A stretch of DNA of 64,000 nucleotides, taken from contig JADMJJ010000018.1 of assembly GCA_018780645.1 (NCBI GenBank), forward strand, positions 62,001 to 126,000, in the 5' to 3' direction. How positions within the stretch are numbered: the stretch's first letter is position 1; each line of letters begins with the position of its first letter. A program made the translations under genes and the position numbers. This document shows positions 1 through 64,000 of this stretch, one piece after another. Below the pieces are notes generated by a model. The model had not been told where the DNA came from. It made no database searches and worked only from the letters and a program-made list of their open reading frames with translations. The DNA is from Burkholderiaceae bacterium. Lineage in GTDB: Bacteria; Pseudomonadota; Gammaproteobacteria; Burkholderiales; Burkholderiaceae_C.

Positions 1-601
1 CGGCTGCATGCTCGGAGGCCGCCGCCGGCGGGTGGTACCAGCCGCTGGCCAGATTGAACCAGGCCCGTGCCAGGCCGACATAGGCCGGCGCGTGGCCGGG
101 AGACTCGCGCACCGCCATGTCAAAGCGCTCCAGCGCCTGCTCCAGCGTGGCCTGCGACAGGGGCAGACGCAGGAAATGCTCGCCGCGCTCGACCAGGTCA
201 CGGGCCCGGCGCGTGGCGGACTCCGGCTCGCGGGCTTCGACGCTGGCGATCACCGGCACATAGCTGCCCACCGGCAGCGTGATGCGCAGCGGCAGCTCGC
301 GCCCGTCGCCGGCATAGAACTCGCTCAAGCGCTGGCGCAGGCGCCGCGCCTCGACGCGCACGATGCTGTCCAGCCGCGGGTCGAAGCTGGCGGCCGGGCG
401 CTCGAACACCTCGAGCGCGATCACCGTTTCCTTCAGCGCCGAGGCGTCGCCCTGCAGGGTGCGGACGACCAGATAGCGCAGTAGCGCACGGTGCCGAGCC
501 GAGCCGCGGAAGGCGGTGCTGCTCTCGATGCGAGCCAGCACCAGCTCCAGTTGCTCGGGAGCCGGTTGCAGCTGCTGAACGTCTGAGTCCTCACGCTTCA
601 T
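1..601 (-). CDS. Winged-helix/TPR transcriptional regulator-like protein (3' part outside window)
   Basis: The reading frame starts at an ATG whose A is at 601 and runs open off the left edge, so only about 200 N-terminal residues are visible. Residues about 15-95 contain LRYLVVRTLQGD, LKETVIALEVF, FDPRLDSIVRVEARRLRQRL and GSYVPVI. This pattern is typical of the N-terminal winged-helix-like domain that precedes TPR or TolB repeats in large proteobacterial regulators. From about residue 105 helical repeat-like sequence follows (ARDLVERGEHFLRL, ALERFDMAVRESPGHAPAY), consistent with TPR units. No signal peptide is seen, so it is probably cytoplasmic. The domain assignment is by pattern; the regulated target is unknown. 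The neighbouring tetR gene is on the same strand 35 bases upstream. Confidence 0.7.
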   Translation of the reverse strand, partial: MKREDSDVQQLQPAPEQLELVLARIESSTAFRGSARHRALLRYLVVRTLQGDASALKETVIALEVFERPAASFDPRLDSIVRVEARRLRQRLSEFYAGDGRELPLRITLPVGSYVPVIASVEAREPESATRRARDLVERGEHFLRLPLSQATLEQALERFDMAVRESPGHAPAYVGLARAWFNLASGWYHPPAAASEHAA

Positions 602-636
602 CGCCTGGCCCTTGCTTGCCTGGGGAGCGTTCGACT

Positions 637-1266
637 CTACAGCAGCGACGGCCCCGGTAGCAGCCCGCCGTACAGCCGGCGCAGCACCTCGGTCAGCGCC
701 TCGCGACGCTGCGGCGCGGGCAGTTCGCCGCCCCAGGCGGCCAGCGCATTGATGGCGCCGTTGAGGGCCACCGCCGCCGCCTCGGCCTGCTGTCCGGCAG
801 CCGTATCGACAGGCTGCAACAAGGCCAGCACACCCTCGCGCAGTTGACGAAAACCATGGCGGTCGTCCAGCGCCGCCCATTGCTCGGCGCCCAGCACCGA
901 GGGGGCGTCGATCAGCAGGACCTGGCGCGGCCCGGGCGCCGAAACCGCGTCTATCCAGGCCAGCGAGCCGGCGATCAGTTGCTCGGCCGGGTCGCCCAGG
1001 CCCTCGCAGACGGCAGCGATGGCCTCAGACAGCTCGGCGTGGATGGCATCGCAGACGGCCAAAAACAGGTCCTGCTTGTCGCGGAAGTGGTGATACAGCG
1101 CGCCGCGCGTCAGCCCGGTGGCGGCCAGCAGCGCCTCGGTGCTGGTGCCGGCATAGCCCTGACGCTCGAACAGATCGCGCGCCGCCTGAACAAGCCGGGC
1201 GCGCGATTGCAGGCCCTGGGCGATGCGCCGGTTGCCGGTGGAGGGAGGCATGGATTGGCTTGACAT
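637..1266 (-). CDS. TetR/AcrR family transcriptional repressor
   Basis: This 209-residue protein has the length and layout of a TetR-family repressor. The N-terminal helix-turn-helix lies at residues about 25-70, with RLVQAARDLFERQGYAGTS followed by the recognition stretch LTRGALYHHFRDKQDLF. The rest is a helical ligand-binding domain of unknown specificity. The gene is divergent from the VOC-family gene at 1347. Two copies of a 17-bp imperfect palindrome lie between them, and one overlaps this gene's own start codon (1264-1266). Auto-repression together with repression of the VOC gene is the expected arrangement. The ligand cannot be read from the sequence. Confidence 0.93.
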   Translation of the reverse strand: MSSQSMPPSTGNRRIAQGLQSRARLVQAARDLFERQGYAGTSTEALLAATGLTRGALYHHFRDKQDLFLAVCDAIHAELSEAIAAVCEGLGDPAEQLIAGSLAWIDAVSAPGPRQVLLIDAPSVLGAEQWAALDDRHGFRQLREGVLALLQPVDTAAGQQAEAAAVALNGAINALAAWGGELPAPQRREALTEVLRRLYGGLLPGPSLL

Positions 1267-1288
1267 ACAGTCTGTACGTATCTAATAT
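1260..1288 (+). promoter_or_regulatory. Sigma70-type promoter P1 for the VOC gene
   Basis: TTGACA (1260-1265) is a perfect -35 hexamer and lies 17 bases before TAATAT (1283-1288), a good -10. Transcription would start near 1295, leaving a leader of about 50 bases before the ATG at 1347. Operator copy 1 covers the -35 end and the spacer. Confidence 0.65.
1263..1279. promoter_or_regulatory. TetR operator copy 1
   Basis: ACATACAG-T-CTGTACGT is an imperfect palindrome with seven of eight arm positions matching, centred on T1271. It overlaps the start codon of the tetR gene and the P1 -35/spacer. The 14-mer at 1262-1275 recurs exactly at 1296-1309. Confidence 0.7.
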
Positions 1289-1289
1289 T

Positions 1290-1318
1290 TTCGCAGACAT
1301 ACAGTCTGTTTGTATAAA
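1290..1318 (+). promoter_or_regulatory. Possible second promoter P2 for the VOC gene
   Basis: TTCGCA (1290-1295) and TATAAA (1313-1318) are separated by 17 bases. The spacer is almost exactly operator copy 2. The -35 is weaker than that of P1, so this may be a minor promoter or chance. Confidence 0.4.
1297..1313. promoter_or_regulatory. TetR operator copy 2
   Basis: ACATACAG-T-CTGTTTGT is the second copy of the 17-bp palindrome (seven of eight arm positions match). It lies 34 bases from copy 1, a little over three helical turns, so repressor dimers could bind the same face of the DNA. Confidence 0.7.
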
Positions 1319-1346
1319 TCATTCCCGTCAAGCTGGAGCCACTGAC

Positions 1347-1775
1347 ATGAGCCAATTGCTGTCCACCTATCCGCTGATCACCACCCCGGCGCTGCAAGCC
1401 TGCCGCGACTTCTATGTCCGGCACTTCGGCTTCGAGGTCGGTTTCGAGGCCAGTTGGTTCGTCTTGCTGAGCCGCGACACCGCAGGCGGGGCCGGCACGG
1501 CGAATCTGGCCTTCATGCACCCGGAGCATCCGTCATCGCCGCCGGGGCCCGAGGTGTTCAGCGGCCAGGGCATGCTGCTGACCTTGCAGACCGACGATGC
1601 TGCGGCCGAAGAAGCGCGGCTGCGCGAGGCCGGCGTGACCATCAGCTACCCGCTGCATGACGAGCCCTGGGGACAGCGCCGCTTCCAGGTGCGTGACCCG
1701 GCCGGCATGGCGCTGGACGTCGTCGAGCAAATAGCGCCTGAAGCCGGCTTTTGGGCGCGCTACGGCGTCGCTTGA
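1347..1775 (+). CDS. VOC superfamily (glyoxalase/bleomycin-resistance fold) protein
   Basis: This 142-residue protein has one full VOC module made of paired beta-alpha-beta-beta-beta units. LSTYPLITTPALQACRDFYVRHFGFEV opens the first half, and REAGVTISYPLHDEPWGQRRFQVRDPAGMALDVVEQ closes the second. The first metal-ligand position is not an obvious His or Glu, so dioxygenase, glyoxalase or drug-binding activity cannot be chosen. I take the ATG at 1347 because GGAG at 1333-1336 precedes it; in-frame codons further upstream fall inside the promoter and operators. It is divergent from, and probably repressed by, the TetR protein, which suggests a role in detoxifying or binding the compound sensed by that regulator. 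The gene ends two bases before the convergent amidohydrolase gene. Confidence 0.88.
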   Translation: MSQLLSTYPLITTPALQACRDFYVRHFGFEVGFEASWFVLLSRDTAGGAGTANLAFMHPEHPSSPPGPEVFSGQGMLLTLQTDDAAAEEARLREAGVTISYPLHDEPWGQRRFQVRDPAGMALDVVEQIAPEAGFWARYGVA

Positions 1776-1776
1776 A

Positions 1777-5064
<3,288 letters not shown>

Positions 5065-5163
5065 GGGCTTCTTTCGGTGGCTGGCCCGCAGCATAGGTGG
5101 CGTGCCGGCCTCCAGGGCACCGCACAAACCCCGGCATCGTGCAGCAGCGTGCGCTGTGCGCGC

Positions 5164-6066
5164 TCAGCTGCCCACGGCTTGTCGTTGCAGATGATCGACC
5201 AGCAGCCGGGCCGTGGCCGTCAGCTCCTCGACCGAGCGCATGCAGATCACGAATCGGCGCCGCGCCCAGGCGTCCTGCAGCGGCAGCACGGCCAGGCCCA
5301 GCGCCTGGGCATAGGGCTCGGTGGCCTCGCGGGGCAGCACGGCCACGCCTAGCCGGGCGGCGACGATGCGGCAGGCGGCGTCCAGGGTCGAGACCTGGAT
5401 GCGGCTGACCCACTGCCGGCCGGCCATCGCCGCGTAGCGGCGCAACATCGTCTCCATGATGCTGCCGGGCACGACGCCCACCGTGTCATGGTCCAGCGCG
5501 TCGATGAAGGCGATGCTCTCGCGGCGCGCGAGCGGATGCTCGGCATGGGTCAGCAGGCACAGCTGGTCGGCGCGGTAGGGCAGCGTCTGCAGGCCCTGCA
5601 TATCGCCGGCGTCCCACAGCACGCCGAAGTCGGCCGAGCCCTCGCGCACGCTGCGCACGATCTCGGAGCTGACCCGCTCCTCCAGGCTGATGCGCACCGC
5701 CTGGTACTGGCTTAAGAAACCGGCCAGGTCATCGGGCAGGAACTCAGATAGCACCGAGATGCTGGCCAGCACCCGCACGCTGCCATGCACGCCGCTGGCG
5801 AACTCGCTCAACTCGGCGCGCAGCCGGCTCATGCCTGACAGCATCGCCCGCGCCTGGCGCAACAGCGCCTCGCCGGCCGCAGTGGGCGCAATGCCGCGCC
5901 GGCCACGCACCAGCAGGGGCACGGCCAGATCGGCCTCCAGCGCCGCAATGCGCTTGCTGATGGCCGAGGCGACGATGGCCTCGCGCTGGGCGGCACGGGC
6001 GATATTGCCCTCCTCGCAGACGGCAACGAACAGCCTCAGCGTGATGGGGTCGAAGGCGGCGCTCAT
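5164..6066 (-). CDS. LysR-family transcriptional regulator
   Basis: A protein of 300 residues, the usual LysR length. The winged HTH is at residues about 5-65: ITLRLFVAVCEEGNIARAA, SAISKRIAALEADLAVPLLVR and PTAAGEALL match the family signature. The remainder is a periplasmic-binding-protein-like effector domain (HGSVRVLASISVLSEFLP starts it). The gene is divergent from the HMG-CoA-lyase-like gene at 6174, with a T-N11-A palindrome in the 107-base gap. The natural reading is control of the downstream lyase/CoA-transferase/receptor genes in response to a pathway metabolite; that link is inferred from position. Confidence 0.94.
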   Translation of the reverse strand: MSAAFDPITLRLFVAVCEEGNIARAAQREAIVASAISKRIAALEADLAVPLLVRGRRGIAPTAAGEALLRQARAMLSGMSRLRAELSEFASGVHGSVRVLASISVLSEFLPDDLAGFLSQYQAVRISLEERVSSEIVRSVREGSADFGVLWDAGDMQGLQTLPYRADQLCLLTHAEHPLARRESIAFIDALDHDTVGVVPGSIMETMLRRYAAMAGRQWVSRIQVSTLDAACRIVAARLGVAVLPREATEPYAQALGLAVLPLQDAWARRRFVICMRSVEELTATARLLVDHLQRQAVGS

Positions 6067-6080
6067 GGGTCATTGTGACA

Positions 6081-6106
6081 TTCCGACCCGGAACGCTGAC
6101 AGTTCC
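6081..6106. promoter_or_regulatory. Candidate LysR-type operator
   Basis: TTCCG-acc-CGGAA (6081-6093) is a perfect palindrome that also fits the LysR T-N11-A rule. It partly overlaps a second inverted repeat, GGAAC-gctgaca-GTTCC (6090-6106). Both lie between the divergent lysR gene and the lyase gene. Confidence 0.55.
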
Positions 6107-6173
6107 AAAATACCGCTGGCGCGGCCGATGGGAATGGCTGAACATCACTCATCCCCCGCTTCTGCCCTGCCCC

Positions 6174-7106
6174 ATGTCCACCCTTCCCCCCGCTGTCATC
6201 GTGCGAGAAGTCGGTCTGCGCGACGGCTTGCAAAGCATCGCCACCGTGCTGCCCACCGAGCGCAAGCTGGAGTGGCTGCGGCGCGCCCACGCCGCCGGCC
6301 AGCGCGAGATCGAGGTCGGCTCCTTTGTGCCCGCCCGCCTCTTGCCGCAGCTGGCCGACACCGGCGAGGTGCTGGCCTATGCCCAGACCCTGCCCGGCCT
6401 GATGGCCTCGGTGCTGGTGCCCAACTTGAAAGGCGCCGAGCATGCGATCGCCGCCGGTGCCGCGCTGATGGTCGTGCCGCTGTCGGCCAGCCATGCGCAC
6501 AGCCTGGCCAATCTGCGCAAGACGCCGGACGAGGTGGTGGCAGAGGTCGCAAAGATGCGCGCGCTTCGCGATTCCTCAGGCGCAAAGACGATCATCGAAG
6601 GCGGCGTCGGCACCGCCTTTGGCTGCACCTTGCAGGGCCAGGTCTCCACTGCCGAGGTGCTGCGCCTGATGCAGGCCCTGCTGGATGCCGGCGCCGACCG
6701 CGTCAGCCTGGCCGACACGGTGGGCTATGCCGACCCGGCGATGGTCGATGATCTGTTCGGCCAGGCCCTGAAGATTGCCGGCGAGCGACTGGCCTGCGGC
6801 CACTTCCACGACACGCGCGGCCTCGCGCTAGCCAACTGCTATGCCGCGCTGCGCCTGGGCGTGGGTCGTTTCGACGCCTCGCTGGCCGGCATCGGCGGCT
6901 GCCCCCATGCGCCCGGCGCCAGCGGCAACGCGGCCACCGAGGATCTGCTGTTCATGCTGCAGAGCATGGGCGTGCAGACGGGCGTCGATCTGCCGGCGCT
7001 GCTGGCGTTGCGCGCCGATGTCGCCGACTGGATGAGCGGCGAGACGCTGCACGGCACGTTGTGGCGCGCCGGCCTGCCCAAGACCTTTGTTCAGCACGCA
7101 TCATGA
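6174..7106 (+). CDS. Hydroxymethylglutaryl-CoA lyase-like enzyme (HMGL family)
   Basis: This 310-residue protein belongs to the HMGL-like TIM-barrel family. VREVGLRDGLQS (residues about 8-20) carries the Arg-Asp metal and substrate residues, and HFHDTRGLALAN supplies the His ligands. GGCPHAPGASGNAATEDLL is the C-terminal active-site signature with the catalytic Cys. Enzymes of this family cleave 3-hydroxy-3-methylglutaryl-CoA or related substrates such as citramalyl-CoA to acetyl-CoA plus a keto acid. The ATG at 6174 gives the normal N-terminus; no strong Shine-Dalgarno is seen. The stop overlaps the start of the CoA-transferase gene (ATGA). The neighbouring CoA transferase probably makes the CoA thioester that this enzyme cleaves, so the substrate may be a free branched hydroxy acid (inference). 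Confidence 0.88.
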   Translation: MSTLPPAVIVREVGLRDGLQSIATVLPTERKLEWLRRAHAAGQREIEVGSFVPARLLPQLADTGEVLAYAQTLPGLMASVLVPNLKGAEHAIAAGAALMVVPLSASHAHSLANLRKTPDEVVAEVAKMRALRDSSGAKTIIEGGVGTAFGCTLQGQVSTAEVLRLMQALLDAGADRVSLADTVGYADPAMVDDLFGQALKIAGERLACGHFHDTRGLALANCYAALRLGVGRFDASLAGIGGCPHAPGASGNAATEDLLFMLQSMGVQTGVDLPALLALRADVADWMSGETLHGTLWRAGLPKTFVQHAS

Positions 7107-8260
7107 CGACAGACGGAAGCACCGAACGCACCCTGCCCCTGGCCGGCGTGCGCGTGATCGAATTCAGCCATATGGTGATGGGCCCCACCTGCGGCATGAT
7201 CCTCGCCGACCTGGGTGCCGAGGTGATCAAGATCGAGCCGCCCAGCGGCGACCGCACGCGCACCATGTCCGGCGTCGGCATGGGCTTCTACCGCAGCTTC
7301 AACCGCAACAAGAAGAGCGTGGTGCTGGACATCCAGACCCCCGAAGGCCTGGCCAGCGCGCGCGAGCTGATCGGCCAGAGCGACGTGATGGTGGAGAACT
7401 TCCGCCCCGGACTGATGGCCAAGCTGGGGCTGGACTACGCGAGCCTGTCCAAGGACTTCCCGAGCCTGATCTATGCCTCGCACAAGGGCTTTCTGCCCGG
7501 CCCCTACGAGCACCGTCTTGCCTTGGACGAGGTCGTGCAGATGATGGCCGGCCTGGCCTATATGACCGGCCCGCCGGGCCGGCCGCTGCGCGCCGGCGCC
7601 TCGGTCAACGACATCATGGGCGGCATGTTCGGCGTGATCGGCGTGCTGGCCGCGCTGTGGGAACGCCAGCGCAGCGGCCGCGGCCAGGAGGTGCAGAGCG
7701 CACTGTTCGAGAACTGCACCTTCCTCGTCGCCTCGCATATGCAGCAGGCGGCCATGACAGGCGAATCGCCGCCGCCGATGCCGGCCCGCGCCTCGCCCTG
7801 GTCGGTCTACGACGTGTTCACGGTGGCCCACGGCGAGCAGCTGTTCATCGCCGCCGTCAGCGACAAGCAATGGACCCAGCTGTGCCAGGTGCTGGAGCGC
7901 CCCGATCTGCTGATCGACCCTGCCCTGGCGACCAATGACATGCGCGTGGCGATACGCCCGCAGGTGCTGGAGCGGCTGGGCGCCATCCTGGCGGGGCACG
8001 ACATCGCCGAGCTGTCCGCCAAGCTCGAAGCCGCCGGCCTGCCCTATGCCCCGATCGCCCGCCCCGACCAGCTGCTGCAGGACCCTCATCTGCGCGCCAG
8101 CGGCGGCCTGGCCCCCATGCAGTGCGAGGACGGCAACAGCACCGACGTCGTCTTGTTGCCGATGCTGATGGGCGGCGAGCGCCTGCCGGTGCGCCAGCCG
8201 CTGGCCGCCGTGGGCGAGCACACCGAAGAGGTGCTCGCCCGATTGAAGTCGACGAACTGA
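7103..8260 (+). CDS. CaiB/BaiF family CoA transferase
   Basis: This 385-residue class III CoA transferase opens with LPLAGVRVIEFSHMVMGPTCG and LADLGAEVIKIEPP, the family's N-terminal signature. The predicted catalytic aspartate is Asp170 within VNDIMGGMFG, the position that forms the acyl anhydride in characterised members. The start at 7103 overlaps the stop of the lyase gene by four bases, so translation is probably coupled. It should move CoA from a donor such as succinyl-CoA or acetyl-CoA to an organic acid that the lyase then cleaves. The exact acid (for example citramalate or 3-hydroxy-3-methylglutarate) is not decidable from sequence. Confidence 0.9.
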   Translation: MTTDGSTERTLPLAGVRVIEFSHMVMGPTCGMILADLGAEVIKIEPPSGDRTRTMSGVGMGFYRSFNRNKKSVVLDIQTPEGLASARELIGQSDVMVENFRPGLMAKLGLDYASLSKDFPSLIYASHKGFLPGPYEHRLALDEVVQMMAGLAYMTGPPGRPLRAGASVNDIMGGMFGVIGVLAALWERQRSGRGQEVQSALFENCTFLVASHMQQAAMTGESPPPMPARASPWSVYDVFTVAHGEQLFIAAVSDKQWTQLCQVLERPDLLIDPALATNDMRVAIRPQVLERLGAILAGHDIAELSAKLEAAGLPYAPIARPDQLLQDPHLRASGGLAPMQCEDGNSTDVVLLPMLMGGERLPVRQPLAAVGEHTEEVLARLKSTN

Positions 8261-8290
8261 TCCACAAGAACCACTGCCCCCGCAGGAGAC

Positions 8291-9274
8291 ATGACCATGA
8301 TCCAGATACATCGCCGCCTCATCACGCTGCTGGCCACCAGCCTGCTTTGCGCCACCCCGCCCCTCTGGGCCCAGACCACCGACAGACCGCTGCGCATCAT
8401 CCTGCCGGTCGGCGCGGGGTCGGGTGTCGACACCATCGTCCGCGCCGTCGGCCCGGCCCTGTCCAAGGCGCTGGGCGGCCAGCCGGTGGTGATCGAGAAC
8501 CTGCCCGGCGCAGGCGGCATCACCGGCACGGCGGCCCTGGTCAAGTCCGCACCCGACGGGCTGACGATAGGCGTGGTCTCGAACAACCACGTCATCAACC
8601 CCAGCGTCTACAAGAAGATTCCGTTCGATTCGATCGAGGACATCACCGCGATCTCGGTGATAGGCAGCACGCCCATGGTCCTGGTCGCCAATCCGGCCAA
8701 GGTGCCGGCGAAGAACGTCAAGGAGTTGATCGCCTTCCTGAAGGCCAGGCCCGATGCCTACAACTATGCCTCGTCGGGCAACGGCACCATCCTGCATCTG
8801 GCGGCCGAGATGTTCGTCGACGAAGCCGGCGTGGTGATACGCCACATTCCCTACAAGGGCTCGGGCCCGATGATTGCCGATCTGATCGGCGGCCAGGTCG
8901 AGCTGGGCGTGCTCGCCCTGCCCGCCATCCAGGGCCACCTGAAGAGCGGCGCGCTTCGCGCCATCGGCGTCGGCGGCCAGAGCCGCTCGGCAGCCGCGCC
9001 GGAGATTCCGACCATCGCCGAGCAGGGCCTGCCCAACTACGACGCCAGCGGCTGGTTCGCCGTGATCGCCCCCGCCAAGCTGCCCGCCGCCGAAGTGAAG
9101 CGCCTGCATGCAGCCTTCACCGCCGCCTTTGCCACACCCGAGGTCAAGGAGGCGATGGCCCGCCAGGGCAATGACATCCACCCCAGCACACCGGAGGCGG
9201 CCGCGCGCTTCTTCCGCAGCGAGACCGAGCGCTATGCCAAGCTGGTGAAGAAGTCGGATATCAAGGTGGACTGA
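8291..9274 (+). CDS. Bug-type tripartite tricarboxylate transporter substrate-binding protein
   Basis: A 327-residue periplasmic receptor of the TctC/Bug family. The signal peptide is about residues 1-28 (LITLLATSLLCATPPLWAQ). Mature-protein landmarks are RPLRIILPVGAGSGVDTIVR, VIENLPGAGGITGTAALVKS and IAPAKLPAAEVKRLHAAF. These receptors usually bind carboxylates through two bridging waters in a deep cleft. GGAG just before 8291 supports the first ATG; a second ATG lies two codons on. No TctA/TctB membrane genes are nearby, which is common for the large Bug families of Burkholderiales. Its place after the CoA transferase suggests it binds the acid fed into that pathway. The gene ends seven bases before the convergent TelA-like gene. 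Confidence 0.92.
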   Translation: MTMIQIHRRLITLLATSLLCATPPLWAQTTDRPLRIILPVGAGSGVDTIVRAVGPALSKALGGQPVVIENLPGAGGITGTAALVKSAPDGLTIGVVSNNHVINPSVYKKIPFDSIEDITAISVIGSTPMVLVANPAKVPAKNVKELIAFLKARPDAYNYASSGNGTILHLAAEMFVDEAGVVIRHIPYKGSGPMIADLIGGQVELGVLALPAIQGHLKSGALRAIGVGGQSRSAAAPEIPTIAEQGLPNYDASGWFAVIAPAKLPAAEVKRLHAAFTAAFATPEVKEAMARQGNDIHPSTPEAAARFFRSETERYAKLVKKSDIKVD

Positions 9275-9280
9275 CCCGCC

Positions 9281-10489
9281 TTACAGCTTCACCGGCCCCG
9301 CCACATCCCCCGCGCTGCCCACGGCCTCCCGCGCCCGCTGCTGGCGCACCCGGTCCACATGCGTGTCGGCGCGGGCCAACTGCTCGCGCAGCATCAGATT
9401 GTTCTGGCCCATCACATCGATCGCCTTGGCGCGGAAGTTGTCCATCGCATCCATGGCCTGGAAGGTCTGGTCGAACATCTCCTTCATCTTGTCAATGCCG
9501 AGCATCGGGTTCTGCGCGAACTGGGTGGTCTGGTCCACATGCTGGTTCAGTGCGCGGCCGGTCTCGCTGATCAGGTTGCCTATGGTCTCGTTGACGCCCG
9601 ACAGCATCTCCATCACGCGGATCTGGTTTCCGGTGGCGCGGGCCACCGTCTGCGCCACGGCCAGCGCACTCATGCCGGTGGTGGCCACGCGGGTGCAGCC
9701 GTTGATCATCTCGCGGCCGGTCTTCTTCAGCACATCCAGCGCCAGATAGCCGTTCACACACACCGCCTGCTGGGTCTGCACATCGAGCAGGTTCTGGCGC
9801 GCATAGAACAGCACCTCCTGCTTCAGCGCATGGGCGCGCTGCGGGTCGGTGGCTTCCAGCGACTGCACCTTGGCGGCGAGTTGCGTGTCCAGGGTCGTGG
9901 CAAAGCGTGCCGCGGCGGCTAGCTTCTGCATCGCGTCCCACAGCTTGGCGCGGGTGGCCTCGATGTCGATCACGTCCTTCTGCATGTCATCGCGGGCGGC
10001 GTAGAGCTGGCCCATCGAGGTCTTCAGCTGCTCGGCCGCGCTCTGGTATTTGCGGAAATAGGCTTCCAGCTTGTTGCCAAACGGGATCAGGCCCAGCAGC
10101 TTGCGCGGTTGCATCAGGTCGCCCTCCTTGCCGGGGTTCAGCTCGTCGAGCTGGGCGCGGATGCTGGAGATCGCCTTGTAGGCCGAGCTGTCCTCGATGC
10201 CGTCGAAATTGCGCTGCATGAAGCGGCTCTGCATCAGGTCGGAGGCACCGGCAATCTCCTCCTTGCCCAAGGCAAAGGCGCTGTCCAGCCGCGCGCGGAA
10301 GGCATCGGACTGCACATCTTCGCTCGCCAGCGCGTCGATGAAGCGCAGCACCTGGGCGTCCACCTGCTGCTGCAGCTCCGGCTTCAGCGGCACGGCTTCG
10401 CGCGCCGCCTCCACGGCCACCGGCGTCAGCACCTCGGGGGGCTGCAGCTGGAAGATGGCTGCGGGCGTGGTGGTGGTGGGGCTGTTCAT
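9281..10489 (-). CDS. TelA-like (toxic anion resistance family) protein
   Basis: This 402-residue, almost wholly alpha-helical cytoplasmic protein matches the TelA/KlaA family. Characteristic stretches are LLGLIPFGNKLEAYFRKY, RARLDSAFALGKEEI, FARQ-like helices and TRVATTGMSALAVAQTVA. No membrane segment or signal peptide is present. TelA relatives were named for tellurite resistance on plasmid RK2, but chromosomal members occur in general stress or envelope modules and the biochemical activity is not established. It is the last gene of a four-gene operon, and its start overlaps the previous stop (10486-10489, ATGA). No terB/C/D/E genes are present, so calling it a tellurite determinant would be over-reading. 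Confidence 0.88.
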   Translation of the reverse strand: MNSPTTTTPAAIFQLQPPEVLTPVAVEAAREAVPLKPELQQQVDAQVLRFIDALASEDVQSDAFRARLDSAFALGKEEIAGASDLMQSRFMQRNFDGIEDSSAYKAISSIRAQLDELNPGKEGDLMQPRKLLGLIPFGNKLEAYFRKYQSAAEQLKTSMGQLYAARDDMQKDVIDIEATRAKLWDAMQKLAAAARFATTLDTQLAAKVQSLEATDPQRAHALKQEVLFYARQNLLDVQTQQAVCVNGYLALDVLKKTGREMINGCTRVATTGMSALAVAQTVARATGNQIRVMEMLSGVNETIGNLISETGRALNQHVDQTTQFAQNPMLGIDKMKEMFDQTFQAMDAMDNFRAKAIDVMGQNNLMLREQLARADTHVDRVRQQRAREAVGSAGDVAGPVKL

Positions 10490-11178
10490 GATGTGGGCTC
10501 CTTGTCGGCGAGATTGAGCGCAGGGGCATCCGGGCCTTTGGGCCCGAACTTCTGATTCAGAAACTTGGAGTGCACCAGGAAGGCATGGGCGTCCTGGGCG
10601 GACAGATCGTCGCCGAGCTGGCGCAGCTTGGCGTCGAGCTCGTCCAGCGTGTCGGTGAAGGTGGCCTGGGCGGTCTTGCCGTTGTCCAGGACCTTGGTCG
10701 TGGCAAAGGCGGCCGGTATGGCGAGATAGGTGTTCAGCGCGTCGGGCAGATAGCTGATGGCGATATGGCGCGCATGAAAGCTGTCCTGCAGCGACAGGCT
10801 GCCGCGCGAGCGCTCCCACTGCTGCAGCAGCGCTTCGAGTGCCTCGCACAGCTCCAGCACGCGCCTTTGCAGCGCCAGCGGAATGCGTTTGTCGGGGTTG
10901 TACTCGGTCAGCTGGCGCACGCCCTTCAGCGCCCGCTCCATCGCCTCGCGGGCATCGCCCTCGTCGCTGAACTCCAGCGCCGCCCACTCGGGCTCGCGCG
11001 CCCAGGGCCAGCCCAACCACAGGCCACCGATCACAAAGCCGGCCAGATAGCCCAGACCGGCCATGGGCAGGGCCAGGCTGCCCAAGAGGCCCAGGGCCTT
11101 CAGAACCAGCATGCCGCTGGCCAGCGCCAGGCCACACCAGTTGGCCGGGGAAGCCAGGAGGCGAAACAGCGCCGTCAT
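10486..11178 (-). CDS. XpaC-like two-helix membrane protein
   Basis: A 230-residue protein. The first 60 residues have two hydrophobic helices (about 16-33 and 37-56), after which the chain is cytoplasmic and helical. The core around residues 125-215 (SFHARHIAISYLPDALNTYLA, a D-G-K-T-A motif, then DELDAKLRQLGDD and FLVHSKFLNQKF) resembles XpaC, the 5-bromo-4-chloroindolyl-phosphate-hydrolysis family. Despite that name, no hydrolase active site is evident. XpaC proteins are repeatedly found next to TelA, as here. Both ends overlap neighbours by four bases (ATGA at 11175-11178 and 10486-10489), which implies co-translation with the VWA and TelA proteins. It probably anchors the TelA-like protein to the membrane (inference). 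Confidence 0.75.
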   Translation of the reverse strand: MTALFRLLASPANWCGLALASGMLVLKALGLLGSLALPMAGLGYLAGFVIGGLWLGWPWAREPEWAALEFSDEGDAREAMERALKGVRQLTEYNPDKRIPLALQRRVLELCEALEALLQQWERSRGSLSLQDSFHARHIAISYLPDALNTYLAIPAAFATTKVLDNGKTAQATFTDTLDELDAKLRQLGDDLSAQDAHAFLVHSKFLNQKFGPKGPDAPALNLADKEPTS

Positions 11179-12845
11179 TGATAGGCCCGGATGTCCTTGA
11201 ACACCGTGTACAGCGGCGTGCTGCGCGCGTCGAACACCCGGCCGCCGGTGACCTTGACCAGCGCCTTCAGGTCGGCCTCGTTGGCCTCGCCGAACAGCAC
11301 CATGAACACCGGAATCGCGCGCACGTCCTCGGGCAGGGCCGCATAGTCGCGTTTGAAGGCCTCCAGATTGCGTCCCTGGTTGTTCTCGCCATCGGTAAAG
11401 GCCACCACCGAATACTGATAGCCGGGAGACTTCTCGCGCTCGGCCAGCATGTGTTGTAGCGACTCGAACACGGCGTCGTACAGCGCCGTGCCGCCCTTCA
11501 TGCGCAGGCGCTCGGCCTTGTCGCGCACCTCGGCGAGCACGGCCTGCTTGGCCTCGCTGTCGGCCTGCTCCTGCACGCCCTTGGCGCCTGCCTTGCCGGC
11601 GGGCAGCTCGAAGCGCACCAGGCCGTAGGGGTTCTCGGCAAAGGGCTGCAGCCACAGGCGCTCGCGATTCGTCAGCTTGGCAATGCGCCCGGTCAGCGAG
11701 GCGTCGGCCCCGGCGATGTAGTGCAGCGCCTGCACCAGCTGATCGCGACGGCCGCCGCCGGCCATGCTGCCGCTGGTGTCGAGCACAAAGGTGCTGGCAA
11801 TCGGCGTGCGGAACTCGTTCAGATAGGCGGCAATCAGGCCATCGGCCAGCGCTCGGTCGGGCGAGAACGGCAGCTCCACCTGCAAGCCCTGGCGCGGCAG
11901 CAGCTCCTCGACCTTGGCCGCGATATCCTGCTTGATCGGCCGACGCAAGGTCTGGCGCGCCAGCCACAGCTGGGCCGCATCGCTCTTCAGATAGTCCACC
12001 ACCTTGAGGTAGTCGGCGCGCCTGGCCTCGTCGAGCAGCATGAAGGGATAGTCGGCCGTGCTGACGCCCTCGAACGGATAGATCAGGGTTAGCTTCTCGC
12101 GCAGCTTGCCCGAGGCATTCAGGCTCAGGAGCCAGCTCTCGTAGTTGATGAAGGCGTTGACCCGTGTGCCCTGCTGCAGGATGAACTGCTCGGACAGATA
12201 GGTCGAGTTGTCACCGGGCAGCTTGTAGCCCTTGAGGAAGTCGGCGATGGCGCCACGGTCCACATCGGCCGCGCTCAGCGCCTCGGCCTTGCCGCCGGCC
12301 GAGGCCACCACGCCCATCAAGGCCATGAAGCCCTGGTTGGATGTGGCCGGGTTGGACAGCGCATAGCGCAGCTTGCCGGCACGCGCGGCTGCAGCGATAT
12401 CGCTCCAGGTCAGCTTGGCGCCGGGTTGGTCCCAGCCGTTCTTCTTCGCATCGCTCTCGCTGACGCCGACCGCGATCGGCGACAGCATGATCTTCTCCTG
12501 CAGCTTGACCCGGCCCTGCCCCTGCGGGCTGGACAGCAGGTACTTGGCATTGGCGAACCAGGCGGCGTCGGCCTTGGCCTCGCCGTTGAGCACCGCCTCG
12601 GTGCTTTCCATCGTGCCGCCGAACTTGAAGCGCAGATTGACGCCGGTGGCCTTCTTCACCATCTCCTCCAGCGGCTGCACATCGCGCAAGTCGCTGGTGG
12701 CCAACACCTTGAATTCGGTCTCAGGCGCGGCCGGAGCTGACACCGCTGCGGGTGCAGCAACAGGCGCTTCGCTGCGGCCCACCTTCTTGACCACCACATA
12801 GGCCAGGGCCAGTGCCGCCACGCCCATCCACCACTTGAACTTCAT
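11175..12845 (-). CDS. Membrane-anchored solute-binding domain fused to a VWA domain
   Basis: The 556-residue protein starts with a single N-terminal membrane helix (WWMGVAALALAYVVVKK). Residues about 45-310 form a type-2 periplasmic-binding fold: FKVLATSDLRDVQPLEEM, FKFGGTMESTEAVLNGEA and RYALSNPATSNQGFMALMG. A von Willebrand A domain follows from about residue 345, where the MIDAS motif DTSGSMAG (near 353) with later TALYDAVF and VAFTDGENN is intact. A metal-dependent protein-protein contact is therefore likely. The binding part looks like an ABC-type sulfate or molybdate receptor, but no permease or ATPase is present. It overlaps both neighbours by four bases. The fusion suggests that ligand capture outside the membrane is passed to a partner through VWA binding (inference). 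Confidence 0.85.
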   Translation of the reverse strand: MKFKWWMGVAALALAYVVVKKVGRSEAPVAAPAAVSAPAAPETEFKVLATSDLRDVQPLEEMVKKATGVNLRFKFGGTMESTEAVLNGEAKADAAWFANAKYLLSSPQGQGRVKLQEKIMLSPIAVGVSESDAKKNGWDQPGAKLTWSDIAAAARAGKLRYALSNPATSNQGFMALMGVVASAGGKAEALSAADVDRGAIADFLKGYKLPGDNSTYLSEQFILQQGTRVNAFINYESWLLSLNASGKLREKLTLIYPFEGVSTADYPFMLLDEARRADYLKVVDYLKSDAAQLWLARQTLRRPIKQDIAAKVEELLPRQGLQVELPFSPDRALADGLIAAYLNEFRTPIASTFVLDTSGSMAGGGRRDQLVQALHYIAGADASLTGRIAKLTNRERLWLQPFAENPYGLVRFELPAGKAGAKGVQEQADSEAKQAVLAEVRDKAERLRMKGGTALYDAVFESLQHMLAEREKSPGYQYSVVAFTDGENNQGRNLEAFKRDYAALPEDVRAIPVFMVLFGEANEADLKALVKVTGGRVFDARSTPLYTVFKDIRAYQ

Positions 12846-13972
12846 TGCGCCATCTCCCTGGCCACCACGTCGATCATCTCCGCCATCAGCTCGAACGAGG
12901 GCGGGTCCACCACCTGGCTCAGCCGCGGCTCGACGGCCAGGCCGGTGGGCTGCAGCGCGGCCATGAAGCGCTGGGTGTCGGCAATGCGAAAGCCGTATTC
13001 GACCGCGATGGACTGCAGCTCGGCGTCATTGGCCAGCAGCTCGCCCAGCGCCTTGGCCCGCTCGTTCAGCGACACGAACACCACCTTGTTGACGATGGTC
13101 GGCTGCGGGTAGAGCAGCACCATGTCGGCGCTGACGCCCTTCTTGGCCATGGCGTGGCTGACCAGCTGGTTCTCGTAGATGAAGGCCATCGGCGCCTTGC
13201 CCATGCCTATGGCCACATAGTCGTCGAAGTTGCCATTGACGTAGTTCTCCTGATAGCCCTGGCGCTTGAACAGCTCGGCCAGCTTCAGGGCCGTCTGCTG
13301 GGCGGTGGCGCGGTCGGTGACCACATCGCCCAGCAGCGCGTGGCTGGTCAGCGCCAGGTACATGGCGCCCGAGTTGCTGCGGCGCAAGTCGGTGGTGGAG
13401 ACCAGCACGCTGCGCGTGACCTCGTAGGCGGAGGCCTCCTTCAGGTCCTTCCACTTCTTCTTGGCCAGCATCAGCTCGGTCAGCCTGGCCATGTCCAGGC
13501 CATAGACCTTGGGCGAGATCGGCTTGGCCAGGCCGTTGGCGACCAGAATCTTGGCAATCGGCTCCCAGGAGGCGATGACCATGGGCGTGTGGAAGGGCGA
13601 GACCTGGGCGGCGTTGAGATTGGCCTTGCGCGCCGCGTCGACCACCTGATTGGCCGCCACCACGCCGGACGGGAACAGAAAGTCCTGCTCGGCGCTGACC
13701 TTGGCCGCCATATCGCGGCTGCCGACCCGCTGCACCGCCACCGGCAGGCGCTTGGCGGCCAGCCGCTTGATGACGCGCTCGTCCTTGAAGTAGGCCTCGA
13801 CGTCGAGCGCGATCAAGCCCTTCAGCACCACCGTGGAGGCGAGCTGCGCCTGCTCCTGCTGCGCCGTCTGCTCTTCCTTCTGGCCGCGCAGCGCGAAGAA
13901 CAGGCTGCCGCCAAAGCCCGCGGTCAGCGCAAGCGTGATCAGTGCCCGCTTCGTCTTCGACAGTCCCGCCAT
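12842..13972 (-). CDS. Membrane-anchored periplasmic solute-binding protein, first gene of the VWA/TelA operon
   Basis: This 376-residue protein has an N-terminal membrane helix at residues 8-25 (ALITLALTAGFGGSLFFAL), then a predicted periplasmic alpha/beta fold. Segments such as DFLFPSGVVAANQVVDAA, HTPMVIASWEPIAKILVANG and AFIYENQLVSHAMAKK resemble type-2 substrate-binding proteins and the receptor half of the next gene. I chose the ATG at 13972 because a purine-rich Shine-Dalgarno (AGGGGCGAGG) precedes it; an upstream TTG at 14008 lacks one. It overlaps the following VWA gene by four bases. No cognate transporter is encoded. Two receptor domains in one operon suggest ligand sensing or a complex, rather than import (inference). 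Confidence 0.8.
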   Translation of the reverse strand: MAGLSKTKRALITLALTAGFGGSLFFALRGQKEEQTAQQEQAQLASTVVLKGLIALDVEAYFKDERVIKRLAAKRLPVAVQRVGSRDMAAKVSAEQDFLFPSGVVAANQVVDAARKANLNAAQVSPFHTPMVIASWEPIAKILVANGLAKPISPKVYGLDMARLTELMLAKKKWKDLKEASAYEVTRSVLVSTTDLRRSNSGAMYLALTSHALLGDVVTDRATAQQTALKLAELFKRQGYQENYVNGNFDDYVAIGMGKAPMAFIYENQLVSHAMAKKGVSADMVLLYPQPTIVNKVVFVSLNERAKALGELLANDAELQSIAVEYGFRIADTQRFMAALQPTGLAVEPRLSQVVDPPSFELMAEMIDVVAREMAQ

Positions 13973-14043
13973 GCCTCGCCCCTTTTGTTCTGTATTCGCA
14001 CCGCTCAACTTGCGCGCAAATATAGACGCAAAAGGCGATGGTG

Positions 14044-15248
<1,205 letters not shown>

Positions 15249-15252
<4 letters not shown>

Positions 15253-17633
15253 TCCCTCGTCTTCAAGGCGGCCACCATGTCGAGCCGGTCGATGCGCCGG
15301 CGCACCACCAGCGCGCTGGCCACACCGGCCACCACCACGCACAGCGCCGCGCCCACATAGGTGCGGGCCCGTATCACCACCGGAAAAAAGAACTGGTCGG
15401 ACTTCAGGAGCTCGGTGATGCCATGGGTGAGCAACAGGCCCAGCAGCATGCCCAGCGGCAGCGCCACGGCGATGACGATGGCCAGCTCGCCCAGCAGCAG
15501 GCCCGAGACCTCGGCCCGTGTGAAGCCCAGCACGCGCAGGCTGGCCAGTTCCCAGGCCCGCTCGGACAGCGCGATGCGCGCATTGTTGTAGACCACGCCG
15601 ACGGCGATGACGCTGGCAAAAACGGTCAGGATGGTGCTCATGATGCGCACATTGCGCGCACTGATCTCCTCCATATTGCGCAGCATCGTCGCCTTGCTCC
15701 AGGCCCCGGCCACGCGGGGCATGGCCTTGCTGGCCTCCAGCACCCGAGCCTCGCCTCCGGGCTGCACGGCGACCACATAGCCGGTCGTCACATCGCCGTC
15801 GCCCAGGGCAAGGTTCAGCGCCTCGCGGTCCATATAGGCGTTCAGGCCCATCATCTCGCGCACGGTGGCGCCGACGGGCAGGGTCAGGGTGCGCGCGCGG
15901 CCCTCCATCACCTCGATCTGCACCGGGTCGCCGACGCGCAGGCCCAGCTTGTCGGCCAGGCGGTCGGTGAGCACCAGGCCGCGGCCATCGAGCAGGGTCT
16001 CGCGCCGGTCCACGTCTATCACCCGGTAGAGCTCGGGCCGCCCGGCATAGCCACGGATCATGCTGCGCTCGCGGCGGTGGCCATTGACGAAGGTGACCGA
16101 GACGAAGCGCGTGGCCTCGACGCTGTTGACACCGGGCAGCCGGCCCAGTTCGTGGCGCACGCTGTCGTCCACCGGCTCGGCCGTCCATAGCGTGACGTCG
16201 CCGCGCAGGCCCAGGGTCAGCTGTGTGTCCAGCACTACGTCCATCGCGTCTCGGATGTAGTTGCCCATGATGACGATGGCCAGCGCCGCGGCCACGCCGC
16301 CGATGGACAGTACCGTGCGCAAGGGCCGGCGCTCCATATTGCGAAGAATCATGCGCAGGGCAGGCGCCATGCGCTGGATGCCCAGGCGCTCCAGCAGCGT
16401 GCGGCGGTAGTTGCCCGGCGAGGGCGGACGCATGGCCTCGGCCGGCGGCAGGCGCACCGTGGCCAGGATCGCGTTCATCGTGCCGCCCACGGCGGTGAGC
16501 ACGGTGACTCCGGCGCTGAGCACCAGCAGCCAGGGCGCGATGCGGTGCTCCAGGCTGGGGAAGTGGAAGAACTCGGCATACAAAAGGGCCAGTTGCGCGC
16601 CGAGGAGATCCCCCACCAGCAGCCCCAGCCCCAGACCCAGCGCCACGATCAGCAGCACCAGCTTCAGGTAGTGCCCGGCGATGGTGGCGTTCGGATAGCC
16701 CAGCGCCTTCAGCGCGGCGATCTGCTCGCGCTGGGTGGACACCAATCGCGCCACCACCACGTTCAGCAGGAAGGCGGCCACGGCCAGAAAGATCGCCGGC
16801 AAAACCGTGCCCAGCACCCGCTGTTCCTTGATTTCGTTGTCCAGCATCGCGTGCGAGGTCTGCTCGTCGCGGCCATGGGCCTCGCGCCCGCCATAGGGCG
16901 AGAGCAGGCGCGCCACGCCGTCGATCGCAGCCCGCTCGGAGGCCCCCGGCGCCAGCTTGATGGCGGCCCGGTTGAAGGCCCCCTCCATGTCATAGGCAGC
17001 GGCCAGCGCCGCCCTATCGACCCAGAACACGCCGAAACCGCGCGCATCAGGCATGCCCCATAGACCCGCAAAGATGAACTCGGGCGACAGCGCAGTGCCG
17101 GCGACGATCAGCCCGCGCTGCTTGCCGTTGATCAGCGCATTCAGCCGCGCGCCGGGCTTGAGCTTGTGCGCTTGGGCGAAGGCCTCGGAGACCAGCACCT
17201 CCAGCAAGCCGTCGGAGCGCGCCGCCGCGCCGCCTTCTTCACCGCTGGTCAGTGCGCGGCCACTGCTCACAGTGACCAGGTTCATGCGCGCCGGCGCGCG
17301 CCAGTCCACGCCGATCAGCTGGCCGATGATGGGATCGGCCAGGCCGGGCAGCTCGACGCGCACGACCTGCTCCAGCGTCGTCTGCACGTCGGCCACGCCG
17401 GGCACGGCGCGCAGCTGCTCGGTCAGCGCCAGCGGCGCCCGCTTGAGGCCGGCGAACACATCGGCAAAGCGGCCGCTGGCATAGAAGCGGTCACGTGCCA
17501 GCGCCAGCGAATCGACCGCCGACAGGCTGGTGATGAAGCCGCCGATGCCACTGGCCACGACCAGGGCAATCGTCAGCGCCTGGCTCCACATGCGGCGCAG
17601 ATCGCGCAGCAGCTTGCGGTCAAGGGCTTTCAT
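15249..17633 (-). CDS. ABC transporter permease, FtsX/MacB family (duplicated)
   Basis: This 794-residue permease has two FtsX-type units. An N-terminal membrane helix near 15-40 is followed by a large periplasmic domain, then three helices around 275-385 (VLPAIFLAVAAFLLNVVVA, LLIVALGLGLGLLVGDLLG). A second anchor sits near 440 with a further periplasmic domain, and the closing helices are at about 665-785 (ILTVFASVIAVGVVYNNA, LAIVIAVALPLGMLLGLLL). This layout matches lolCDE/macB-like mechanotransmission exporters of the DUF214 class rather than importers. The ATPase gene precedes it by six bases and the adaptor overlaps its end, so the three form one exporter. The substrate could be a lipid, lipoprotein or peptide; the sequence does not say. 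Confidence 0.92.
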
Positions 17634-17639
17634 GCGACA

Positions 17640-18377
17640 TCACCATGTCAGTTCTGAGGGCTCCAGCTTGTGCGCATTCGTCTCGATGCGCAGGATCTTG
17701 CCGTCGCCGAGATAGACGACACGATCGGCCATACCGGCGATCGCCGCGTTGTGGGTGATGACCACGGCGGTCGTGCCTATCTCCTTGTTGATGCGCGCGA
17801 TCACCTCCAGCACCAGCTTGCCGGTCTGGTAGTCCAGCGCGCCGGTGGGTTCGTCGCACAGCAGCACCTCGGGCCGCTTGACGATGGCCCGCGCAATCGC
17901 CACACGCTGCTGCTCGCCGCCGGACAGCTGGGCCGGAAAATGGTCGCGCCGCGGCGTCAGGCCGACCCGGTCTATGGCCTCGTCGACCGACATCGGGTGC
18001 TCGACGATATCGGTCACCAGCGCGATGTTCTCGCGCACCGTCAGGCTCGGTATCAGGTTGTAGAACTGGAACACGAAGCCCACATGCTCGCGCCGGTAGC
18101 GGGTCAGCTGCGCCTCGGTGGCGGCGCTCAGGTCATGGTCGGCGAACATCACCTGGCCGCTGCTTGGCACGTCCAGACCGCCAAGGATGTTCAGCAGCGT
18201 GGACTTGCCGCTGCCCGAGGGGCCCAGCAGCACGATGAACTCGCCGCGTGCGATGTCCAGGTCCACCCCGCTGAGCGCCTTCACCACGACCTCGCCCGTG
18301 CCATAGGTCTTGCTCAGACCACGGGCTCGGAACACAGGCTCGGCGGCCTTGGTCGACGTATCACTCAAGGCCGGCAC
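17640..18377 (-). CDS. ABC transporter ATP-binding protein (MacB/LolD-like)
   Basis: A 245-residue ATPase with all motifs: Walker [10 protein letters not shown] near residue 50, signature [14 protein letters not shown] near 145, Walker [13 protein letters not shown] near 170, and an H-loop histidine in [11 protein letters not shown]. The closest architecture is the LolD/MacB N-terminal ATPase that pairs with FtsX-type permeases. The start used is a GTG at 18377, which makes the gene overlap the end of cbpM by 17 bases; a TTG three codons further in is an alternative. The overlap implies co-expression of the exporter with the CbpA/CbpM chaperone pair. Confidence 0.93.
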
Positions 18378-18672
18378 GCCGCAGTCGCGATCGCAGCGCC
18401 TCGATCTCGTCCAGCAGGTCCAGCACCAGGGCGGTGGCCGCCGGGTTCAGCTCCAGGTCGCGTGTCAGACGCAGGGCCGCATGGGCGCGGCGCAGCGAGG
18501 GGCCGGCAAAGCGCCAGTCCTGTGGCCCGCTGCCGGCGGGCTCGAGCACGCCCTCGTCAACCAGGCTCATCAGTTGTTCGGTCTCGGCGCCGCAGGCCCG
18601 GCACAGCTCGCCCAGACTGAAATGCAAGGTCTGTTCAACGATCACGCCCTGCACGACGACTGCTGTGCTCAT
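18361..18672 (-). CDS. cbpM: CbpM-like modulator of the CbpA co-chaperone
   Basis: A 103-residue MerR-like helical protein of the CbpM family. CbpM binds the J-domain of CbpA and blocks its co-chaperone and DNA-binding functions. [20 protein letters not shown] corresponds to the HTH-like start, and [21 protein letters not shown] is the conserved coiled-coil end. Its start overlaps the cbpA stop by four bases (ATGA at 18669-18672), the standard cbpA-cbpM coupling. Its 3' end overlaps the ABC ATPase gene, which is unusual. Confidence 0.88.
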
Positions 18673-19616
18673 GATGCTGCCTCCACACGGGGGTTGAACT
18701 GCTGGAAGCCACGCGCCAGCTCGGCATAGGCCTGCTTGGCCGTGTCGGTGTCCGCGGCCGGCAGCGCGATCGTCAACACTGCATAGAGATCGCCCGGCGG
18801 ATCACCGGGCAGGCCGCGGCCCTTGAGCCGCAGCTTGCGGCCGACCGCCGAGCCGGGTGGAATCGTCAGCTCGACCTTGCCTGTCGGCGTGGGTGCGCTC
18901 ACCGTGGCGCCCAGCGCGGCTTCCCAGGGTGCCAGCGGAAGATCGAAATAGACATCGCGGCCGTCGGCGCGGAAGATGGCGTGCGGCTTGAACACGATCT
19001 CCAGGTACAGGTCGCCGGCCGGGCCCTCGCCCAGGCCAGGGCCGCCCTGCCCCGCGAGCCGCAGATGCTGACCGGCACGCACGCCCTTGGGGATCGCTAC
19101 CTCGACCTTGCGCTCCTGCATCACCACGCGGCCCTGTGCATCCGCCACCGGCATGCGCAGCGTGATGGTGCGCGTGGCGCCGGTGAAGGCATCCTCCAGC
19201 GCGATCTGCACCTTGGCATGGTGATCGCCGCCGGGAGCATGGGCGGCGGCACGCGGGCCCCGTGCGCCACCGGCCTGACGGCCGAACAGCGCCTCGAAAA
19301 AGTCGCTGCGGTCCATGCCCGCACCGATGCCGCCGTCCTTGCCGCTGAACTCGAAGCCGCTGGCCCAGCCCGGAGGCGGCGCAAACTCCTGTCCACCCGC
19401 GGGGCCACGGCCCACGGCGTCATAGGCGGCCCGCTTCTCCGGGTCATGCAGCGCCTCGTAGGCCTCCGCCACCTCCTTGAACCGCGCCTCCGCCTCCGGC
19501 TCCTTGCTGACATCCGGATGGTATTTGCGCGCCAGCTTGCGATAGGCCCGCTTGATCTCGTCCTGCGTGGCGCTGCGCTCCAGGCCCAGCGTGGCGTAGT
19601 AGTCCTTGAACTCCAT
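18669..19616 (-). CDS. cbpA: DnaJ-class co-chaperone CbpA
   Basis: This 315-residue protein begins with a J-domain at residues 1-70; the catalytic HPD tripeptide lies in KYHPDVSKEP. A Gly/Phe-rich linker follows (PPPGWASGFEFSG). Two C-terminal substrate-binding beta-domains end the protein (VEVAIPKGVRAGQHLRLAGQ and KVELTIPPGSAVGRKLRLKG). There is no Cys-rich zinc finger, so it is CbpA-type rather than DnaJ. It stimulates DnaK ATPase and can bind curved DNA in characterised relatives. The ATG at 19616 gives the canonical MEFKDYYATLGL start. A sigma32-like element lies about 80-105 bases upstream. Confidence 0.95.
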   Translation of the reverse strand: MEFKDYYATLGLERSATQDEIKRAYRKLARKYHPDVSKEPEAEARFKEVAEAYEALHDPEKRAAYDAVGRGPAGGQEFAPPPGWASGFEFSGKDGGIGAGMDRSDFFEALFGRQAGGARGPRAAAHAPGGDHHAKVQIALEDAFTGATRTITLRMPVADAQGRVVMQERKVEVAIPKGVRAGQHLRLAGQGGPGLGEGPAGDLYLEIVFKPHAIFRADGRDVYFDLPLAPWEAALGATVSAPTPTGKVELTIPPGSAVGRKLRLKGRGLPGDPPGDLYAVLTIALPAADTDTAKQAYAELARGFQQFNPRVEAAS

Positions 19617-19694
19617 GGGGCGTTCCGATGCTCGGTTTGAGCTGGCAACGGTAAGCCGCGATGGTGGCAAGGGGCTTGCGTTTGATCAAGGGGC

Positions 19695-19720
19695 GTGGGG
19701 AGCTTCCTCAAAACCCAAGG
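19695..19720 (-). promoter_or_regulatory. Possible sigma32-like promoter for cbpA-cbpM-ABC operon
   Basis: Read on the minus strand, CCTTGGGT (19720-19713) and CCCCAC (19700-19695) are separated by 12 bases. This loosely resembles the heat-shock pattern CTTGAA / CCCCAT. The match is incomplete, so the call is tentative. Confidence 0.3.
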
Positions 19721-19765
19721 GGATTCACCCCACGGCGCTCCCACCCATCCCGAGAACCGTTGCGC

Positions 19766-19784
19766 TATTACGTGGTGCGTAATA
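19766..19784. promoter_or_regulatory. Palindromic operator upstream of higBA
   Basis: TATTACG-tggtg-CGTAATA is a perfect seven-base inverted repeat that ends 10 bases before the higB start codon. Position and symmetry fit an autoregulatory HigA (XRE) operator. Confidence 0.65.
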
Positions 19785-19794
19785 AACTGCTCGC

Positions 19795-20073
19795 ATGATC
19801 CAGTCGTTCAAGTGCAAGGACACCCTGGCGCTGTACGAGGGCAAGAGTCCGCGTCGGTTCAAAGCGCTGGCGAACGTCGCCGAGCGAAAGCTCGCACAAC
19901 TTGACGCCGCACAGACGCTGGCTTTCCTGAAGGCGCCGCCTGGAAATCACCTGGAGGCCCTGAAAGATGATCGGAAGGGTCAGCACAGTATCCGCATCAA
20001 TGACCAGTGGCGTATCTGCTTTGTATGGACTGATGTCGGGCCAGCGGACGTCGAGATCGTGGACTACCACTGA
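19795..20073 (+). CDS. higB: HigB-like RelE-superfamily toxin
   Basis: The 92-residue protein matches the HigB/RelE ribosome-dependent mRNA interferase family. MIQSFKCKDTLALYEGK, RKLAQLDAAQTLAFLKAPPG, HSIRINDQWRICFVW and the closing VEIVDYH are the typical blocks. The Arg and Tyr/His residues in the C-terminal beta-strands form the expected active site. The antitoxin gene follows 10 bases after the stop, toxin first, which is the higBA order. The gene and its partner have visibly lower G+C than the flanking operons, consistent with horizontal gain. Confidence 0.93.
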   Translation: MIQSFKCKDTLALYEGKSPRRFKALANVAERKLAQLDAAQTLAFLKAPPGNHLEALKDDRKGQHSIRINDQWRICFVWTDVGPADVEIVDYH

Positions 20074-20083
20074 AGGGTTCAAT

Positions 20084-20392
20084 ATGGCACCTCCTGTCAA
20101 TCGTATGCGTCCCGTTCACCCTGGCGAGGTGCTTCGCGAAGACTATCTTGCCCCGCTCGGGCTGAGCGTCAACGCACTCTCCGTCGCCTTGGGCGTACCA
20201 GCGACTCGCATTCACGAAATAGTCAAGGAGCGGCGAGCGGTCACTGCCGATACGGCAGCACGCTTGGCCAAGCACTTTGGTGGTGATGCAACGTCATGGT
20301 TGGTCATGCAGGCCAACTACGACTTGAAGACCCTGCCGACCCTACAGGACATTGAGCGTCAGGTTTCGGTGCGCGAACATATCGCGGCGTAG
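20084..20392 (+). CDS. higA: HigA-like XRE-family antitoxin
   Basis: A 102-residue antitoxin with the HigA signature HPGEVLREDYLAPLGLSVN, followed by the HTH LSVALGVPATRIHEIVKERR (residues about 30-52) and ADTAARLAKHFG. The ATG at 20084 is preceded by GAAGGG at 20072-20077 at suitable spacing. HigA binds HigB and represses the pair, probably through the palindrome at 19766-19784. The following 185 bases (20393-20577) contain no gene or clear terminator. Confidence 0.94.
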   Translation: MAPPVNRMRPVHPGEVLREDYLAPLGLSVNALSVALGVPATRIHEIVKERRAVTADTAARLAKHFGGDATSWLVMQANYDLKTLPTLQDIERQVSVREHIAA

Positions 20393-20577
20393 CACGATGA
20401 GGCCGAATCGGGTGGTCAGGAGTTTCTAGCTCCCGGCACCCAGGCCCCCACTCCGACTGCCGAAGTCGAACTGAGCCGCCTTGATACACTGATGCCCACC
20501 CGCAGGTACCGCTTTTTCCGCACTACTCGCGTCACTCGGTACAAGTGACAAACGAGGAAGTTCGGCAGAGGTGCCTA

Positions 20578-20913
20578 ATGAATTCAAGCCTATCGGCCTG
20601 GCTGATGATCGCCGCCAGCGTTGTTGCAGAAGTTGTCGGAACCGTGGCGCTCAAGCAATCGGATGGCTTCTCCAAGCTCGTCCCCTCAGGCACAGCGGCA
20701 GCCTGCTATGCGCTCGCGATCTGGCTGATGGCCGTTGCCATGCGGCAGCTCGACATGGGTATCACTTACGCCGTCTGGGCCGCGAGCGGCACCGCTGCCA
20801 CCGCCCTCGTCGGCATCGCGTTTTACGGCGAGCAGCTGGGCGGCATCAAGGCGCTGGGTCTTGTTTGCGTGGTGGGTGGCGTTGTCATGCTCAATCTCGG
20901 TGGGCATCGATGA
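20578..20913 (+). CDS. Small multidrug resistance (SMR) efflux protein, EmrE/Qac type
   Basis: This 111-residue protein has four predicted membrane helices, starting with LMIAASVVAEVVGTVAL. The essential proton/substrate glutamate of SMR proteins is present (AEVVG, residue about 14-15), as is the conserved aromatic segment TYAVWAASG. The first helix resembles the EmrE/Qac branch more than the guanidinium-exporting Gdx branch. It would work as an antiparallel dimer exporting cationic lipophilic compounds by proton antiport. The ATG at 20578 fits the family N-terminus; a GTG at 20545 would add 11 residues. I saw no guanidine-riboswitch-like structure upstream. Confidence 0.9.
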   Translation: MNSSLSAWLMIAASVVAEVVGTVALKQSDGFSKLVPSGTAAACYALAIWLMAVAMRQLDMGITYAVWAASGTAATALVGIAFYGEQLGGIKALGLVCVVGGVVMLNLGGHR

Positions 20914-21055
20914 AGCGAGCGGGCATCCCAGCGAAACGTAGTGTGTTGATGTCCGACGCAGATACACAGGCGTACATGTTCCGAGCCAGATGGGGCAAAG
21001 GCGGCCAAGAATGCGCTCATTCGCATCCACCAGGGGCCCGCTGGGCCGCATCACC

Positions 21056-21613
21056 ATGAGCATCCGAACCAACGCGCTGCTGTTCGTCGCCGTCGTCGCC
21101 GCCACGGTGACCGCCATCACCGTGGCCTCGCCGCCGCCCGAGGACCGCATCGTTGCCGACGCCCGGCCGGTGCCGGAGTTTCGCGGCGTCGACAACTGGT
21201 TCAACTCAGCCCCGCTGAAGCTGGATGAGCTGCGCGGCAAGGTGGTGCTGGTCGATTTCTGGACCTACACCTGCAGCAACTGCCTCAACCATCTGCCCTA
21301 CGTCAAGCAGTGGCACGAGAACTACCGGGACGAGGGCCTGGTCGTGGTCGGCGTGCACACGCCCGAGTTCGAGTTCGAGAAGTCCGCGCAGAACGTCCAG
21401 GACGCAATCAAGCGCCTGCAGATCAAGCACGCGGTCGCCCAGGACAACAGCTATGCCACCTGGAAGTCCTTCAAGAACAGGTACTGGCCGGCCGTCTATC
21501 TGATCGACAAGCAGGGGCGCATCGTTTATTCGCACTATGGCGAGGGCAGCTATGGCGAGACGGAGAAGCGGATCCAGGCGCTGCTGGCGGAGCCAGCCGT
21601 TTCAACGCGCTGA
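21056..21613 (+). CDS. TlpA/DipZ-like thioredoxin-fold protein, short form
   Basis: The 185-residue protein has an N-terminal membrane anchor or signal (LLFVAVVAATVTAITVA) and then one thioredoxin fold. The active site CSNC lies in VDFWTYTCSNCLNHLPY. WPAVYLIDKQGRIVYSHYGEG carries the cis-proline region. The thioredoxin domain closely resembles that of the longer protein at 24402 (shared LRGKVVLVDFWTY, GVH-PEF-FE and EGxYxE features), so the two are paralogues. It should reduce or isomerise disulfides in the periplasm. It belongs to a redox-themed cluster with the two-component system and ohr. The ATG at 21056 is favoured because it begins directly before the anchor. Confidence 0.85.
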   Translation: MSIRTNALLFVAVVAATVTAITVASPPPEDRIVADARPVPEFRGVDNWFNSAPLKLDELRGKVVLVDFWTYTCSNCLNHLPYVKQWHENYRDEGLVVVGVHTPEFEFEKSAQNVQDAIKRLQIKHAVAQDNSYATWKSFKNRYWPAVYLIDKQGRIVYSHYGEGSYGETEKRIQALLAEPAVSTR

Positions 21614-21637
21614 CGTGCATCTTGGTGCATGTCGGTC

Positions 21638-21666
21638 GGTGGCGGCGCAGGCACAGCCCCGCCACC
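21638..21666. terminator. Hairpin between convergent genes
   Basis: GGTGGCGG (21638-21645) and CCGCCACC (21659-21666) form a perfect eight-base stem with a 13-base loop in the 66-base gap between the thioredoxin-like gene and the convergent response-regulator gene. There is no T-run, so a termination role is only suggested. Confidence 0.35.
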
Positions 21667-21679
21667 CAAAGTCAAAACC

Positions 21680-22420
21680 TCAGTCGACAGGCTCCACCGC
21701 CGACGCAAACACATACCCCTCGCTGCGCACCGTCTTGATGTAGCGCGGCTCGCGCGCATCGTCGCGCAGGCGCTGGCGCAGGCGGCTGACGAGCAGGTCG
21801 ATCGAGCGCTCGAACAGCTCGGCGTCGCGGCCCTGAGTGAGGCCCAGCAGCTGGTCGCGGCTCAGCACCTTTTGCGGATGATCGAGAAACACGCGCAAGA
21901 GCCGGTACTCGGCGCCGCTGAGGGCGACCTGCAGGCCGCTGTCGTCCAGCAGATGGCGTGCGGCGGTGTCCACCCGCCATTCGCCGAACGTCAGCATCTG
22001 GGCGCCATCAGTTGCGCGCATATTCGGCGGCAGCATTCGGGTGCGGCGCAACACGGCACGAATGCGGGCCAGCAGCTCGCGGGCGGCAAAGGGTTTGACC
22101 AGATAGTCGTCGGCGCCCATCTCCAGGCCGAGGATGCGGTCGGCCTCCTCGCCGCGCGCGGTCAGCATCAGTATCGGCGTGGCCTTGTGCTTGCCGCTGC
22201 GCAGGTCACGGCACAGGCTCAGCCCGTCCTCGCCCGGCAGCATCAGATCGAGAATGATCAGATCGAACGGGCCTGATTCGTCCAGCGCCGCGCGCATATG
22301 CCGGCCGGTGGGCACGGCCACCACACGCAGGCCGTTCTTTACCAGATAGGTGCTGAGCAGCTCGCGTATGCCGCGGTCGTCATCGACGATGAGGACGTGG
22401 TCGGAGGTGTTGGTCGTCAT
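21680..22420 (-). CDS. OmpR/PhoB-family response regulator
   Basis: A 246-residue regulator. The receiver domain (residues about 8-120) has the acidic pair in VLIVDDDRG, phospho-acceptor Asp in DLIILDLMLPGEDG, and the conserved Lys in DDYLVKPF. A winged-helix DNA-binding domain follows (LSGAEYRLLRVFLDHPQKVLSR ... YIKTVRSEGYVFA). The start at 22420 gives a normal receiver N-terminus. Its likely partner kinase is encoded on the other strand at 23047, with ohr between. The promoter must lie in the 170-base region shared with ohr, so it may control both divergent units. Confidence 0.94.
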   Translation of the reverse strand: MTTNTSDHVLIVDDDRGIRELLSTYLVKNGLRVVAVPTGRHMRAALDESGPFDLIILDLMLPGEDGLSLCRDLRSGKHKATPILMLTARGEEADRILGLEMGADDYLVKPFAARELLARIRAVLRRTRMLPPNMRATDGAQMLTFGEWRVDTAARHLLDDSGLQVALSGAEYRLLRVFLDHPQKVLSRDQLLGLTQGRDAELFERSIDLLVSRLRQRLRDDAREPRYIKTVRSEGYVFASAVEPVD

Positions 22421-22590
22421 GGCCGCAATGTAGCGCCACCACGGCAGCCGCGCCCTGGGTTTGTATGCCCATGTATCTGCCAGAGCGGGCGGACACAGCG
22501 GCATGCAAATCGGACGCCGGCCGACACATCGGAGATACAGGCAGCCGCTGCAATTGCGACATCGCCAACCCTCTCTAACCACACCAAGGA

Positions 22591-23022
22591 ATGACCATGA
22601 TCAAGCCACTCGACCAAGTGCTGTACACCGCCCAGACCCACACCACCGGCGGCCGCAACGGCGCCGGCACCAGCAGCGACGGCGCGCTCGACGTCAAGCT
22701 CAGCTCGCCCGGCTCCGGCAGGCCCGGCACCAACCCCGAGCAGTTGTTCGGCATCGGCTACTCGGCCTGCTTCATGGGCGCCATACAAAAGGCCGGCTTG
22801 AAGCTGGGCATAAAGGTGCCGGCCGAGTTGGCCATAGACGCCAGCGTGACGCTGGGCAAGACCGATGGCGGCGCGGCCTTCGCGCTGGCCGTCCGGCTGG
22901 CGATCAGCCTGCCGGGCCTGCCGCCAGCGGAGCAGCAGCAACTGATAGACACCGCCCACCAGACCTGCCCCTACTCTCATGCAACGCGCGGCAATATCGC
23001 GGTGGAACTCGTGCTGGCTTGA
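22591..23022 (+). CDS. ohr: Organic hydroperoxide resistance protein (Ohr/OsmC family)
   Basis: This 143-residue thiol peroxidase reduces organic hydroperoxides, normally using lipoyl-protein reductant. The two redox cysteines are in GYSACFMGA (about residue 60) and AHQTCPYSHATRGN (about residue 125). The N-terminal LYTAQTHTTGGRNG is typical of the Ohr subgroup. ATG codons exist at 22591 and 22597. No ohrR gene is adjacent; instead a response regulator is divergent and a histidine kinase follows 24 bases downstream, an unusual regulatory setting for ohr. Confidence 0.95.
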   Translation: MTMIKPLDQVLYTAQTHTTGGRNGAGTSSDGALDVKLSSPGSGRPGTNPEQLFGIGYSACFMGAIQKAGLKLGIKVPAELAIDASVTLGKTDGGAAFALAVRLAISLPGLPPAEQQQLIDTAHQTCPYSHATRGNIAVELVLA

Positions 23023-23046
23023 CGGCAAAGGCCTATAAACGCAGCG

Positions 23047-24381
23047 ATGCCACAGCCGCGAGCCGCCATGCCTCAAGCCGCCAAGATCCAGCTGCTGCCA
23101 CGCTCGCTGTTTGCCCGCGTGACGCTGATCATTGTTGTAGGGCTGGTGCTCGCGCAGCTGCTGACCTTTGCGGCGATCCGCTACGAGCGGGGCCTGGCCC
23201 TGCGCCAGCTGATGATGATGGGCATAGAGCGCGACATCGCCAGCTCGATCGCCCTGCTCGACCGCCTGCCCGCGGCGGAGCGCGACAGCTGGCTGGCGCG
23301 GCTGGAGCGGCGCAACTACCGCTTCGCGCTCGGTGGCGATGTCACTGGCACCGAGCCCTCAACGCCGCTGTCCCGCGAGTTCGCCGAGGCGATCGTCCAT
23401 GCGCTGCGCCCGTTCGAGGTCGTCAAGCTGGTCGAAGTCAGTGACCCGCCGGAGGACCTGGAGCTGCTGGTTCGATTGACGGACGGCTCCACGATGCTTA
23501 TCCATGCGATGCGTGTCGGTATGCCCGTGTCGAACTGGGTGCTGTGGGTGCTGCTGGCCCAGCTGGCGGTGCTGGCCGTCTGTGCCTGGGTGGCGGTGCG
23601 GCTGGTGACGCGGCCACTGGCGCGGCTGGCCTCGGCGGCCGATGACCTGGGCCCGGACCTTAAGGCGAAGCAACTCGCCGAGGATGGGCCCACCGAGGTG
23701 GCCCATGCGGCACGGGCCTTCAATGCGATGCAGCGCCGCATCGCCGGCTATATGGCCGAACGGGTCGAGATCCTGGCCGCCATCTCGCATGACCTGCAGA
23801 CGCCCATCACTCGGCTGCGACTGCGAGCCGACATGCTCGACGACGACGAGGACCGCGACAAGTTCCGGCAGGACCTCGACGCGATGAACGCGATGGTGCG
23901 CGAGGGCGTGAGCTATGCGCGCACCCTGCACGGCGCCACCGAGCCGCCCTGCCGCATCGATGCCGATGCGCTGCTCGAAAGCATGGTCTCCGACTACGAA
24001 GACGCCGGCCAGCCGCTGCGCCTGAACGGCCGCGCCGGTACGCCCATCGTGACGCGGCCCAATGCGCTGCGCCGCATCCTGATGAACCTGATCGACAACG
24101 CGCTGAAGTTCGGCAGCGAGGTGCGCGTCACCGTGCATGCCGAGCCGGGCCGGCTGATCGTGGCCGTGCTCGACAACGGGCCGGGCATTCCGCCCGACCA
24201 GCTGGAGGCCGTGCTGCAGCCCTTCTACCGCGTCGAGAACTCGCGCAACCGCAGCACCGGCGGCACCGGCCTGGGCCTGGCCATTGCCCACCAGCTGGCC
24301 ATGGCCATGGGCGCGGAGCTACAGCTGAGTAACCGCGCCGAAGGCGGGCTCGAAGCCCGGCTCACGCTGACCATCACCTGA
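23047..24381 (+). CDS. EnvZ-like sensor histidine kinase
   Basis: A 444-residue membrane kinase. The first helix is VTLIIVVGLVLAQLLTFAAI (about 20-40) and the second is WVLWVLLAQLAVLAVCAWVAVRL (about 160-182); between them is a periplasmic sensor of about 120 residues. A HAMP domain follows (TRPLARLASAADDLG). The H-box is AAISHDLQTPITRLRLRADM near residue 245, then the N-box LMNLIDNALKFG and the G-boxes DNGPGIPP and GTGLGLAIAHQ. It most likely phosphorylates the regulator at 21680. It is co-directional with ohr (24-base gap) and with the DipZ-like gene (20-base gap), so these three probably form an operon. Confidence 0.93.
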   Translation: MPQPRAAMPQAAKIQLLPRSLFARVTLIIVVGLVLAQLLTFAAIRYERGLALRQLMMMGIERDIASSIALLDRLPAAERDSWLARLERRNYRFALGGDVTGTEPSTPLSREFAEAIVHALRPFEVVKLVEVSDPPEDLELLVRLTDGSTMLIHAMRVGMPVSNWVLWVLLAQLAVLAVCAWVAVRLVTRPLARLASAADDLGPDLKAKQLAEDGPTEVAHAARAFNAMQRRIAGYMAERVEILAAISHDLQTPITRLRLRADMLDDDEDRDKFRQDLDAMNAMVREGVSYARTLHGATEPPCRIDADALLESMVSDYEDAGQPLRLNGRAGTPIVTRPNALRRILMNLIDNALKFGSEVRVTVHAEPGRLIVAVLDNGPGIPPDQLEAVLQPFYRVENSRNRSTGGTGLGLAIAHQLAMAMGAELQLSNRAEGGLEARLTLTIT

Positions 24382-24401
24382 ATACATCCGAAGCGACCCT
24401 C

Positions 24402-25451
24402 ATGCTCAAACCAATTCTTGCCACTTTGTTGGCCCTGCTGTCACTGCTGAGCCCCGCGCTTGCCGCCCCGGCGGCACCGCGACCAACTATGGCCGGCGTG
24501 CTCTCCTCGCTGGCCAGCTCCACCGAATGGATCAACTCCGCACCCCTGAGCGCCGAGGGCCTGCGCGGCAAGGTGGTGCTGGTCGACTTCTGGACCTACT
24601 CCTGCATCAACTGCCTGCGCACCCTGCCCTATGTGCGGGCCTGGGCCGACAAGTACCGGGCCGCGGGCCTGGTCATCATCGGCGTGCACTCGCCCGAGTT
24701 CGCCTTCGAGAAGGAGTCGGCCCTGGTGCGCCGGGCAGTGCGCGACCTCGGCATCGCCTACCCGGTCGCCGTGGACAACGATTTCGCGGTCTGGCGTGCC
24801 TTCAACAACCGCGCCTGGCCGGCCTTCTACTTCATCGATGCCCAGGGCCGCATACGCCTTCAACAGCTCGGCGAGGGCCGCTACGAGCAGGCGGAGCAGC
24901 TGATTCAGCAGCTGCTGGCCGAGGCCGGAACCGGACCGGTGCCTTCTGCCAAGGTCGCGCCGCAAGGCCAGGGCACCCAGGCCGCGGCAGGGGCCATGCC
25001 GATCCTGTCGGCCGAGACCTATCTGGGCCATCAGCGCACCAGCGGCTTCGCCTCGCCAGGCGGCATCAAGCCCGACCGCCCGCAGCGGTATCGAGGCTCG
25101 TCGTCACTGCGCCTCAATGAATGGGCGCTGAACGGGGACTGGACCGTCGAAGGCGAGCGCGTGCTGCTGAACAGCGCCATGGGTCGCATCGCCCTGCGCT
25201 TCCATGCCCGCGATCTGCACCTGGTGCTGGGCCCGATGGCGGACGGCAAACCGGTGCGCTTTCGGGTGCTGGTCGATGGCAAGCCGCCGCTGGCCGGCCA
25301 TGGCTCCGACATCGACACCCAAGGCCAGGGCGTGATCGAGGCCCAGCGGCTGTACCAGCTGGTGCGTCAGCAAGCCGGGGGCAAGCCCCGTCTGTTTGAG
25401 ATCGAGTTCCTCGACGCCGGGGCGCAGGCCTACGCCTTCACCTTCGGCTAG
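24402..25451 (+). CDS. DipZ-like thioredoxin-fold protein with C-terminal CBM-like domain
   Basis: The 349-residue protein has a signal peptide (ILATLLALLSLLSPALAAP). A TlpA-type thioredoxin domain follows, with active site CINC in VDFWTYSCINCLRTLPY and WPAFYFIDAQGRIRL. After a low-complexity linker near 185-205, a beta-rich module starts at AETYLGHQRTSGFASPGG. It resembles the C-terminal domain of mycobacterial DipZ. The N-terminal CcdA-like membrane domain of full DipZ is missing, so electrons must come from a separate DsbD/CcdA protein. Its stop codon shares the palindrome CTAG with the stop of the convergent PRPP-synthase gene. Confidence 0.87.
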   Translation: MLKPILATLLALLSLLSPALAAPAAPRPTMAGVLSSLASSTEWINSAPLSAEGLRGKVVLVDFWTYSCINCLRTLPYVRAWADKYRAAGLVIIGVHSPEFAFEKESALVRRAVRDLGIAYPVAVDNDFAVWRAFNNRAWPAFYFIDAQGRIRLQQLGEGRYEQAEQLIQQLLAEAGTGPVPSAKVAPQGQGTQAAAGAMPILSAETYLGHQRTSGFASPGGIKPDRPQRYRGSSSLRLNEWALNGDWTVEGERVLLNSAMGRIALRFHARDLHLVLGPMADGKPVRFRVLVDGKPPLAGHGSDIDTQGQGVIEAQRLYQLVRQQAGGKPRLFEIEFLDAGAQAYAFTFG

Positions 25452-26326
25452 TTTCTCAACGCGGCAGCGAGCAGAGGAACGACGGAAATCACATTGCTCG
25501 CGTGCGGCACGGCGTTGGTGCTCCAGACATGGCGCACCCCGGCCGCCTGCAGCTGCGCATAGGCCTCGCCGACGAACAGCGCATGGGTGACAGCCACATC
25601 GACGCTGGCCGCACCGCGCGCCAGCAGCGCCTCGGCCGAGCCCATCAGCGTGCGGCCGGTGCTGGCCATATCGTCCAGCAGCACGACCGCCCGGCCCTGC
25701 ACCGGCACCTCGGGCAGGGCCAGGGTGACCTGGTGGTCGCCGTGGCGCACCTTGCGGCCGATGGCGCTGTCCAACCCCTGGGCCGCAGCCGCCTCGTGCA
25801 CCCACTGGGCCGACTCCTCATCGGGGCCGATCAGCAAGGCATCCGGCACATGCTTGGCAACCCAGGCGCCCAGCAGCGGCGCGGCGCTGAGGCTCAGGCC
25901 TCGGCGGCCCGGCAGAACCTCGTCCAGCGACTGGATGCGGTGCAGATGCGGGTCTATGGTGATGACGGCGTCGAAATACTGGGCCAGCAACTTGCCGATA
26001 TGGCGTTGGCTGACCGCCTCACCGGGGGTGAACTCCATGTCCTGGCGCATATAGGCCAGGTAGGGGCTGACCAGGGCGAGGTGCCCGGCACCGAGCTCGC
26101 GGGCCGTGGGCGCGGCAATCATCAGCTCGACCAGCTTCTCGTTGGGCTGGTGCAGGCCGCGCAGCAAGACGACATTGGGCGGCAATCGGGCCGGCAGCAC
26201 CAGCCGCAGCTCGCCGTCGGGGAAGCGGTGGCGCTTGATGAAGTGCAGTTGCACGTCGAGCGCGGCGGCCAGTTCCTGGGCCAGGGCGGCCTCGTCATCG
26301 AAGGCAAGCAGAAGGGTGTCGGTCAT
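25448..26326 (-). CDS. Divergent ribose-phosphate pyrophosphokinase
   Basis: This 292-residue member of the PRPP-synthase family is shorter than the usual 310-315 residues. It keeps RFPDGELRL, the flexible-loop region YMRQDMEFTPGEAVSQR, the pyrophosphate region ITIDPHLHRIQSLDE, and the ribose-5-phosphate loop VVLLDDMASTGRTL. It should transfer pyrophosphate from ATP to ribose 5-phosphate or a close analogue. The usual housekeeping prs in this order sits with ipk/ispE and a glutaminyl tRNA, so this is probably a second, specialised copy. It follows the archaeal-type phosphorylase gene by 10 bases. That pairing suggests ribose-phosphate salvage from nucleotides (inference). Confidence 0.87.
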   Translation of the reverse strand: MTDTLLLAFDDEAALAQELAAALDVQLHFIKRHRFPDGELRLVLPARLPPNVVLLRGLHQPNEKLVELMIAAPTARELGAGHLALVSPYLAYMRQDMEFTPGEAVSQRHIGKLLAQYFDAVITIDPHLHRIQSLDEVLPGRRGLSLSAAPLLGAWVAKHVPDALLIGPDEESAQWVHEAAAAQGLDSAIGRKVRHGDHQVTLALPEVPVQGRAVVLLDDMASTGRTLMGSAEALLARGAASVDVAVTHALFVGEAYAQLQAAGVRHVWSTNAVPHASNVISVVPLLAAALRN

Positions 26327-26336
26327 GGCTCAGGTG

Positions 26337-27914
26337 TCAGAAGCTGTGCAGGGCGCTTTCGGCCAAGAGTTGCGCGGGCAGATGGTCACCGTCGGCGATG
26401 GCGTAGCCCGTGTGTTTGTCGGCCTGCTTGCGTGCGAACTGGAGATCGGCCTCGAAGGCGGCATGGACGCGGTACAGCGGCTCGCCGACCTGCACCGCAT
26501 CGCCGAGCTTCTTCAGCAGGTCCAGCCCGGCGCCCGGCACCTGGGGCGCGCCGGCCAGCCGGGCGATGCGCGACAGGCGCAGATTGTCCATGCCGGTGAC
26601 GATGCCGGCAGCAGCAGCCAGCACCTCGAAACTGAGCGGCGCAATCGAGGGCCGGGGCGAACGCCGGCCCTGCGCATCGATGATGGCATTCATGCTGGCC
26701 AGGGCCCGGCCAGACTCGAGGATGTCGCGGGCGATGCCATAGCCGTCGCCGCCGCGCACATCGGGGTCGAACTCGATCATGCGGCCGGCCAGGCGCAGCG
26801 CCTTCTGGCGCAGATCGCTGGGCCCGTCGGGGTGGTTCTCCAGCACCTGCATCACATCACGGGCCTCCAGCACCGGGCCGATACCGCGGCCTATGGGCTG
26901 GCGGCCGTCGGTGATGACCACGTCCAGCTGCAGTCGCAGATGCTTGGCCACGTACTCGAACAGCTTCTTCAGCCGCTGCGCCTCGGGCATGGTGCGCACC
27001 TTGGCCGTGGGGCCCAGCGGGATGTCCAGCACCAGATGGGTGGAGCCGGCGGCGATTTTCTTGGACAGTATCGAGGCCACCATCTGGCCCGGCGAGTCGA
27101 TGGACAGCGGCCGCTCGACCGAGATCAGGATGTCATCGGCCGGCGACAGGTCGGCCGTGCCGCCCCAGGCCAGGCAACCGTGATTGGCGCGGACGATTTC
27201 CACCAGCCGGTCGAAGGGCAGCGCCACCTCGGCCAGCACCTCCATCGTGTCGGCCGTGCCTGCCGGCGAGGTGATGGCCCGCGAGCTGGTCTTGGGGCAC
27301 AGCATGCCGTGCGCGGCGACGATGGGCACGACCAGCATCGAGGTGCGGTTGCCCGGAATGCCGCCGATGCAATGCTTGTCCACCACCGGGCCGGCCCCGA
27401 CCTTCTGGTGCCAGTCCACATGGCGGCCGGCGGCGATCATCGCCTCGGTCAGGTGCAGCACCTCGTCGCGGTCCAGCTCGTACTGGTGGGTGGCGACGAC
27501 AAAGGCGGCCAGCTCGATCTTCGAATAACGGGCCTGGGCAATGTCGCGGATGATGGCGGCAAGGTCCTCGCGGGACAAGCGCTCGCCGGCGATCTTGCGG
27601 TGCAAGGCGGCGATCGAGCCGGCCGGCTCGGCATGCTCAATCGTCGCCGCATGGCCGTCGGCCACCCCGAGGCGGGCAAAGGCCTCCTCGCTCAAGCCCA
27701 GCTCGCAGCTGCGCACGATGCGTTCGTCGTCGACGACATTCAGCACCGCCAGGATGCCCTGCCGTCCATTGCCATTGTCGGCATGGATCTCGACCTTGGA
27801 CAGGGCCTGGAAGCCGGCCGCCCGCACCACCGGGCAATCGCGGTGCAGATAGGCCACGTTCTCGCGCCAGGTGTCGATGCCGACACGGCGGATCTGGAGT
27901 TGGGCGGCGGTCAT
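26337..27914 (-). CDS. Archaeal-type thymidine/AMP phosphorylase family protein
   Basis: At 525 residues this is longer than E. coli DeoA (440). It has the extra N-terminal domain ([20 protein letters not shown]) seen in archaeal AMP phosphorylases and TIGR02645-type 'putative thymidine phosphorylase'. The phosphoribosyl-transferase core has [19 protein letters not shown] (phosphate loop), [20 protein letters not shown] and [18 protein letters not shown]. Archaeal homologues split AMP plus phosphate to adenine and ribose 1,5-bisphosphate; bacterial members are largely untested. The neighbour is a PRPP-synthase-like gene, so the product may be a ribose phosphate. No RubisCO or R15P isomerase is nearby. 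The ATG at 27914 was chosen over one ten codons upstream because it starts at the conserved region. Confidence 0.85.
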
Positions 27915-27940
27915 GGTGTCACTGTGGCACAGATCGGCCT

Positions 27941-28669
27941 TCACAGGGCCGCGGCAATCAGCTCCTGCAGATGCTGCGACAGCGCGCGCCGATCGGCGTG
28001 GCGCGCCCCCACCGGCGGCAGCACATTGACCCGCACGCGCAGGCCGCGGCCCATGGCGATCAGCCAGAGGCTTTGCACGATGGTGGTGTCGCCGACGTAG
28101 ACCACGGCCTGGCTGATGGGGCCGTCGGCGTCCGAGAAGCGCAGCGCCACCGGCTGCACGGCCGCCTCGGCGGCGATGGCGGCCTGCAGCAGATTGGCAT
28201 GAAAGGGCAGGAGCTTGTCGCCGGCGCCGGTCGTGCCCTCGGGGAAGATGCCGACGCTGTCACCGGCCTGCAGCGCCTCGGCCATCTGGTGGACGACGCG
28301 CATCGCATCACGCTTGCGCTCGCGCTCAATGAACAGGGTGTCTGCCGCATGAACCAGCGGACCGACGATGGGCCAGGCCTTGACGTCGGCCTTGGAGACA
28401 AAGCGCGTGCGTGGATGGACCGCATGGATGGCGACGATATCCAGCCATGACACGTGATTGGCAACGATCAGCGAGCTGCCGGCCTTGAACTGGCCCTGCA
28501 GGTCCAGCTGCACATCGAGCACGGCCAGGAACTTGCCCGACCACCACTGAATGCGCCGGTGGCGCCCCGCAACGTCGAGGCGGGGGAACTGCGCCTTGAT
28601 GATCCACAAGCCATGCAGCAAATGCACAACGACGCGCACCAGGCGCCAACAAGCCAACAGGGTCCGCAT
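27941..28669 (-). CDS. plsC: 1-acyl-sn-glycerol-3-phosphate acyltransferase (PlsC family)
   Basis: This 242-residue acyltransferase has the catalytic HX4D motif in ANHVSWLDI (about residue 73) and the glycerol-phosphate motif IFPEGTTG. A hydrophobic N-terminal segment ([15 protein letters not shown]) anchors it at the inner membrane. It adds the second acyl chain to lysophosphatidate, giving phosphatidate for phospholipid synthesis; broader lysophospholipid specificity is possible. The gene begins six bases after pyrX and lies 26 bases before the phosphorylase gene, inside one minus-strand operon. Confidence 0.92.
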
Positions 28670-28674
28670 CGGCG

Positions 28675-29994
28675 TCAGTTCGCCTCGACAGTGGATTCGT
28701 GTGCGACGTGCCCCGCCACAACGGTGTAGCGCACCCGCCCGGGCAGCTCGAAACCGGTGATGTCGAAAGCGAACGGCGTGTGCTTGCCCTGGCTTTCGAG
28801 TTTGTCCGGGGTGACGGCCCAGTGGGCCTCGCCATCGAACACGCAGACATCGGCCACTCCACCCTCGACCAGGCGGCCGGCGCTGGCGGCCAGCGAACCG
28901 AGCGTCGAGCCGAGCACGTGCACCGGCCCGCTGGTCACCGGCGCCAGTGCCTGGCCCAGGCTCAGCCCTTGATCGCGGCCCCATTTCAGCGCGAGGCTCA
29001 AGAGCAGTTCCAGGCCGGTGGCACCGGGCGTGGCCTCGGCAAAGGGCACATTCTTCTCGTCCTCGGCCACCGGCATGTGGTCACTGACCAGGGCGTCCAG
29101 CGTGCCATCGGCCAGCGCCGCTTGTAGCGCATCGCGGTCGCGGCCCTGGCGCAGCGGCGGGTTCAGGCGCATGGCCGAATTGAAGTAGCCGATGTCCACA
29201 TCCGTCAGGTGCAGCGAGTTGATGCTGGCATCGGCCGTCACGGGCAGGCCCTCGGCCTTGGCCGCGCGCACCAGGGCCACACCGGCGGCGCTGCTGAGGC
29301 GGCACAGATGGACGCGGGCACCGGTCACGCGCATCAGCTCGAACAGGGTGTGCAGGGCCACCGTCTCGGCGGCCACCGGCACGCCGCTCAATCCCAGACG
29401 CGTGGCCATGGCACCGCTGGCGGCCACGCCGCCGCCCAGCCAGGGGTCTTCGGCGCGCAGCCAGACGGTGTAGTCGAAGGTGGCCGCATATTGCAGCGCG
29501 CGCTGCAGCACCAGGGTGTTCCGGATCGCCACATCGGCCTGCGAGAAGCCGACGCAGCCGGCCTCGGTCAGCTCGGCCATCTCGGTAAGCGCCTCGCCGG
29601 CCAGGCCGCGGGTCAGCGCGCCAAGCGGGAACAGCCGGCACAGGCTCAGCTTGCGTGCGCGGAACTTCAGCATCTCGACCAGGCCGGGCTCGTCCAGCAC
29701 CGGATCGGTGTCGGGCGGGCAGACCAGGCTGGTCACGCCGCCGGCGGCGGCCGCGTTCAGCTCGGTTTCCAGCATGCCCTCGTGCTCGTGGCCGGGCTCG
29801 CGCAGCCGCGCGGCCAGGTCGACCAGGCCGGGTGCGACGATCAGCCCGCTGGCGTCGATGACGCGGCCGGCATCGAAGTCGGCGGGCACCTGGCCCAGGC
29901 CGACGATGCGGCCACCGGCAATGGCCAGGTCACCGATCTGGTCGAGGCCGCTGGCGGGGTCGATCAGGCGACCGTTCTTGATCAGTATCTTCAT
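28675..29994 (-). CDS. pyrX: Non-catalytic dihydroorotase-like protein PyrX (PyrC')
   Basis: A 439-residue dihydroorotase-fold chain that has lost the metal site. The usual DxHxHxREPG reads VDLAARLREPG here, so both histidines are gone. The carboxylated Lys position reads GFSQ, the third His position LRAED and the fourth LCRLSS; only the Asp in ALVSDHMPV is kept. In pseudomonads the equivalent PyrC' is inactive and is needed for assembly of the dodecameric aspartate transcarbamoylase with PyrB. The gene follows pyrB after 70 bases, exactly the position of pyrC' in that arrangement. A genuine dihydroorotase should be encoded elsewhere. Confidence 0.9.
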   Translation of the reverse strand: MKILIKNGRLIDPASGLDQIGDLAIAGGRIVGLGQVPADFDAGRVIDASGLIVAPGLVDLAARLREPGHEHEGMLETELNAAAAGGVTSLVCPPDTDPVLDEPGLVEMLKFRARKLSLCRLFPLGALTRGLAGEALTEMAELTEAGCVGFSQADVAIRNTLVLQRALQYAATFDYTVWLRAEDPWLGGGVAASGAMATRLGLSGVPVAAETVALHTLFELMRVTGARVHLCRLSSAAGVALVRAAKAEGLPVTADASINSLHLTDVDIGYFNSAMRLNPPLRQGRDRDALQAALADGTLDALVSDHMPVAEDEKNVPFAEATPGATGLELLLSLALKWGRDQGLSLGQALAPVTSGPVHVLGSTLGSLAASAGRLVEGGVADVCVFDGEAHWAVTPDKLESQGKHTPFAFDITGFELPGRVRYTVVAGHVAHESTVEAN

Positions 29995-30005
29995 GGAGCC
30001 CCTAA

Positions 30006-30033
30006 GTTGCTGCGCAACGTCCCCCCAAGGGGG
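30006..30033. repeat. Intergenic double-hairpin element between pyrB and pyrX
   Basis: GTTGC-tgc-GCAAC (30006-30018) is followed by CCCCC-aa-GGGGG (30022-30033), then a G/C-rich tail to about 30064. Short intergenic elements of this look are common in Burkholderiales genomes, judged from memory. It could stall or partly terminate transcription before pyrX. Confidence 0.4.
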
Positions 30034-30064
30034 AGCGATCGGCTTGGGAACGGCCCTGCGCCGC

Positions 30065-31030
30065 TCATTTGGCGTCGTTCCCGGCAATGATGGACATCAC
30101 GGCCATGCGCACGGCAATGCCGAAGGTCACCTGGGGCAGGATCACGCTCTGCTTGCCGTCAGCAACATCGGAGGCGATCTCGACGCCGCGGTTGATCGGG
30201 CCCGGGTGCATGACGATGGCGTCGGGCTTGGCCAGCTGCAGCTTCTCCGGCGTGAGGCCGAAGTTCTTGAAGAACTCGCCGGCGCTGGGCAGCATCGCGC
30301 CATTCATCCGCTCGTTCTGCAGGCGCAGCATGATGATCACGTCGGCGCCGCGTATGCCTTCGGCCATGTCGTGGCAGACGCGCACGCCCATCTCGCGCAG
30401 ATCGCCGGGCACCAGGGTCTTGGGGCCGACGGCGCGGATCTCGGGCACACCCAGGGTGGTCAGCGCATGGATGTCGCTGCGCGCCACGCGCGAGTGGACG
30501 ATGTCGCCGACGATGGCCACCGTCAGATTGCGGAAGTCCTTCTTGAAGTGCCGGATCGTGTACATGTCCAGCAGGCCCTGCGTCGGATGCGCATGGCGGC
30601 CGTCGCCGGCATTGACCACATGCACGTGCGGCGCGCAGTGCTGGGCGATCAGATAGGGCGCACCGCTCTCGCTATGGCGCACGACGAACATATCGGCATG
30701 CATGGCGCTGAGGTTGGCGATGGTGTCCAGCAGGGTCTCGCCCTTGGCCGTGCTGGACCGCGCGATGTCCAGGTTGATGACGTCGGCGCTGAGGCGCTTG
30801 GCGGCAATCTCGAAGGTGGTGCGGGTGCGCGTGCTGTTCTCGAAGAACAGATTGAACACCGACTTGCCGCGCAGCAGCGGCACCTTCTTCACATCGCGGT
30901 CGTTGACCGACAAGAAGCTGCCGGCGGTGTCCAGGATGTGGTGTATCACCGATTGAGGCAGGCCCTCGATGGACAGCAGATGGACCAGCTCGCCGTGGCT
31001 GTTCAGCTGGGGGTTGCGCTTATGCAGCAT
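30065..31030 (-). CDS. pyrB: Aspartate carbamoyltransferase catalytic chain
   Basis: A 321-residue transcarbamoylase of pyrimidine synthesis, joining carbamoyl phosphate and aspartate. The carbamoyl-phosphate loop is [11 protein letters not shown] (near residue 60), with HPTQGLLDM (about 145) and [13 protein letters not shown] in the aspartate domain. Its start overlaps the pyrR stop region by 11 bases. With pyrX directly downstream it is likely the PyrB partner of the PyrB-PyrX holoenzyme found in pseudomonads. No pyrI regulatory-chain gene is present here. Confidence 0.97.
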
Positions 31031-31532
31031 CGCCGGGCTCTCCTTTCAGGTCGAAGCTGAAGCGGCCCGAGTCGTCGCGGGCCAGGCGCAGCCGCTGCTC
31101 GCGCGGCAGCGTCATGCGCGCGGCCGAGTAGGCCGGCTCGATCGGCAGCTCGCGCCCGCCGCGGTCCACCAGCACGGCCAGGGTCACGCTGGCCGGGCGG
31201 CCGAAGTCGAACAGCTCGTTGATCACCGCCCGCGTGGTGCGGCCGGTGAACAGCACATCGTCGATCAGCAGGATGTGGCGGCCGTTGACGTCGAAGGGCA
31301 GCTTGGTGTGATCGGTGCCGCCCAGGCCCTTGGAGCCGAAGTCGTCGCGGTGCATGGTGCTGGAGATCACGCCGATGGCGCCACTCAGGCCCAGATCACG
31401 CTGCAGCCGCTCGGCCAGCCAGGCGCCACCGGACCAGATGCCGACCAGGGCCGTGTCGGGCTTCAACAATGCCCTGACACTGCGCACCAGATCGGTGTAC
31501 AGCGCCTCGGCGTCCAAAAGAAGGGTACTCAT
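31020..31532 (-). CDS. pyrR: PyrR, pyrimidine operon regulator / uracil phosphoribosyltransferase
   Basis: The 170-residue protein has the type-I phosphoribosyltransferase PRPP loop [17 protein letters not shown] near residue 95. The length and its place before pyrB identify it as PyrR. In Firmicutes PyrR binds pyr mRNA; in Gram-negative operons its RNA-binding role is less clear and it may act mainly as a uracil phosphoribosyltransferase. It overlaps ruvX by four bases and pyrB by 11. Confidence 0.93.
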
Positions 31533-31912
31533 TTCAAAGCCCTGAAGAATTGTTCAAGAATCAGTGCGGCCGACGCCGCGTCCACGTCCGACGCCCCCAT
31601 CGCATGGGCCTCGGTGGTCGTGTAGCGCTCATCCACCTCGTGGACGGTCAGGCCGTAGCGGCCCTGCAGCTGGCGGGCGAACTTCTTCGCCCTGGCCGTC
31701 ATCTCGTGCGGTGCGCCGTCCGGGTGGCAGGGCACGCCGACGACCAGCGCGTCGGGCTTCCATTCCTCTATCAGCTTGGCAATGGCGGCAAAGCGGGCGT
31801 CGCCCTCCAGCGCGATCGTGCGCAGCGGGGTGGCCAGGTGCATCAGCGTGTTGCCTGAGGCCACTCCAACGCGTTTCGTGCCGAAGTCAAAAGCCAGGAA
31901 GGAGGCCGTCAT
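31529..31912 (-). CDS. ruvX: Putative Holliday junction resolvase / pre-16S rRNA nuclease RuvX (YqgF)
   Basis: A 127-residue RNase-H-fold protein of the YqgF family. The acidic residues are in LAFDFGTKRVGVASG and ERYTTTEAHAMG, with DALVVGVPCHPDG between. In E. coli the protein matures the 16S rRNA 5' end; it was first proposed as a Holliday junction resolvase. It overlaps algH upstream and pyrR downstream by four bases each. Confidence 0.95.
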   Translation of the reverse strand: MTASFLAFDFGTKRVGVASGNTLMHLATPLRTIALEGDARFAAIAKLIEEWKPDALVVGVPCHPDGAPHEMTARAKKFARQLQGRYGLTVHEVDERYTTTEAHAMGASDVDAASAALILEQFFRALK

Positions 31913-32499
31913 GCGTGGCCCGCCTCCTGGCTGAGCATGCGCGGGTCAATGCCCAGCAGGCGCAAGGCCTTGTCATAGCGCTCGTCGATGGGGGTGTCGA
32001 AGATGATGTCGGCGCAGTCGTCGACCGAGGCATTGATGTTCAGCCAGCCGTTGCGGCTGATCTCGTCTTCCAGCTGGCCGGCGCCCCAGCCGCTATAGCC
32101 CAGGGTGACGAGGATCTTCTTCGGGCCGGCGCCGTTGGACAGCGCCTCCAGCACATCGCGGCTGGTGGTCATCTCCAGCCCGCCGGGAATGGCCATGGTG
32201 CTGCTGTAGTGGCCGCCTTCGGCGTCCAGCCGCTCGTGCAGCACAAAACCGCGCTCGGTCTGCACCGGGCCGCCGTAGAACACCGGGGTGCTGGCCAGGT
32301 CTTCCCGCTCCAGGCTCAGATCCACCTTGTCGAACAGGTTCTTCAGCTTGATGTCTATCGGTTTGTTGATCACCAGGCCCAGCGCACCCTTTTCGGTGTG
32401 CTCGCACATATAGACGACGCTGCCGGCGAAGGTTTCATCCACCATGCCCGGCATGGCGACCAGAAACTGGTTGGTGAGGTCGATCCGGTCATTTGGCAT
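31909..32499 (-). CDS. YqgE/AlgH family protein
   Basis: This 196-residue protein starts LTNQFLVAMPGMVDETF and has SVVYMCEHTEKGALGLVIN, the conserved family opening, then VFYGGPVQTERGFVLH. No catalytic motif is known. It is named for a role in alginate regulation in Pseudomonas, and it is almost always next to ruvX. It is the first gene of a minus-strand operon that runs to 25448. The divergent phrB starts 82 bases away. Confidence 0.95.
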   Translation of the reverse strand: MPNDRIDLTNQFLVAMPGMVDETFAGSVVYMCEHTEKGALGLVINKPIDIKLKNLFDKVDLSLEREDLASTPVFYGGPVQTERGFVLHERLDAEGGHYSSTMAIPGGLEMTTSRDVLEALSNGAGPKKILVTLGYSGWGAGQLEDEISRNGWLNINASVDDCADIIFDTPIDERYDKALRLLGIDPRMLSQEAGHA

Positions 32500-32580
32500 G
32501 ACGGGATTTTAGAACCTATCCAACCCGGGATATGCGGAGCTCGTAGAGGAATGACCCGGTTCCTGAGAGACACTTGCCCC

Positions 32581-34062
32581 ATGGAAACCCCTCTTTCTTC
32601 CGCCCTGGTCTGGTTTCGCCGAGATCTGCGCGTCGATGACCAGGCCGCCCTGTTCCATGCGCTGAAGGCCGCGCGCAAGGTCTGGTGCGTGTTCGTCTTC
32701 GACAGCACCATCCTGGACGCCCTGCCCCGCCAGGACCGCCGGGTCGAGTTCATCCACGACAGCGTGGCCGTGCTGGACGCCGAGCTGCGGGCGCTGGCGC
32801 TGTCGCACGGTGTCCATGACGTGGGCCTGATCGTGCGCCACGGTGCGGCGGTAGACGAGATACCGAAGCTGGCGCAACAGCTGGGCGCGGTGGCCGTCTA
32901 TGCCAATCATGACGACGAGCCCTATGCCCAGGAGCGCGACCGTCGCGTGCGTGGCGCACTGGCCGGGGCCGGCATTGCGCTGCACACCAGCAAGGACCAT
33001 GTGATCTTCGAGCGCGACGAGGTGCTGACCGAGGGCGGCCCGTCCTACCGCGTGTTCACGCCCTACAAAAACGCCTGGCTACGCAAATTGAGCCCGTTCT
33101 ACCTGCGGGCCTACCCCGTGGCCAAGTACGCCGACCATCTGGCCCACTGCCCGTCGGCGCTGGCCCGGCCGCTGCCGTCCTTGACCGATCTGGGCTTCCA
33201 GACCAGCAATCTGCATGAGCTGAAACTGCCCAGCGGCAGCACAGGTGCCCTGGAGCTGCTGGACGACTTTCTGGAGCGCATCGACGCCTACGACCATGCC
33301 CGCGACTACCCCGCCATCAAGGGCCCGAGCTATCTGAGCGTGCATCTGCGCTTCGGCACGGTATCGATACGGCGCCTCGCCCGGCTGGCCCACGAGCGGG
33401 TGGAGGCCGGCTCCAAGGGCGCGCAGACCTGGCTGTCGGAGCTGATCTGGCGCGACTTCTACCATCAGATCCTGTTTCACCACCCCCATGTCGTCGGTCA
33501 CGCGTTCAAGCGCGAGTACGACGCGATTCACTGGGAGAAGGGCAAGGCGGCCGACGCCCTCTTCAAGGCCTGGTGCGAGGGCCGCACCGGCTATCCGCTG
33601 GTGGACGCGGCGATGCTGCAGCTCAACCGCAGCGGCTATATGCACAACCGGCTGCGCATGGTCACCGCCTGCTTCCTGATCAAGGACCTGGGCATTGACT
33701 GGCGCCGCGGTGAAGCCTATTTCGCCGAGAAGCTGAACGATTTCGACCTCGCCGCCAACAACGGCGGCTGGCAATGGGCGGCCTCCACCGGCTGCGATGC
33801 CCAGCCCTATTTCCGCATCTTCAACCCGGTCACTCAGAGCGAGAAGTTCGACGCCGAAGGGCGTTTCATCAAGCGCTACCTGCCACAGCTGACCTCACTG
33901 CCGGCCAAGCTGATCCATGCGCCCTGGCTCGCGAAACCCACCGAGCTGGAGGCCTGCGGCCTGGTGCTGGGTCGGGACTACGCCACCCCCATCGTGCGCC
34001 ATGACGAGGCGCGCATCGCCACCTTGAAGCGCTACGAGGTGGTCAAGGCGAAAACGAAATAG
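32581..34062 (+). CDS. phrB: Deoxyribodipyrimidine photo-lyase
   Basis: The 493-residue class I photolyase has an N-terminal antenna-binding Rossmann domain (LVWFRRDLRVDDQAALFHAL) and the C-terminal FAD domain. WLSELIWRDFYHQILF, EGRTGYPLVDAAMLQL, YMHNRLRMVTACFLIKDL and NNGGWQWAASTGCDAQPYF are the FAD- and DNA-binding motifs with the electron-transfer tryptophans. It repairs cyclobutane pyrimidine dimers using blue light. The ATG at 32581 gives the standard N-terminus although the Shine-Dalgarno is weak. It ends three bases before the convergent chemoreceptor gene. Confidence 0.97.
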   Translation: METPLSSALVWFRRDLRVDDQAALFHALKAARKVWCVFVFDSTILDALPRQDRRVEFIHDSVAVLDAELRALALSHGVHDVGLIVRHGAAVDEIPKLAQQLGAVAVYANHDDEPYAQERDRRVRGALAGAGIALHTSKDHVIFERDEVLTEGGPSYRVFTPYKNAWLRKLSPFYLRAYPVAKYADHLAHCPSALARPLPSLTDLGFQTSNLHELKLPSGSTGALELLDDFLERIDAYDHARDYPAIKGPSYLSVHLRFGTVSIRRLARLAHERVEAGSKGAQTWLSELIWRDFYHQILFHHPHVVGHAFKREYDAIHWEKGKAADALFKAWCEGRTGYPLVDAAMLQLNRSGYMHNRLRMVTACFLIKDLGIDWRRGEAYFAEKLNDFDLAANNGGWQWAASTGCDAQPYFRIFNPVTQSEKFDAEGRFIKRYLPQLTSLPAKLIHAPWLAKPTELEACGLVLGRDYATPIVRHDEARIATLKRYEVVKAKTK

Positions 34063-34065
34063 GCA

Positions 34066-35421
34066 TCAGATCTTGTAGACGCCGCAGCCGATCAGCAGAT
34101 CGCCCGGCAGCGCCTGCACATAGGAGACCTTCTCGTTGACCGCGCCTGTCGTCGGGTTGACGGTCTGGTACTCGACCCAGCCGCCATTGCCCTGGTCGAT
34201 ACAGGCAAAGCCGTCGCGCAGCAGGCGCTCCCACTGCAGGCCCTGGACCTGGCGCAGATGGCCGCCGCGCAGGCTGGGGTTGGGGCCGAACGCGGTGAAG
34301 ATGCCCTGGCGGTTGAAGACGAAGATGTACATGTCGCGGTCGAAGAACTCGCCACTCTTGTCGGTAAAGCGGCCGACCGCGGTCTCCAGCCCGCCCCGCT
34401 TGACCAGGGCACAGGCCCGTTCGACCAGCGCCCGGGCCTCGTCGGCCGCGCCCTGACGCAGCCGTATCGAGCGCACGGCACTGGTCAGCAGCACGGTACG
34501 CTGCTCCAGTTCGCGGGCGGTATGTGCCGACTCGCTGACCATCTCGGCATTGCGCTGGGTCAGCGCATCGGCGGCATTGACGGCAGTGGCGATCTGCTCC
34601 AGGCCCCTGCACTGCTCGACGCTGTTGACGGCGATCTCGTCCACCTGGGTGGCCAGCTCGCGCACGCCGCTGACGATCTCGCTGAGCGTCTGCCCGACCT
34701 GCTCGATGCGCTTGACGCCCGTCTCGACCAACTCCGTCGATTGCGCGATCAAGGTCTTGATCTGGGCCGCTGAGGCCGCGCTGCGCTGCGCCAGGCTGCG
34801 CACCTCGCTGGCCACGACGGCGAAGCCGCGGCCCTGCTCGCCGGCACGGGCCGCCTCGACGGCGGCATTCAGTGCCAGGATATTGGTCTGGAAGGCGATG
34901 CTGTCGATGACAGCGATGATTTCGCTCATCTCGCGCGAGCTGAGCTCGATCTTGCGCACCTGGGCCACGGCATCCTGCATCAGCGCCTCGCCGGACTCGG
35001 CCACGCCGCGCATCCTCGTCGAGACCGTATTGGCCTCGCGCGCCGTCTGCGCATTGCGCTGCAGGCGGCCGTTGAGCTGCTCGACCTGGGCCGCCGCCTG
35101 CGACAGGTTCTGCGCCTGCTGCTGCGTGCGCTCGGACAGCGCGTGCGTGCCGCGGGCGAGATCGTTGCCGGCCATGGCGACGATGCTGGCGTTGTTGCGT
35201 ATCTGGGCGATGCGATTGGACAGCGAGGTGCACATCGCCGAGAAGCGGCTCAGCAGCCCGTTGCCCTGGGCATGGGCGGCCGAGCTGTGCGACAGGTCGC
35301 CCTTGTGCGCGGCGTCGAGGCCGCGGGCCAGCGCCTGATGGTCAGCCTGGCCCCGCCCGCCCGGCCACCAACGCCGCCAGGGGCTGGTCATCGCTTCGGC
35401 GGTCAGATCTTTTGCTGTCAT
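34066..35421 (-). CDS. Soluble methyl-accepting chemotaxis protein with C-terminal Cache-like sensor
   Basis: This 451-residue protein has no membrane segment. Residues about 60-330 are the chemoreceptor coiled coil, with hairpin tip SIAFQTNILALNAAVEAARAG and FAVVASEVRSLAQRSA. Residues about 335-451 look like a single Cache/PAS-like sensor (VGRFTDKSGEFFDRDMYIFV, NRQGIFTAFGPNP, WVEYQTVNPTTGAVNEK, LLIGCGVYKI). The order is therefore signalling domain first and sensor last, the reverse of normal receptors. It would signal through CheA/CheW in the cytoplasm; the ligand is unknown. No che genes are adjacent, so it works with kinases encoded elsewhere, or possibly with ChpA. Confidence 0.88.
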   Translation of the reverse strand: MTAKDLTAEAMTSPWRRWWPGGRGQADHQALARGLDAAHKGDLSHSSAAHAQGNGLLSRFSAMCTSLSNRIAQIRNNASIVAMAGNDLARGTHALSERTQQQAQNLSQAAAQVEQLNGRLQRNAQTAREANTVSTRMRGVAESGEALMQDAVAQVRKIELSSREMSEIIAVIDSIAFQTNILALNAAVEAARAGEQGRGFAVVASEVRSLAQRSAASAAQIKTLIAQSTELVETGVKRIEQVGQTLSEIVSGVRELATQVDEIAVNSVEQCRGLEQIATAVNAADALTQRNAEMVSESAHTARELEQRTVLLTSAVRSIRLRQGAADEARALVERACALVKRGGLETAVGRFTDKSGEFFDRDMYIFVFNRQGIFTAFGPNPSLRGGHLRQVQGLQWERLLRDGFACIDQGNGGWVEYQTVNPTTGAVNEKVSYVQALPGDLLIGCGVYKI

Positions 35422-35549
35422 TCTTCGCTTGTCCTTGTGCGCTGTGATGCGACGAAGCCCCGGGGGCTTGGCTCAAACGAAAATGATAAATCTAGTAATG
35501 CGGGTTTGGTATCAGGGAAAGGACGAGGGCGACCACGCTGATCGAACGA

Positions 35550-36611
35550 TCAGGAGCCCTTGCCGCTGACATACCTCGCCAGCAACCCCTTGTTCTGCAG
35601 CCCCCACTGCTGCAGCGGGTCATCCAGCCCGTCGAACACGCTGCGCAGGAAGGCCAGTGACAGTTCGCGGGTAGCCGTCTTGACCCGGGGGTTCAGCGCC
35701 ACGCCACCGGTGCCGCCGCGATCAGTGAAGATGCTGTGCGAGCCGCCCTGGAACACCGCCAGGGTCTTGCGCGGGCCGCCGGTGGCCTCATAGATGGCGA
35801 TGCGGTCGCTGGCCTCGGAGAAGTAGCCGGGCACGCGAATCACGTCCTCGGTGGCGGTGATGTGCAGGCTGGGCACGGTCACCCCGGCCAGCACCTTGGA
35901 AGGGTCGGTCTCGCCGTAGAACGGCGGGGCCGAGAGGATGATGGCCGCCTGGATGCGCTTGTCGCGGAAGTCCAGCAGTGCGCCCTTGCGCTCGACGCGC
36001 GCGCCTATCGCCAGCAGGGTGGTGTTGGCGCCATAGGAATGACCGGCGGCGATGATGCGCCTCGCATCAATCTGCTGGCCCTGGGGGCTGGCCAGGAACT
36101 GGTCCAGTGCGAAGTGCAGGTCCTGCACGCGATTGATCGCCTCGGTGTCCTGGGCCGCGCCCTGAAGCCGGCCGGGCAGGCTGAAGGGATTGCCCATCCA
36201 CAACTGGCGGTCGCTGCCGACATGCTGCAGGTGCAGGCTGGCATAGCCCTGGCTGGCCCAATAGGCGCCCAGATAGCTGTAGCCGCGCCGCGAGCCGCCG
36301 ATGCCGTGCGAGAACACGACCAGGGGCAGCTTGGCGTCTGGCGCCAGCTGGCTGGGCCAGTACAGGCGCACCGGCACCTCGCGCTGGCGGCCGTCGTCAC
36401 GCCAGTCGAACTCCTTGACCTGGTAGCTGTCCGCGGGCACGTCGGCAAGAAGCGGCGGCTGGGCCTCGGCCTGAACCTGGATACTGCTATTGCCCTGCTC
36501 GACGGACGATTGGGCCCGCACCTGGCAGATCAGCAGGCCTGTGGCAAGCAGGCCGGCGGTTGACAGCAACAGCGTTCTGCGGAGGCGGGGGTTCAGGCTC
36601 AGGGGTCGCAC
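35550..36611 (-). CDS. Exported alpha/beta hydrolase (dienelactone/PAF-acetylhydrolase-like)
   Basis: A 353-residue enzyme with a signal peptide (LLLSTAGLLATGLLICQVRAQ). The nucleophile elbow is AAGHSYGAN near residue 188, and the oxyanion-hole region is VVFSHGIGGSRRGYSY. A histidine in GGSHSIF near 295 is the probable catalytic base. The start is a GTG at 36611 preceded by GGAGTG. The gene begins three bases after the RND pump stop, so it is co-transcribed with the efflux operon. The natural substrate is unknown; an ester or lactone handled by the pump is a reasonable guess. Confidence 0.85.
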   Translation of the reverse strand: MRPLSLNPRLRRTLLLSTAGLLATGLLICQVRAQSSVEQGNSSIQVQAEAQPPLLADVPADSYQVKEFDWRDDGRQREVPVRLYWPSQLAPDAKLPLVVFSHGIGGSRRGYSYLGAYWASQGYASLHLQHVGSDRQLWMGNPFSLPGRLQGAAQDTEAINRVQDLHFALDQFLASPQGQQIDARRIIAAGHSYGANTTLLAIGARVERKGALLDFRDKRIQAAIILSAPPFYGETDPSKVLAGVTVPSLHITATEDVIRVPGYFSEASDRIAIYEATGGPRKTLAVFQGGSHSIFTDRGGTGGVALNPRVKTATRELSLAFLRSVFDGLDDPLQQWGLQNKGLLARYVSGKGS

Positions 36612-36614
36612 GAT

Positions 36615-39600
36615 TCACTCCGATCCAGGCGTGGCTGCAGCAGCTGCAACGCTAGCAGCTTTGGCGGGTTTGCGGCCGAAACGGGAAAACAAGCGGCCGA
36701 ACAAGGCCCCGGCCTTTTGCATGCCATCGTCCACATATGAGAACAGAACCGGAATCACCAAGAGGCTCAGAAAGGTCGAGGTGATCAGCCCGCCGATGAC
36801 GACGATGGCCATCGGCGCGCGAAAGCTCGGGTCGACGCCTATGCCCAGCGCGATCGGCAACATGCCCGCGCCCATCGCGATGGTGGTCATGACGATGGGC
36901 TGAGCCCGCTTGGAGGCCGCGTCCAGCAGCGCGTCGAAGCGGTTCATGCCGTGGTCGCGCCGTGCCAGCACCACATAGTCCACCAGCAGGATGGAGTTCT
37001 TGGTGGCAATGCCCATCAGCATGATCAGGCCGATCATCGACGGCATCGACAGCGCCGTGTGCGAGACGAACAGGGCCAGGAAGGCGCCCGGAATCGACAG
37101 CACCAGGGCGGCCAGGATGGTCACCGGCTGGACGAAGTCCTTGAACAGCAGCACCAGCACGAAGTAGATGCAGAGCACACCGGTCAGCATGGCCAGGCCG
37201 AAGCTGGCGAACAGCTCGGCCATGGCCTCGGCGTCGCCTATGGTGGTCTGCGTCACACCGGGCGGCAGTTTGGCCAGGCTGGGCAGGGCCAAGGCCCGCT
37301 CGGCCACCTCGCCCAAGGGCTGGCCATTGAGCTCGATCTCGAAGTTGATATTGCGCACCCGGTCATAGCGGTCGATCTCGGCCGGGCCGCTCTCCAGGCT
37401 CAGCGAGGCCACCTGGCCCAGCGCCACCGGGCCGCGGCTGCCGGGCACGGGCAGGCGCGACAGCAGGTCCAGATCCTGCCGGGCCGAGGCCGGCAGGCGC
37501 ACGACAATGGGCACCTGGCGCTGCGACAGATTCATCTTGGCCAGCGCCTGGTCGTAGTCGCCGGCGGTGGCCACACGCAGGGTGTCAGCAATCGCGGCCG
37601 TGGTCACACCCAGGTCGGCGGCGCGGGCCGCATCGGGCCGCACCACCAGCTCGGGCCGCTCCAGGCTGGAGCTGCTGGTCACCGCGCCAATGCCGGGCAG
37701 CGTGCGCAGCTCGCGCTCGACGATTGATGCATGGGCCTGCAGCGCGCCGCCGTCCTCGCCGGCCAGCACCAGCACATACTTCTCGCTGGAGGCGCCGAAG
37801 CCGACCTTGACCCGCGCGCCGGGCAGGTCCTGCAGCGCATCACGCAGCTGGCGCTCGATGTCCTGCTTGCTCATGCCCTTGCGTTCCGTGCGGTGGGTCA
37901 TGTTGAGGGTCAGCACGGCGGTGCGCACATTGCTGGCCCCGCCCATCGCGAACGGGTCGGAGCCAGCCGCGCCGCCGCCGATGGCCGTATAGACCAGCTT
38001 CACATGGGAGTTCTTCTGCACCAGCTCGCGCGCGGCCTCGGCCAGCGCCCGGGTCTCCTCGAACTTGGCGCCCGGCGGCAGGGTCAGCGTGACCTGGGTC
38101 TGACTCAGATCGTCCGGCGGGATGAAGCCGGTGGGCAGATAGGGCACCAGCGCAAACGAGCCGACGAAGAACACCAGCGCGGCGATCGAGGTCTTGATGC
38201 GGTGCTTCAGGCACCAGCGGGCCCAGCGCATATAGACCTGCATCCAGCGCGGCTCATGCTCCTTGGGCGGAATCGCGTGCAGGATGTAGGCCGCCATCAT
38301 CGGCGTCAGCAGCCGCGCCACGACCAGCGAGAAGAACACGGCGATCGCCGCCGTCCAGCCGAACTGGACGAAGAACTTGCCCGGAATGCCGCCCATGAAG
38401 GCGGTCGGCAGGAACACGGCGATCAGGGTGAAGGTGGTGGCAATCACCGCCAGGCCGATCTCGTCGGCCGCCTCCATCGCCGCCTGGTAGGGCGTCTTGC
38501 CCATGCGCAGATGGCGCATGATATTCTCGATCTCGACGATGGCGTCGTCCACCAGGATGCCCACCACCAGCGACAGCGACAGCAGAGTCACAACGTTCAG
38601 CGAGAAGCCGAGCACATACATCAGCGCGAAGGTCGGGATCGCGCTCAGCGGCAGGGCCGTGGCGGCCACAAAGGTGGCGCGCCAGTCGCGCAGAAAGAAC
38701 CAGACCACGATGATGGCCAGGATGGCGCCCTCGTAAAGCAGCAGCATCGAGCCGTCGTAGTTCTCTATCACCGGGTCGACGAAGTTGAAGGCCTCGGTGA
38801 CGACCACGTCCGGATGCTGGGTCTTCAGCCGCTCCAGCACGGCGCGCGCGCCGTCCATCACATCGACCTCGCCGGCACCGCGCGAGCGGGTGATCTCGAA
38901 GCCCACCACCGGCTTGCCATTGAGCAGGGCGGCCGAGCGCTGCTCGCCCACCGTGTCGCTGACGGAGGCCAGCTGGTCCAGGCGCACATGGCGGCCGTTC
39001 GACAGCGTGATGTCCATGCGCGCCAGCTCCTCGGAGCTGGCCACCGTCGCGATGGTGCGCACCGATTGCTCGATGCCGCCCACATCGCTGCGGCCGCCCG
39101 AGGCCTCCTGCTGGATCTGGCGCAACTGGCGCGAGACATCGGCCGCCGTGGCGCCCAGGCTCAAGAGCTTGGCCGGGTCGAGCTCGACGCGCACCTCGCG
39201 CGTCACGCCGCCGACCCGGGACACCGCGCCCACTCCCTTGACCGACAGGATCGCCTTGGCGACCTGGTTGTCAACGAACCAGGACAGGGCCTCCTCGTCC
39301 ATCTTCGGCGACTCGACCGTGTAGGTCAGGATGGGCGCGCCGGACAGATCCATCTTCGAGATCACCGGGTCGCGCAGGTCGCCGGGCAGATCGGAGCGAA
39401 CGCGCGAGACCGCGTCGCGCACATTGTCCACCGCCTCCTGCGTGGGCTTCTCGAGCTGGAACTCGACCGTGATCGTGGCCGTGCCGTCCTGCACCTTGGT
39501 GTAGATGTGCTTGACGCCCTGCAGGGTGGCGACCGAGTTCTCGATCTTGCGCGCCACCTCGGTTTCCAGCTGCGCCGGTGAGGCGCCCGGCAGCGAGGCC

Positions 39601-39746
39601 GTGACCGACACGGTGGGCAGGTCGATGTCAGGGAAGTTCTGGATCTTCATCGCCTTGAAGCCCATCAGGCCGGCCAAGGTGAGGAGAATGAAAAGCAGCA
39701 CCGACGGAATCGGGTTGCGTATGGCCCAGGAGGAGACGTTCATCAT
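36615..39746 (-). CDS. RND efflux pump inner-membrane transporter (HAE1/AcrB type)
   Basis: At 1043 residues this has the AcrB length. It has 12 expected membrane helices with duplicated halves: the first is PIPSVLLFILLTLAGLMG, and RDWRATFVAATALPLSAIPTF and GILVDDAIVEIENIMRHLR lie in the central bundle. GILVDDAIVEIEN carries the Asp pair of the proton relay, and MLMGIATKNSILLVDYVVLA marks the second half with the relay lysine. Porter-domain sequence such as NFPDIDLPTVSVTASLPGAS is standard. It exports hydrophobic or amphiphilic compounds with the adaptor and outer-membrane channel encoded just upstream. Confidence 0.96.
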   Translation of the reverse strand: MMNVSSWAIRNPIPSVLLFILLTLAGLMGFKAMKIQNFPDIDLPTVSVTASLPGASPAQLETEVARKIENSVATLQGVKHIYTKVQDGTATITVEFQLEKPTQEAVDNVRDAVSRVRSDLPGDLRDPVISKMDLSGAPILTYTVESPKMDEEALSWFVDNQVAKAILSVKGVGAVSRVGGVTREVRVELDPAKLLSLGATAADVSRQLRQIQQEASGGRSDVGGIEQSVRTIATVASSEELARMDITLSNGRHVRLDQLASVSDTVGEQRSAALLNGKPVVGFEITRSRGAGEVDVMDGARAVLERLKTQHPDVVVTEAFNFVDPVIENYDGSMLLLYEGAILAIIVVWFFLRDWRATFVAATALPLSAIPTFALMYVLGFSLNVVTLLSLSLVVGILVDDAIVEIENIMRHLRMGKTPYQAAMEAADEIGLAVIATTFTLIAVFLPTAFMGGIPGKFFVQFGWTAAIAVFFSLVVARLLTPMMAAYILHAIPPKEHEPRWMQVYMRWARWCLKHRIKTSIAALVFFVGSFALVPYLPTGFIPPDDLSQTQVTLTLPPGAKFEETRALAEAARELVQKNSHVKLVYTAIGGGAAGSDPFAMGGASNVRTAVLTLNMTHRTERKGMSKQDIERQLRDALQDLPGARVKVGFGASSEKYVLVLAGEDGGALQAHASIVERELRTLPGIGAVTSSSSLERPELVVRPDAARAADLGVTTAAIADTLRVATAGDYDQALAKMNLSQRQVPIVVRLPASARQDLDLLSRLPVPGSRGPVALGQVASLSLESGPAEIDRYDRVRNINFEIELNGQPLGEVAERALALPSLAKLPPGVTQTTIGDAEAMAELFASFGLAMLTGVLCIYFVLVLLFKDFVQPVTILAALVLSIPGAFLALFVSHTALSMPSMIGLIMLMGIATKNSILLVDYVVLARRDHGMNRFDALLDAASKRAQPIVMTTIAMGAGMLPIALGIGVDPSFRAPMAIVVIGGLITSTFLSLLVIPVLFSYVDDGMQKAGALFGRLFSRFGRKPAKAASVAAAAATPGSE

Positions 39747-39764
39747 GGTCTGTGTGTCTGCGTT

Positions 39765-40934
39765 TTACTTGGCCACGGTGGCGGCGGCGGCGGCGGCCAC
39801 CGGCGCCGGCACCACCGGCGCGGTGACCACGCGCACCGCGTCGCCTTCGCTCAGAAAGCCCGCGCCGCTGGCCACCACCTTGGCCCCGGCATCAACGCCG
39901 CCGAGCACCTCGATGCGGTCGCCCAGACGGCGGCCGGTCTGCACCTTCAGCCGGGTGACCCTGTTGTCGGCACCGACGCGATAGACATAGCTGAAACCGT
40001 CGCGCAGCAGCACGGCCGTCTGCGGCAGGCTCAGGGTCTGGCTGCGGGCGAGCTGGAACTCGCCGCGCGCAAAGGTGCCGGCACGCACATTGCTGGCGTT
40101 GTCCAGGTCGACATAGACCAGGCCCATGCGCGTCTGCGGATCGACGGTCGGGGCGACCATGCGCACCTTGCCGTTGACCGCTGCGGCGGCGCTGGCCTTG
40201 TCACTGATATTGACGCGAACGGCCATGCCGGCGCTCAGCCGCGACAGTTCGTCGGCCGGCACCTCGGCACGCCACTCGAGTCGGCCCTTGCGTATCAGGC
40301 GGAACAGTTCCTGGCCCGGCTGCACCATGGAGCCAGCCGTGGCCGCGCGGGCCGAGATCACGCCATCGTCGCTGGCGACGATGCGGGTCTGACTCAGGCG
40401 CAGCTCGTCGGCCTGGACACGGGCCTGAGCGGCCTCCAGCCGCGCCTTGGCCGTGGCCTCGGCGGTCAGGTACTGCTGCACCTGGCTGGCGCTGATGGCG
40501 CCGCTGGTCTGCAGGCTGCGCGCGCGCTCGGCATTGGCCTGAGCCTCGGCCAGCGTGGCCTGGGCCTCGGCGGCGCCGGCCCGGCTCTGCGCCAGCTCGG
40601 CCTTGACCGAGTCGGCCGACAGCTGGGCCAGCAGCTGGCCGCGTTTCACCCTGTCACCCACATTGGCCTGCACCTCGGCCAGGCGCAGGCCGCTGAGCTC
40701 GGCGCCGACCACGGTTTCCTGCCAAGCCGCCACGCTGCCATTGGCCTGCAGGGTCTGGGCCCAGTCGGCCTGGGCCGCACTGGTCACGCTGACCGTCAGC
40801 GCGGTCTTGGCCGGCGCGCTGGCGGCGGCCTTCTTGTCATCGGCTGCCTGGACCAGGAAGCTGCTCGTGCCGGCCACCAGGGCCAGGGCGGCGGCAACGC
40901 CGCCAAGTCGGTATGCGTTCTTCTTCATTGTCAT
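39765..40934 (-). CDS. RND efflux periplasmic adaptor subunit
   Basis: A 389-residue membrane fusion protein with a signal peptide (LGGVAAALALVAGTSSFLVQA). The lipoyl halves are VVGAELSGLRLAEVQANVGD and RIVASDDGVISARAATAGS, separated by an alpha-hairpin of about 75 residues (AQSRAGAAEAQATLAEAQAN). A beta-barrel (EWRAEVPADELSRLSAGMAV) and membrane-proximal domain follow. GAGG directly before 40934 supports that start; a second ATG lies two codons on. It begins four bases after the outer-membrane factor stop. Confidence 0.95.
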   Translation of the reverse strand: MTMKKNAYRLGGVAAALALVAGTSSFLVQAADDKKAAASAPAKTALTVSVTSAAQADWAQTLQANGSVAAWQETVVGAELSGLRLAEVQANVGDRVKRGQLLAQLSADSVKAELAQSRAGAAEAQATLAEAQANAERARSLQTSGAISASQVQQYLTAEATAKARLEAAQARVQADELRLSQTRIVASDDGVISARAATAGSMVQPGQELFRLIRKGRLEWRAEVPADELSRLSAGMAVRVNISDKASAAAAVNGKVRMVAPTVDPQTRMGLVYVDLDNASNVRAGTFARGEFQLARSQTLSLPQTAVLLRDGFSYVYRVGADNRVTRLKVQTGRRLGDRIEVLGGVDAGAKVVASGAGFLSEGDAVRVVTAPVVPAPVAAAAAATVAK

Positions 40935-40938
40935 GTCC

Positions 40939-42372
40939 TCACCTCGATACGGTTGTTTGCGGCACGGTGTCGCTGCGGTCCCATCCGCCACCCGCCGCCT
41001 TGTACAAACTGAGCCAGGCGCCGACGCGTTCGCGCTGCACCTGCAGCAGGCTCGAGCGCGCGTTCAGCGCATTGCGCCGCGATTCTTCCAACTCGATCAG
41101 ATTGCCCAGGCCGGCCTGCCAGCGCGCCGCCGTGGCGCCCTGCACCTGCTCGTAGCCGCTGGCCGCGCGCTGGGCATCGGCCTCGCGCCGCTGTGCTGCG
41201 TCCAGCCGCACCAGCGCCTCCTCGACCTCGCGCACCGCCTGGACGGCGCTGGCGCGGTACTGGGCATAGGCCTCGTCGCTACGCGCCTGGGCCGCATCGA
41301 CACCGGCCTTGCGTTGACCGCCGTCAAACAGCGGCAGGCTCAGGCTGGGCCCGAACGACCAGCCGTTGCCGCTGTCGCTGCCACCGCCCACGCGCAACTC
41401 GCCGCGCGACAGGCCGCCGCCCAGCCGCAGCTGCGGCCAGCGCGCCGCCTCGGCAGCGCCGACCTCGGCCAGCGCGGCCACCACCTGGCGCTCGGCCGCG
41501 GCGAGATCGGGGCGTTGGGCCAGCACCTGGGCCGGCACGCTGGCCACCTCGAAGGCTGCCGGCTGCGGCAGGCGTGCGCTGCCTGGCTTCAGCAATTCGC
41601 GCAGCCCGGCTTCCGGTTTGCCGCTCAGCGCCACCAGGCCCTTGATCAGCACCTCGCACTCGGCCTGCTGGCCCAGATGGCGCGAGCGCGCATCGGCGGC
41701 GCTGGCATCGAGCTGCTGGCCATTGGCCTGGGCCTCCATGCCGGCGGCCACCTTCTTCGCGGTCAAGCCCGACATGCGCGACAGGGCCTCGGCATCCTGG
41801 GCCAGGATGGCCGCGCTGGCCTCGCAGGCACGGTAGGCCAGATAGGTCTGGGCCACCTCGGCGGCGAGGCTCACCCGGGCGCCGTGCCAGTCCAGCTCGC
41901 TGGCCTGGGCACGTGCCTCGGCGGCCTGGGTCTGGTGGCGCTGCTGCGAGAACAGGTCCAGCTCCCAGGAGGCATCAAGGCCCAGCACCGCCGTGGTGGT
42001 GGCCGTGCTGTTCGACGGCAGGGCCAGGCGGCCCCGCGTGGCCGAGGCGCTGGCGTTGAGCTGCGGCAGTTGCGCAGCCCGGCTGCTGCCCAGCTGGGCA
42101 CGGGCCTGGCCAATGCGGGCCAGGGCGATGTCAAGGCTGGGATTGGTCTGCTGGGCGCTGGCGATCAGCGCCACCAGCGCCTCATCGTCCAGCCGCGTCC
42201 ACCATTGCTTGAGCTGGCCGGCCTGGCCGCCGTGGGGCAGCGGCGCCGCCCAGGCAGCGGGTACGGCTTTCAGGCTTGGCGCCAACGGTGCGGTGGCGGC
42301 ACAGGCGCTCAGCAGCGCTGCCAGGGCCAGCGTCGCCAGCTTCGGGCCCTGGAATCGGGTCTTGATCGACAT
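40939..42372 (-). CDS. RND efflux outer-membrane lipoprotein (NodT/TolC-like)
   Basis: A 477-residue outer-membrane factor. The lipobox LLSAC (Cys about residue 24) shows that it is a lipoprotein of the NodT/OprM class. Two homologous OEP repeats are present, with AQQTNPSLDIALARIGQARAQ in the first and VPAQVLAQRPDLAAAERQVV in the second. It forms the trimeric channel for the adaptor and pump encoded downstream. The start at 42372 follows the TetR stop by 17 bases. Confidence 0.95.
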   Translation of the reverse strand: MSIKTRFQGPKLATLALAALLSACAATAPLAPSLKAVPAAWAAPLPHGGQAGQLKQWWTRLDDEALVALIASAQQTNPSLDIALARIGQARAQLGSSRAAQLPQLNASASATRGRLALPSNSTATTTAVLGLDASWELDLFSQQRHQTQAAEARAQASELDWHGARVSLAAEVAQTYLAYRACEASAAILAQDAEALSRMSGLTAKKVAAGMEAQANGQQLDASAADARSRHLGQQAECEVLIKGLVALSGKPEAGLRELLKPGSARLPQPAAFEVASVPAQVLAQRPDLAAAERQVVAALAEVGAAEAARWPQLRLGGGLSRGELRVGGGSDSGNGWSFGPSLSLPLFDGGQRKAGVDAAQARSDEAYAQYRASAVQAVREVEEALVRLDAAQRREADAQRAASGYEQVQGATAARWQAGLGNLIELEESRRNALNARSSLLQVQRERVGAWLSLYKAAGGGWDRSDTVPQTTVSR

Positions 42373-42389
42373 GGTTCTCTTCCTCTCCC

Positions 42390-43121
42390 TCAATTCGTTT
42401 GGCGCTGGCGCCGCTCATGCTCGACCAGAGCCAGGCCGTAACCGACCAGGCGCTCGACCAGCTGCGCGTAGGCCTGCGGGCTGGCCAGCAGGCCGGGAGC
42501 CAGCAGGCGCATATAGTCCAGCGACATCCAGTAGTTCTCGACGATGGCCACCAGCGCGAAGGCCAGCTGGTGCAGCGCGTCGTCGGCCTCGGCCACACCG
42601 CAGTGCTGGGCCAGCATGTCCACCAGGCCCTGGTGCTCGGGCGCGATGTTCCGGTGCAGCACATCGGCAAAGGCCTGGGTGGGCTCCACCATCTCGCGCA
42701 GGGTGACGCGACGCAGATCGGCAAACTCATCCCCGCCATGGATCAGCGGCGTCAGGAAGGCGCCGTAGAACTGGCGCAGCGCCTCCTCCATCGAAGGCAT
42801 GGGCTGGTCATCGCCCGAGCAGGGGATCAGCGACACCACGTCCTGCACTGGCTTGGCCAGCACCGCCTGATACAGGCCCTGCTTGCCGCCGAAGTAGTAG
42901 TGGATGGCCGCCACATTGGCGTCGGCCGCCTGGCAGATCTCGCGTGTGCTGGCCTTGGCGTAACCCTTGGCGGCAAAGATTCGGATGGCGGCGCGCAGCA
43001 GGCGGGCCGGCACGGCCTCGCTGGCTTGCGACGGCACAGAGCCCGGGTTTACACTGGTTTTTTCCTGGATTTCGGCATGCATCGCCGGCATGATACAAAT
43101 CAATTCAAGCGCTTGATTCAT
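42390..43121 (-). CDS. TetR-family regulator of the RND efflux operon (CerR/DUF1956-like)
   Basis: The protein is up to 243 residues long. The HTH is in LLRAAIRIFAAKGYAKAST and ICQAADANVAAIHYYFGGKQGLY, and the C-terminal ligand domain resembles the DUF1956 (CerR/YbiH) group. It is the first gene of the minus-strand efflux operon and probably represses it. The start is uncertain: ATGs at 43121, 43091 and 43082 are in frame and none has a clear Shine-Dalgarno. A perfect palindrome at 43105-43116 falls inside the longest version, so the shorter starts are attractive. Confidence 0.9.
   Translation of the reverse strand: MNQALELICIMPAMHAEIQEKTSVNPGSVPSQASEAVPARLLRAAIRIFAAKGYAKASTREICQAADANVAAIHYYFGGKQGLYQAVLAKPVQDVVSLIPCSGDDQPMPSMEEALRQFYGAFLTPLIHGGDEFADLRRVTLREMVEPTQAFADVLHRNIAPEHQGLVDMLAQHCGVAEADDALHQLAFALVAIVENYWMSLDYMRLLAPGLLASPQAYAQLVERLVGYGLALVEHERRQRQTN
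43105..43116. promoter_or_regulatory. Palindromic operator at the TetR/RND operon start
   Basis: TCAAGCGCTTGA is a perfect 12-base palindrome next to the TetR start codons. A half-site CGCTTGA recurs at 43131-43137. This fits autoregulation of the efflux operon by its TetR protein. Confidence 0.55.
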
Positions 43122-43144
43122 TTTGTAATGCGCTTGACGAAAAT

Positions 43145-43175
43145 AAAAAAAGGATCGCCAGGCGATCCTTTTTGT
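43145..43175 (-). terminator. Rho-independent terminator (works on either strand)
   Basis: AAAAGGATCGCC and GGCGATCCTTTT flank A43160, giving a strong stem bordered by A and T runs. On the minus strand it lies 22 bases after the diguanylate cyclase stop and is followed by seven T residues. It separates that gene from the TetR/RND operon. Confidence 0.85.
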
Positions 43176-43196
43176 TTGGGCCGGCGAACTCTGTGC

Positions 43197-44216
43197 CTAG
43201 AACAATTCCATTGCTCCCACCTTCTCGTCCTCATCCTTGAAGTGGCCGGCGGCCACCAGGTCGGCATAGCAGAACACCTGATTCCTGCCATGGGCCTTGG
43301 CGTGATAGACGGCCTTGTCCGCGCGTTCGAAGGCCGCGGCAGGCGAATCGCTGGGCTTGACCTCGCTGTAGCCGACGCTGACGGTGATATGCCCCACCTG
43401 CGGAAAGCCGTAATGCTCGGTGTTGCGGCGCAGGCGCTCAAAGGCCAGGGCGGCGTCCACATCCTTGTCGCAGCGCATCAGCACGACGAACTCCTCGCCG
43501 CCGAAGCGGTAGAGCTGGTCGTGGAAGCGGAAGCTGCTGCGCATCAACCGCGCCAGCAGCAACAGCACCTCGTCGCCGATCAGATGTCCGAAGCGGTCAT
43601 TGACCGACTTGAAGTGGTCGATGTCGATCAGGCCCAGCCAGTAGCGCGCCTCGCTGCCCCAGTGGCGGCGGCCATCGTTGCCGGCCGGCATCTCCATCGT
43701 CGCCTTCAAGAAGCTCTCGTCGAAGGTCTTGCGATTCAGCAGGCCGGTCAGCGTGTCGCGCTCGCTGTAGTCCAGGAGGCCCTGGAAGTTGTGATAGATG
43801 CGCAGCACGCTGCTGACCATGCGCCGCATCGCCATGTCCAGCGCCTGCACGCTCTGCACCTCCAGTACGCCGACGACCTCGCGGTCATTGGCCAAGGGGA
43901 ACAGGGTGACGCAGGGCATGCCGGGCACGACGATCACCGTGCGGGAGCGGAAGCACTCAAGTCGTGCGGCATGATCGGCCAGCAGCGGCAGGGTTTCGAG
44001 GTCGGCCCACAGCGGGTCGGCGGTGGCGACCGGATCGGTGGCGCTCATGCGCGCCCGCGTAAGCCAGCGCTCGTTGGGGGTTTCGCCGACGCAGCGGTAG
44101 ATGGCCACCGACAGCGGCTCGAGCAAGTCGCGCAGCGAGCCCACCAGGGTGACGTCCATGACGTCACGGTCGCGGTAGCCGGTGAGTTCGGCGAGATGGT
44201 CTACGACTTCGGACAT
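43197..44216 (-). CDS. GGDEF-domain diguanylate cyclase
   Basis: This 339-residue cytoplasmic protein has an N-terminal GAF-like region (residues about 1-160) with no transmembrane segment, then a GGDEF domain (about 175-335). The active-site motif is RFGGEEF near residue 237. An inhibitory I-site RFHD lies five residues before it, so feedback inhibition by c-di-GMP is expected. LIDIDHFKSVNDRFGHLIGD supplies the metal-binding Asp. It follows chpA on the same strand after 110 bases, and its end is marked by the terminator at 43145. Linking c-di-GMP to type IV pilus control would make sense (inference). Confidence 0.95.
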   Translation of the reverse strand: MSEVVDHLAELTGYRDRDVMDVTLVGSLRDLLEPLSVAIYRCVGETPNERWLTRARMSATDPVATADPLWADLETLPLLADHAARLECFRSRTVIVVPGMPCVTLFPLANDREVVGVLEVQSVQALDMAMRRMVSSVLRIYHNFQGLLDYSERDTLTGLLNRKTFDESFLKATMEMPAGNDGRRHWGSEARYWLGLIDIDHFKSVNDRFGHLIGDEVLLLLARLMRSSFRFHDQLYRFGGEEFVVLMRCDKDVDAALAFERLRRNTEHYGFPQVGHITVSVGYSEVKPSDSPAAAFERADKAVYHAKAHGRNQVFCYADLVAAGHFKDEDEKVGAMELF

Positions 44217-44273
44217 GGGATACGGATGCCTGCCTGCGCCTGCACGATGTTGGTTTCCCCAAGGACTGATGGG

Positions 44274-44291
44274 CTCAGGACACTGCCTGAG
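44274..44291. repeat. Short hairpin between chpA and the diguanylate cyclase gene
   Basis: CTCAGG-acactg-CCTGAG is a perfect six-base inverted repeat in the 110-base gap after chpA. No T-run follows on the minus strand, so it is a weak terminator candidate at best. Confidence 0.3.
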
Positions 44292-44326
44292 ACGGCAACA
44301 GCTCGACTACATCATGGCGCTGCGAC

Positions 44327-47300
44327 CTACCCGCGGATTTGCCGTGAAGTGTATCTGGCAATCAATGCTAAAAGTTCTTCCTCATCATAGGGCTTGCCCA
44401 GGTAGTGCTGCACACCCAACTCTGCTGCGTAGTCCTTATGCTTTTGCGCAATGCGCGACGTAATCATGATGATCGGCAGTTCACGCAGCCGCGCATCGGC
44501 GTGCATATTGCGAACCAGGTCAAAACCATCCATGCGCGGCATCTCGATGTCAGAGAGCACCATGTCCGGCAGTTCGTCGGCCAGCTTCTCCAGCGCATCC
44601 AGCCCGTCCTTGGCCAGGGTGACGCGATAGCCCTCGCGCTCCAGCAGACGCTGGGTAACGCGGCGCACGGTCAGCGAGTCGTCCACCACCATCACCGTCG
44701 GCGCCAGCGTGGCAACAATCTCCTGCGCCTGCGGGGCATGTGCCTGCAGCGCCGCTTCGGCCCGCTGCCGCGCCTTGTCGCCATGCAGCGTGGCCAGGGC
44801 CACCGGGTTGTAGATCAGGGCGGCGGCGCCGGAGGCCAGCAAGGTGATGCCGGCAAGCCCCGGCACCCGTGCCAGCTGGGGGCCGAGGTTCTTGACCACC
44901 ACTTCCTGGTTGCCGATGACCTCGTCCACATGCAGGGCGACGCGCTGCTGGGCGCTCTTGACGATGACCAGCGGCTGGTTGCGCCCTTGCGGCACGCCGG
45001 CAGCGCTTTGCTGGAGCAGGCCACCCAGCCAGAAGAAGGGCATGGGCTCGCCGGCGGTAAACGTGCCGCTGCGGTAGGCCGCCTCGATCTCAGGCACCGG
45101 CACGCGCTTGACAAGCTCGATCAGCGTCGCCGGCACCGCCACCACATCGTCGCCGCAGCGCAGCATCACCACCTGGGTGACGGCGGTGGTCAGCGGCAGC
45201 AGCAGCTTGAAGCTGGTGCCCTGCCCCGGTGAGCTGGCGCTGGCGATGCGCCCGCCCATCGCATTGACGTCATCGCGAACCACATCCATGCCGACACCAC
45301 GGCCGGCCATCTCGGTCAGCGCGCTGGCGGTGGAGAAGCCATGCATGAAGATCAGCTGGGTCAGCTCGGCCGAGCCGGGCTTGGCATCGGCGGTGAGCAG
45401 GCCCATCTGCACGGCACGCTGGCGAATGCGCTCCAGGTCCAGGCCGGCGCCATCGTCGCGGAACTCGACCGCCACCTCGTTGCCCTCGTGGGTCAGCGCC
45501 ACAACGATATTGCCGGTGGCCTCCTTGCCGGCGGCGACGCGCTTCTCGGGCGACTCGATGCCGTGGATGACGCTGTTGCGCAGCAGATGCTCGAAGGCGG
45601 CTGTCATGCGCTCGAGCACGCCCCGGTCGACTTCGAGGGATCCGCCTTGCACATCAAGGCGCACCTGCTTGCCGGTCTCCTTGGCGGCCTGGCGCAACAC
45701 GCGGTAGAGCCGATCCGACAGGCTGTCGAATTCGACCATGCGGGTGCTGAGCAGGTCGTCCTGCAGATCGCGGGTCAGGCGGGCCTGGGCGGCCAGCTCG
45801 TCCTCGGCGGCCTGCAGCGCACGCTGCAGGGTGCGCTGCACCGTGGCCACGTCACCGACCGACTCGGCCATGATGCGGGTCAACTCCTGCACCCGGGTGT
45901 AGCGGTCGAACTCCAGCGGGTCGAAATCACGTTCGGCCTGCTTGGCCGACTCCAGCCGCGAGCTGATCTGCGCGTCGGCCTGGAACTCCATATCGCGCAG
46001 CTGCTGACGCAGGCGCTCCAGGTTGTCGGTCAGGTCGTTCAGCGAGCCCTTCATCTGGGCCACTTCGGATTCCATCCGCGAACGCCGGATGCTGACCTCG
46101 CCGGCCTGGTTGATCAGCCGCTCCAGCAACGGTGCGCGCACCCGCACCATGGCCTGGGACGCGGCGCTCTTTGCACGCTCCAGCGGTGCGGCAGCAGCGC
46201 CGCTAGCCGCGAAACGCGACCAGTCGATCTCGACCGGTGCCGGCAGCGGCGCGGCGGCCACGACGGGCTGGTCCGGCTCCGGCTCCGGGGCCGGAGCCGT
46301 CTCATCGAGAGCTTCCAGCGTCTCAAGGGCCTCAAGCTCCACCGCTTCAGCCACCACCGGCAGTGCCGGTTCGGGTTCGGGTTCGGGTTCGGGTTCGGGC
46401 TCTGGAACTGGCACCGCCGCGGCCGGCATCACCGGCTCCACCTCGGCAGGCACCGGCGGATGACGCAGCGCATCGAACACCGCCGCCATCGCATCGACAT
46501 GGGACTGCAAACGCTCGATGTCGTGGGCCTCGGCCAAGCCGCTGCCCAGCAGCGACTCGACCACCGACTCCATGCGATGCGCCATCTCGCCCAGGCGCAT
46601 TGCACCAGCCAGGCGGGCACCGCCCTTCAAGGTGTGCAGATTGCGCATGCAGGCCGAGGCGCTGCTCATATCGCCGGGCTTGGCTTGCCAGTCGCGCATC
46701 AGCGCGGCCAGCTGCTGCAGCAGCTCGATACCTTCTTCCTCGAAGATCGGGAACAGCTCCTCGTCGATCGAGTCCTCGGCGTCCAGGTCGGCGGCGTCCA
46801 GCTCGTCCCGGGCATGGGCCCGACCCGCCGCGGCATGCACCTCGGCCACCGGCTGCAGCGGACCGCTCAGGACCTCGCCCAACTGGCCGAGCAGGCTCAG
46901 GGCGGGTTCGGGTTCGGGTTCGGGTTCGAAAGCTTCCAAGACCTCGATGATCTCGGGCGCTTCCGCCCCACCAGCCAAGGCCTCGGCGGCGACCGCGGCC
47001 AGCACCTCGTCATCGGGCGCGCTGTGCGCGGGGTCCTCAATCACCTCGATCAGGGGCATGTCATCCGAGTCCGGCTCGACCAGGGGCGCATGCAGGGCCA
47101 GGTCTTGCAGGCGCTCGGCGGCGCGGTGCTCGTGATCGATCAGGCGCTGGTTCAGCGCCGCGTCGGGGGCTTTCAGGAACCCTGCGGCGAACTGGTGCAA
47201 CAGCCGCCGGATCTCGTCCGCGGCCTCGACAAACAGCTCACCCTCCTCGACCGTGCCACGGCCCAGGGCATGGCTGCGCTCCAGTCCATGCTCCAGCAAA

Positions 47301-50300
47301 CGGGCCAGGCGCGACAGGTCCTCGAAGCCCACGGTGGCGGCATTGCCGGCCAGCGAATGGGCCAGCGCGATGCTGGTCTCGGGCAGCGGCTGGTTCAGTT
47401 CCAGCGCCCAAACGGCGAGCTCGACACACAGGCGCCGCGACAGCTCGTCGGCCTCGTTGAGGAAGATATTGAACAGCGCAATGCTGATGCGCAGCGGGCC
47501 TATCACCTTGACGGCCTCGGCCTGCTCGGCCAGGGCCTGCTCGCGCTCCTCGTCAGCCACCAGGGCATCGACAGAATGGACCAGCTCCAGATGGGGCTTG
47601 GGCGGCGGTGCCTCCTCGGCCACCAGCTCGGGCTCGGGCTCCGCAACCTCGGCCACCTCGATGACCTCAATGACCTCGGGCTCAGGCTCAGGCTCGACCA
47701 CCGGAGGCGGCTCGTCCTCGGGCAACAGCAGGTCCTCGTCGTCGAGCGACAGCGGCAACTCGGTCGATGCCGGCAACGCGGGCAACTCGGCGTCCGGCAA
47801 GACCGGTGGTGTCTCGACCTCGGCGACCACCAAGGGCGTGACCGCCCCGAAGTCCAGATCGAGCTCAAAACTGGGCAACTCCGGCTCGGGCAGCAATTCC
47901 GGCTCGGCCACCACTTCGGGCACTGCCTCAGGGGCAGCGGCCAGATCGGGCAGGTCGAGCTCGAAGAAGGCCTCTTCCTCGGCCTCGGGCGTCGCCACGA
48001 CTTCCACCGGCAGATCGACCAACAGCTCCGGCTCCAGCGCGGCCAGCTCGGTCGGCTCGAGGGCGGCCTCCAGTTCCGGCGTGGGCATTTCCGGAACTTC
48101 CGGCATTTGCGGCAGCTCCGGCAGCTCCGGCAGCTCCGGCAGCTCCGGCAACTCCGCCACGACTTCGGCCACGGCTTGTGCAGCAGCCTCGCCACGCCCG
48201 GCCTGCGGCCACTCCAGCGCCTCGACCCGGCCTTCGATGCGCAGCGCATCGGCGGCGCGACGCAGGCTGGCCGCTTGGTGACCGCCCTGGCGCTTCTCGG
48301 CTATCGCGTTGCGCCAATCGAACAGGTACTCCAGCGCCTCGGCGCTGAAGGCCAGCAGGCCGGCATCGGCCGGCCGGTTGTCGCCAAGGCGGGCGTTGAA
48401 AAGCTGCTCGCAGGCCCAGGCGCCCTCGCCAAAGTCGAGCAGACCGACCATGCGCGAACTGCCCTTCAGTGTGTGAAAGGCGCGGCGCACGGTGGTCAGC
48501 TGGCTCTGATCGCTGCTGTCCAGCTGCAGCTGGGCCAGCGCCTCGCGCGCCGTGGCCACAACCTCATCACATTCTTCGAGAAAGACCTCGAGCATCTCGG
48601 CGTCGATCTCAAGATCGGTGGCGGTCAGCACCGGCAGCGCTGCAGGCGCTGGCAAGGGCGGACGCGTCGACTCGGCCTGCGCCGGCGGCGCGTCGATATC
48701 GGGCAGGGTCAGCAGCTCGGGCTCGCTGGCGACCGGCGGCTGCGCTTCGTCCAGACCAAAATCCAGGCCGAAATCCAGTGCCCCGGGCACTTCGACCGCG
48801 GTGGCGACCGCAGGCTCGTCCAAGGGTTCGGGCAAGGTCGGCGGCAGCTGCTGCTGTTCCGGTTCGGCCAGCGGCAACAACTCGTCCAGGCCAACGAAGC
48901 CGCTGGTATCGCCCTCGCGGCGGCCCATCACCGGGGCCAGCACGCCGGTCTCGTCGTCGTACTTGAACAGACGCTTGGCCAAGTGCGGCTGCACGCTGAG
49001 CATGTCGATCAAAAAGCCCAGGGCGCCCAGATTGCCGGCCAGCCGCTCGAAGATCTGCCGCGGGCCCTGGCGGGTGGCATCGACCTCGGTGTTGACCAGC
49101 TCATCAACCTCGTCGCGCATGCGCAGCACCGCCTGGGCGGCCTGCTCCATGCCCAGCACGGTCAGCACGCCGCGCATGGCCGACAGCTGGCCGGGCACCG
49201 GTATCAAGACCTGGCGCCGGCTGGTGTCGCGGAAGTATTCATCGACCAGCTTCTCGGTCTCGGACAACGAGCTGCGCAGCTCCTGAACGACGCTGCCCAT
49301 GGTCTGACGGTCGGAGACGCGGCGGTACAGGTCCTCCATCCAGGCTTCCAGCGGCTGGGCCGGGTCGCCATGGGCGACAGAGTCGACCCGCTGGGCCAGG
49401 CGCTGCACGCGCTCGGCCTGTTCGGGGGCATCGAAGGCCGCGTCTTCCAGCGCTGCATCGACATAGAGCATGGCCGTGGCCACCTCCATGGCCAGAGCCG
49501 AACTCGGCGCGGCACCCGCGCGGGCCGTGCCGACAACGGCGCGCTGCAGGGTCTGCCCCAGCACCTCGCCGCGCGGGAACAGGCGCTGCAAGGACTCTGA
49601 CACCAGGGCAAACAACTCGTCCAGACCCTGAAGGCGCTGCACATCGCCCTCGGCCACAGAAGACCAGGCATCCTTGGCCACCGACACACGCTTGCGTGCC
49701 TGCACCACCCAGGCCGGGTCGATCAGGCCCAGACGGGCCTCTTCATAGTCCACCACCTGGTGCTGGTCCAGGCCGTAGGCCTGGCGCACCGCATGCAGAC
49801 GCGGCGCGGCGCCCGGGAACGACGGCACAGCGCTCTGGGCGCAGAAGAACAGCAGGTCACGGGCCAGGCGGTCGGCCACGGCCGGGTCACCCGCGGATCC
49901 GGCGCGCAGCTGGGCCAGCAGGCGCGAACCGATACGTTTGGCAAAGGCGTCGGGCTGCAGCATGCCGATGCCCTGAGCCTCGAAGAAGGCGGCGGCCACA
50001 TGCCACAGGCTGCGCGCGGCGGCGCTCGGCGCGCCGGCAGCCATGCTGGCGCAAAGCTCGCTGAGCGCGCGGGCGCCATCGGCCGAGCCCTCGCGCATGA
50101 ACTTCAACAGCGTGGTCTCGAAGGCACTGCGAGCGCTCTCGGGTTTGCGCGGGGTGACAGTGATTTCGCTGGGCGGCTCCTGCCAGGTCCACTCATGGGT
50201 CCAGAGATCGGCCGGATGGATGCGGTCGGCGCCGGCCAGGGCCTGCACAGCGCGGTAGGGCGGGAACAGGCTCAGCGAGGACACCGGCCGGCCGGCCAGC

Positions 50301-50665
50301 AGCCGGGCCACATAGTCAAGCAACGCGAAATCGGCGCGCTCAAGCGTTTCGATCGCATCGAGCTTGATACGGTCCGGGTGATCGATGAGGCTTTGCAGGC
50401 CGGCCTCGCAGGCCCGCAGCATCGTTGCGCCGGCCGGCAGGCCGACCAGGGAGACCACGCCGGCGGCCTGGTGCACCTGCTGACGGGCGCTGTTCAGCGC
50501 GCTGAGATCCAGGGTGTCCTGGCCTGGCAGGCGGGGCGCATCGACATCGCGCGCATAGCGGCGCAAGGCCTTGTGGGCGGCCTCCAGCGAACGACGCAAC
50601 TCTTCCTGCACCCAGGCCAGGGGGCTGAGGTCGGCCGGAAACTCTGAATCACGCGGGAGGTCCAT
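44327..50665 (-). CDS. chpA: ChpA, hybrid CheA-like kinase of the type IV pilus chemosensory system
   Basis: A 2112-residue kinase. Three clear histidine phosphotransfer sites are seen: AFHTLKGSSRMVG (about 731), LAHSLAGNAATVG (about 1101) and NLHTLKGGARLAG (about 1342); VHQAAGVVSLVG near 67 is a degenerate one. Long acidic Pro/Glu-rich linkers separate them (about 800-1050 and 1400-1450). The dimerisation and ATPase region follows, with FEHLLRNSVIHGIESPEKR near 1695, EFRDDGAGLD and GRGVGMDVV. A CheW domain (about 1845-1960) precedes a C-terminal receiver (about 1990-2105) with phospho-acceptor Asp in VLSDIEMPRMDG. It phosphorylates PilG and PilH to control pilus extension and retraction. The ATG at 50665 follows GGGAGGT. 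Confidence 0.96.
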   Translation of the reverse strand: MDLPRDSEFPADLSPLAWVQEELRRSLEAAHKALRRYARDVDAPRLPGQDTLDLSALNSARQQVHQAAGVVSLVGLPAGATMLRACEAGLQSLIDHPDRIKLDAIETLERADFALLDYVARLLAGRPVSSLSLFPPYRAVQALAGADRIHPADLWTHEWTWQEPPSEITVTPRKPESARSAFETTLLKFMREGSADGARALSELCASMAAGAPSAAARSLWHVAAAFFEAQGIGMLQPDAFAKRIGSRLLAQLRAGSAGDPAVADRLARDLLFFCAQSAVPSFPGAAPRLHAVRQAYGLDQHQVVDYEEARLGLIDPAWVVQARKRVSVAKDAWSSVAEGDVQRLQGLDELFALVSESLQRLFPRGEVLGQTLQRAVVGTARAGAAPSSALAMEVATAMLYVDAALEDAAFDAPEQAERVQRLAQRVDSVAHGDPAQPLEAWMEDLYRRVSDRQTMGSVVQELRSSLSETEKLVDEYFRDTSRRQVLIPVPGQLSAMRGVLTVLGMEQAAQAVLRMRDEVDELVNTEVDATRQGPRQIFERLAGNLGALGFLIDMLSVQPHLAKRLFKYDDETGVLAPVMGRREGDTSGFVGLDELLPLAEPEQQQLPPTLPEPLDEPAVATAVEVPGALDFGLDFGLDEAQPPVASEPELLTLPDIDAPPAQAESTRPPLPAPAALPVLTATDLEIDAEMLEVFLEECDEVVATAREALAQLQLDSSDQSQLTTVRRAFHTLKGSSRMVGLLDFGEGAWACEQLFNARLGDNRPADAGLLAFSAEALEYLFDWRNAIAEKRQGGHQAASLRRAADALRIEGRVEALEWPQAGRGEAAAQAVAEVVAELPELPELPELPELPQMPEVPEMPTPELEAALEPTELAALEPELLVDLPVEVVATPEAEEEAFFELDLPDLAAAPEAVPEVVAEPELLPEPELPSFELDLDFGAVTPLVVAEVETPPVLPDAELPALPASTELPLSLDDEDLLLPEDEPPPVVEPEPEPEVIEVIEVAEVAEPEPELVAEEAPPPKPHLELVHSVDALVADEEREQALAEQAEAVKVIGPLRISIALFNIFLNEADELSRRLCVELAVWALELNQPLPETSIALAHSLAGNAATVGFEDLSRLARLLEHGLERSHALGRGTVEEGELFVEAADEIRRLLHQFAAGFLKAPDAALNQRLIDHEHRAAERLQDLALHAPLVEPDSDDMPLIEVIEDPAHSAPDDEVLAAVAAEALAGGAEAPEIIEVLEAFEPEPEPEPALSLLGQLGEVLSGPLQPVAEVHAAAGRAHARDELDAADLDAEDSIDEELFPIFEEEGIELLQQLAALMRDWQAKPGDMSSASACMRNLHTLKGGARLAGAMRLGEMAHRMESVVESLLGSGLAEAHDIERLQSHVDAMAAVFDALRHPPVPAEVEPVMPAAAVPVPEPEPEPEPEPEPALPVVAEAVELEALETLEALDETAPAPEPEPDQPVVAAAPLPAPVEIDWSRFAASGAAAAPLERAKSAASQAMVRVRAPLLERLINQAGEVSIRRSRMESEVAQMKGSLNDLTDNLERLRQQLRDMEFQADAQISSRLESAKQAERDFDPLEFDRYTRVQELTRIMAESVGDVATVQRTLQRALQAAEDELAAQARLTRDLQDDLLSTRMVEFDSLSDRLYRVLRQAAKETGKQVRLDVQGGSLEVDRGVLERMTAAFEHLLRNSVIHGIESPEKRVAAGKEATGNIVVALTHEGNEVAVEFRDDGAGLDLERIRQRAVQMGLLTADAKPGSAELTQLIFMHGFSTASALTEMAGRGVGMDVVRDDVNAMGGRIASASSPGQGTSFKLLLPLTTAVTQVVMLRCGDDVVAVPATLIELVKRVPVPEIEAAYRSGTFTAGEPMPFFWLGGLLQQSAAGVPQGRNQPLVIVKSAQQRVALHVDEVIGNQEVVVKNLGPQLARVPGLAGITLLASGAAALIYNPVALATLHGDKARQRAEAALQAHAPQAQEIVATLAPTVMVVDDSLTVRRVTQRLLEREGYRVTLAKDGLDALEKLADELPDMVLSDIEMPRMDGFDLVRNMHADARLRELPIIMITSRIAQKHKDYAAELGVQHYLGKPYDEEELLALIARYTSRQIRG
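46368..46397. repeat. Five tandem GGTTCG hexamers inside chpA
   Basis: The hexamer is repeated perfectly five times and encodes alternating Pro-Glu residues in a ChpA linker. Copy-number change would alter linker length by two residues per unit without a frameshift. Confidence 0.8.
46905..46928. repeat. Four tandem GGTTCG hexamers inside chpA
   Basis: A second run of the same hexamer lies in a different Pro-Glu linker of ChpA, between two phosphotransfer domains. Confidence 0.8.
48111..48155. repeat. Nonamer repeat GGCAGCTCC in chpA
   Basis: Four perfect copies (48111-48146) are followed by one copy with a single change (GGCAACTCC). The repeats encode a Leu-Pro-Glu tripeptide series in the long linker after the first strong phosphotransfer domain. 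Confidence 0.8.
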
Positions 50666-50729
50666 GCGCTGGCGTGCCTTCTGTTCAGGTCGGTGCGTTG
50701 TGCATCATCATGCTGCGGCGGCTTCGGCG

Positions 50730-53030
50730 TCAGTCGATCTTGAACCGCGACACCGAGGCCTTCAGTTCCTCGGCCGTGCGCGACAGCTGGTGCACCAGCG
50801 TCGCGGTGGAGCGGGTGCCCTCACCGGTCTGCTCGGTCACCGCAAAGATGTGCTGAATGTTCGAGGCCACGACATTGGCCTGGCTGGCCTCGCTGAGCGC
50901 CTGGTCGGAAATCTTCACGATCAGGTCTGACAGCTGGCGCGACACCTGGTCGATGTCGGTCAGCGCCGTGCCGGCCGCGTCGGACAGTCGCGTACCCTCG
51001 ACCACGTTCTGCGTCGAGCGCTCCATGGCGGCCACGGCGTCTTGCGTGTCGGTCTGAATCGTCTTCACCAGTGCGGCAATGCGGCGCGTGGCGCTGCCGG
51101 AGCGCTCGGCCAGCCGCTGCACTTCTTCGGCCACCACCGAGAAGCCGCGACCCGCCTCGCCGGCCGAGGCGGCCTGGATGGCGGCATTCAAGGCCAGCAC
51201 GTTCGTCTGCTCGGTAATGTCGGAGATCAGCTCGGTGATCTCGCCGATTTCCTGTGAACTCTCGCCCAGGCGCTTGATGCGCTTGGAGGTTTCCTGGATC
51301 TGCTCGCGGATCGCGTTCATGCCACCGATGGTGTTCTGCATCGCCTGCAGGCCGGATTCGGCCACTGCCCGCGAGCGCTGCGCCACCTGGGCGGTCTGCT
51401 GGGCCTGCTCCGACACCTGGTTGATGCGGCCGGCCATCTGCAGGACGGCCTCGCCGGTGTCGCGAATCTCGTGCAGCTGCTCGGTCGAGGCGGCCAGCAG
51501 CTCGGTCGAGTTCTGGTCCACCTGCTGGGTGGTTTCCGTCACCCGCGCCGCCGTGCCCTGCACCTGAGCGACCAGCGTGCGCAGCTCTTCCACCGTGTAG
51601 TTGACCGAGTCGGCAATGGCGCCGGTGATGTCTTCGGTCACCGTCGCCTGCTGCGTCAGGTCACCCTCGGCGACCAGTTGCAGTTCGTTCATCAAACGCA
51701 GAATGGCGGCCTGGTTGGCATCATTGACGCGCTTGGCCTCTTGCTCCTGGCGTTCGGCGGCGTTCTTCTGCGTCTCGGCCAGGGCGGCACGTTGCCCCTG
51801 GTCGGACACATACAGGCGCAGAAAGCCAAAGGCCCCCAAGGCCAGCATCAGCACCGACAGCAGCAGCACGATCAGCACCCAGGGCTGCATGCCGCTCTCG
51901 GACTGGATGCGGTTCTGCATGTCCTGCAGGCCCAGGCGCAGCGGCTCGCTGTCGGCCAGGATGGCGGTCTGCGCCTCCCGCGCCGACACCAGGCCCTGCA
52001 GATTGCCCAGAATCGCATAGGCCTGGGCGCGGGTCTGTTCGTACTGCTTGAGCAGGGCCTGGAGGCGCTCCTTGGTCTGCGCGTCCTTGGCACCGGTCAG
52101 GCGCAGATCCTGGCTGCCGCTGATCAGGCCCTCGGTGATTTCCTTGAAGGTGTTCAGATCCTTGCCGAGCAGGAACACCGCCTCGGGGCTGACGCCCTCC
52201 TGGGTCAGGAACTCATTGGCGCTCTTGCCTATGCGCTGAGTCAGCATCACCAGCTGACTGACGGCAGCACTTTCGGCCACCGGTGCGTTCTGTTGCATCG
52301 CCAGCGAGGCCACGGCCTCGGCGCTTTCCAGCAGGTCGGACGACTGACGGTTGATGGTGCGCAACGCGGTGCCGACCTGGGTCAGCACCTTCTCCTGGCC
52401 CAGCACCACCTTCGCGCTCTTCTCGGCCCGGTCCACCATCGGCAGCAGCGGATCAATGACTTCCTGCACCGCGCCCGAGGCCTGGGGCACAGCACCCTCG
52501 CCGGTCTTCAGGCTGCGCACCAGGCTGGCCATGGTGTCGGCGCTTTCGCGCAGCTCCGGGAAGCCCTTGGGATTGCCGGCCACCGCCTGCCAGACCGATT
52601 TGGCCAGCCGCTGCGACTGCATCAGGGCCTGGCCGCTGGCGCCCACCTGGGCCGACACGCGGCCGGCGCTGATCAGGGTTGTGACCACGGCCCCGGCGAC
52701 ACCGATCACCCCGGCGACGACCAGCAGGGCCAGCACCTTCTGCTGGCTGGCCAGGCCCAGATGGCCGATGAGGGGCATCTGGGCCGGCGGCACGCGGCGG
52801 CGGGCCTCGGCGGCCTGGCTGTCGGCGAAATCGGCCTGCATGCCGGTGGGCATGGCCTCGGAAATGATGGAGGTGCTGGCGCCGCCCATGCGGGTGCTGG
52901 GCATGCCGCTGGACTCGGTCAGCGTGATGGTGTCGGGCGACCCGCTGTCGGCCTGGGCCGCGCCACCGCCGGCACCAGCAGGAGCCGATTGACGCTTGCC
53001 GAAGCCCTTGATCTTGTCCAGGAAGCTCAT
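50730..53030 (-). CDS. pilJ: PilJ, chemoreceptor of the Pil-Chp system
   Basis: A 766-residue receptor. A cytoplasmic N-terminal tail of about 100 residues precedes the first membrane helix ([21 protein letters not shown], about 100-120). A periplasmic domain with two PilJ-type helical modules follows, then the second helix ([20 protein letters not shown], about 385-405). HAMP-like sequence and the signalling coiled coil complete it, with tip [20 protein letters not shown]. It relays surface contact or pilin signals to ChpA via PilI. The tail before helix 1 is longer than usual. No pilK methyltransferase gene is found before chpA. Confidence 0.96.
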
Positions 53031-53097
53031 GTCTCTGTCACCCTTGTGCCCATTAGCCAGTCGTTGTGCCTCAGCGGGCCGAAGTGCTCATCGCACC

Positions 53098-53625
53098 TCA
53101 TGCCACGATGCTCAGGAAATGCTCGTCCACCACCAGGGCCTGCAGCAGCAACTCCTGCCAAACCCGGCCCTGCCCGTCCTGCAGCCTGCGCCCGACAAAG
53201 GGCGGCAGCGCGCCCGCGTCGGCTGGGGCCTCGACGGGGGTCAGTTCTGCACTGTTGCGCAGGCCGGCGAGCCGGTCCACCAGCAGCGCGCAATTGATGT
53301 CCAGCTTGGCATTCACCGCCACCAGCCGGCTCTGATCGTTGCGGGCGGGAGCCTGCTGGCGCAGCCCAAGAAAGCCGCCCAGGTCCACCACCGCATAGAG
53401 GCCGCCGCGCAGATTGGCCACGCCGGCCAGCCAGGCCTGGGTATGCGGCACCGGCGTGATCGCGGGCACGGGGAAGATCTCGCCGGCCTGCTGCAGGGCC
53501 AGCAGGAAGTCGTGCCCACCGCACTCCACCGCCAGCCAGGAATTGCCCGGCGCCTGAGAACGGGCGGCCTGCATGCGCTCGGCCAGTCGGTGCTGCAACT
53601 CTCGCAGGGCTTCCTTGTTGGACAT
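53098..53625 (-). CDS. pilI: PilI, CheW-like adaptor
   Basis: The 175-residue CheW-domain protein couples PilJ to ChpA. FLLALQQAGEIFPVPAITPV and HTQAWLAGVANLRGGLYAVV are the conserved CheW segments. It lies between pilH (15-base gap) and pilJ (67-base gap) in the standard pilGHIJ order. Confidence 0.93.
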   Translation of the reverse strand: MSNKEALRELQHRLAERMQAARSQAPGNSWLAVECGGHDFLLALQQAGEIFPVPAITPVPHTQAWLAGVANLRGGLYAVVDLGGFLGLRQQAPARNDQSRLVAVNAKLDINCALLVDRLAGLRNSAELTPVEAPADAGALPPFVGRRLQDGQGRVWQELLLQALVVDEHFLSIVA

Positions 53626-53640
53626 GGCGGCGCCGGGTGC

Positions 53641-54006
53641 TTACTCGAGGGCCTTGATCTTGGCCAGCAACTCTTCGGCCTTGACCGGCTTGACGACATA
53701 GTCGCGCGCGCCCTGGCGCATGCCCCAGACCTTGTCGGTTTCCTGATTCTTGCTGGTGCACATGATCACCGGGATATGCGCATAGCGCTCGTCGCGGGTG
53801 ATCGCGCGGGTCAGCTGGAAGCCGTTCTGGCCGGGCATCACCACGTCCATCAGTATCAACTCGGGCACTTCCTCTTCCAGACGCTTCATCGCCTCTTCGC
53901 CATTGACGGCGGTGCGCACATTGAAGCCCTTCTTGCTCAGCAGGTCGGTCAGGTAGTGCAACTCGGTCTTGGAGTCGTCCACCAGCAGGATCTTGTGAAT
54001 GGCCAT
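53641..54006 (-). CDS. pilH: PilH, CheY-like response regulator
   Basis: A stand-alone receiver of 121 residues. Acidic pocket in ILLVDDSKTE, phospho-acceptor Asp in LILMDVVMPGQNG near residue 52, Thr/Ser in VIMCTSKNQETD, and Lys in DYVVKPVKAEE. In Pseudomonas PilH favours pilus retraction or acts as a phosphate sink for ChpA. Confidence 0.95.
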   Translation of the reverse strand: MAIHKILLVDDSKTELHYLTDLLSKKGFNVRTAVNGEEAMKRLEEEVPELILMDVVMPGQNGFQLTRAITRDERYAHIPVIMCTSKNQETDKVWGMRQGARDYVVKPVKAEELLAKIKALE

Positions 54007-54051
54007 GGGGTGTTACCTCGATCTACTCTTCAGCAGCGCAGGACCGGGGGG

Positions 54052-54450
54052 TCATGGCTGCGGTCGGTGTTGGCGCACCGCGCTCAACAACTGGTCTTTG
54101 GTAAAAGGTTTGGTCAGGTAGTCCTGGGAGCCGACCATGCGACCACGCGCCTTGTCGAAAAGCCCATCCTTGGACGACAGCATGATGACCGGCAAATGGG
54201 AAAAACGGGGGTTGCGCTTGATGATGGCGCAGGTCTGGTACCCGTCCAGGCGCGGCATCAGGATGTCGCAGAACACCAGGTCGGGCTGATAGTCGTTGAC
54301 CTTGGCCAGCGCATCAAAGCCATCCTCGGCCAGCACCACCTCGTATCCACCCTGCTTCAGGAAGATCTCGGCGCTGCGCCGTATGGTGTTGCTGTCGTCA
54401 ATCACCAGCACCCGGGTCAGTTGGGCACCGTTTTCGGCTGCGGAACTCAA
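54052..54450 (-). CDS. pilG: PilG, CheY-like response regulator
   Basis: A receiver protein of 132 residues that drives pilus extension in the Pil-Chp pathway. RVLVIDDSNTIRRSAEIFL, FCDILMPRLDGYQTC (phospho-acceptor Asp) and DYLTKPFTKDQLL are the family motifs. The start is a TTG at 54450, supported by AGGAGAA at good spacing and by the lack of any in-frame ATG before the conserved region. It follows rubredoxin by 39 bases. Confidence 0.95.
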   Translation of the reverse strand: MSSAAENGAQLTRVLVIDDSNTIRRSAEIFLKQGGYEVVLAEDGFDALAKVNDYQPDLVFCDILMPRLDGYQTCAIIKRNPRFSHLPVIMLSSKDGLFDKARGRMVGSQDYLTKPFTKDQLLSAVRQHRPQP

Positions 54451-54489
54451 GCGTTGTTCTCCTGGTGACGCGCAGCGCTGGGCCAGGCG

Positions 54490-54663
54490 TCAAATGCGAA
54501 CCATCTCGAAATCTTCCTTGCGTGCGCCGCACTCAGGACAGGTCCAGTTCATCGGTACATCGGCCCAAGACGTGCCGGGCTTGATGCCATGTTCGATATC
54601 ACCGGTGGCTTCGTCGTAAATCCAGCCACAGATCAGGCACATCCAGGTACAGGGTTCGGTCAC
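54490..54663 (-). CDS. Rubredoxin
   Basis: A 57-residue iron-sulfur electron carrier. The four Cys ligands are in MCLICGWIYDE and NWTCPECGARKEDFEM. PGTSWADVP is the conserved central loop. The start is a GTG at 54663; an ATG seven codons on (54642) would also give a complete rubredoxin. Rubredoxin is the first gene before pilG, an arrangement conserved in many Burkholderiales. Its partner reductase or oxygenase is not in the window. Confidence 0.93.
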   Translation of the reverse strand: MTEPCTWMCLICGWIYDEATGDIEHGIKPGTSWADVPMNWTCPECGARKEDFEMVRI

Positions 54664-54700
54664 GATGTTTTCAAGGGCGGTCGGAGCCCGGTTTGCTTAA

Positions 54701-54722
54701 CTACAATGGAGAAAGATTGTAG
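54701..54722. promoter_or_regulatory. Inverted repeat in the rubredoxin/thiD divergent promoter region
   Basis: CTACAAT (54701-54707) and ATTGTAG (54716-54722) form a perfect seven-base inverted repeat with an eight-base spacer. Each arm contains TACAAT, a good -10 hexamer, one facing each gene. It may mark overlapping divergent promoters or a regulator site. The whole 54664-54860 gap holds no gene. Confidence 0.45.
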
Positions 54723-54860
54723 CCACGCCAGTTGGCAAAAATACCCGGGCTTATAGGTACTTACGCAACATTCCTCACCGATTTGTCGAACATTGCCCAT
54801 TTGCGATTTTCTGTTACCTAGCCCCTACCTGCCTACCTGGCCCAAGCGCCGCATAACGCC

Positions 54861-55787
54861 ATGAGCACCACCGATACCTCCGTCACCAGCTCCCAGGTCG
54901 AGAACCAGGAGTCGCCGGCCCCGGCCTGCGTGATGACCTTCAATGCCAATGACCCCAGCGGCGCGGGCGGTCTGGCCGGCGACATTGCGACCATCGCGGC
55001 CATGGGCGCGCACGGTCTGCCGGTGGTCACCGCCATCGTGCTGCGCGACACCGCCGAGGTCTTCGACCAGCATGTGCTGGACGCGGAGACGATCGCCGAG
55101 CAGGCCCGCGGCATCCTCGAAGACGTGACCATCTCGGCCTGGAAGGTGGGCTTTCTGGGCAGCGCCGAGGGCATCAGTGCCGTCGCCGAGGTGCTGTCCG
55201 ACTATCCCGAGGTGCCCCTGGTGTCCTATATCCCCAGCCTGTCCTGGCTCGATGAGGAGCAGCAGCAGAGCTATAGCGATGCTTTTCGCGAGCTGATACT
55301 GCCGCAGACCCAGGTGTTGGTGGGCAACCACAAGACCCTGACCGACCTGCTGCTGCCCGACTGGGAGCTGGACCGCCCGGCCTCGCCGCGCGAGCTGGCC
55401 GTGGCCGCTGCAGAGCATGGCGCGGCCCATGTGCTGGTCACCGGCATGGCCCTGCCCGACCACTTTGTCGACAACGTGCTGGCCACGCCCCAGGGCCCCA
55501 TCACCGGCGAGAAGTTCGAACGCTTCGACGTCAGCTTCATCGGTGCCGGCGACACCCTGTCGGCCTCACTGGCGGCGCTGATGGCCGTCGGCAGCGAGCC
55601 CCATATCGCCGTAGGCGAGGCCCTGTCCTTTCTTGACCAGGCGCTGGACGCGGGCTTCCGCCCCGGCATGGGCAATGTCGTGCCCGACCGCTTTTTCTGG
55701 GCCCTGCCGCCCAACGAGGAAGAAGAGAGCGACCTCGAAGAACCCACTCTTGACGATGCTGACGGAGCCCCGCGACGTGTCCACTGA
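54861..55787 (+). CDS. thiD: Hydroxymethylpyrimidine/phosphomethylpyrimidine kinase (ThiD/PdxK family)
   Basis: A 308-residue PfkB-fold kinase. [21 protein letters not shown] is the substrate-binding opening of ThiD/PdxK, and [19 protein letters not shown] holds the catalytic GAGD motif. It phosphorylates hydroxymethylpyrimidine (phosphate) in thiamin synthesis and may act on pyridoxal. It is longer than typical ThiD (about 265), with an N-terminal extension and an acidic C-terminal tail. The tail overlaps the hemL start region by 11 bases. Confidence 0.9.
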
Positions 55788-57075
55788 ACTCGATCTGAAC
55801 CAGGCGCTGTTCGAGCGCGCTCAAAAAGTCATTCCCGGTGGCGTCAATTCGCCGGTGCGCGCCTTTCGTGCCGTCGGCGGCACGCCGCGCTTCATCACCC
55901 GCGGCGATGGTGCCTATATCTTTGACGCCAATGGCAAGCGCTACATCGACTACATCGGCTCCTGGGGCCCGATGATCCTCGGCCACGGCCATCCGGCCGT
56001 GCTGGAGGCGGTGCAGAAGGCCGCCGTCGAGGGCTTCTCGTTTGGCGCGCCGACCGAGCGCGAGGTCGAACTGGCCGAGGCCATACTGGCCCTGGTGCCC
56101 AGCATGGAGCAGGTGCGCCTGGTCAGCTCCGGCACTGAGGCCACGATGAGCGCCATCCGCCTGGCGCGCGGCGCCACCGGCCGCTCCAAGTTCATCAAGT
56201 TCGAGGGCTGCTACCACGGCCACACCGACGCGCTGCTGGTCAAGGCCGGGTCGGGTCTCGCCACATTCGGCAACCCGACCAGCGCCGGCGTGCCGCCCGA
56301 GGTGGCCCAGCACACCATCGTGCTCGAGTACAACAATCTGGCCCAGCTGGAAGAGGCCTTTGCGCTGCACGGCAAGGAGCTGGCCTGCGTGATGATCGAG
56401 CCCATCGCCGGCAATATGAACTTCGTGCGCGCGTCGGTGCCCTTCATCAAGCGCCTGCGTGAACTCTGCACCGAGTACGGCGCGCTGTTCGTGTTCGACG
56501 AGGTGATGACGGGTTTTCGCGTTGCACTCGGCGGTGCCCAGGCCCACTACGCGAAACTGATCCCCGGCTTCAAGCCGGATATGAGCGTGTTCGGCAAGGT
56601 CATTGGCGGCGGGATGCCGCTGGCAGCCTTTGGCGCCAGCCGGGAGATCATGAGCCACCTGGCGCCGCTGGGCTCGGTCTACCAGGCCGGCACCCTGAGC
56701 GGCAACCCGGTCGCCACCGCCTGCGGCCTGGCCACCTTGCGCGAGATCGCCAAGCCCGGCTTCTTCGAGCGCCTAAGCACCATGACCCGCACGCTAGCCG
56801 ATGGCCTGCGAACCGTCGCCAAAGAGAACGGCGTGCCTTTCAGCACCGACAGCGAGGGCGGCATGTTCGGCTTCTTCCTGATGGACGAGCTGCCGCAGAA
56901 CTACACCACGGTGATGACGACCGACAAGGAGCGCTTCAACCGCTTCTTCCACGGCATGCTGGATCGCGGCGTCTATCTGGCGCCGGCACTGTACGAGGCC
57001 GGCTTCGTCAGCGCTGCGCACAGCAGCGACGATCTCGACGCCACCCTCGACGCCGCCCGCCAGGCTTTGCGCTAG
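55777..57075 (+). CDS. hemL: Glutamate-1-semialdehyde 2,1-aminomutase
   Basis: The 432-residue PLP enzyme makes 5-aminolevulinate from glutamate 1-semialdehyde for haem. [20 protein letters not shown] opens it, [16 protein letters not shown] is the phosphate-binding region, and the PLP lysine is in [17 protein letters not shown] near residue 270. I chose the GTG at 55777 because GGAG lies eight bases upstream; an in-frame ATG at 55756 has no Shine-Dalgarno. The length matches the family. It overlaps thiD by 11 bases. Confidence 0.96.
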
Positions 57076-57088
57076 GAATGCGCCCGGG

Positions 57089-57562
57089 TCAGACCGGCGA
57101 CGAGCGCAGGCCGTAGGCCTTGCCAGCGACGAACAGGTGCTCGACGCGCAGTATCGCCTCGCCCTTCTCGCCTGTGAAGGTGAAGCCCAGCACCGCCAGC
57201 GGCGTGCCGGGCTTGATCTCCTCGATCTTCCAGGCCTGCATGCGGGTCAGCGGCGCCAGCTCCAGCTCCCAGAGACGGTCGCGCCGGGTCGGCAGGGCGG
57301 CGGCGGCCATCAGCCGGGGCCCATCGACACCCGCGCTCTGCGCCGGCAGCGGGCGGCTGGCCAGATCGGCCGGCAGCTTCAGATCCGGGTCCACGGCCAG
57401 TTCGAGTTCGACATGGGGGTTGCGCCAGGCCACCTTGGCGGCCTTGCCCTCCAACCAGATCGGGCGGTTCTGGTCGAAGCTGCTCCAGCCATGGTGGGCC
57501 AGGGCGGCTCGTGGCAGCAGCAAGGTCAGGCCGGCAGACACCAAGCATTGGCGACGGTTCAT
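57089..57562 (-). CDS. DUF6152-like exported protein
   Basis: A 157-residue protein with a signal peptide (CLVSAGLTLLLPRAALA), so it is periplasmic or secreted. The mature start AHHGWSSFDQNRPIWLEG and VAWRNPHVELEL match the DUF6152 pattern, and a late segment reads LGFTFTGEKGEAILRVEHL. Function is unknown. The two adjacent His residues at the mature N-terminus could bind metal (inference). The membrane-protein gene upstream lies nine bases away on the same strand, suggesting a pair. Confidence 0.75.
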   Translation of the reverse strand: MNRRQCLVSAGLTLLLPRAALAHHGWSSFDQNRPIWLEGKAAKVAWRNPHVELELAVDPDLKLPADLASRPLPAQSAGVDGPRLMAAAALPTRRDRLWELELAPLTRMQAWKIEEIKPGTPLAVLGFTFTGEKGEAILRVEHLFVAGKAYGLRSSPV

Positions 57563-57571
57563 GAGAGCTCC

Positions 57572-57988
57572 TCAGGCATAGGCAATCCAGCGGCCACAGA
57601 TGATGACGGCAAGCCAAAGACCCAGCGACAGCAGGATCTGCGCCCGCGCGACGCGATCCATCCTTGCCACGCCGCCTCGCGAGTGAAAGGCGGCGGCATT
57701 CAGGCCGGCCAGCATCAGCAAGCCCATTTTCAGCACAAAGGCGCGGTTGGCGATCAGCTCGCCCGGCTGGGTGCTGAACATCGTCAGTCCGGTGGCCGCC
57801 GCCAGGCCGAAACCGGCCAGCGACAGGGTCAGTGAAAGACGCGCCAGCGGCGCCGCCGGCAACTCGGCCGCGGCGCCCCACACGCGCAACTCGAACAGCA
57901 CCAGGCTGCCCAGCAGCAGCGCAATGCCGACGATGTGCAAGGCCTCCAGCAGCGGGTAGGCGTAGGGGTGGGAGATCAGCGAGGCCAT
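57572..57988 (-). CDS. Small four-helix membrane protein (DUF6644-like)
   Basis: The 138-residue protein has four predicted membrane helices: LLEALHIVGIALLLGSLVLF, LSLAGFGLAAATGLTMF, FVLKMGLLMLAGLNAAAF and ILLSLGLWLAVIICGRWIA. YPLLEALHIVG with its conserved Glu-His pair resembles the DUF6644 family, though I hold that name loosely. It is encoded directly before the DUF6152-like gene. A metal or haem role is possible because of the histidines but is not shown. The ATG at 57988 begins MASLISHPYAYPL, the natural family start. Confidence 0.7.
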   Translation of the reverse strand: MASLISHPYAYPLLEALHIVGIALLLGSLVLFELRVWGAAAELPAAPLARLSLTLSLAGFGLAAATGLTMFSTQPGELIANRAFVLKMGLLMLAGLNAAAFHSRGGVARMDRVARAQILLSLGLWLAVIICGRWIAYA

Positions 57989-58048
57989 GCGCAAACCTAC
58001 CACGGCGGCGACGTCAGCCACGGCGGACCGCGCTCCTACAATGCCGCC

Positions 58049-59416
58049 ATGCATATTCATATCCTAGGTATCTGCGGCACCTTCATGGGCGGCCTGGCCG
58101 CCCTGGCCCGCGAGGCCGGCCACCGGGTCACCGGCTGCGACGCCAATGTCTATCCGCCAATGAGCGACCAGCTGCGCGCGCTGGGCATCGAGCTGATCGA
58201 GGGCTTCGGCCCGGAGCAGCTGGAGCTCAAGCCCGATCTGTTCGTTGTCGGCAACCTGGTCACCCGCGGCGAGAAGTTCCCGCTGATGGAGGCCATTCTC
58301 GACGCCGGCCTGCCCTACACCAGCGGCCCGCAATGGCTGGCCGAGCATGTGCTGCAGGGCCGCCATGTGCTGGCCGTGGCCGGCACGCACGGCAAGACCA
58401 GCGTGACCTCAATGCTGGCCTGGATACTGGACCAGGCCGGCCTCAAGCCCGGCTTTCTGGTCGGCGGCGTGCCGCAGAACTTCGGCGTCTCAGCCCGTTT
58501 GGGCCAGGGCGCCCCCTTCGTCATCGAAGCCGACGAGTACGACACCGCCTTCTTCGACAAGCGCAGCAAATTCGTCCACTACCGGCCGCGCACGGCGATC
58601 CTCAACAACCTGGAGTTCGACCACGCCGACATCTTTGCCGACCTGGGCGCGATCGAGACCCAGTTCCACCACCTGATACGCACCGTGCCGGCCAGCGGCC
58701 GCCTGGTCGTCAACGCCCGCGAAGAGGCCCTGCAGCGCGTCCTGACGCGTGGCTGCTGGAGCGACATGGTGCGCTTCGGCCCGCGCAAGGAGGAACCCGG
58801 CGCCCTGCGTGCCCGCGGCGAGCCGCAAAGCTTCGACGTGCTGCGCGGCAGCCTCAAGGTCGCCCATGTGGACTGGCCGCTGCTCGGCGAGCACAACCAG
58901 CTGAACGCGCTGGCGGCCATCGCCGCGGCCGAGCATGTGGGCGTGGCACCCGAGGTGGCCGCACGGGCCCTGGGCACGTTCGAGAATGTGCGCCGGCGCA
59001 TGGAGCTCAGCGGCGAGGCCGGCGGCGTCAAGGTCTATGACGACTTCGCCCATCACCCGACGGCGATGCGCACCACCATCGACGGCCTGCGCCGCAAGGT
59101 CGGCCTCGAGACGCGCATCCTGGCCGTGTTCGAGCCTCGCACCAACACCATGAAGCTGGGGGCGATGAAGGCCCAGCTGCCCTGGGCGCTGGAAGAATGC
59201 GATCTCGCCTTCTGCCACCAGGGCCAGCTGGCCTGGGATGCCAAGGAGGCACTCGCGCCCATGGGCAAGCAGGCCGTGGTCTGCCCCGATATCGACAGCC
59301 TGGTGCAGGCCGTGGTCAAGGCCGCCAGGCCCGGCGATCAGGTGCTGTGCATGAGCAATGGCGGCTTTGGCGGCATCCATGCCAGGCTTTTGAAGGCGCT
59401 GGCGGAACGGGATTGA
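58049..59416 (+). CDS. mpl: UDP-N-acetylmuramate:L-alanyl-gamma-D-glutamyl-meso-diaminopimelate ligase
   Basis: This 455-residue Mur-ligase-family enzyme recycles murein tripeptide onto UDP-MurNAc. It opens with HIHILGICGTFMGGLAALA, and the ATP loop AGTHGKTSVTSML is near residue 112. FVIEADEYDTAFFDKRSKF and LNNLEFDHADIF are Mpl-specific blocks. VYDDFAHHPTAMRTTIDGL marks the C-terminal domain. Length and the start at 58049 match characterised Mpl proteins. It diverges from the small membrane-protein gene. Confidence 0.97.
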   Translation: MHIHILGICGTFMGGLAALAREAGHRVTGCDANVYPPMSDQLRALGIELIEGFGPEQLELKPDLFVVGNLVTRGEKFPLMEAILDAGLPYTSGPQWLAEHVLQGRHVLAVAGTHGKTSVTSMLAWILDQAGLKPGFLVGGVPQNFGVSARLGQGAPFVIEADEYDTAFFDKRSKFVHYRPRTAILNNLEFDHADIFADLGAIETQFHHLIRTVPASGRLVVNAREEALQRVLTRGCWSDMVRFGPRKEEPGALRARGEPQSFDVLRGSLKVAHVDWPLLGEHNQLNALAAIAAAEHVGVAPEVAARALGTFENVRRRMELSGEAGGVKVYDDFAHHPTAMRTTIDGLRRKVGLETRILAVFEPRTNTMKLGAMKAQLPWALEECDLAFCHQGQLAWDAKEALAPMGKQAVVCPDIDSLVQAVVKAARPGDQVLCMSNGGFGGIHARLLKALAERD

Positions 59417-59423
59417 GTTTGGC

Positions 59424-59475
59424 CCCGGATTTCATCCGGGCTACAAAGTCTCTGTAGCCCGGATGCAATCCGAGG
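59424..59475. repeat. Inverted pair of REP-like elements
   Basis: Two units with the head GTAGCCCGGATG face each other: one on the minus strand (59445-59424; stem CCCGGAT-gaa-ATCCGGG) and one on the plus strand (59454-59475; stem CGGAT-gca-ATCCG). The GTAG head plus an imperfect palindrome is characteristic of REP elements, and the pair can form one long hairpin with loop AAGTCTCT. It occupies the gap between convergent mpl and the metalloprotease, where it may also end transcription. Confidence 0.75.
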
Positions 59476-59484
59476 TCGCCATCG

Positions 59485-62256
59485 TCAGCTGCGCTGCATC
59501 GTCGCCCGCAGCGCCTCGGTCAGCTGACCCAGGCTGTCGGCCAGATGGGCGCGGCTTTCGACCGACAGGCCGCCCTTGGCCACGGCAGAGCGCAGCTGGC
59601 TCTGCAGCTCGGTGGCATGCAGGCGGGCCAAGCTCAGCGCGTCGGGCGGCAGACTGGCCGGTGCGCGGGTCAGCACCGCCTGCAGGCGCTTCAGGTGCTC
59701 GCGCTGCAGATTGCGGCGCAGCCGCTCGATCTCGGCGCCGGATTTCAGTTCGGCCCAGATCGAACCCTGCAGGGTGCCGTAGACCTCGCTCAATGAGATC
59801 AGGCCCTTGCGTTGGGCCGGGGCCACATAGCCGGGCAGGTCCAGCAGCCGGCGCGCGGTGTTGGGATTGAGCAGGCGGTCCAGCGCAACGATCTGCACGC
59901 GCGCCACGGCGGCAGGCACGTCCAGGGGGCCGCCCCGGTCCCATTCGTTGTAGTCCACCGTCAGGCCCGACAGGAACTCCGGGCGGAAGCGGAAGCTGGT
60001 CTCGCTGAACAATCCGCCGGCCAGGAACTGCAAGGCCTCGCGCTGCTTCGCCGGCTCGACCGGCTTGAAGCTGGCGCGGCCGGTGGAACCGGGCAGGTCG
60101 CGCAAGGCATGCATGCCGCCCACATACTTGCCCACCAGTTCGGCGGCACGGAACAGCTGGTTGAAGCCGCCCAGGAGCGCGCGGCGCTGGCGCAGCGGGT
60201 CGTCGGTGGCCAAAGGCTTGCGGTCCTGCACCCGCTCCCACAACTCCTGCGACAGCTTCAGACGCTTCTTGAAGTAGGCCAGCGGGTCATCGCCCAGATC
60301 GAAGCGGTTCGCCAGTGGATCCATGCCATCGTAGGGGCCGAAGCCGCCGGCATCGGCATCATCGCCAAAGGCCAGTGCCGGCTCGGTGCTGCGCGAGGCG
60401 ATCCGGCCCAGCTCGGCCACCTCGACGGACGGCTCCAGCGGCTTGTACGCGTACTCGATCGCCCAGTAGTCGTAGGGGCCCAGCGTGGTCGAGTTGTAGT
60501 TGCCCTGCACCTCGCCCTTCAGCGCCAGGTTGTAGGCGTTGTAGTCCATCACCGAGCCGGAGATGCCACTCGCATCGGTGAAGGCCTTGTCCTGCAGCTG
60601 CTTTTGCGTGATGGTGGTGCTGGCCTTGAAGTTGTGCTTCAGGCCCAGCGTGTGGCCCACCTCATGCATGATGGTGTCCTTGATCACCGCCTGCACAAAG
60701 GCCTCGGCCTCGGGACCATCGGGTGCGATGTCGCCACGGGCTTCGAGCACATCGAGCGCGAAGTCCATCTCGGCGGCGGCTTCCTTGGCGTAGCTGCAGG
60801 CCGCCGCGCCCTGGCCATCGCGCCAGCCGGCCGTCATCTGCGCCAGGCGCTGCTCGCTGCTCATGCCGACGTCCTCGACCAGGAAGCGGCGCGAGCCGCG
60901 CGCGAACACATCGCTCATGCCGATGTCGGCATCGAGGATTTCGCCGCTGCGCGGATCGGTGTGGCTGGGGCCGATGGCAAAGCCGACGTCGGCGCCGACG
61001 AACCAGCGAATCGACGCATGGCCCGCATCCATATTGTCCCAGTCGGCATCGTCGGCCTGCTGCCTGGCGACCACGGCGTTCTTGAAGCCGATCTTCTCGA
61101 AGGCCTTGTTCCATTCCACGATGCCGGCCTCGACCGACGCGCGATAGCGCACCGGGATGTTCTTGTCCATCCAGTAGGTGATGGGCGTCACCGGCTCGGA
61201 CAGGGCCGCCGCCGGATCCTTCTTCTCAAGGCGCCAGCGCTGCACATAGTGCACGCGGGGATTGGCCTTCAAGTCGCCACCCAGGTCGGTGAAGGACTCG
61301 GCGAAATGTCCCAGGCGCGGGTCGACCTTGCGCACCGCCATCGGTGTTTCGGGCAACTGCGCGAAGTTGTAGACGTAGCTGACGAACAGGCTGCGCGGGT
61401 CCGGCGTGGCCTGCGGCGGTGTGGGCTGGGGCACCGGGCTGGGCGAAGGCACCAGTGGCGGCGCCGGAATGCGCGGCGTGGCGAAGTGCACCCGCGCGGC
61501 CAGGGTGCTCAGACGCTCGTCGGCACGGGCCGTCTCGATGAAGGAATTGCTGCGGTCAAGGCCGTAGGGCAGACGGTAGGCCATCTCCAAGCGGGTCGAG
61601 TAGCCGGGGATGTCACTGAGCAGAAAGGCAGCGTCGATCAGCACCGACTTGCGCTCGGGATGCTCGGCACTGGCCACCGGGCCGGCGCCCAGCAGACTGG
61701 GCGAGAAGGCCTGGTCGATGGCACGCTTGGAGCCCTGGTCGGCGACGGCACGGAACTTGGTGTTCAGCGCCATCAGCTGCAGCTGGTTGCCGATCTTGCG
61801 GAACTCGGCCATATGGTCGGTGCCCATCTGGCTGGCATAGAGGCCGCGCTCGCCGATCGAGTTGGCGATGTTGACTGTGAACAGGAAGGGCTTGTTCAGC
61901 TGTGCCTTCGGAATCTCGATCCAGATCTTTTCGTCCTTGCGCCAGATCGGGAACAGGCCCTGCTGCACCTTGGCGTCCTTGATCACATCGGCAAAGGGTT
62001 TCGGAGCAGTCGGATCGGCCGGGGGGCGCGGGGCGCCGGGGGCCGCACCGGAGGCAGCACCCGCCGGTGGCGCAGCACCCTTGGCCATCGGCGTGAAGCT
62101 GTTCGCCGCCGTGGGGGCCGACGCGCCTGGGGCCGCCGCCTTGGCCGCGTCGCCTTCCTTGACCGCCGGTGCGGCACAGCCGTACAGCAGCGTCACGGCA
62201 GCAGTCAACAGCGACAGGTTCAGGGGATTCGAAGAAACAGCAGATTTCACGCTCAT
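59485..62256 (-). CDS. Secreted zinc-dependent metalloprotease (DUF5117/DUF5118 type lipoprotein)
   Basis: A 923-residue protein. The signal sequence ends in a lipobox-like LLYGC near residue 27, then a Pro/Ala-rich linker (about 35-85). The body has the family features FADVIKDAKVQQGLFPIWRK and PVTPITYWMDKNIP. The zinc motif HEVGHTLGLKH lies near residue 535, preceded by IKDTIM, and SVMDYNAYN is the Met-turn-like segment after it. A helical C-terminal region follows. Relatives resemble astacin/metzincin-like proteases with DUF5117 and DUF5118. Substrate unknown. The ATG at 62256 gives the lipoprotein signal; its leader carries a terminator-like hairpin. Confidence 0.88.
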   Translation of the reverse strand: MSVKSAVSSNPLNLSLLTAAVTLLYGCAAPAVKEGDAAKAAAPGASAPTAANSFTPMAKGAAPPAGAASGAAPGAPRPPADPTAPKPFADVIKDAKVQQGLFPIWRKDEKIWIEIPKAQLNKPFLFTVNIANSIGERGLYASQMGTDHMAEFRKIGNQLQLMALNTKFRAVADQGSKRAIDQAFSPSLLGAGPVASAEHPERKSVLIDAAFLLSDIPGYSTRLEMAYRLPYGLDRSNSFIETARADERLSTLAARVHFATPRIPAPPLVPSPSPVPQPTPPQATPDPRSLFVSYVYNFAQLPETPMAVRKVDPRLGHFAESFTDLGGDLKANPRVHYVQRWRLEKKDPAAALSEPVTPITYWMDKNIPVRYRASVEAGIVEWNKAFEKIGFKNAVVARQQADDADWDNMDAGHASIRWFVGADVGFAIGPSHTDPRSGEILDADIGMSDVFARGSRRFLVEDVGMSSEQRLAQMTAGWRDGQGAAACSYAKEAAAEMDFALDVLEARGDIAPDGPEAEAFVQAVIKDTIMHEVGHTLGLKHNFKASTTITQKQLQDKAFTDASGISGSVMDYNAYNLALKGEVQGNYNSTTLGPYDYWAIEYAYKPLEPSVEVAELGRIASRSTEPALAFGDDADAGGFGPYDGMDPLANRFDLGDDPLAYFKKRLKLSQELWERVQDRKPLATDDPLRQRRALLGGFNQLFRAAELVGKYVGGMHALRDLPGSTGRASFKPVEPAKQREALQFLAGGLFSETSFRFRPEFLSGLTVDYNEWDRGGPLDVPAAVARVQIVALDRLLNPNTARRLLDLPGYVAPAQRKGLISLSEVYGTLQGSIWAELKSGAEIERLRRNLQREHLKRLQAVLTRAPASLPPDALSLARLHATELQSQLRSAVAKGGLSVESRAHLADSLGQLTEALRATMQRS

Positions 62257-62280
62257 GAGGTCCAGCGGTTGGGTGCCCGA

Positions 62281-62313
62281 AAAAAAGAAAGCCTGGCTCG
62301 TGGCCCGGCTTTC
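62281..62313 (-). terminator. Terminator-like hairpin in the metalloprotease leader
   Basis: On the minus strand GAAAGCC (62313-62307) pairs with GGCTTTC (62293-62287) and is followed directly by a run of seven T residues (62286 downward). It ends about 25 bases before the metalloprotease ATG. No minus-strand gene lies upstream, so it would act inside the 5' leader (attenuator) or end a short RNA. Confidence 0.6.
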
Positions 62314-62387
62314 AGACGGAGTGCGTACGCCGCGCTCTAGGCCATGACTGTGCCGTGCCCATAGGCCCGGCGTCAACGCATTCGGAC

Positions 62388-62411
62388 GGGGATTTGTACC
62401 CAGAAATCCCC
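62388..62411. promoter_or_regulatory. Inverted repeat upstream of the metalloprotease leader terminator
   Basis: GGGGATTT (62388-62395) and AAATCCCC (62404-62411) form a perfect eight-base stem with an eight-base loop. It lies about 75 bases upstream of the terminator-like hairpin on the minus strand and about 80 bases before yqiA on the plus strand. It could be an operator or part of a leader RNA. Confidence 0.45.
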
Positions 62412-62492
62412 AGTTCGTCGGCCAACCAGGGAAAACCCCAGGGCATTTGGGCGACCTGCGAGCGCGGTGGTCGCGCCTTAGACTTGGCGCTC

Positions 62493-63080
62493 ATGCCCAC
62501 CATCACCCATCTGCTGTACCTGCACGGCTTTCGCTCCTCACCCCGTTCGGCCAAGGCGCAGCGCATGGCCCGCTGGGTGCGTGAGCAACGCCCCGAGCTG
62601 CAGTGGGCCTGCCCGCAGCTGCCGCCCTCACCGGCCGAGGCGCTGCAGCTGATCCGCGAGCTCGTGGCCGACTGGCCGCGCGAGCACATGGCCGTGATGG
62701 GCAGCTCGCTGGGCGGCTTCTATGCCACCGTGCTGGCCGAGGAACTGGGCTGTCCGGCCGTGTTGCTGAACCCGGCCGTCGATCCGGCGCGCGATCTATC
62801 ACGCCATATCGGCGAGCAGACGGCCTGGCATGACCCAAGCGAGCACTTCTTCTTCCGCCCCGAGTTCGTCGATGAGCTTCGGGCGCTGACGCCACCGGCC
62901 CTGACCCGCCCCGAGCGCTATTTCGCCGTCATCGCCAAGGGCGACGAGGTGCTGGATTGGCGCGAGATGTGGTCGCGTTACCAGCAATGCCAGGTGCTGC
63001 TGCTGGAAGGCAGCGACCATGGGCTCACCAACTTTGAAGATCAGCTTCCTTCCGTCCTCAACTTCTTAGAAATCGCATGA
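62493..63080 (+). CDS. YqiA/YcfP-family alpha/beta-fold esterase
   Basis: The 195-residue protein matches E. coli YqiA in length and motifs. It opens [19 protein letters not shown]. The nucleophile Ser is in [17 protein letters not shown] near residue 70. The Asp is in [10 protein letters not shown] and the His in [11 protein letters not shown] near the C-terminus. YqiA hydrolyses short acyl-CoA and p-nitrophenyl esters in vitro; its cellular role is unclear. The stop overlaps the next start by four bases (ATGA at 63077-63080). Confidence 0.92.
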
Positions 63081-63817
63081 GACTCCAGAACAAGGTTTGC
63101 ATCATCACCGGCGCCGCCCAGGGCATAGGCCTGGCTACGGCACTCAAGTTCGCCGCCGAGGGCGCGATCGTGATCGCCTGCGACGTCAAGGTCGCGGCCG
63201 TGGCCGAGGCGGTGGCCCAGCTGCGCGCCACCGGCGCCCAGGCCCAGGGCTATCCGCTGAACGTCACCGACCGTGAGCAGGTCGAGGCCATGGTGGCCTC
63301 CGTCAAGGCCCAGTTCGGCCGCATCGATGTGCTGGTCAACAACGCCGGCATCACCAAGGACGCGCGGCTGCAGAAGATGACGCTGGAGCAGTTCGACGCC
63401 GTCATCGACGTCAATCTGCGCGGCGTGTTCCACTGCGCCCAGGCAGTGGCCGACACCATGGTCGCGCGGGGCTCGGGCGTGATACTCAATGCCAGCTCGG
63501 TGGTGGGCATCTACGGCAACTTCGGCCAGACCAATTACGCCGCCAGCAAGTTCGGCGTGATCGGTTTCACCAAGACCTGGGCCCGCGAGCTGGGCCCCAA
63601 GGGCGTGCGGGTCAATGCCGTGGCGCCGGGCTTCGTCGAGACGCCGATTCTCTCGACCATCCCCGACAAGGTGCTGGACCATATGCGCGAACAGGTGCCG
63701 CTGCGTCGCCTGGGCAAGCCCGAGGAAATCGCCAACGTCTACGCCTTCCTGGCCAGCGACGAGGCCTCCTATGTGAACGGGGCGGTGCTTGAGGTGTCGG
63801 GCGGGATGACGGTTTAG
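63077..63817 (+). CDS. 3-oxoacyl-[acyl-carrier-protein] reductase / SDR (FabG family)
   Basis: This short-chain dehydrogenase is 246 residues long. The NADP-binding motif is [14 protein letters not shown] (Gly-rich loop near residue 12), with [11 protein letters not shown] near 88. Catalytic residues are Ser in [12 protein letters not shown] and Tyr-x-x-x-Lys in TNYAASKFG near residue 152. [14 protein letters not shown] is the FabG-type tail. It reduces a beta-ketoacyl thioester. The fatty-acid core fabG usually lies with fabD/acpP, so this is probably a paralogue, perhaps for polyhydroxyalkanoate or beta-oxidation-linked steps. Confidence 0.9.
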
Positions 63818-64000
63818 ATGGACGACGCCGCTCAGCAGGAACTGACCCGTTACCTGGCCCATTTCCCGGACGAGTTCCAGCGCCTGACCGCCCTGCAGGC
63901 ACAACTGCTCGACCCTGCCGGCGAAGACATCTTCGCCCGGACGACCATGCGCGGCCACATCACCGCCAGCGCTCTGGTGCTCAGCGCCGACCACAGCAAG
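63818..64000 (+). CDS. NUDIX hydrolase (N-terminal part; continues beyond window)
   Basis: The ATG at 63818 directly follows the FabG stop, and 61 codons run open to the right edge. ELTRYLAHFPDEFQRL and FARTTMRGHITASALVLS match the start of a NUDIX domain of the type found in small diphosphohydrolases. The diagnostic Nudix box lies beyond the window, so the call rests on the N-terminal pattern only. It is probably co-transcribed with yqiA and fabG. Confidence 0.75.
   Translation, partial: MDDAAQQELTRYLAHFPDEFQRLTALQAQLLDPAGEDIFARTTMRGHITASALVLSADHSK

Follow-up and report, generated by a model that had tools for sequence, protein, structure and literature searches.

A four-gene set encoding two SBP-type proteins, a diverged XpaC relative and TelA in a Burkholderiaceae bacterium

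Four open reading frames lie on the minus strand, from position 13972 down to 9281, of the 64,000-nucleotide stretch analysed here (the window: positions 62,001 to 126,000 of contig JADMJJ010000018.1, assembly GCA_018780645.1). We refer to them in order of transcription as genes A (12842-13972, 376 aa), B (11175-12845, 556 aa), C (10486-11178, 230 aa) and D (9281-10489, 402 aa). The A/B, B/C and C/D junctions are all ATGA overlaps, and both the reading frames and the three overlaps were verified on the minus strand, so that the four-gene operon recognized in an earlier reading of the sequence alone is indeed present. That reading also took the overlaps as a sign of a stoichiometric complex. 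ATGA overlaps are a frequent feature of bacterial operons, however; here they suggest co-translation rather than a fixed complex. No description of the four-gene set was found in the titles and abstract openings of papers listed by searches of an open-access library.

Gene B encodes an N-terminal anchor followed by a solute-binding (SBP) domain (residues 40-346; 11808-12728, minus strand) and a VWA domain (residues 347-556; 11178-11807, minus strand). In the predicted model, the SBP half matches the sulfate-binding protein 1sbp with a Z score of 23.1 over 279 residues at 4.0 Å. The next structural matches are sulfate and ferric binders with similar scores, and so the likeness of fold does not reveal a ligand. 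The SBP_bac_11 family was found in 13 of 23 relatives of B, and molybdate binders match weakly (0.0035-0.006) when the SBP half alone is compared with PDB sequence profiles. The top profile matches in the PDB were to pentatricopeptide repeats, which were judged to be repeat artefacts. The first Foldseek row for B is 6lkg, an SBP whose title describes it as mediating two-component signal transduction, which provides a precedent for an SBP acting as a sensor. VWA models match all 23 relatives (E up to 0.1). The B protein of the window (P0002) scores 23.7 bits in Pfam, just below the cut-off of 23.8, and the identity of its VWA domain is therefore settled by the predicted fold, which matches the VWA domains of 6fpy and 6fpz with Z scores of 21.7-21.8.

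The claim that this VWA domain carries an intact MIDAS holds up well. Residues D356, S358 and S360 (the DTSGSM motif), T453 and D485 are identical in all 45 aligned B proteins (the window plus 44 taken from 59 complete B-type rows). Residues S169, N170, N234, Y235 and E236 of the SBP domain are likewise invariant in 45 of 45, and the invariance of these cleft-type residues suggests that ligand is bound. The same alignment shows no hydrophobic stretch between the SBP and VWA domains, and a lipobox-type cysteine is found in 43 of the 45 proteins, although the B protein of the window is without one. On these sequence features, B is most likely wholly periplasmic, VWA domain included. The sequence-only reading had proposed that a signal passes inward through the VWA domain, a route that is at odds with a domain that should face the periplasm.

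The product of gene A (P0001) has a single N-terminal hydrophobic segment followed by an SBP-type domain. It has no Pfam match of its own, its profile gave no meaningful PDB match in a sequence-profile search, and SBP_bac_11 matches 3 of 18 members of its family. Profile-profile comparison nevertheless relates the A family to the B family at 98.1% (hhalign), and to the SBP half of B alone at 95.3%. By this measure A is homologous to the SBP half of B, and the set does contain two SBP folds, one recognized from the predicted structure of B and the other through homology to it.

Gene C encodes an N-terminal hydrophobic stretch of hairpin length and a helical C-terminal domain. Within the set, A and C are the only proteins that seem capable of spanning the membrane. 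The earlier description of C as XpaC-like finds no counterpart in Pfam: P0003 has no meaningful family match, none of 25 C-family members matches PF10112 (E up to 0.1), and no match was obtained in 60 relatives. This model is insensitive, matching only Lactococcus lactis among 14 control genomes and missing Bacillus subtilis. The description does stand on profile-profile comparison, where the C-terminal domain of C aligns, across 121 columns, with XpaC-type proteins at 92.9% (E 3.6e-7), against 0.35% for the control. The reference set consisted of seven rows, of which L135, L142 and L148 either exceed the PF10112 cut-off or score 94 bits, L151 is just under the cut-off, and three were chosen by position or resemblance. 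In the distant copy L135, a PF10112 XpaC protein occupies the position of C. Based on this substitution and the profile comparison, C is probably a diverged XpaC relative. The C profile has no meaningful PDB match, and a C-like gene in L080 is weak and comes from an iterated search that possibly included that gene itself.

Gene D is TelA, as had been proposed (PF05816, 193.4 bits, 7.1e-57; curated cut-off 30). Proteins of this kind are known from other bacteria to protect against toxic anions and antibiotics that act on the cell wall. The product of D is predicted to consist mostly of long helices (pLDDT 64). The TelA profile has no meaningful PDB match. The first Foldseek rows are a three-helix bundle of designed origin and long-helix proteins of the ClyA-like type; TM does not exceed 0.39 in the 50 rows listed, and these matches are taken to reflect a common helix shape rather than kinship.

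Conservation of the set was assessed from loci counted by tblastn. All four genes occur in 35 of 43 loci with full context, so that they can hardly be called rarely together and the idea of a dedicated gene set gains weight. Among 60 relatives, B is found in 11, and these are also the ones that have TelA. Across a sample of 299 genomes of the phylum, B was found in seven, with TelA adjoining it in every one. Complete sets also occur in distant genomes in different gene orders, and the actinomycete Nonomuraea has a full four-gene set. Protein distances correlate among members of the set at 0.83-0.92 (L055, L064 and L065 left out). Retention together across genomes places the set beyond chance, although the co-occurrence figures are inflated because the genomes are related to each other. 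The association is also not strict. TelA was found in 45 genomes of the phylum sample, 38 of them without B, and two Rhizobacter genomes have A-B-C with TelA not found, so that either the receptor part or TelA can be present without the other. A Deinococcus plasmid likewise carries A-B-C and no TelA. In L064 and L065, TelA is swapped for one that is 22-25% identical, and this exchangeability argues against a tightly fitted interface between B and TelA. Two further observations are that L055 has a second, unusual B-like gene and that one plasmid copy of the set lies near Wadjet-type genes.

The surroundings of the operon bear on the earlier statement that no transporter is present. This is correct for the four genes themselves, but an HlyD/FtsX-permease/ABC-ATPase set lies about 70 bp upstream of A on the same strand (about 14044-18377). 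Of the 47 related loci whose upstream sequence was long enough to judge, only that of a sister species (L013) has homologues of HlyD and FtsX. Relatives of the ATPase occur in 14 of the 47, and outside the sister species these are 27-41% identical and 0.6-7 kb away (one in L051, on the same strand, is 604 bp from the set). Judged by the HlyD, FtsX and ATPase homologues of the window, the genes do not usually sit beside an ABC permease or ATPase, and the SBP genes have no conserved permease and ATPase partners of the kind expected of an ABC transporter. When open reading frames lying up to 4 kb from the set (antisense ones included) were grouped by single linkage in 43 loci, the largest cluster was ABC-ATPase-like (14 loci). 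In L064 its member follows directly on C in the same orientation and presumably resembles the translation factor EttA. Most other clusters recur in a single group of close relatives (L027, L029, L030, L037, L039, L060, L062 and L070). A weak candidate promoter element upstream of A (14010-14033, minus strand), picked out by eye, has the core TTTGCGTCTATATTT, which is common to the window, L013, L019 and L044 (4 of 56 upstream regions); L019 and L044 have the core and no HlyD homologue upstream. A sigma-70 scan gave no promoter match, and one terminator-like site was found where 2.5 were expected.

TelA is combined with membrane proteins in other small operons, as in the kilA-telA-telB (kla) operon of IncP plasmids, and a 2012 comparative-genomics study of Ter-dependent stress systems reportedly treats both TelA and XpaC. 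The closest parallel is the Bacillota XpaC-TelA/YaaN pair (xpaC-yaaN of B. subtilis, lmo1966-1967 of Listeria and llmg_1115-telA1 of L. lactis), which also places TelA next to a membrane protein of the XpaC type in a small operon. According to three papers, XpaC-TelA pairs belong to envelope-stress responses, and the Bacillota pair is under envelope-stress control (PMC3498285, PMC3139573, PMC12791056). The present set differs in the divergence of C, which PF10112 no longer recognizes, and in the addition of two periplasmic SBP proteins, one with a VWA domain. Ter systems (TerB/C/D/F/Y with TelA) likewise bring TelA together with a VWA protein (PMC7824862); here the VWA domain is instead on a predicted periplasmic, SBP-fused protein. 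TerD (PF02342) was not found in the genome of the window and occurs in 2 of 60 relatives, one of them among the 11 genomes with B. Non-transport SBP sensors such as the 6lkg protein share the class II SBP fold, but the four genes have a fused VWA domain and no two-component kinase. The architecture of B already has a name at NCBI, where a Variovorax "substrate-binding and VWA domain-containing protein" adjoins a "toxic anion resistance protein"; the entry is a name only, and the counterparts of A and C in Variovorax are labelled "hypothetical protein". PMC13109727 and PMC12791056 state that the mechanism by which TelA and XpaC act in protection is not known, and no occurrence of TelA, XpaC or vWA was found in a paper on PSP evolution (PMC11237479).

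Our tentative preference, which may be right, is that the four genes form a TelA-XpaC module for envelope protection that faces the periplasm, A and B making up its receptor half. This view draws on the co-occurrence of B and TelA, the distant full sets, the distance correlation, the folds, the invariant residues and the kinship of C with XpaC, as well as on the envelope-stress role of XpaC-TelA pairs elsewhere and the sensor precedent of 6lkg. Against it stand TelA without B, A-B-C without TelA, the swapped TelA proteins and the missing lipobox cysteine in the B protein of the window. In such a module, A and B would belong to one SBP family and act as periplasmic receptors that take no part in transport. 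Their clefts might bind a ligand, possibly a small anion, or an anionic compound that is toxic or derives from the envelope. Ligand, together with metal-dependent docking through the VWA domain and MIDAS of B, would alter the assembly of A with B; the transmembrane segment of A and the XpaC-type protein C could then relay the change to TelA. TelA, whose long helices would lie beneath the inner membrane, might stiffen or remodel the membrane against oxyanions, membrane-active peptides and similar stress. The more specific proposal of a ligand-gated, trans-envelope machine, in which paralogous SBPs and a MIDAS-VWA domain docked on the XpaC-type protein switch a sub-membrane TelA scaffold, is doubtful.

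Sensing need not be involved if A, B, C and TelA form a structural tether that joins the periplasm to a sub-membrane scaffold, with the SBPs serving as protein-binding modules. B is normally a lipoprotein to judge from its lipobox-type cysteine, TelA and the TerF vWA protein have been proposed to form sub-membrane structures (PMC7824862), and one TelA locus (L147) encodes, on one strand, separate VWA, SBP and SBP-OmpA proteins, the last of the peptidoglycan-binding type. However, L147 is a single genome, and the invariant cleft-type residues of the SBP domain suggest ligand binding instead, so that a purely structural role seems unlikely. Periplasmic scavenging, in which A and B trap toxic oxyanions or metal complexes outside the cytoplasm while C and TelA are a separate protective pair, would suit the structural matches of B to sulfate and ferric binders, as well as the TelA family name and the lactococcal tellurite data (PMC13109727). 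Such trapping needs neither a VWA domain with a conserved MIDAS nor a fixed link to C and TelA, and is improbable. A role in blocking the entry of phage has also been proposed for Ter and TelA genes (PMC7824862), and the plasmid copy near Wadjet-type genes might be read in the same direction. An anti-phage or anti-plasmid device of the kind proposed for Ter systems is nonetheless very improbable, as a single neighbouring defence system makes no pattern and NCBIfam and PADLOC models gave just weak coiled-coil-like matches to TelA, apart from one match to B taken as chance. The idea that the set helps the upstream HlyD-FtsX-ATPase exporter, which is shared with the sister species, is largely refuted by the rarity of HlyD and FtsX at the other loci and can practically be set aside.

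Under the envelope-protection reading, TelA is paired with a conserved half in the periplasm, where ligand-binding and metal-site chemistry can be recognised. This makes the input of the TelA system and its XpaC contacts amenable to tests by simple gene deletion and with soluble proteins, in harmless bacteria of soil and water. If the ligand-gated version were true, a sensory input would have been identified for a TelA system, in no fewer than three phyla, and its periplasmic parts would be interchangeable, taking the form either of an SBP-VWA fusion or of a separate VWA protein with an SBP-OmpA protein.

The four minus-strand genes A to D (13972 to 9281) encode products P0001 to P0004 of 376, 556, 230 and 402 amino acids, and all three of their junctions read ATGA in the window sequence, as had been claimed when the genes were first described as joined by overlaps. 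Gene D encodes a TelA protein (Pfam PF05816, 193.4 bits). A TctC-type tripartite-transporter receptor gene on the opposite strand (PF03401, 3.2e-74; 8291-9274, plus) converges on D, the two gene ends being 6 bp apart.

The C-terminal half of B is a VWA domain; P0002 itself scores 23.7 bits, just below the Pfam cut-off of 23.8, and VWA is matched in all 23 B relatives (E up to 0.1). The N-terminal half is a solute-binding protein (SBP) fold, with an SBP_bac_11 match in 13 of the 23. In the AlphaFold2 model of B (pLDDT 84.6), residues 41-347 align with sulfate-binding protein 1sbp (Z 23.1, 279 residues, 4.0 A), and comparisons with other sulfate binders and with ferric binders give Z of 21.7-22.2 and about 20-22, respectively. 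Residues 345-553 align with the VWA domain of inter-alpha-inhibitor heavy chain 1 (6fpy; Z 21.7, 178 residues, 2.1 A). The proposed SBP-VWA fusion is thus upheld by both the relatives' Pfam matches and the predicted fold. P0001 has no Pfam match, and SBP_bac_11 is matched in 3 of 18 A-family members. Nevertheless, the A profile aligns with B over its SBP half (98.1%, E 1.2e-13; 95.3% against that half alone), which bears out the claim of two solute-binding folds; the receptor domains of A and B are therefore paralogous. A Tyr-Glu pair is kept in all 18 A-family rows and an SNS motif in most; the aligned places in B read NYE and SNQG.

The assignment of C as XpaC-like stands, with a qualification. 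No row of the 25-row C-family alignment matches PF10112. The absence of PF10112 from all 60 relative genomes is weak evidence, because the Bacillus subtilis control was likewise missed by this model. A clear PF10112 protein (94.2 bits) is encoded at C's place, between B and A, in a distant copy of the four genes (L135), and a 7-row XpaC-type alignment matches the C family over its helical C-terminal domain (92.9%, E 3.6e-7; control 0.35%). C-family genes also adjoin TelA in L143 (2.9e-17) and L152 (9.5e-13), two loci lacking A and B. The most fitting description of C is a diverged TelA partner of XpaC type. Three loci carry a second, diverged C-like gene after C (L049 10464-11117, L068 10463-11104, L057 3301-3927), which in L049 and L068 sits between C and a reversed TelA gene.

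The search for related loci returned 61 in named genomes; going by their titles, most belong to Burkholderiales and some to other Proteobacteria, among them Candidatus Contendobacter. Among the 43 loci flanked by 6.5 kb or more on each side, the order A-B-C-D on one strand is conserved in 25, and 10 more hold all four genes rearranged (A-D-B-C in 2, D reversed beside A-B-C in 8). The other 8 have A-B-C without D in range; TelA lies elsewhere in 6 of their genomes, and no TelA match was found in 2 (Rhizobacter, L032 and L034). Of two further genomes searched, that of L057 has TelA and that of L046 has none. With starts chosen by a rule set in this analysis, adjacent same-strand C-D pairs overlap by exactly 4 nt in 22 of 35 cases. 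With L055, L064 and L065 left out, correlations between the pairwise distances of the four proteins are 0.83-0.92. This is consistent with the genes being inherited together, although the genomes' common ancestry adds to it. In L064 and L065, A and B are retained at 52-56% identity, but TelA and P0004 share just 22-25%, so TelA can be exchanged. Upstream of A, L055 carries a second B-like reading frame that is unusual (4871-6718), and Wadjet-type genes (L077 11493-15446) lie about 2.4 kb beyond a Variovorax plasmid copy of the set.

An HlyD / FtsX-permease / ABC-ATPase set in a MacAB-like arrangement (14044-18377, minus) lies upstream, with about 70 bp between its end and A. Homologues of the four genes do not usually sit beside these families: HlyD and FtsX were found again at 1 of 47 loci (L013), and 14 of 47 have a relative of the ATPase, those outside L013 being 27-41% identical, 0.6-7 kb away and mostly on the other strand. 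Within 4 kb of the set, no flanking family is common to more than 14 of 43 loci.

Among the 60 relatives, B and above-cut-off TelA occur in the same 11 genomes, a twelfth having a sub-threshold TelA match; in a 299-genome phylum sample, all 7 B genomes are among the 45 with TelA over the cut-off. The chance of such co-occurrence would be 3e-12 and 1e-6, respectively, if genomes were independent, which they are not. TelA occurs without B in 38 genomes of the larger sample, so it has other settings. Five of the 7 B genomes (the window's and those of L133-L136) have A, B and D together, with orders changed in L133-L136, where C is recognized by profile in L136 and more weakly in L133, by Pfam in L135 and by reading in L134; in the remaining two, TelA adjoins B by coordinates. 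In L133, an EipB-like gene (PF08904, 1.8e-87; 9112-9948), of an envelope-integrity family, precedes TelA on the same strand. Outside Pseudomonadota, the genes are present as A-D-B-C in Nonomuraea and as A-B-C on a plasmid of Deinococcus taeanensis, where no TelA was found. At a different TelA locus (L147 4018-10892), a single strand encodes a product that matches OmpA weakly, a VWA protein, a product matching OmpA and, below threshold, a phosphonate-binding family, a product that matches no Pfam family, TelA and an NMT1-type SBP; thus, in this one genome, SBP and VWA parts can accompany TelA on separate chains. A Curtobacterium plasmid cluster (L080 4190-9933) combines TelA with three TerD genes, DUF475, a DNA methyltransferase gene and a weak C-like gene.

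Topology was judged from a simple hydropathy window rather than a topology program. P0001 has a single hydrophobic stretch near residues 10-29 and the hydrophobic region of P0003 spans roughly residues 14-55, whereas no stretch in P0002 or P0004 exceeds the threshold used; the P0002 N-terminus is short and hydrophobic. Residue 22 of B is a lipobox-type cysteine in 43 of 45 aligned proteins, so B is as a rule a lipoprotein whose SBP and VWA domains lie together on the outer side. L065 has His here; the window protein has Val (12780-12782) and probably a plain N-terminal anchor. The sequence-only reading had the signal pass inward through the VWA domain, which does not fit two domains sharing one side of the membrane. 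With TelA taken to be cytoplasmic, possible links to it are A's hydrophobic segment and C.

XpaC-TelA pairs and Ter systems are already known kinds, and the SBP-VWA architecture seen in B already has a name at NCBI; the open-access literature searched gave no description of two paralogous SBPs, including an SBP-VWA fusion, as TelA-XpaC partners. In published work, XpaC-TelA pairs are tied to envelope stress in Gram-positives through the sigma-W dependence of xpaC-yaaN (PMC3498285), an L. lactis transcriptome table of membrane-protein overproduction that includes an XpaC-like gene and telA1 (PMC3139573), an lmo1967 mutant of Listeria that is sensitive to nisin and tellurite (cited in PMC12791056) and a tellurite-linked lactococcal orf53-telA-telB-telC locus (PMC13109727). 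TelA and the TerF vWA protein have also been proposed as parts of sub-membrane structures (PMC7824862). It is conceivable, if rather unlikely, that A, B, C and TelA form a structural trans-envelope link, with the SBP folds perhaps serving as protein-binding modules. Joining the envelope-stress data to the anatomy found here, the leading interpretation, held tentatively, is that A and B are periplasmic receptors of a TelA-XpaC module. Such a module would be protective, with a ligand-responsive periplasmic half, and the sulfate- and ferric-type fold similarity suggests, without proving, that the predicted ligands are anions.
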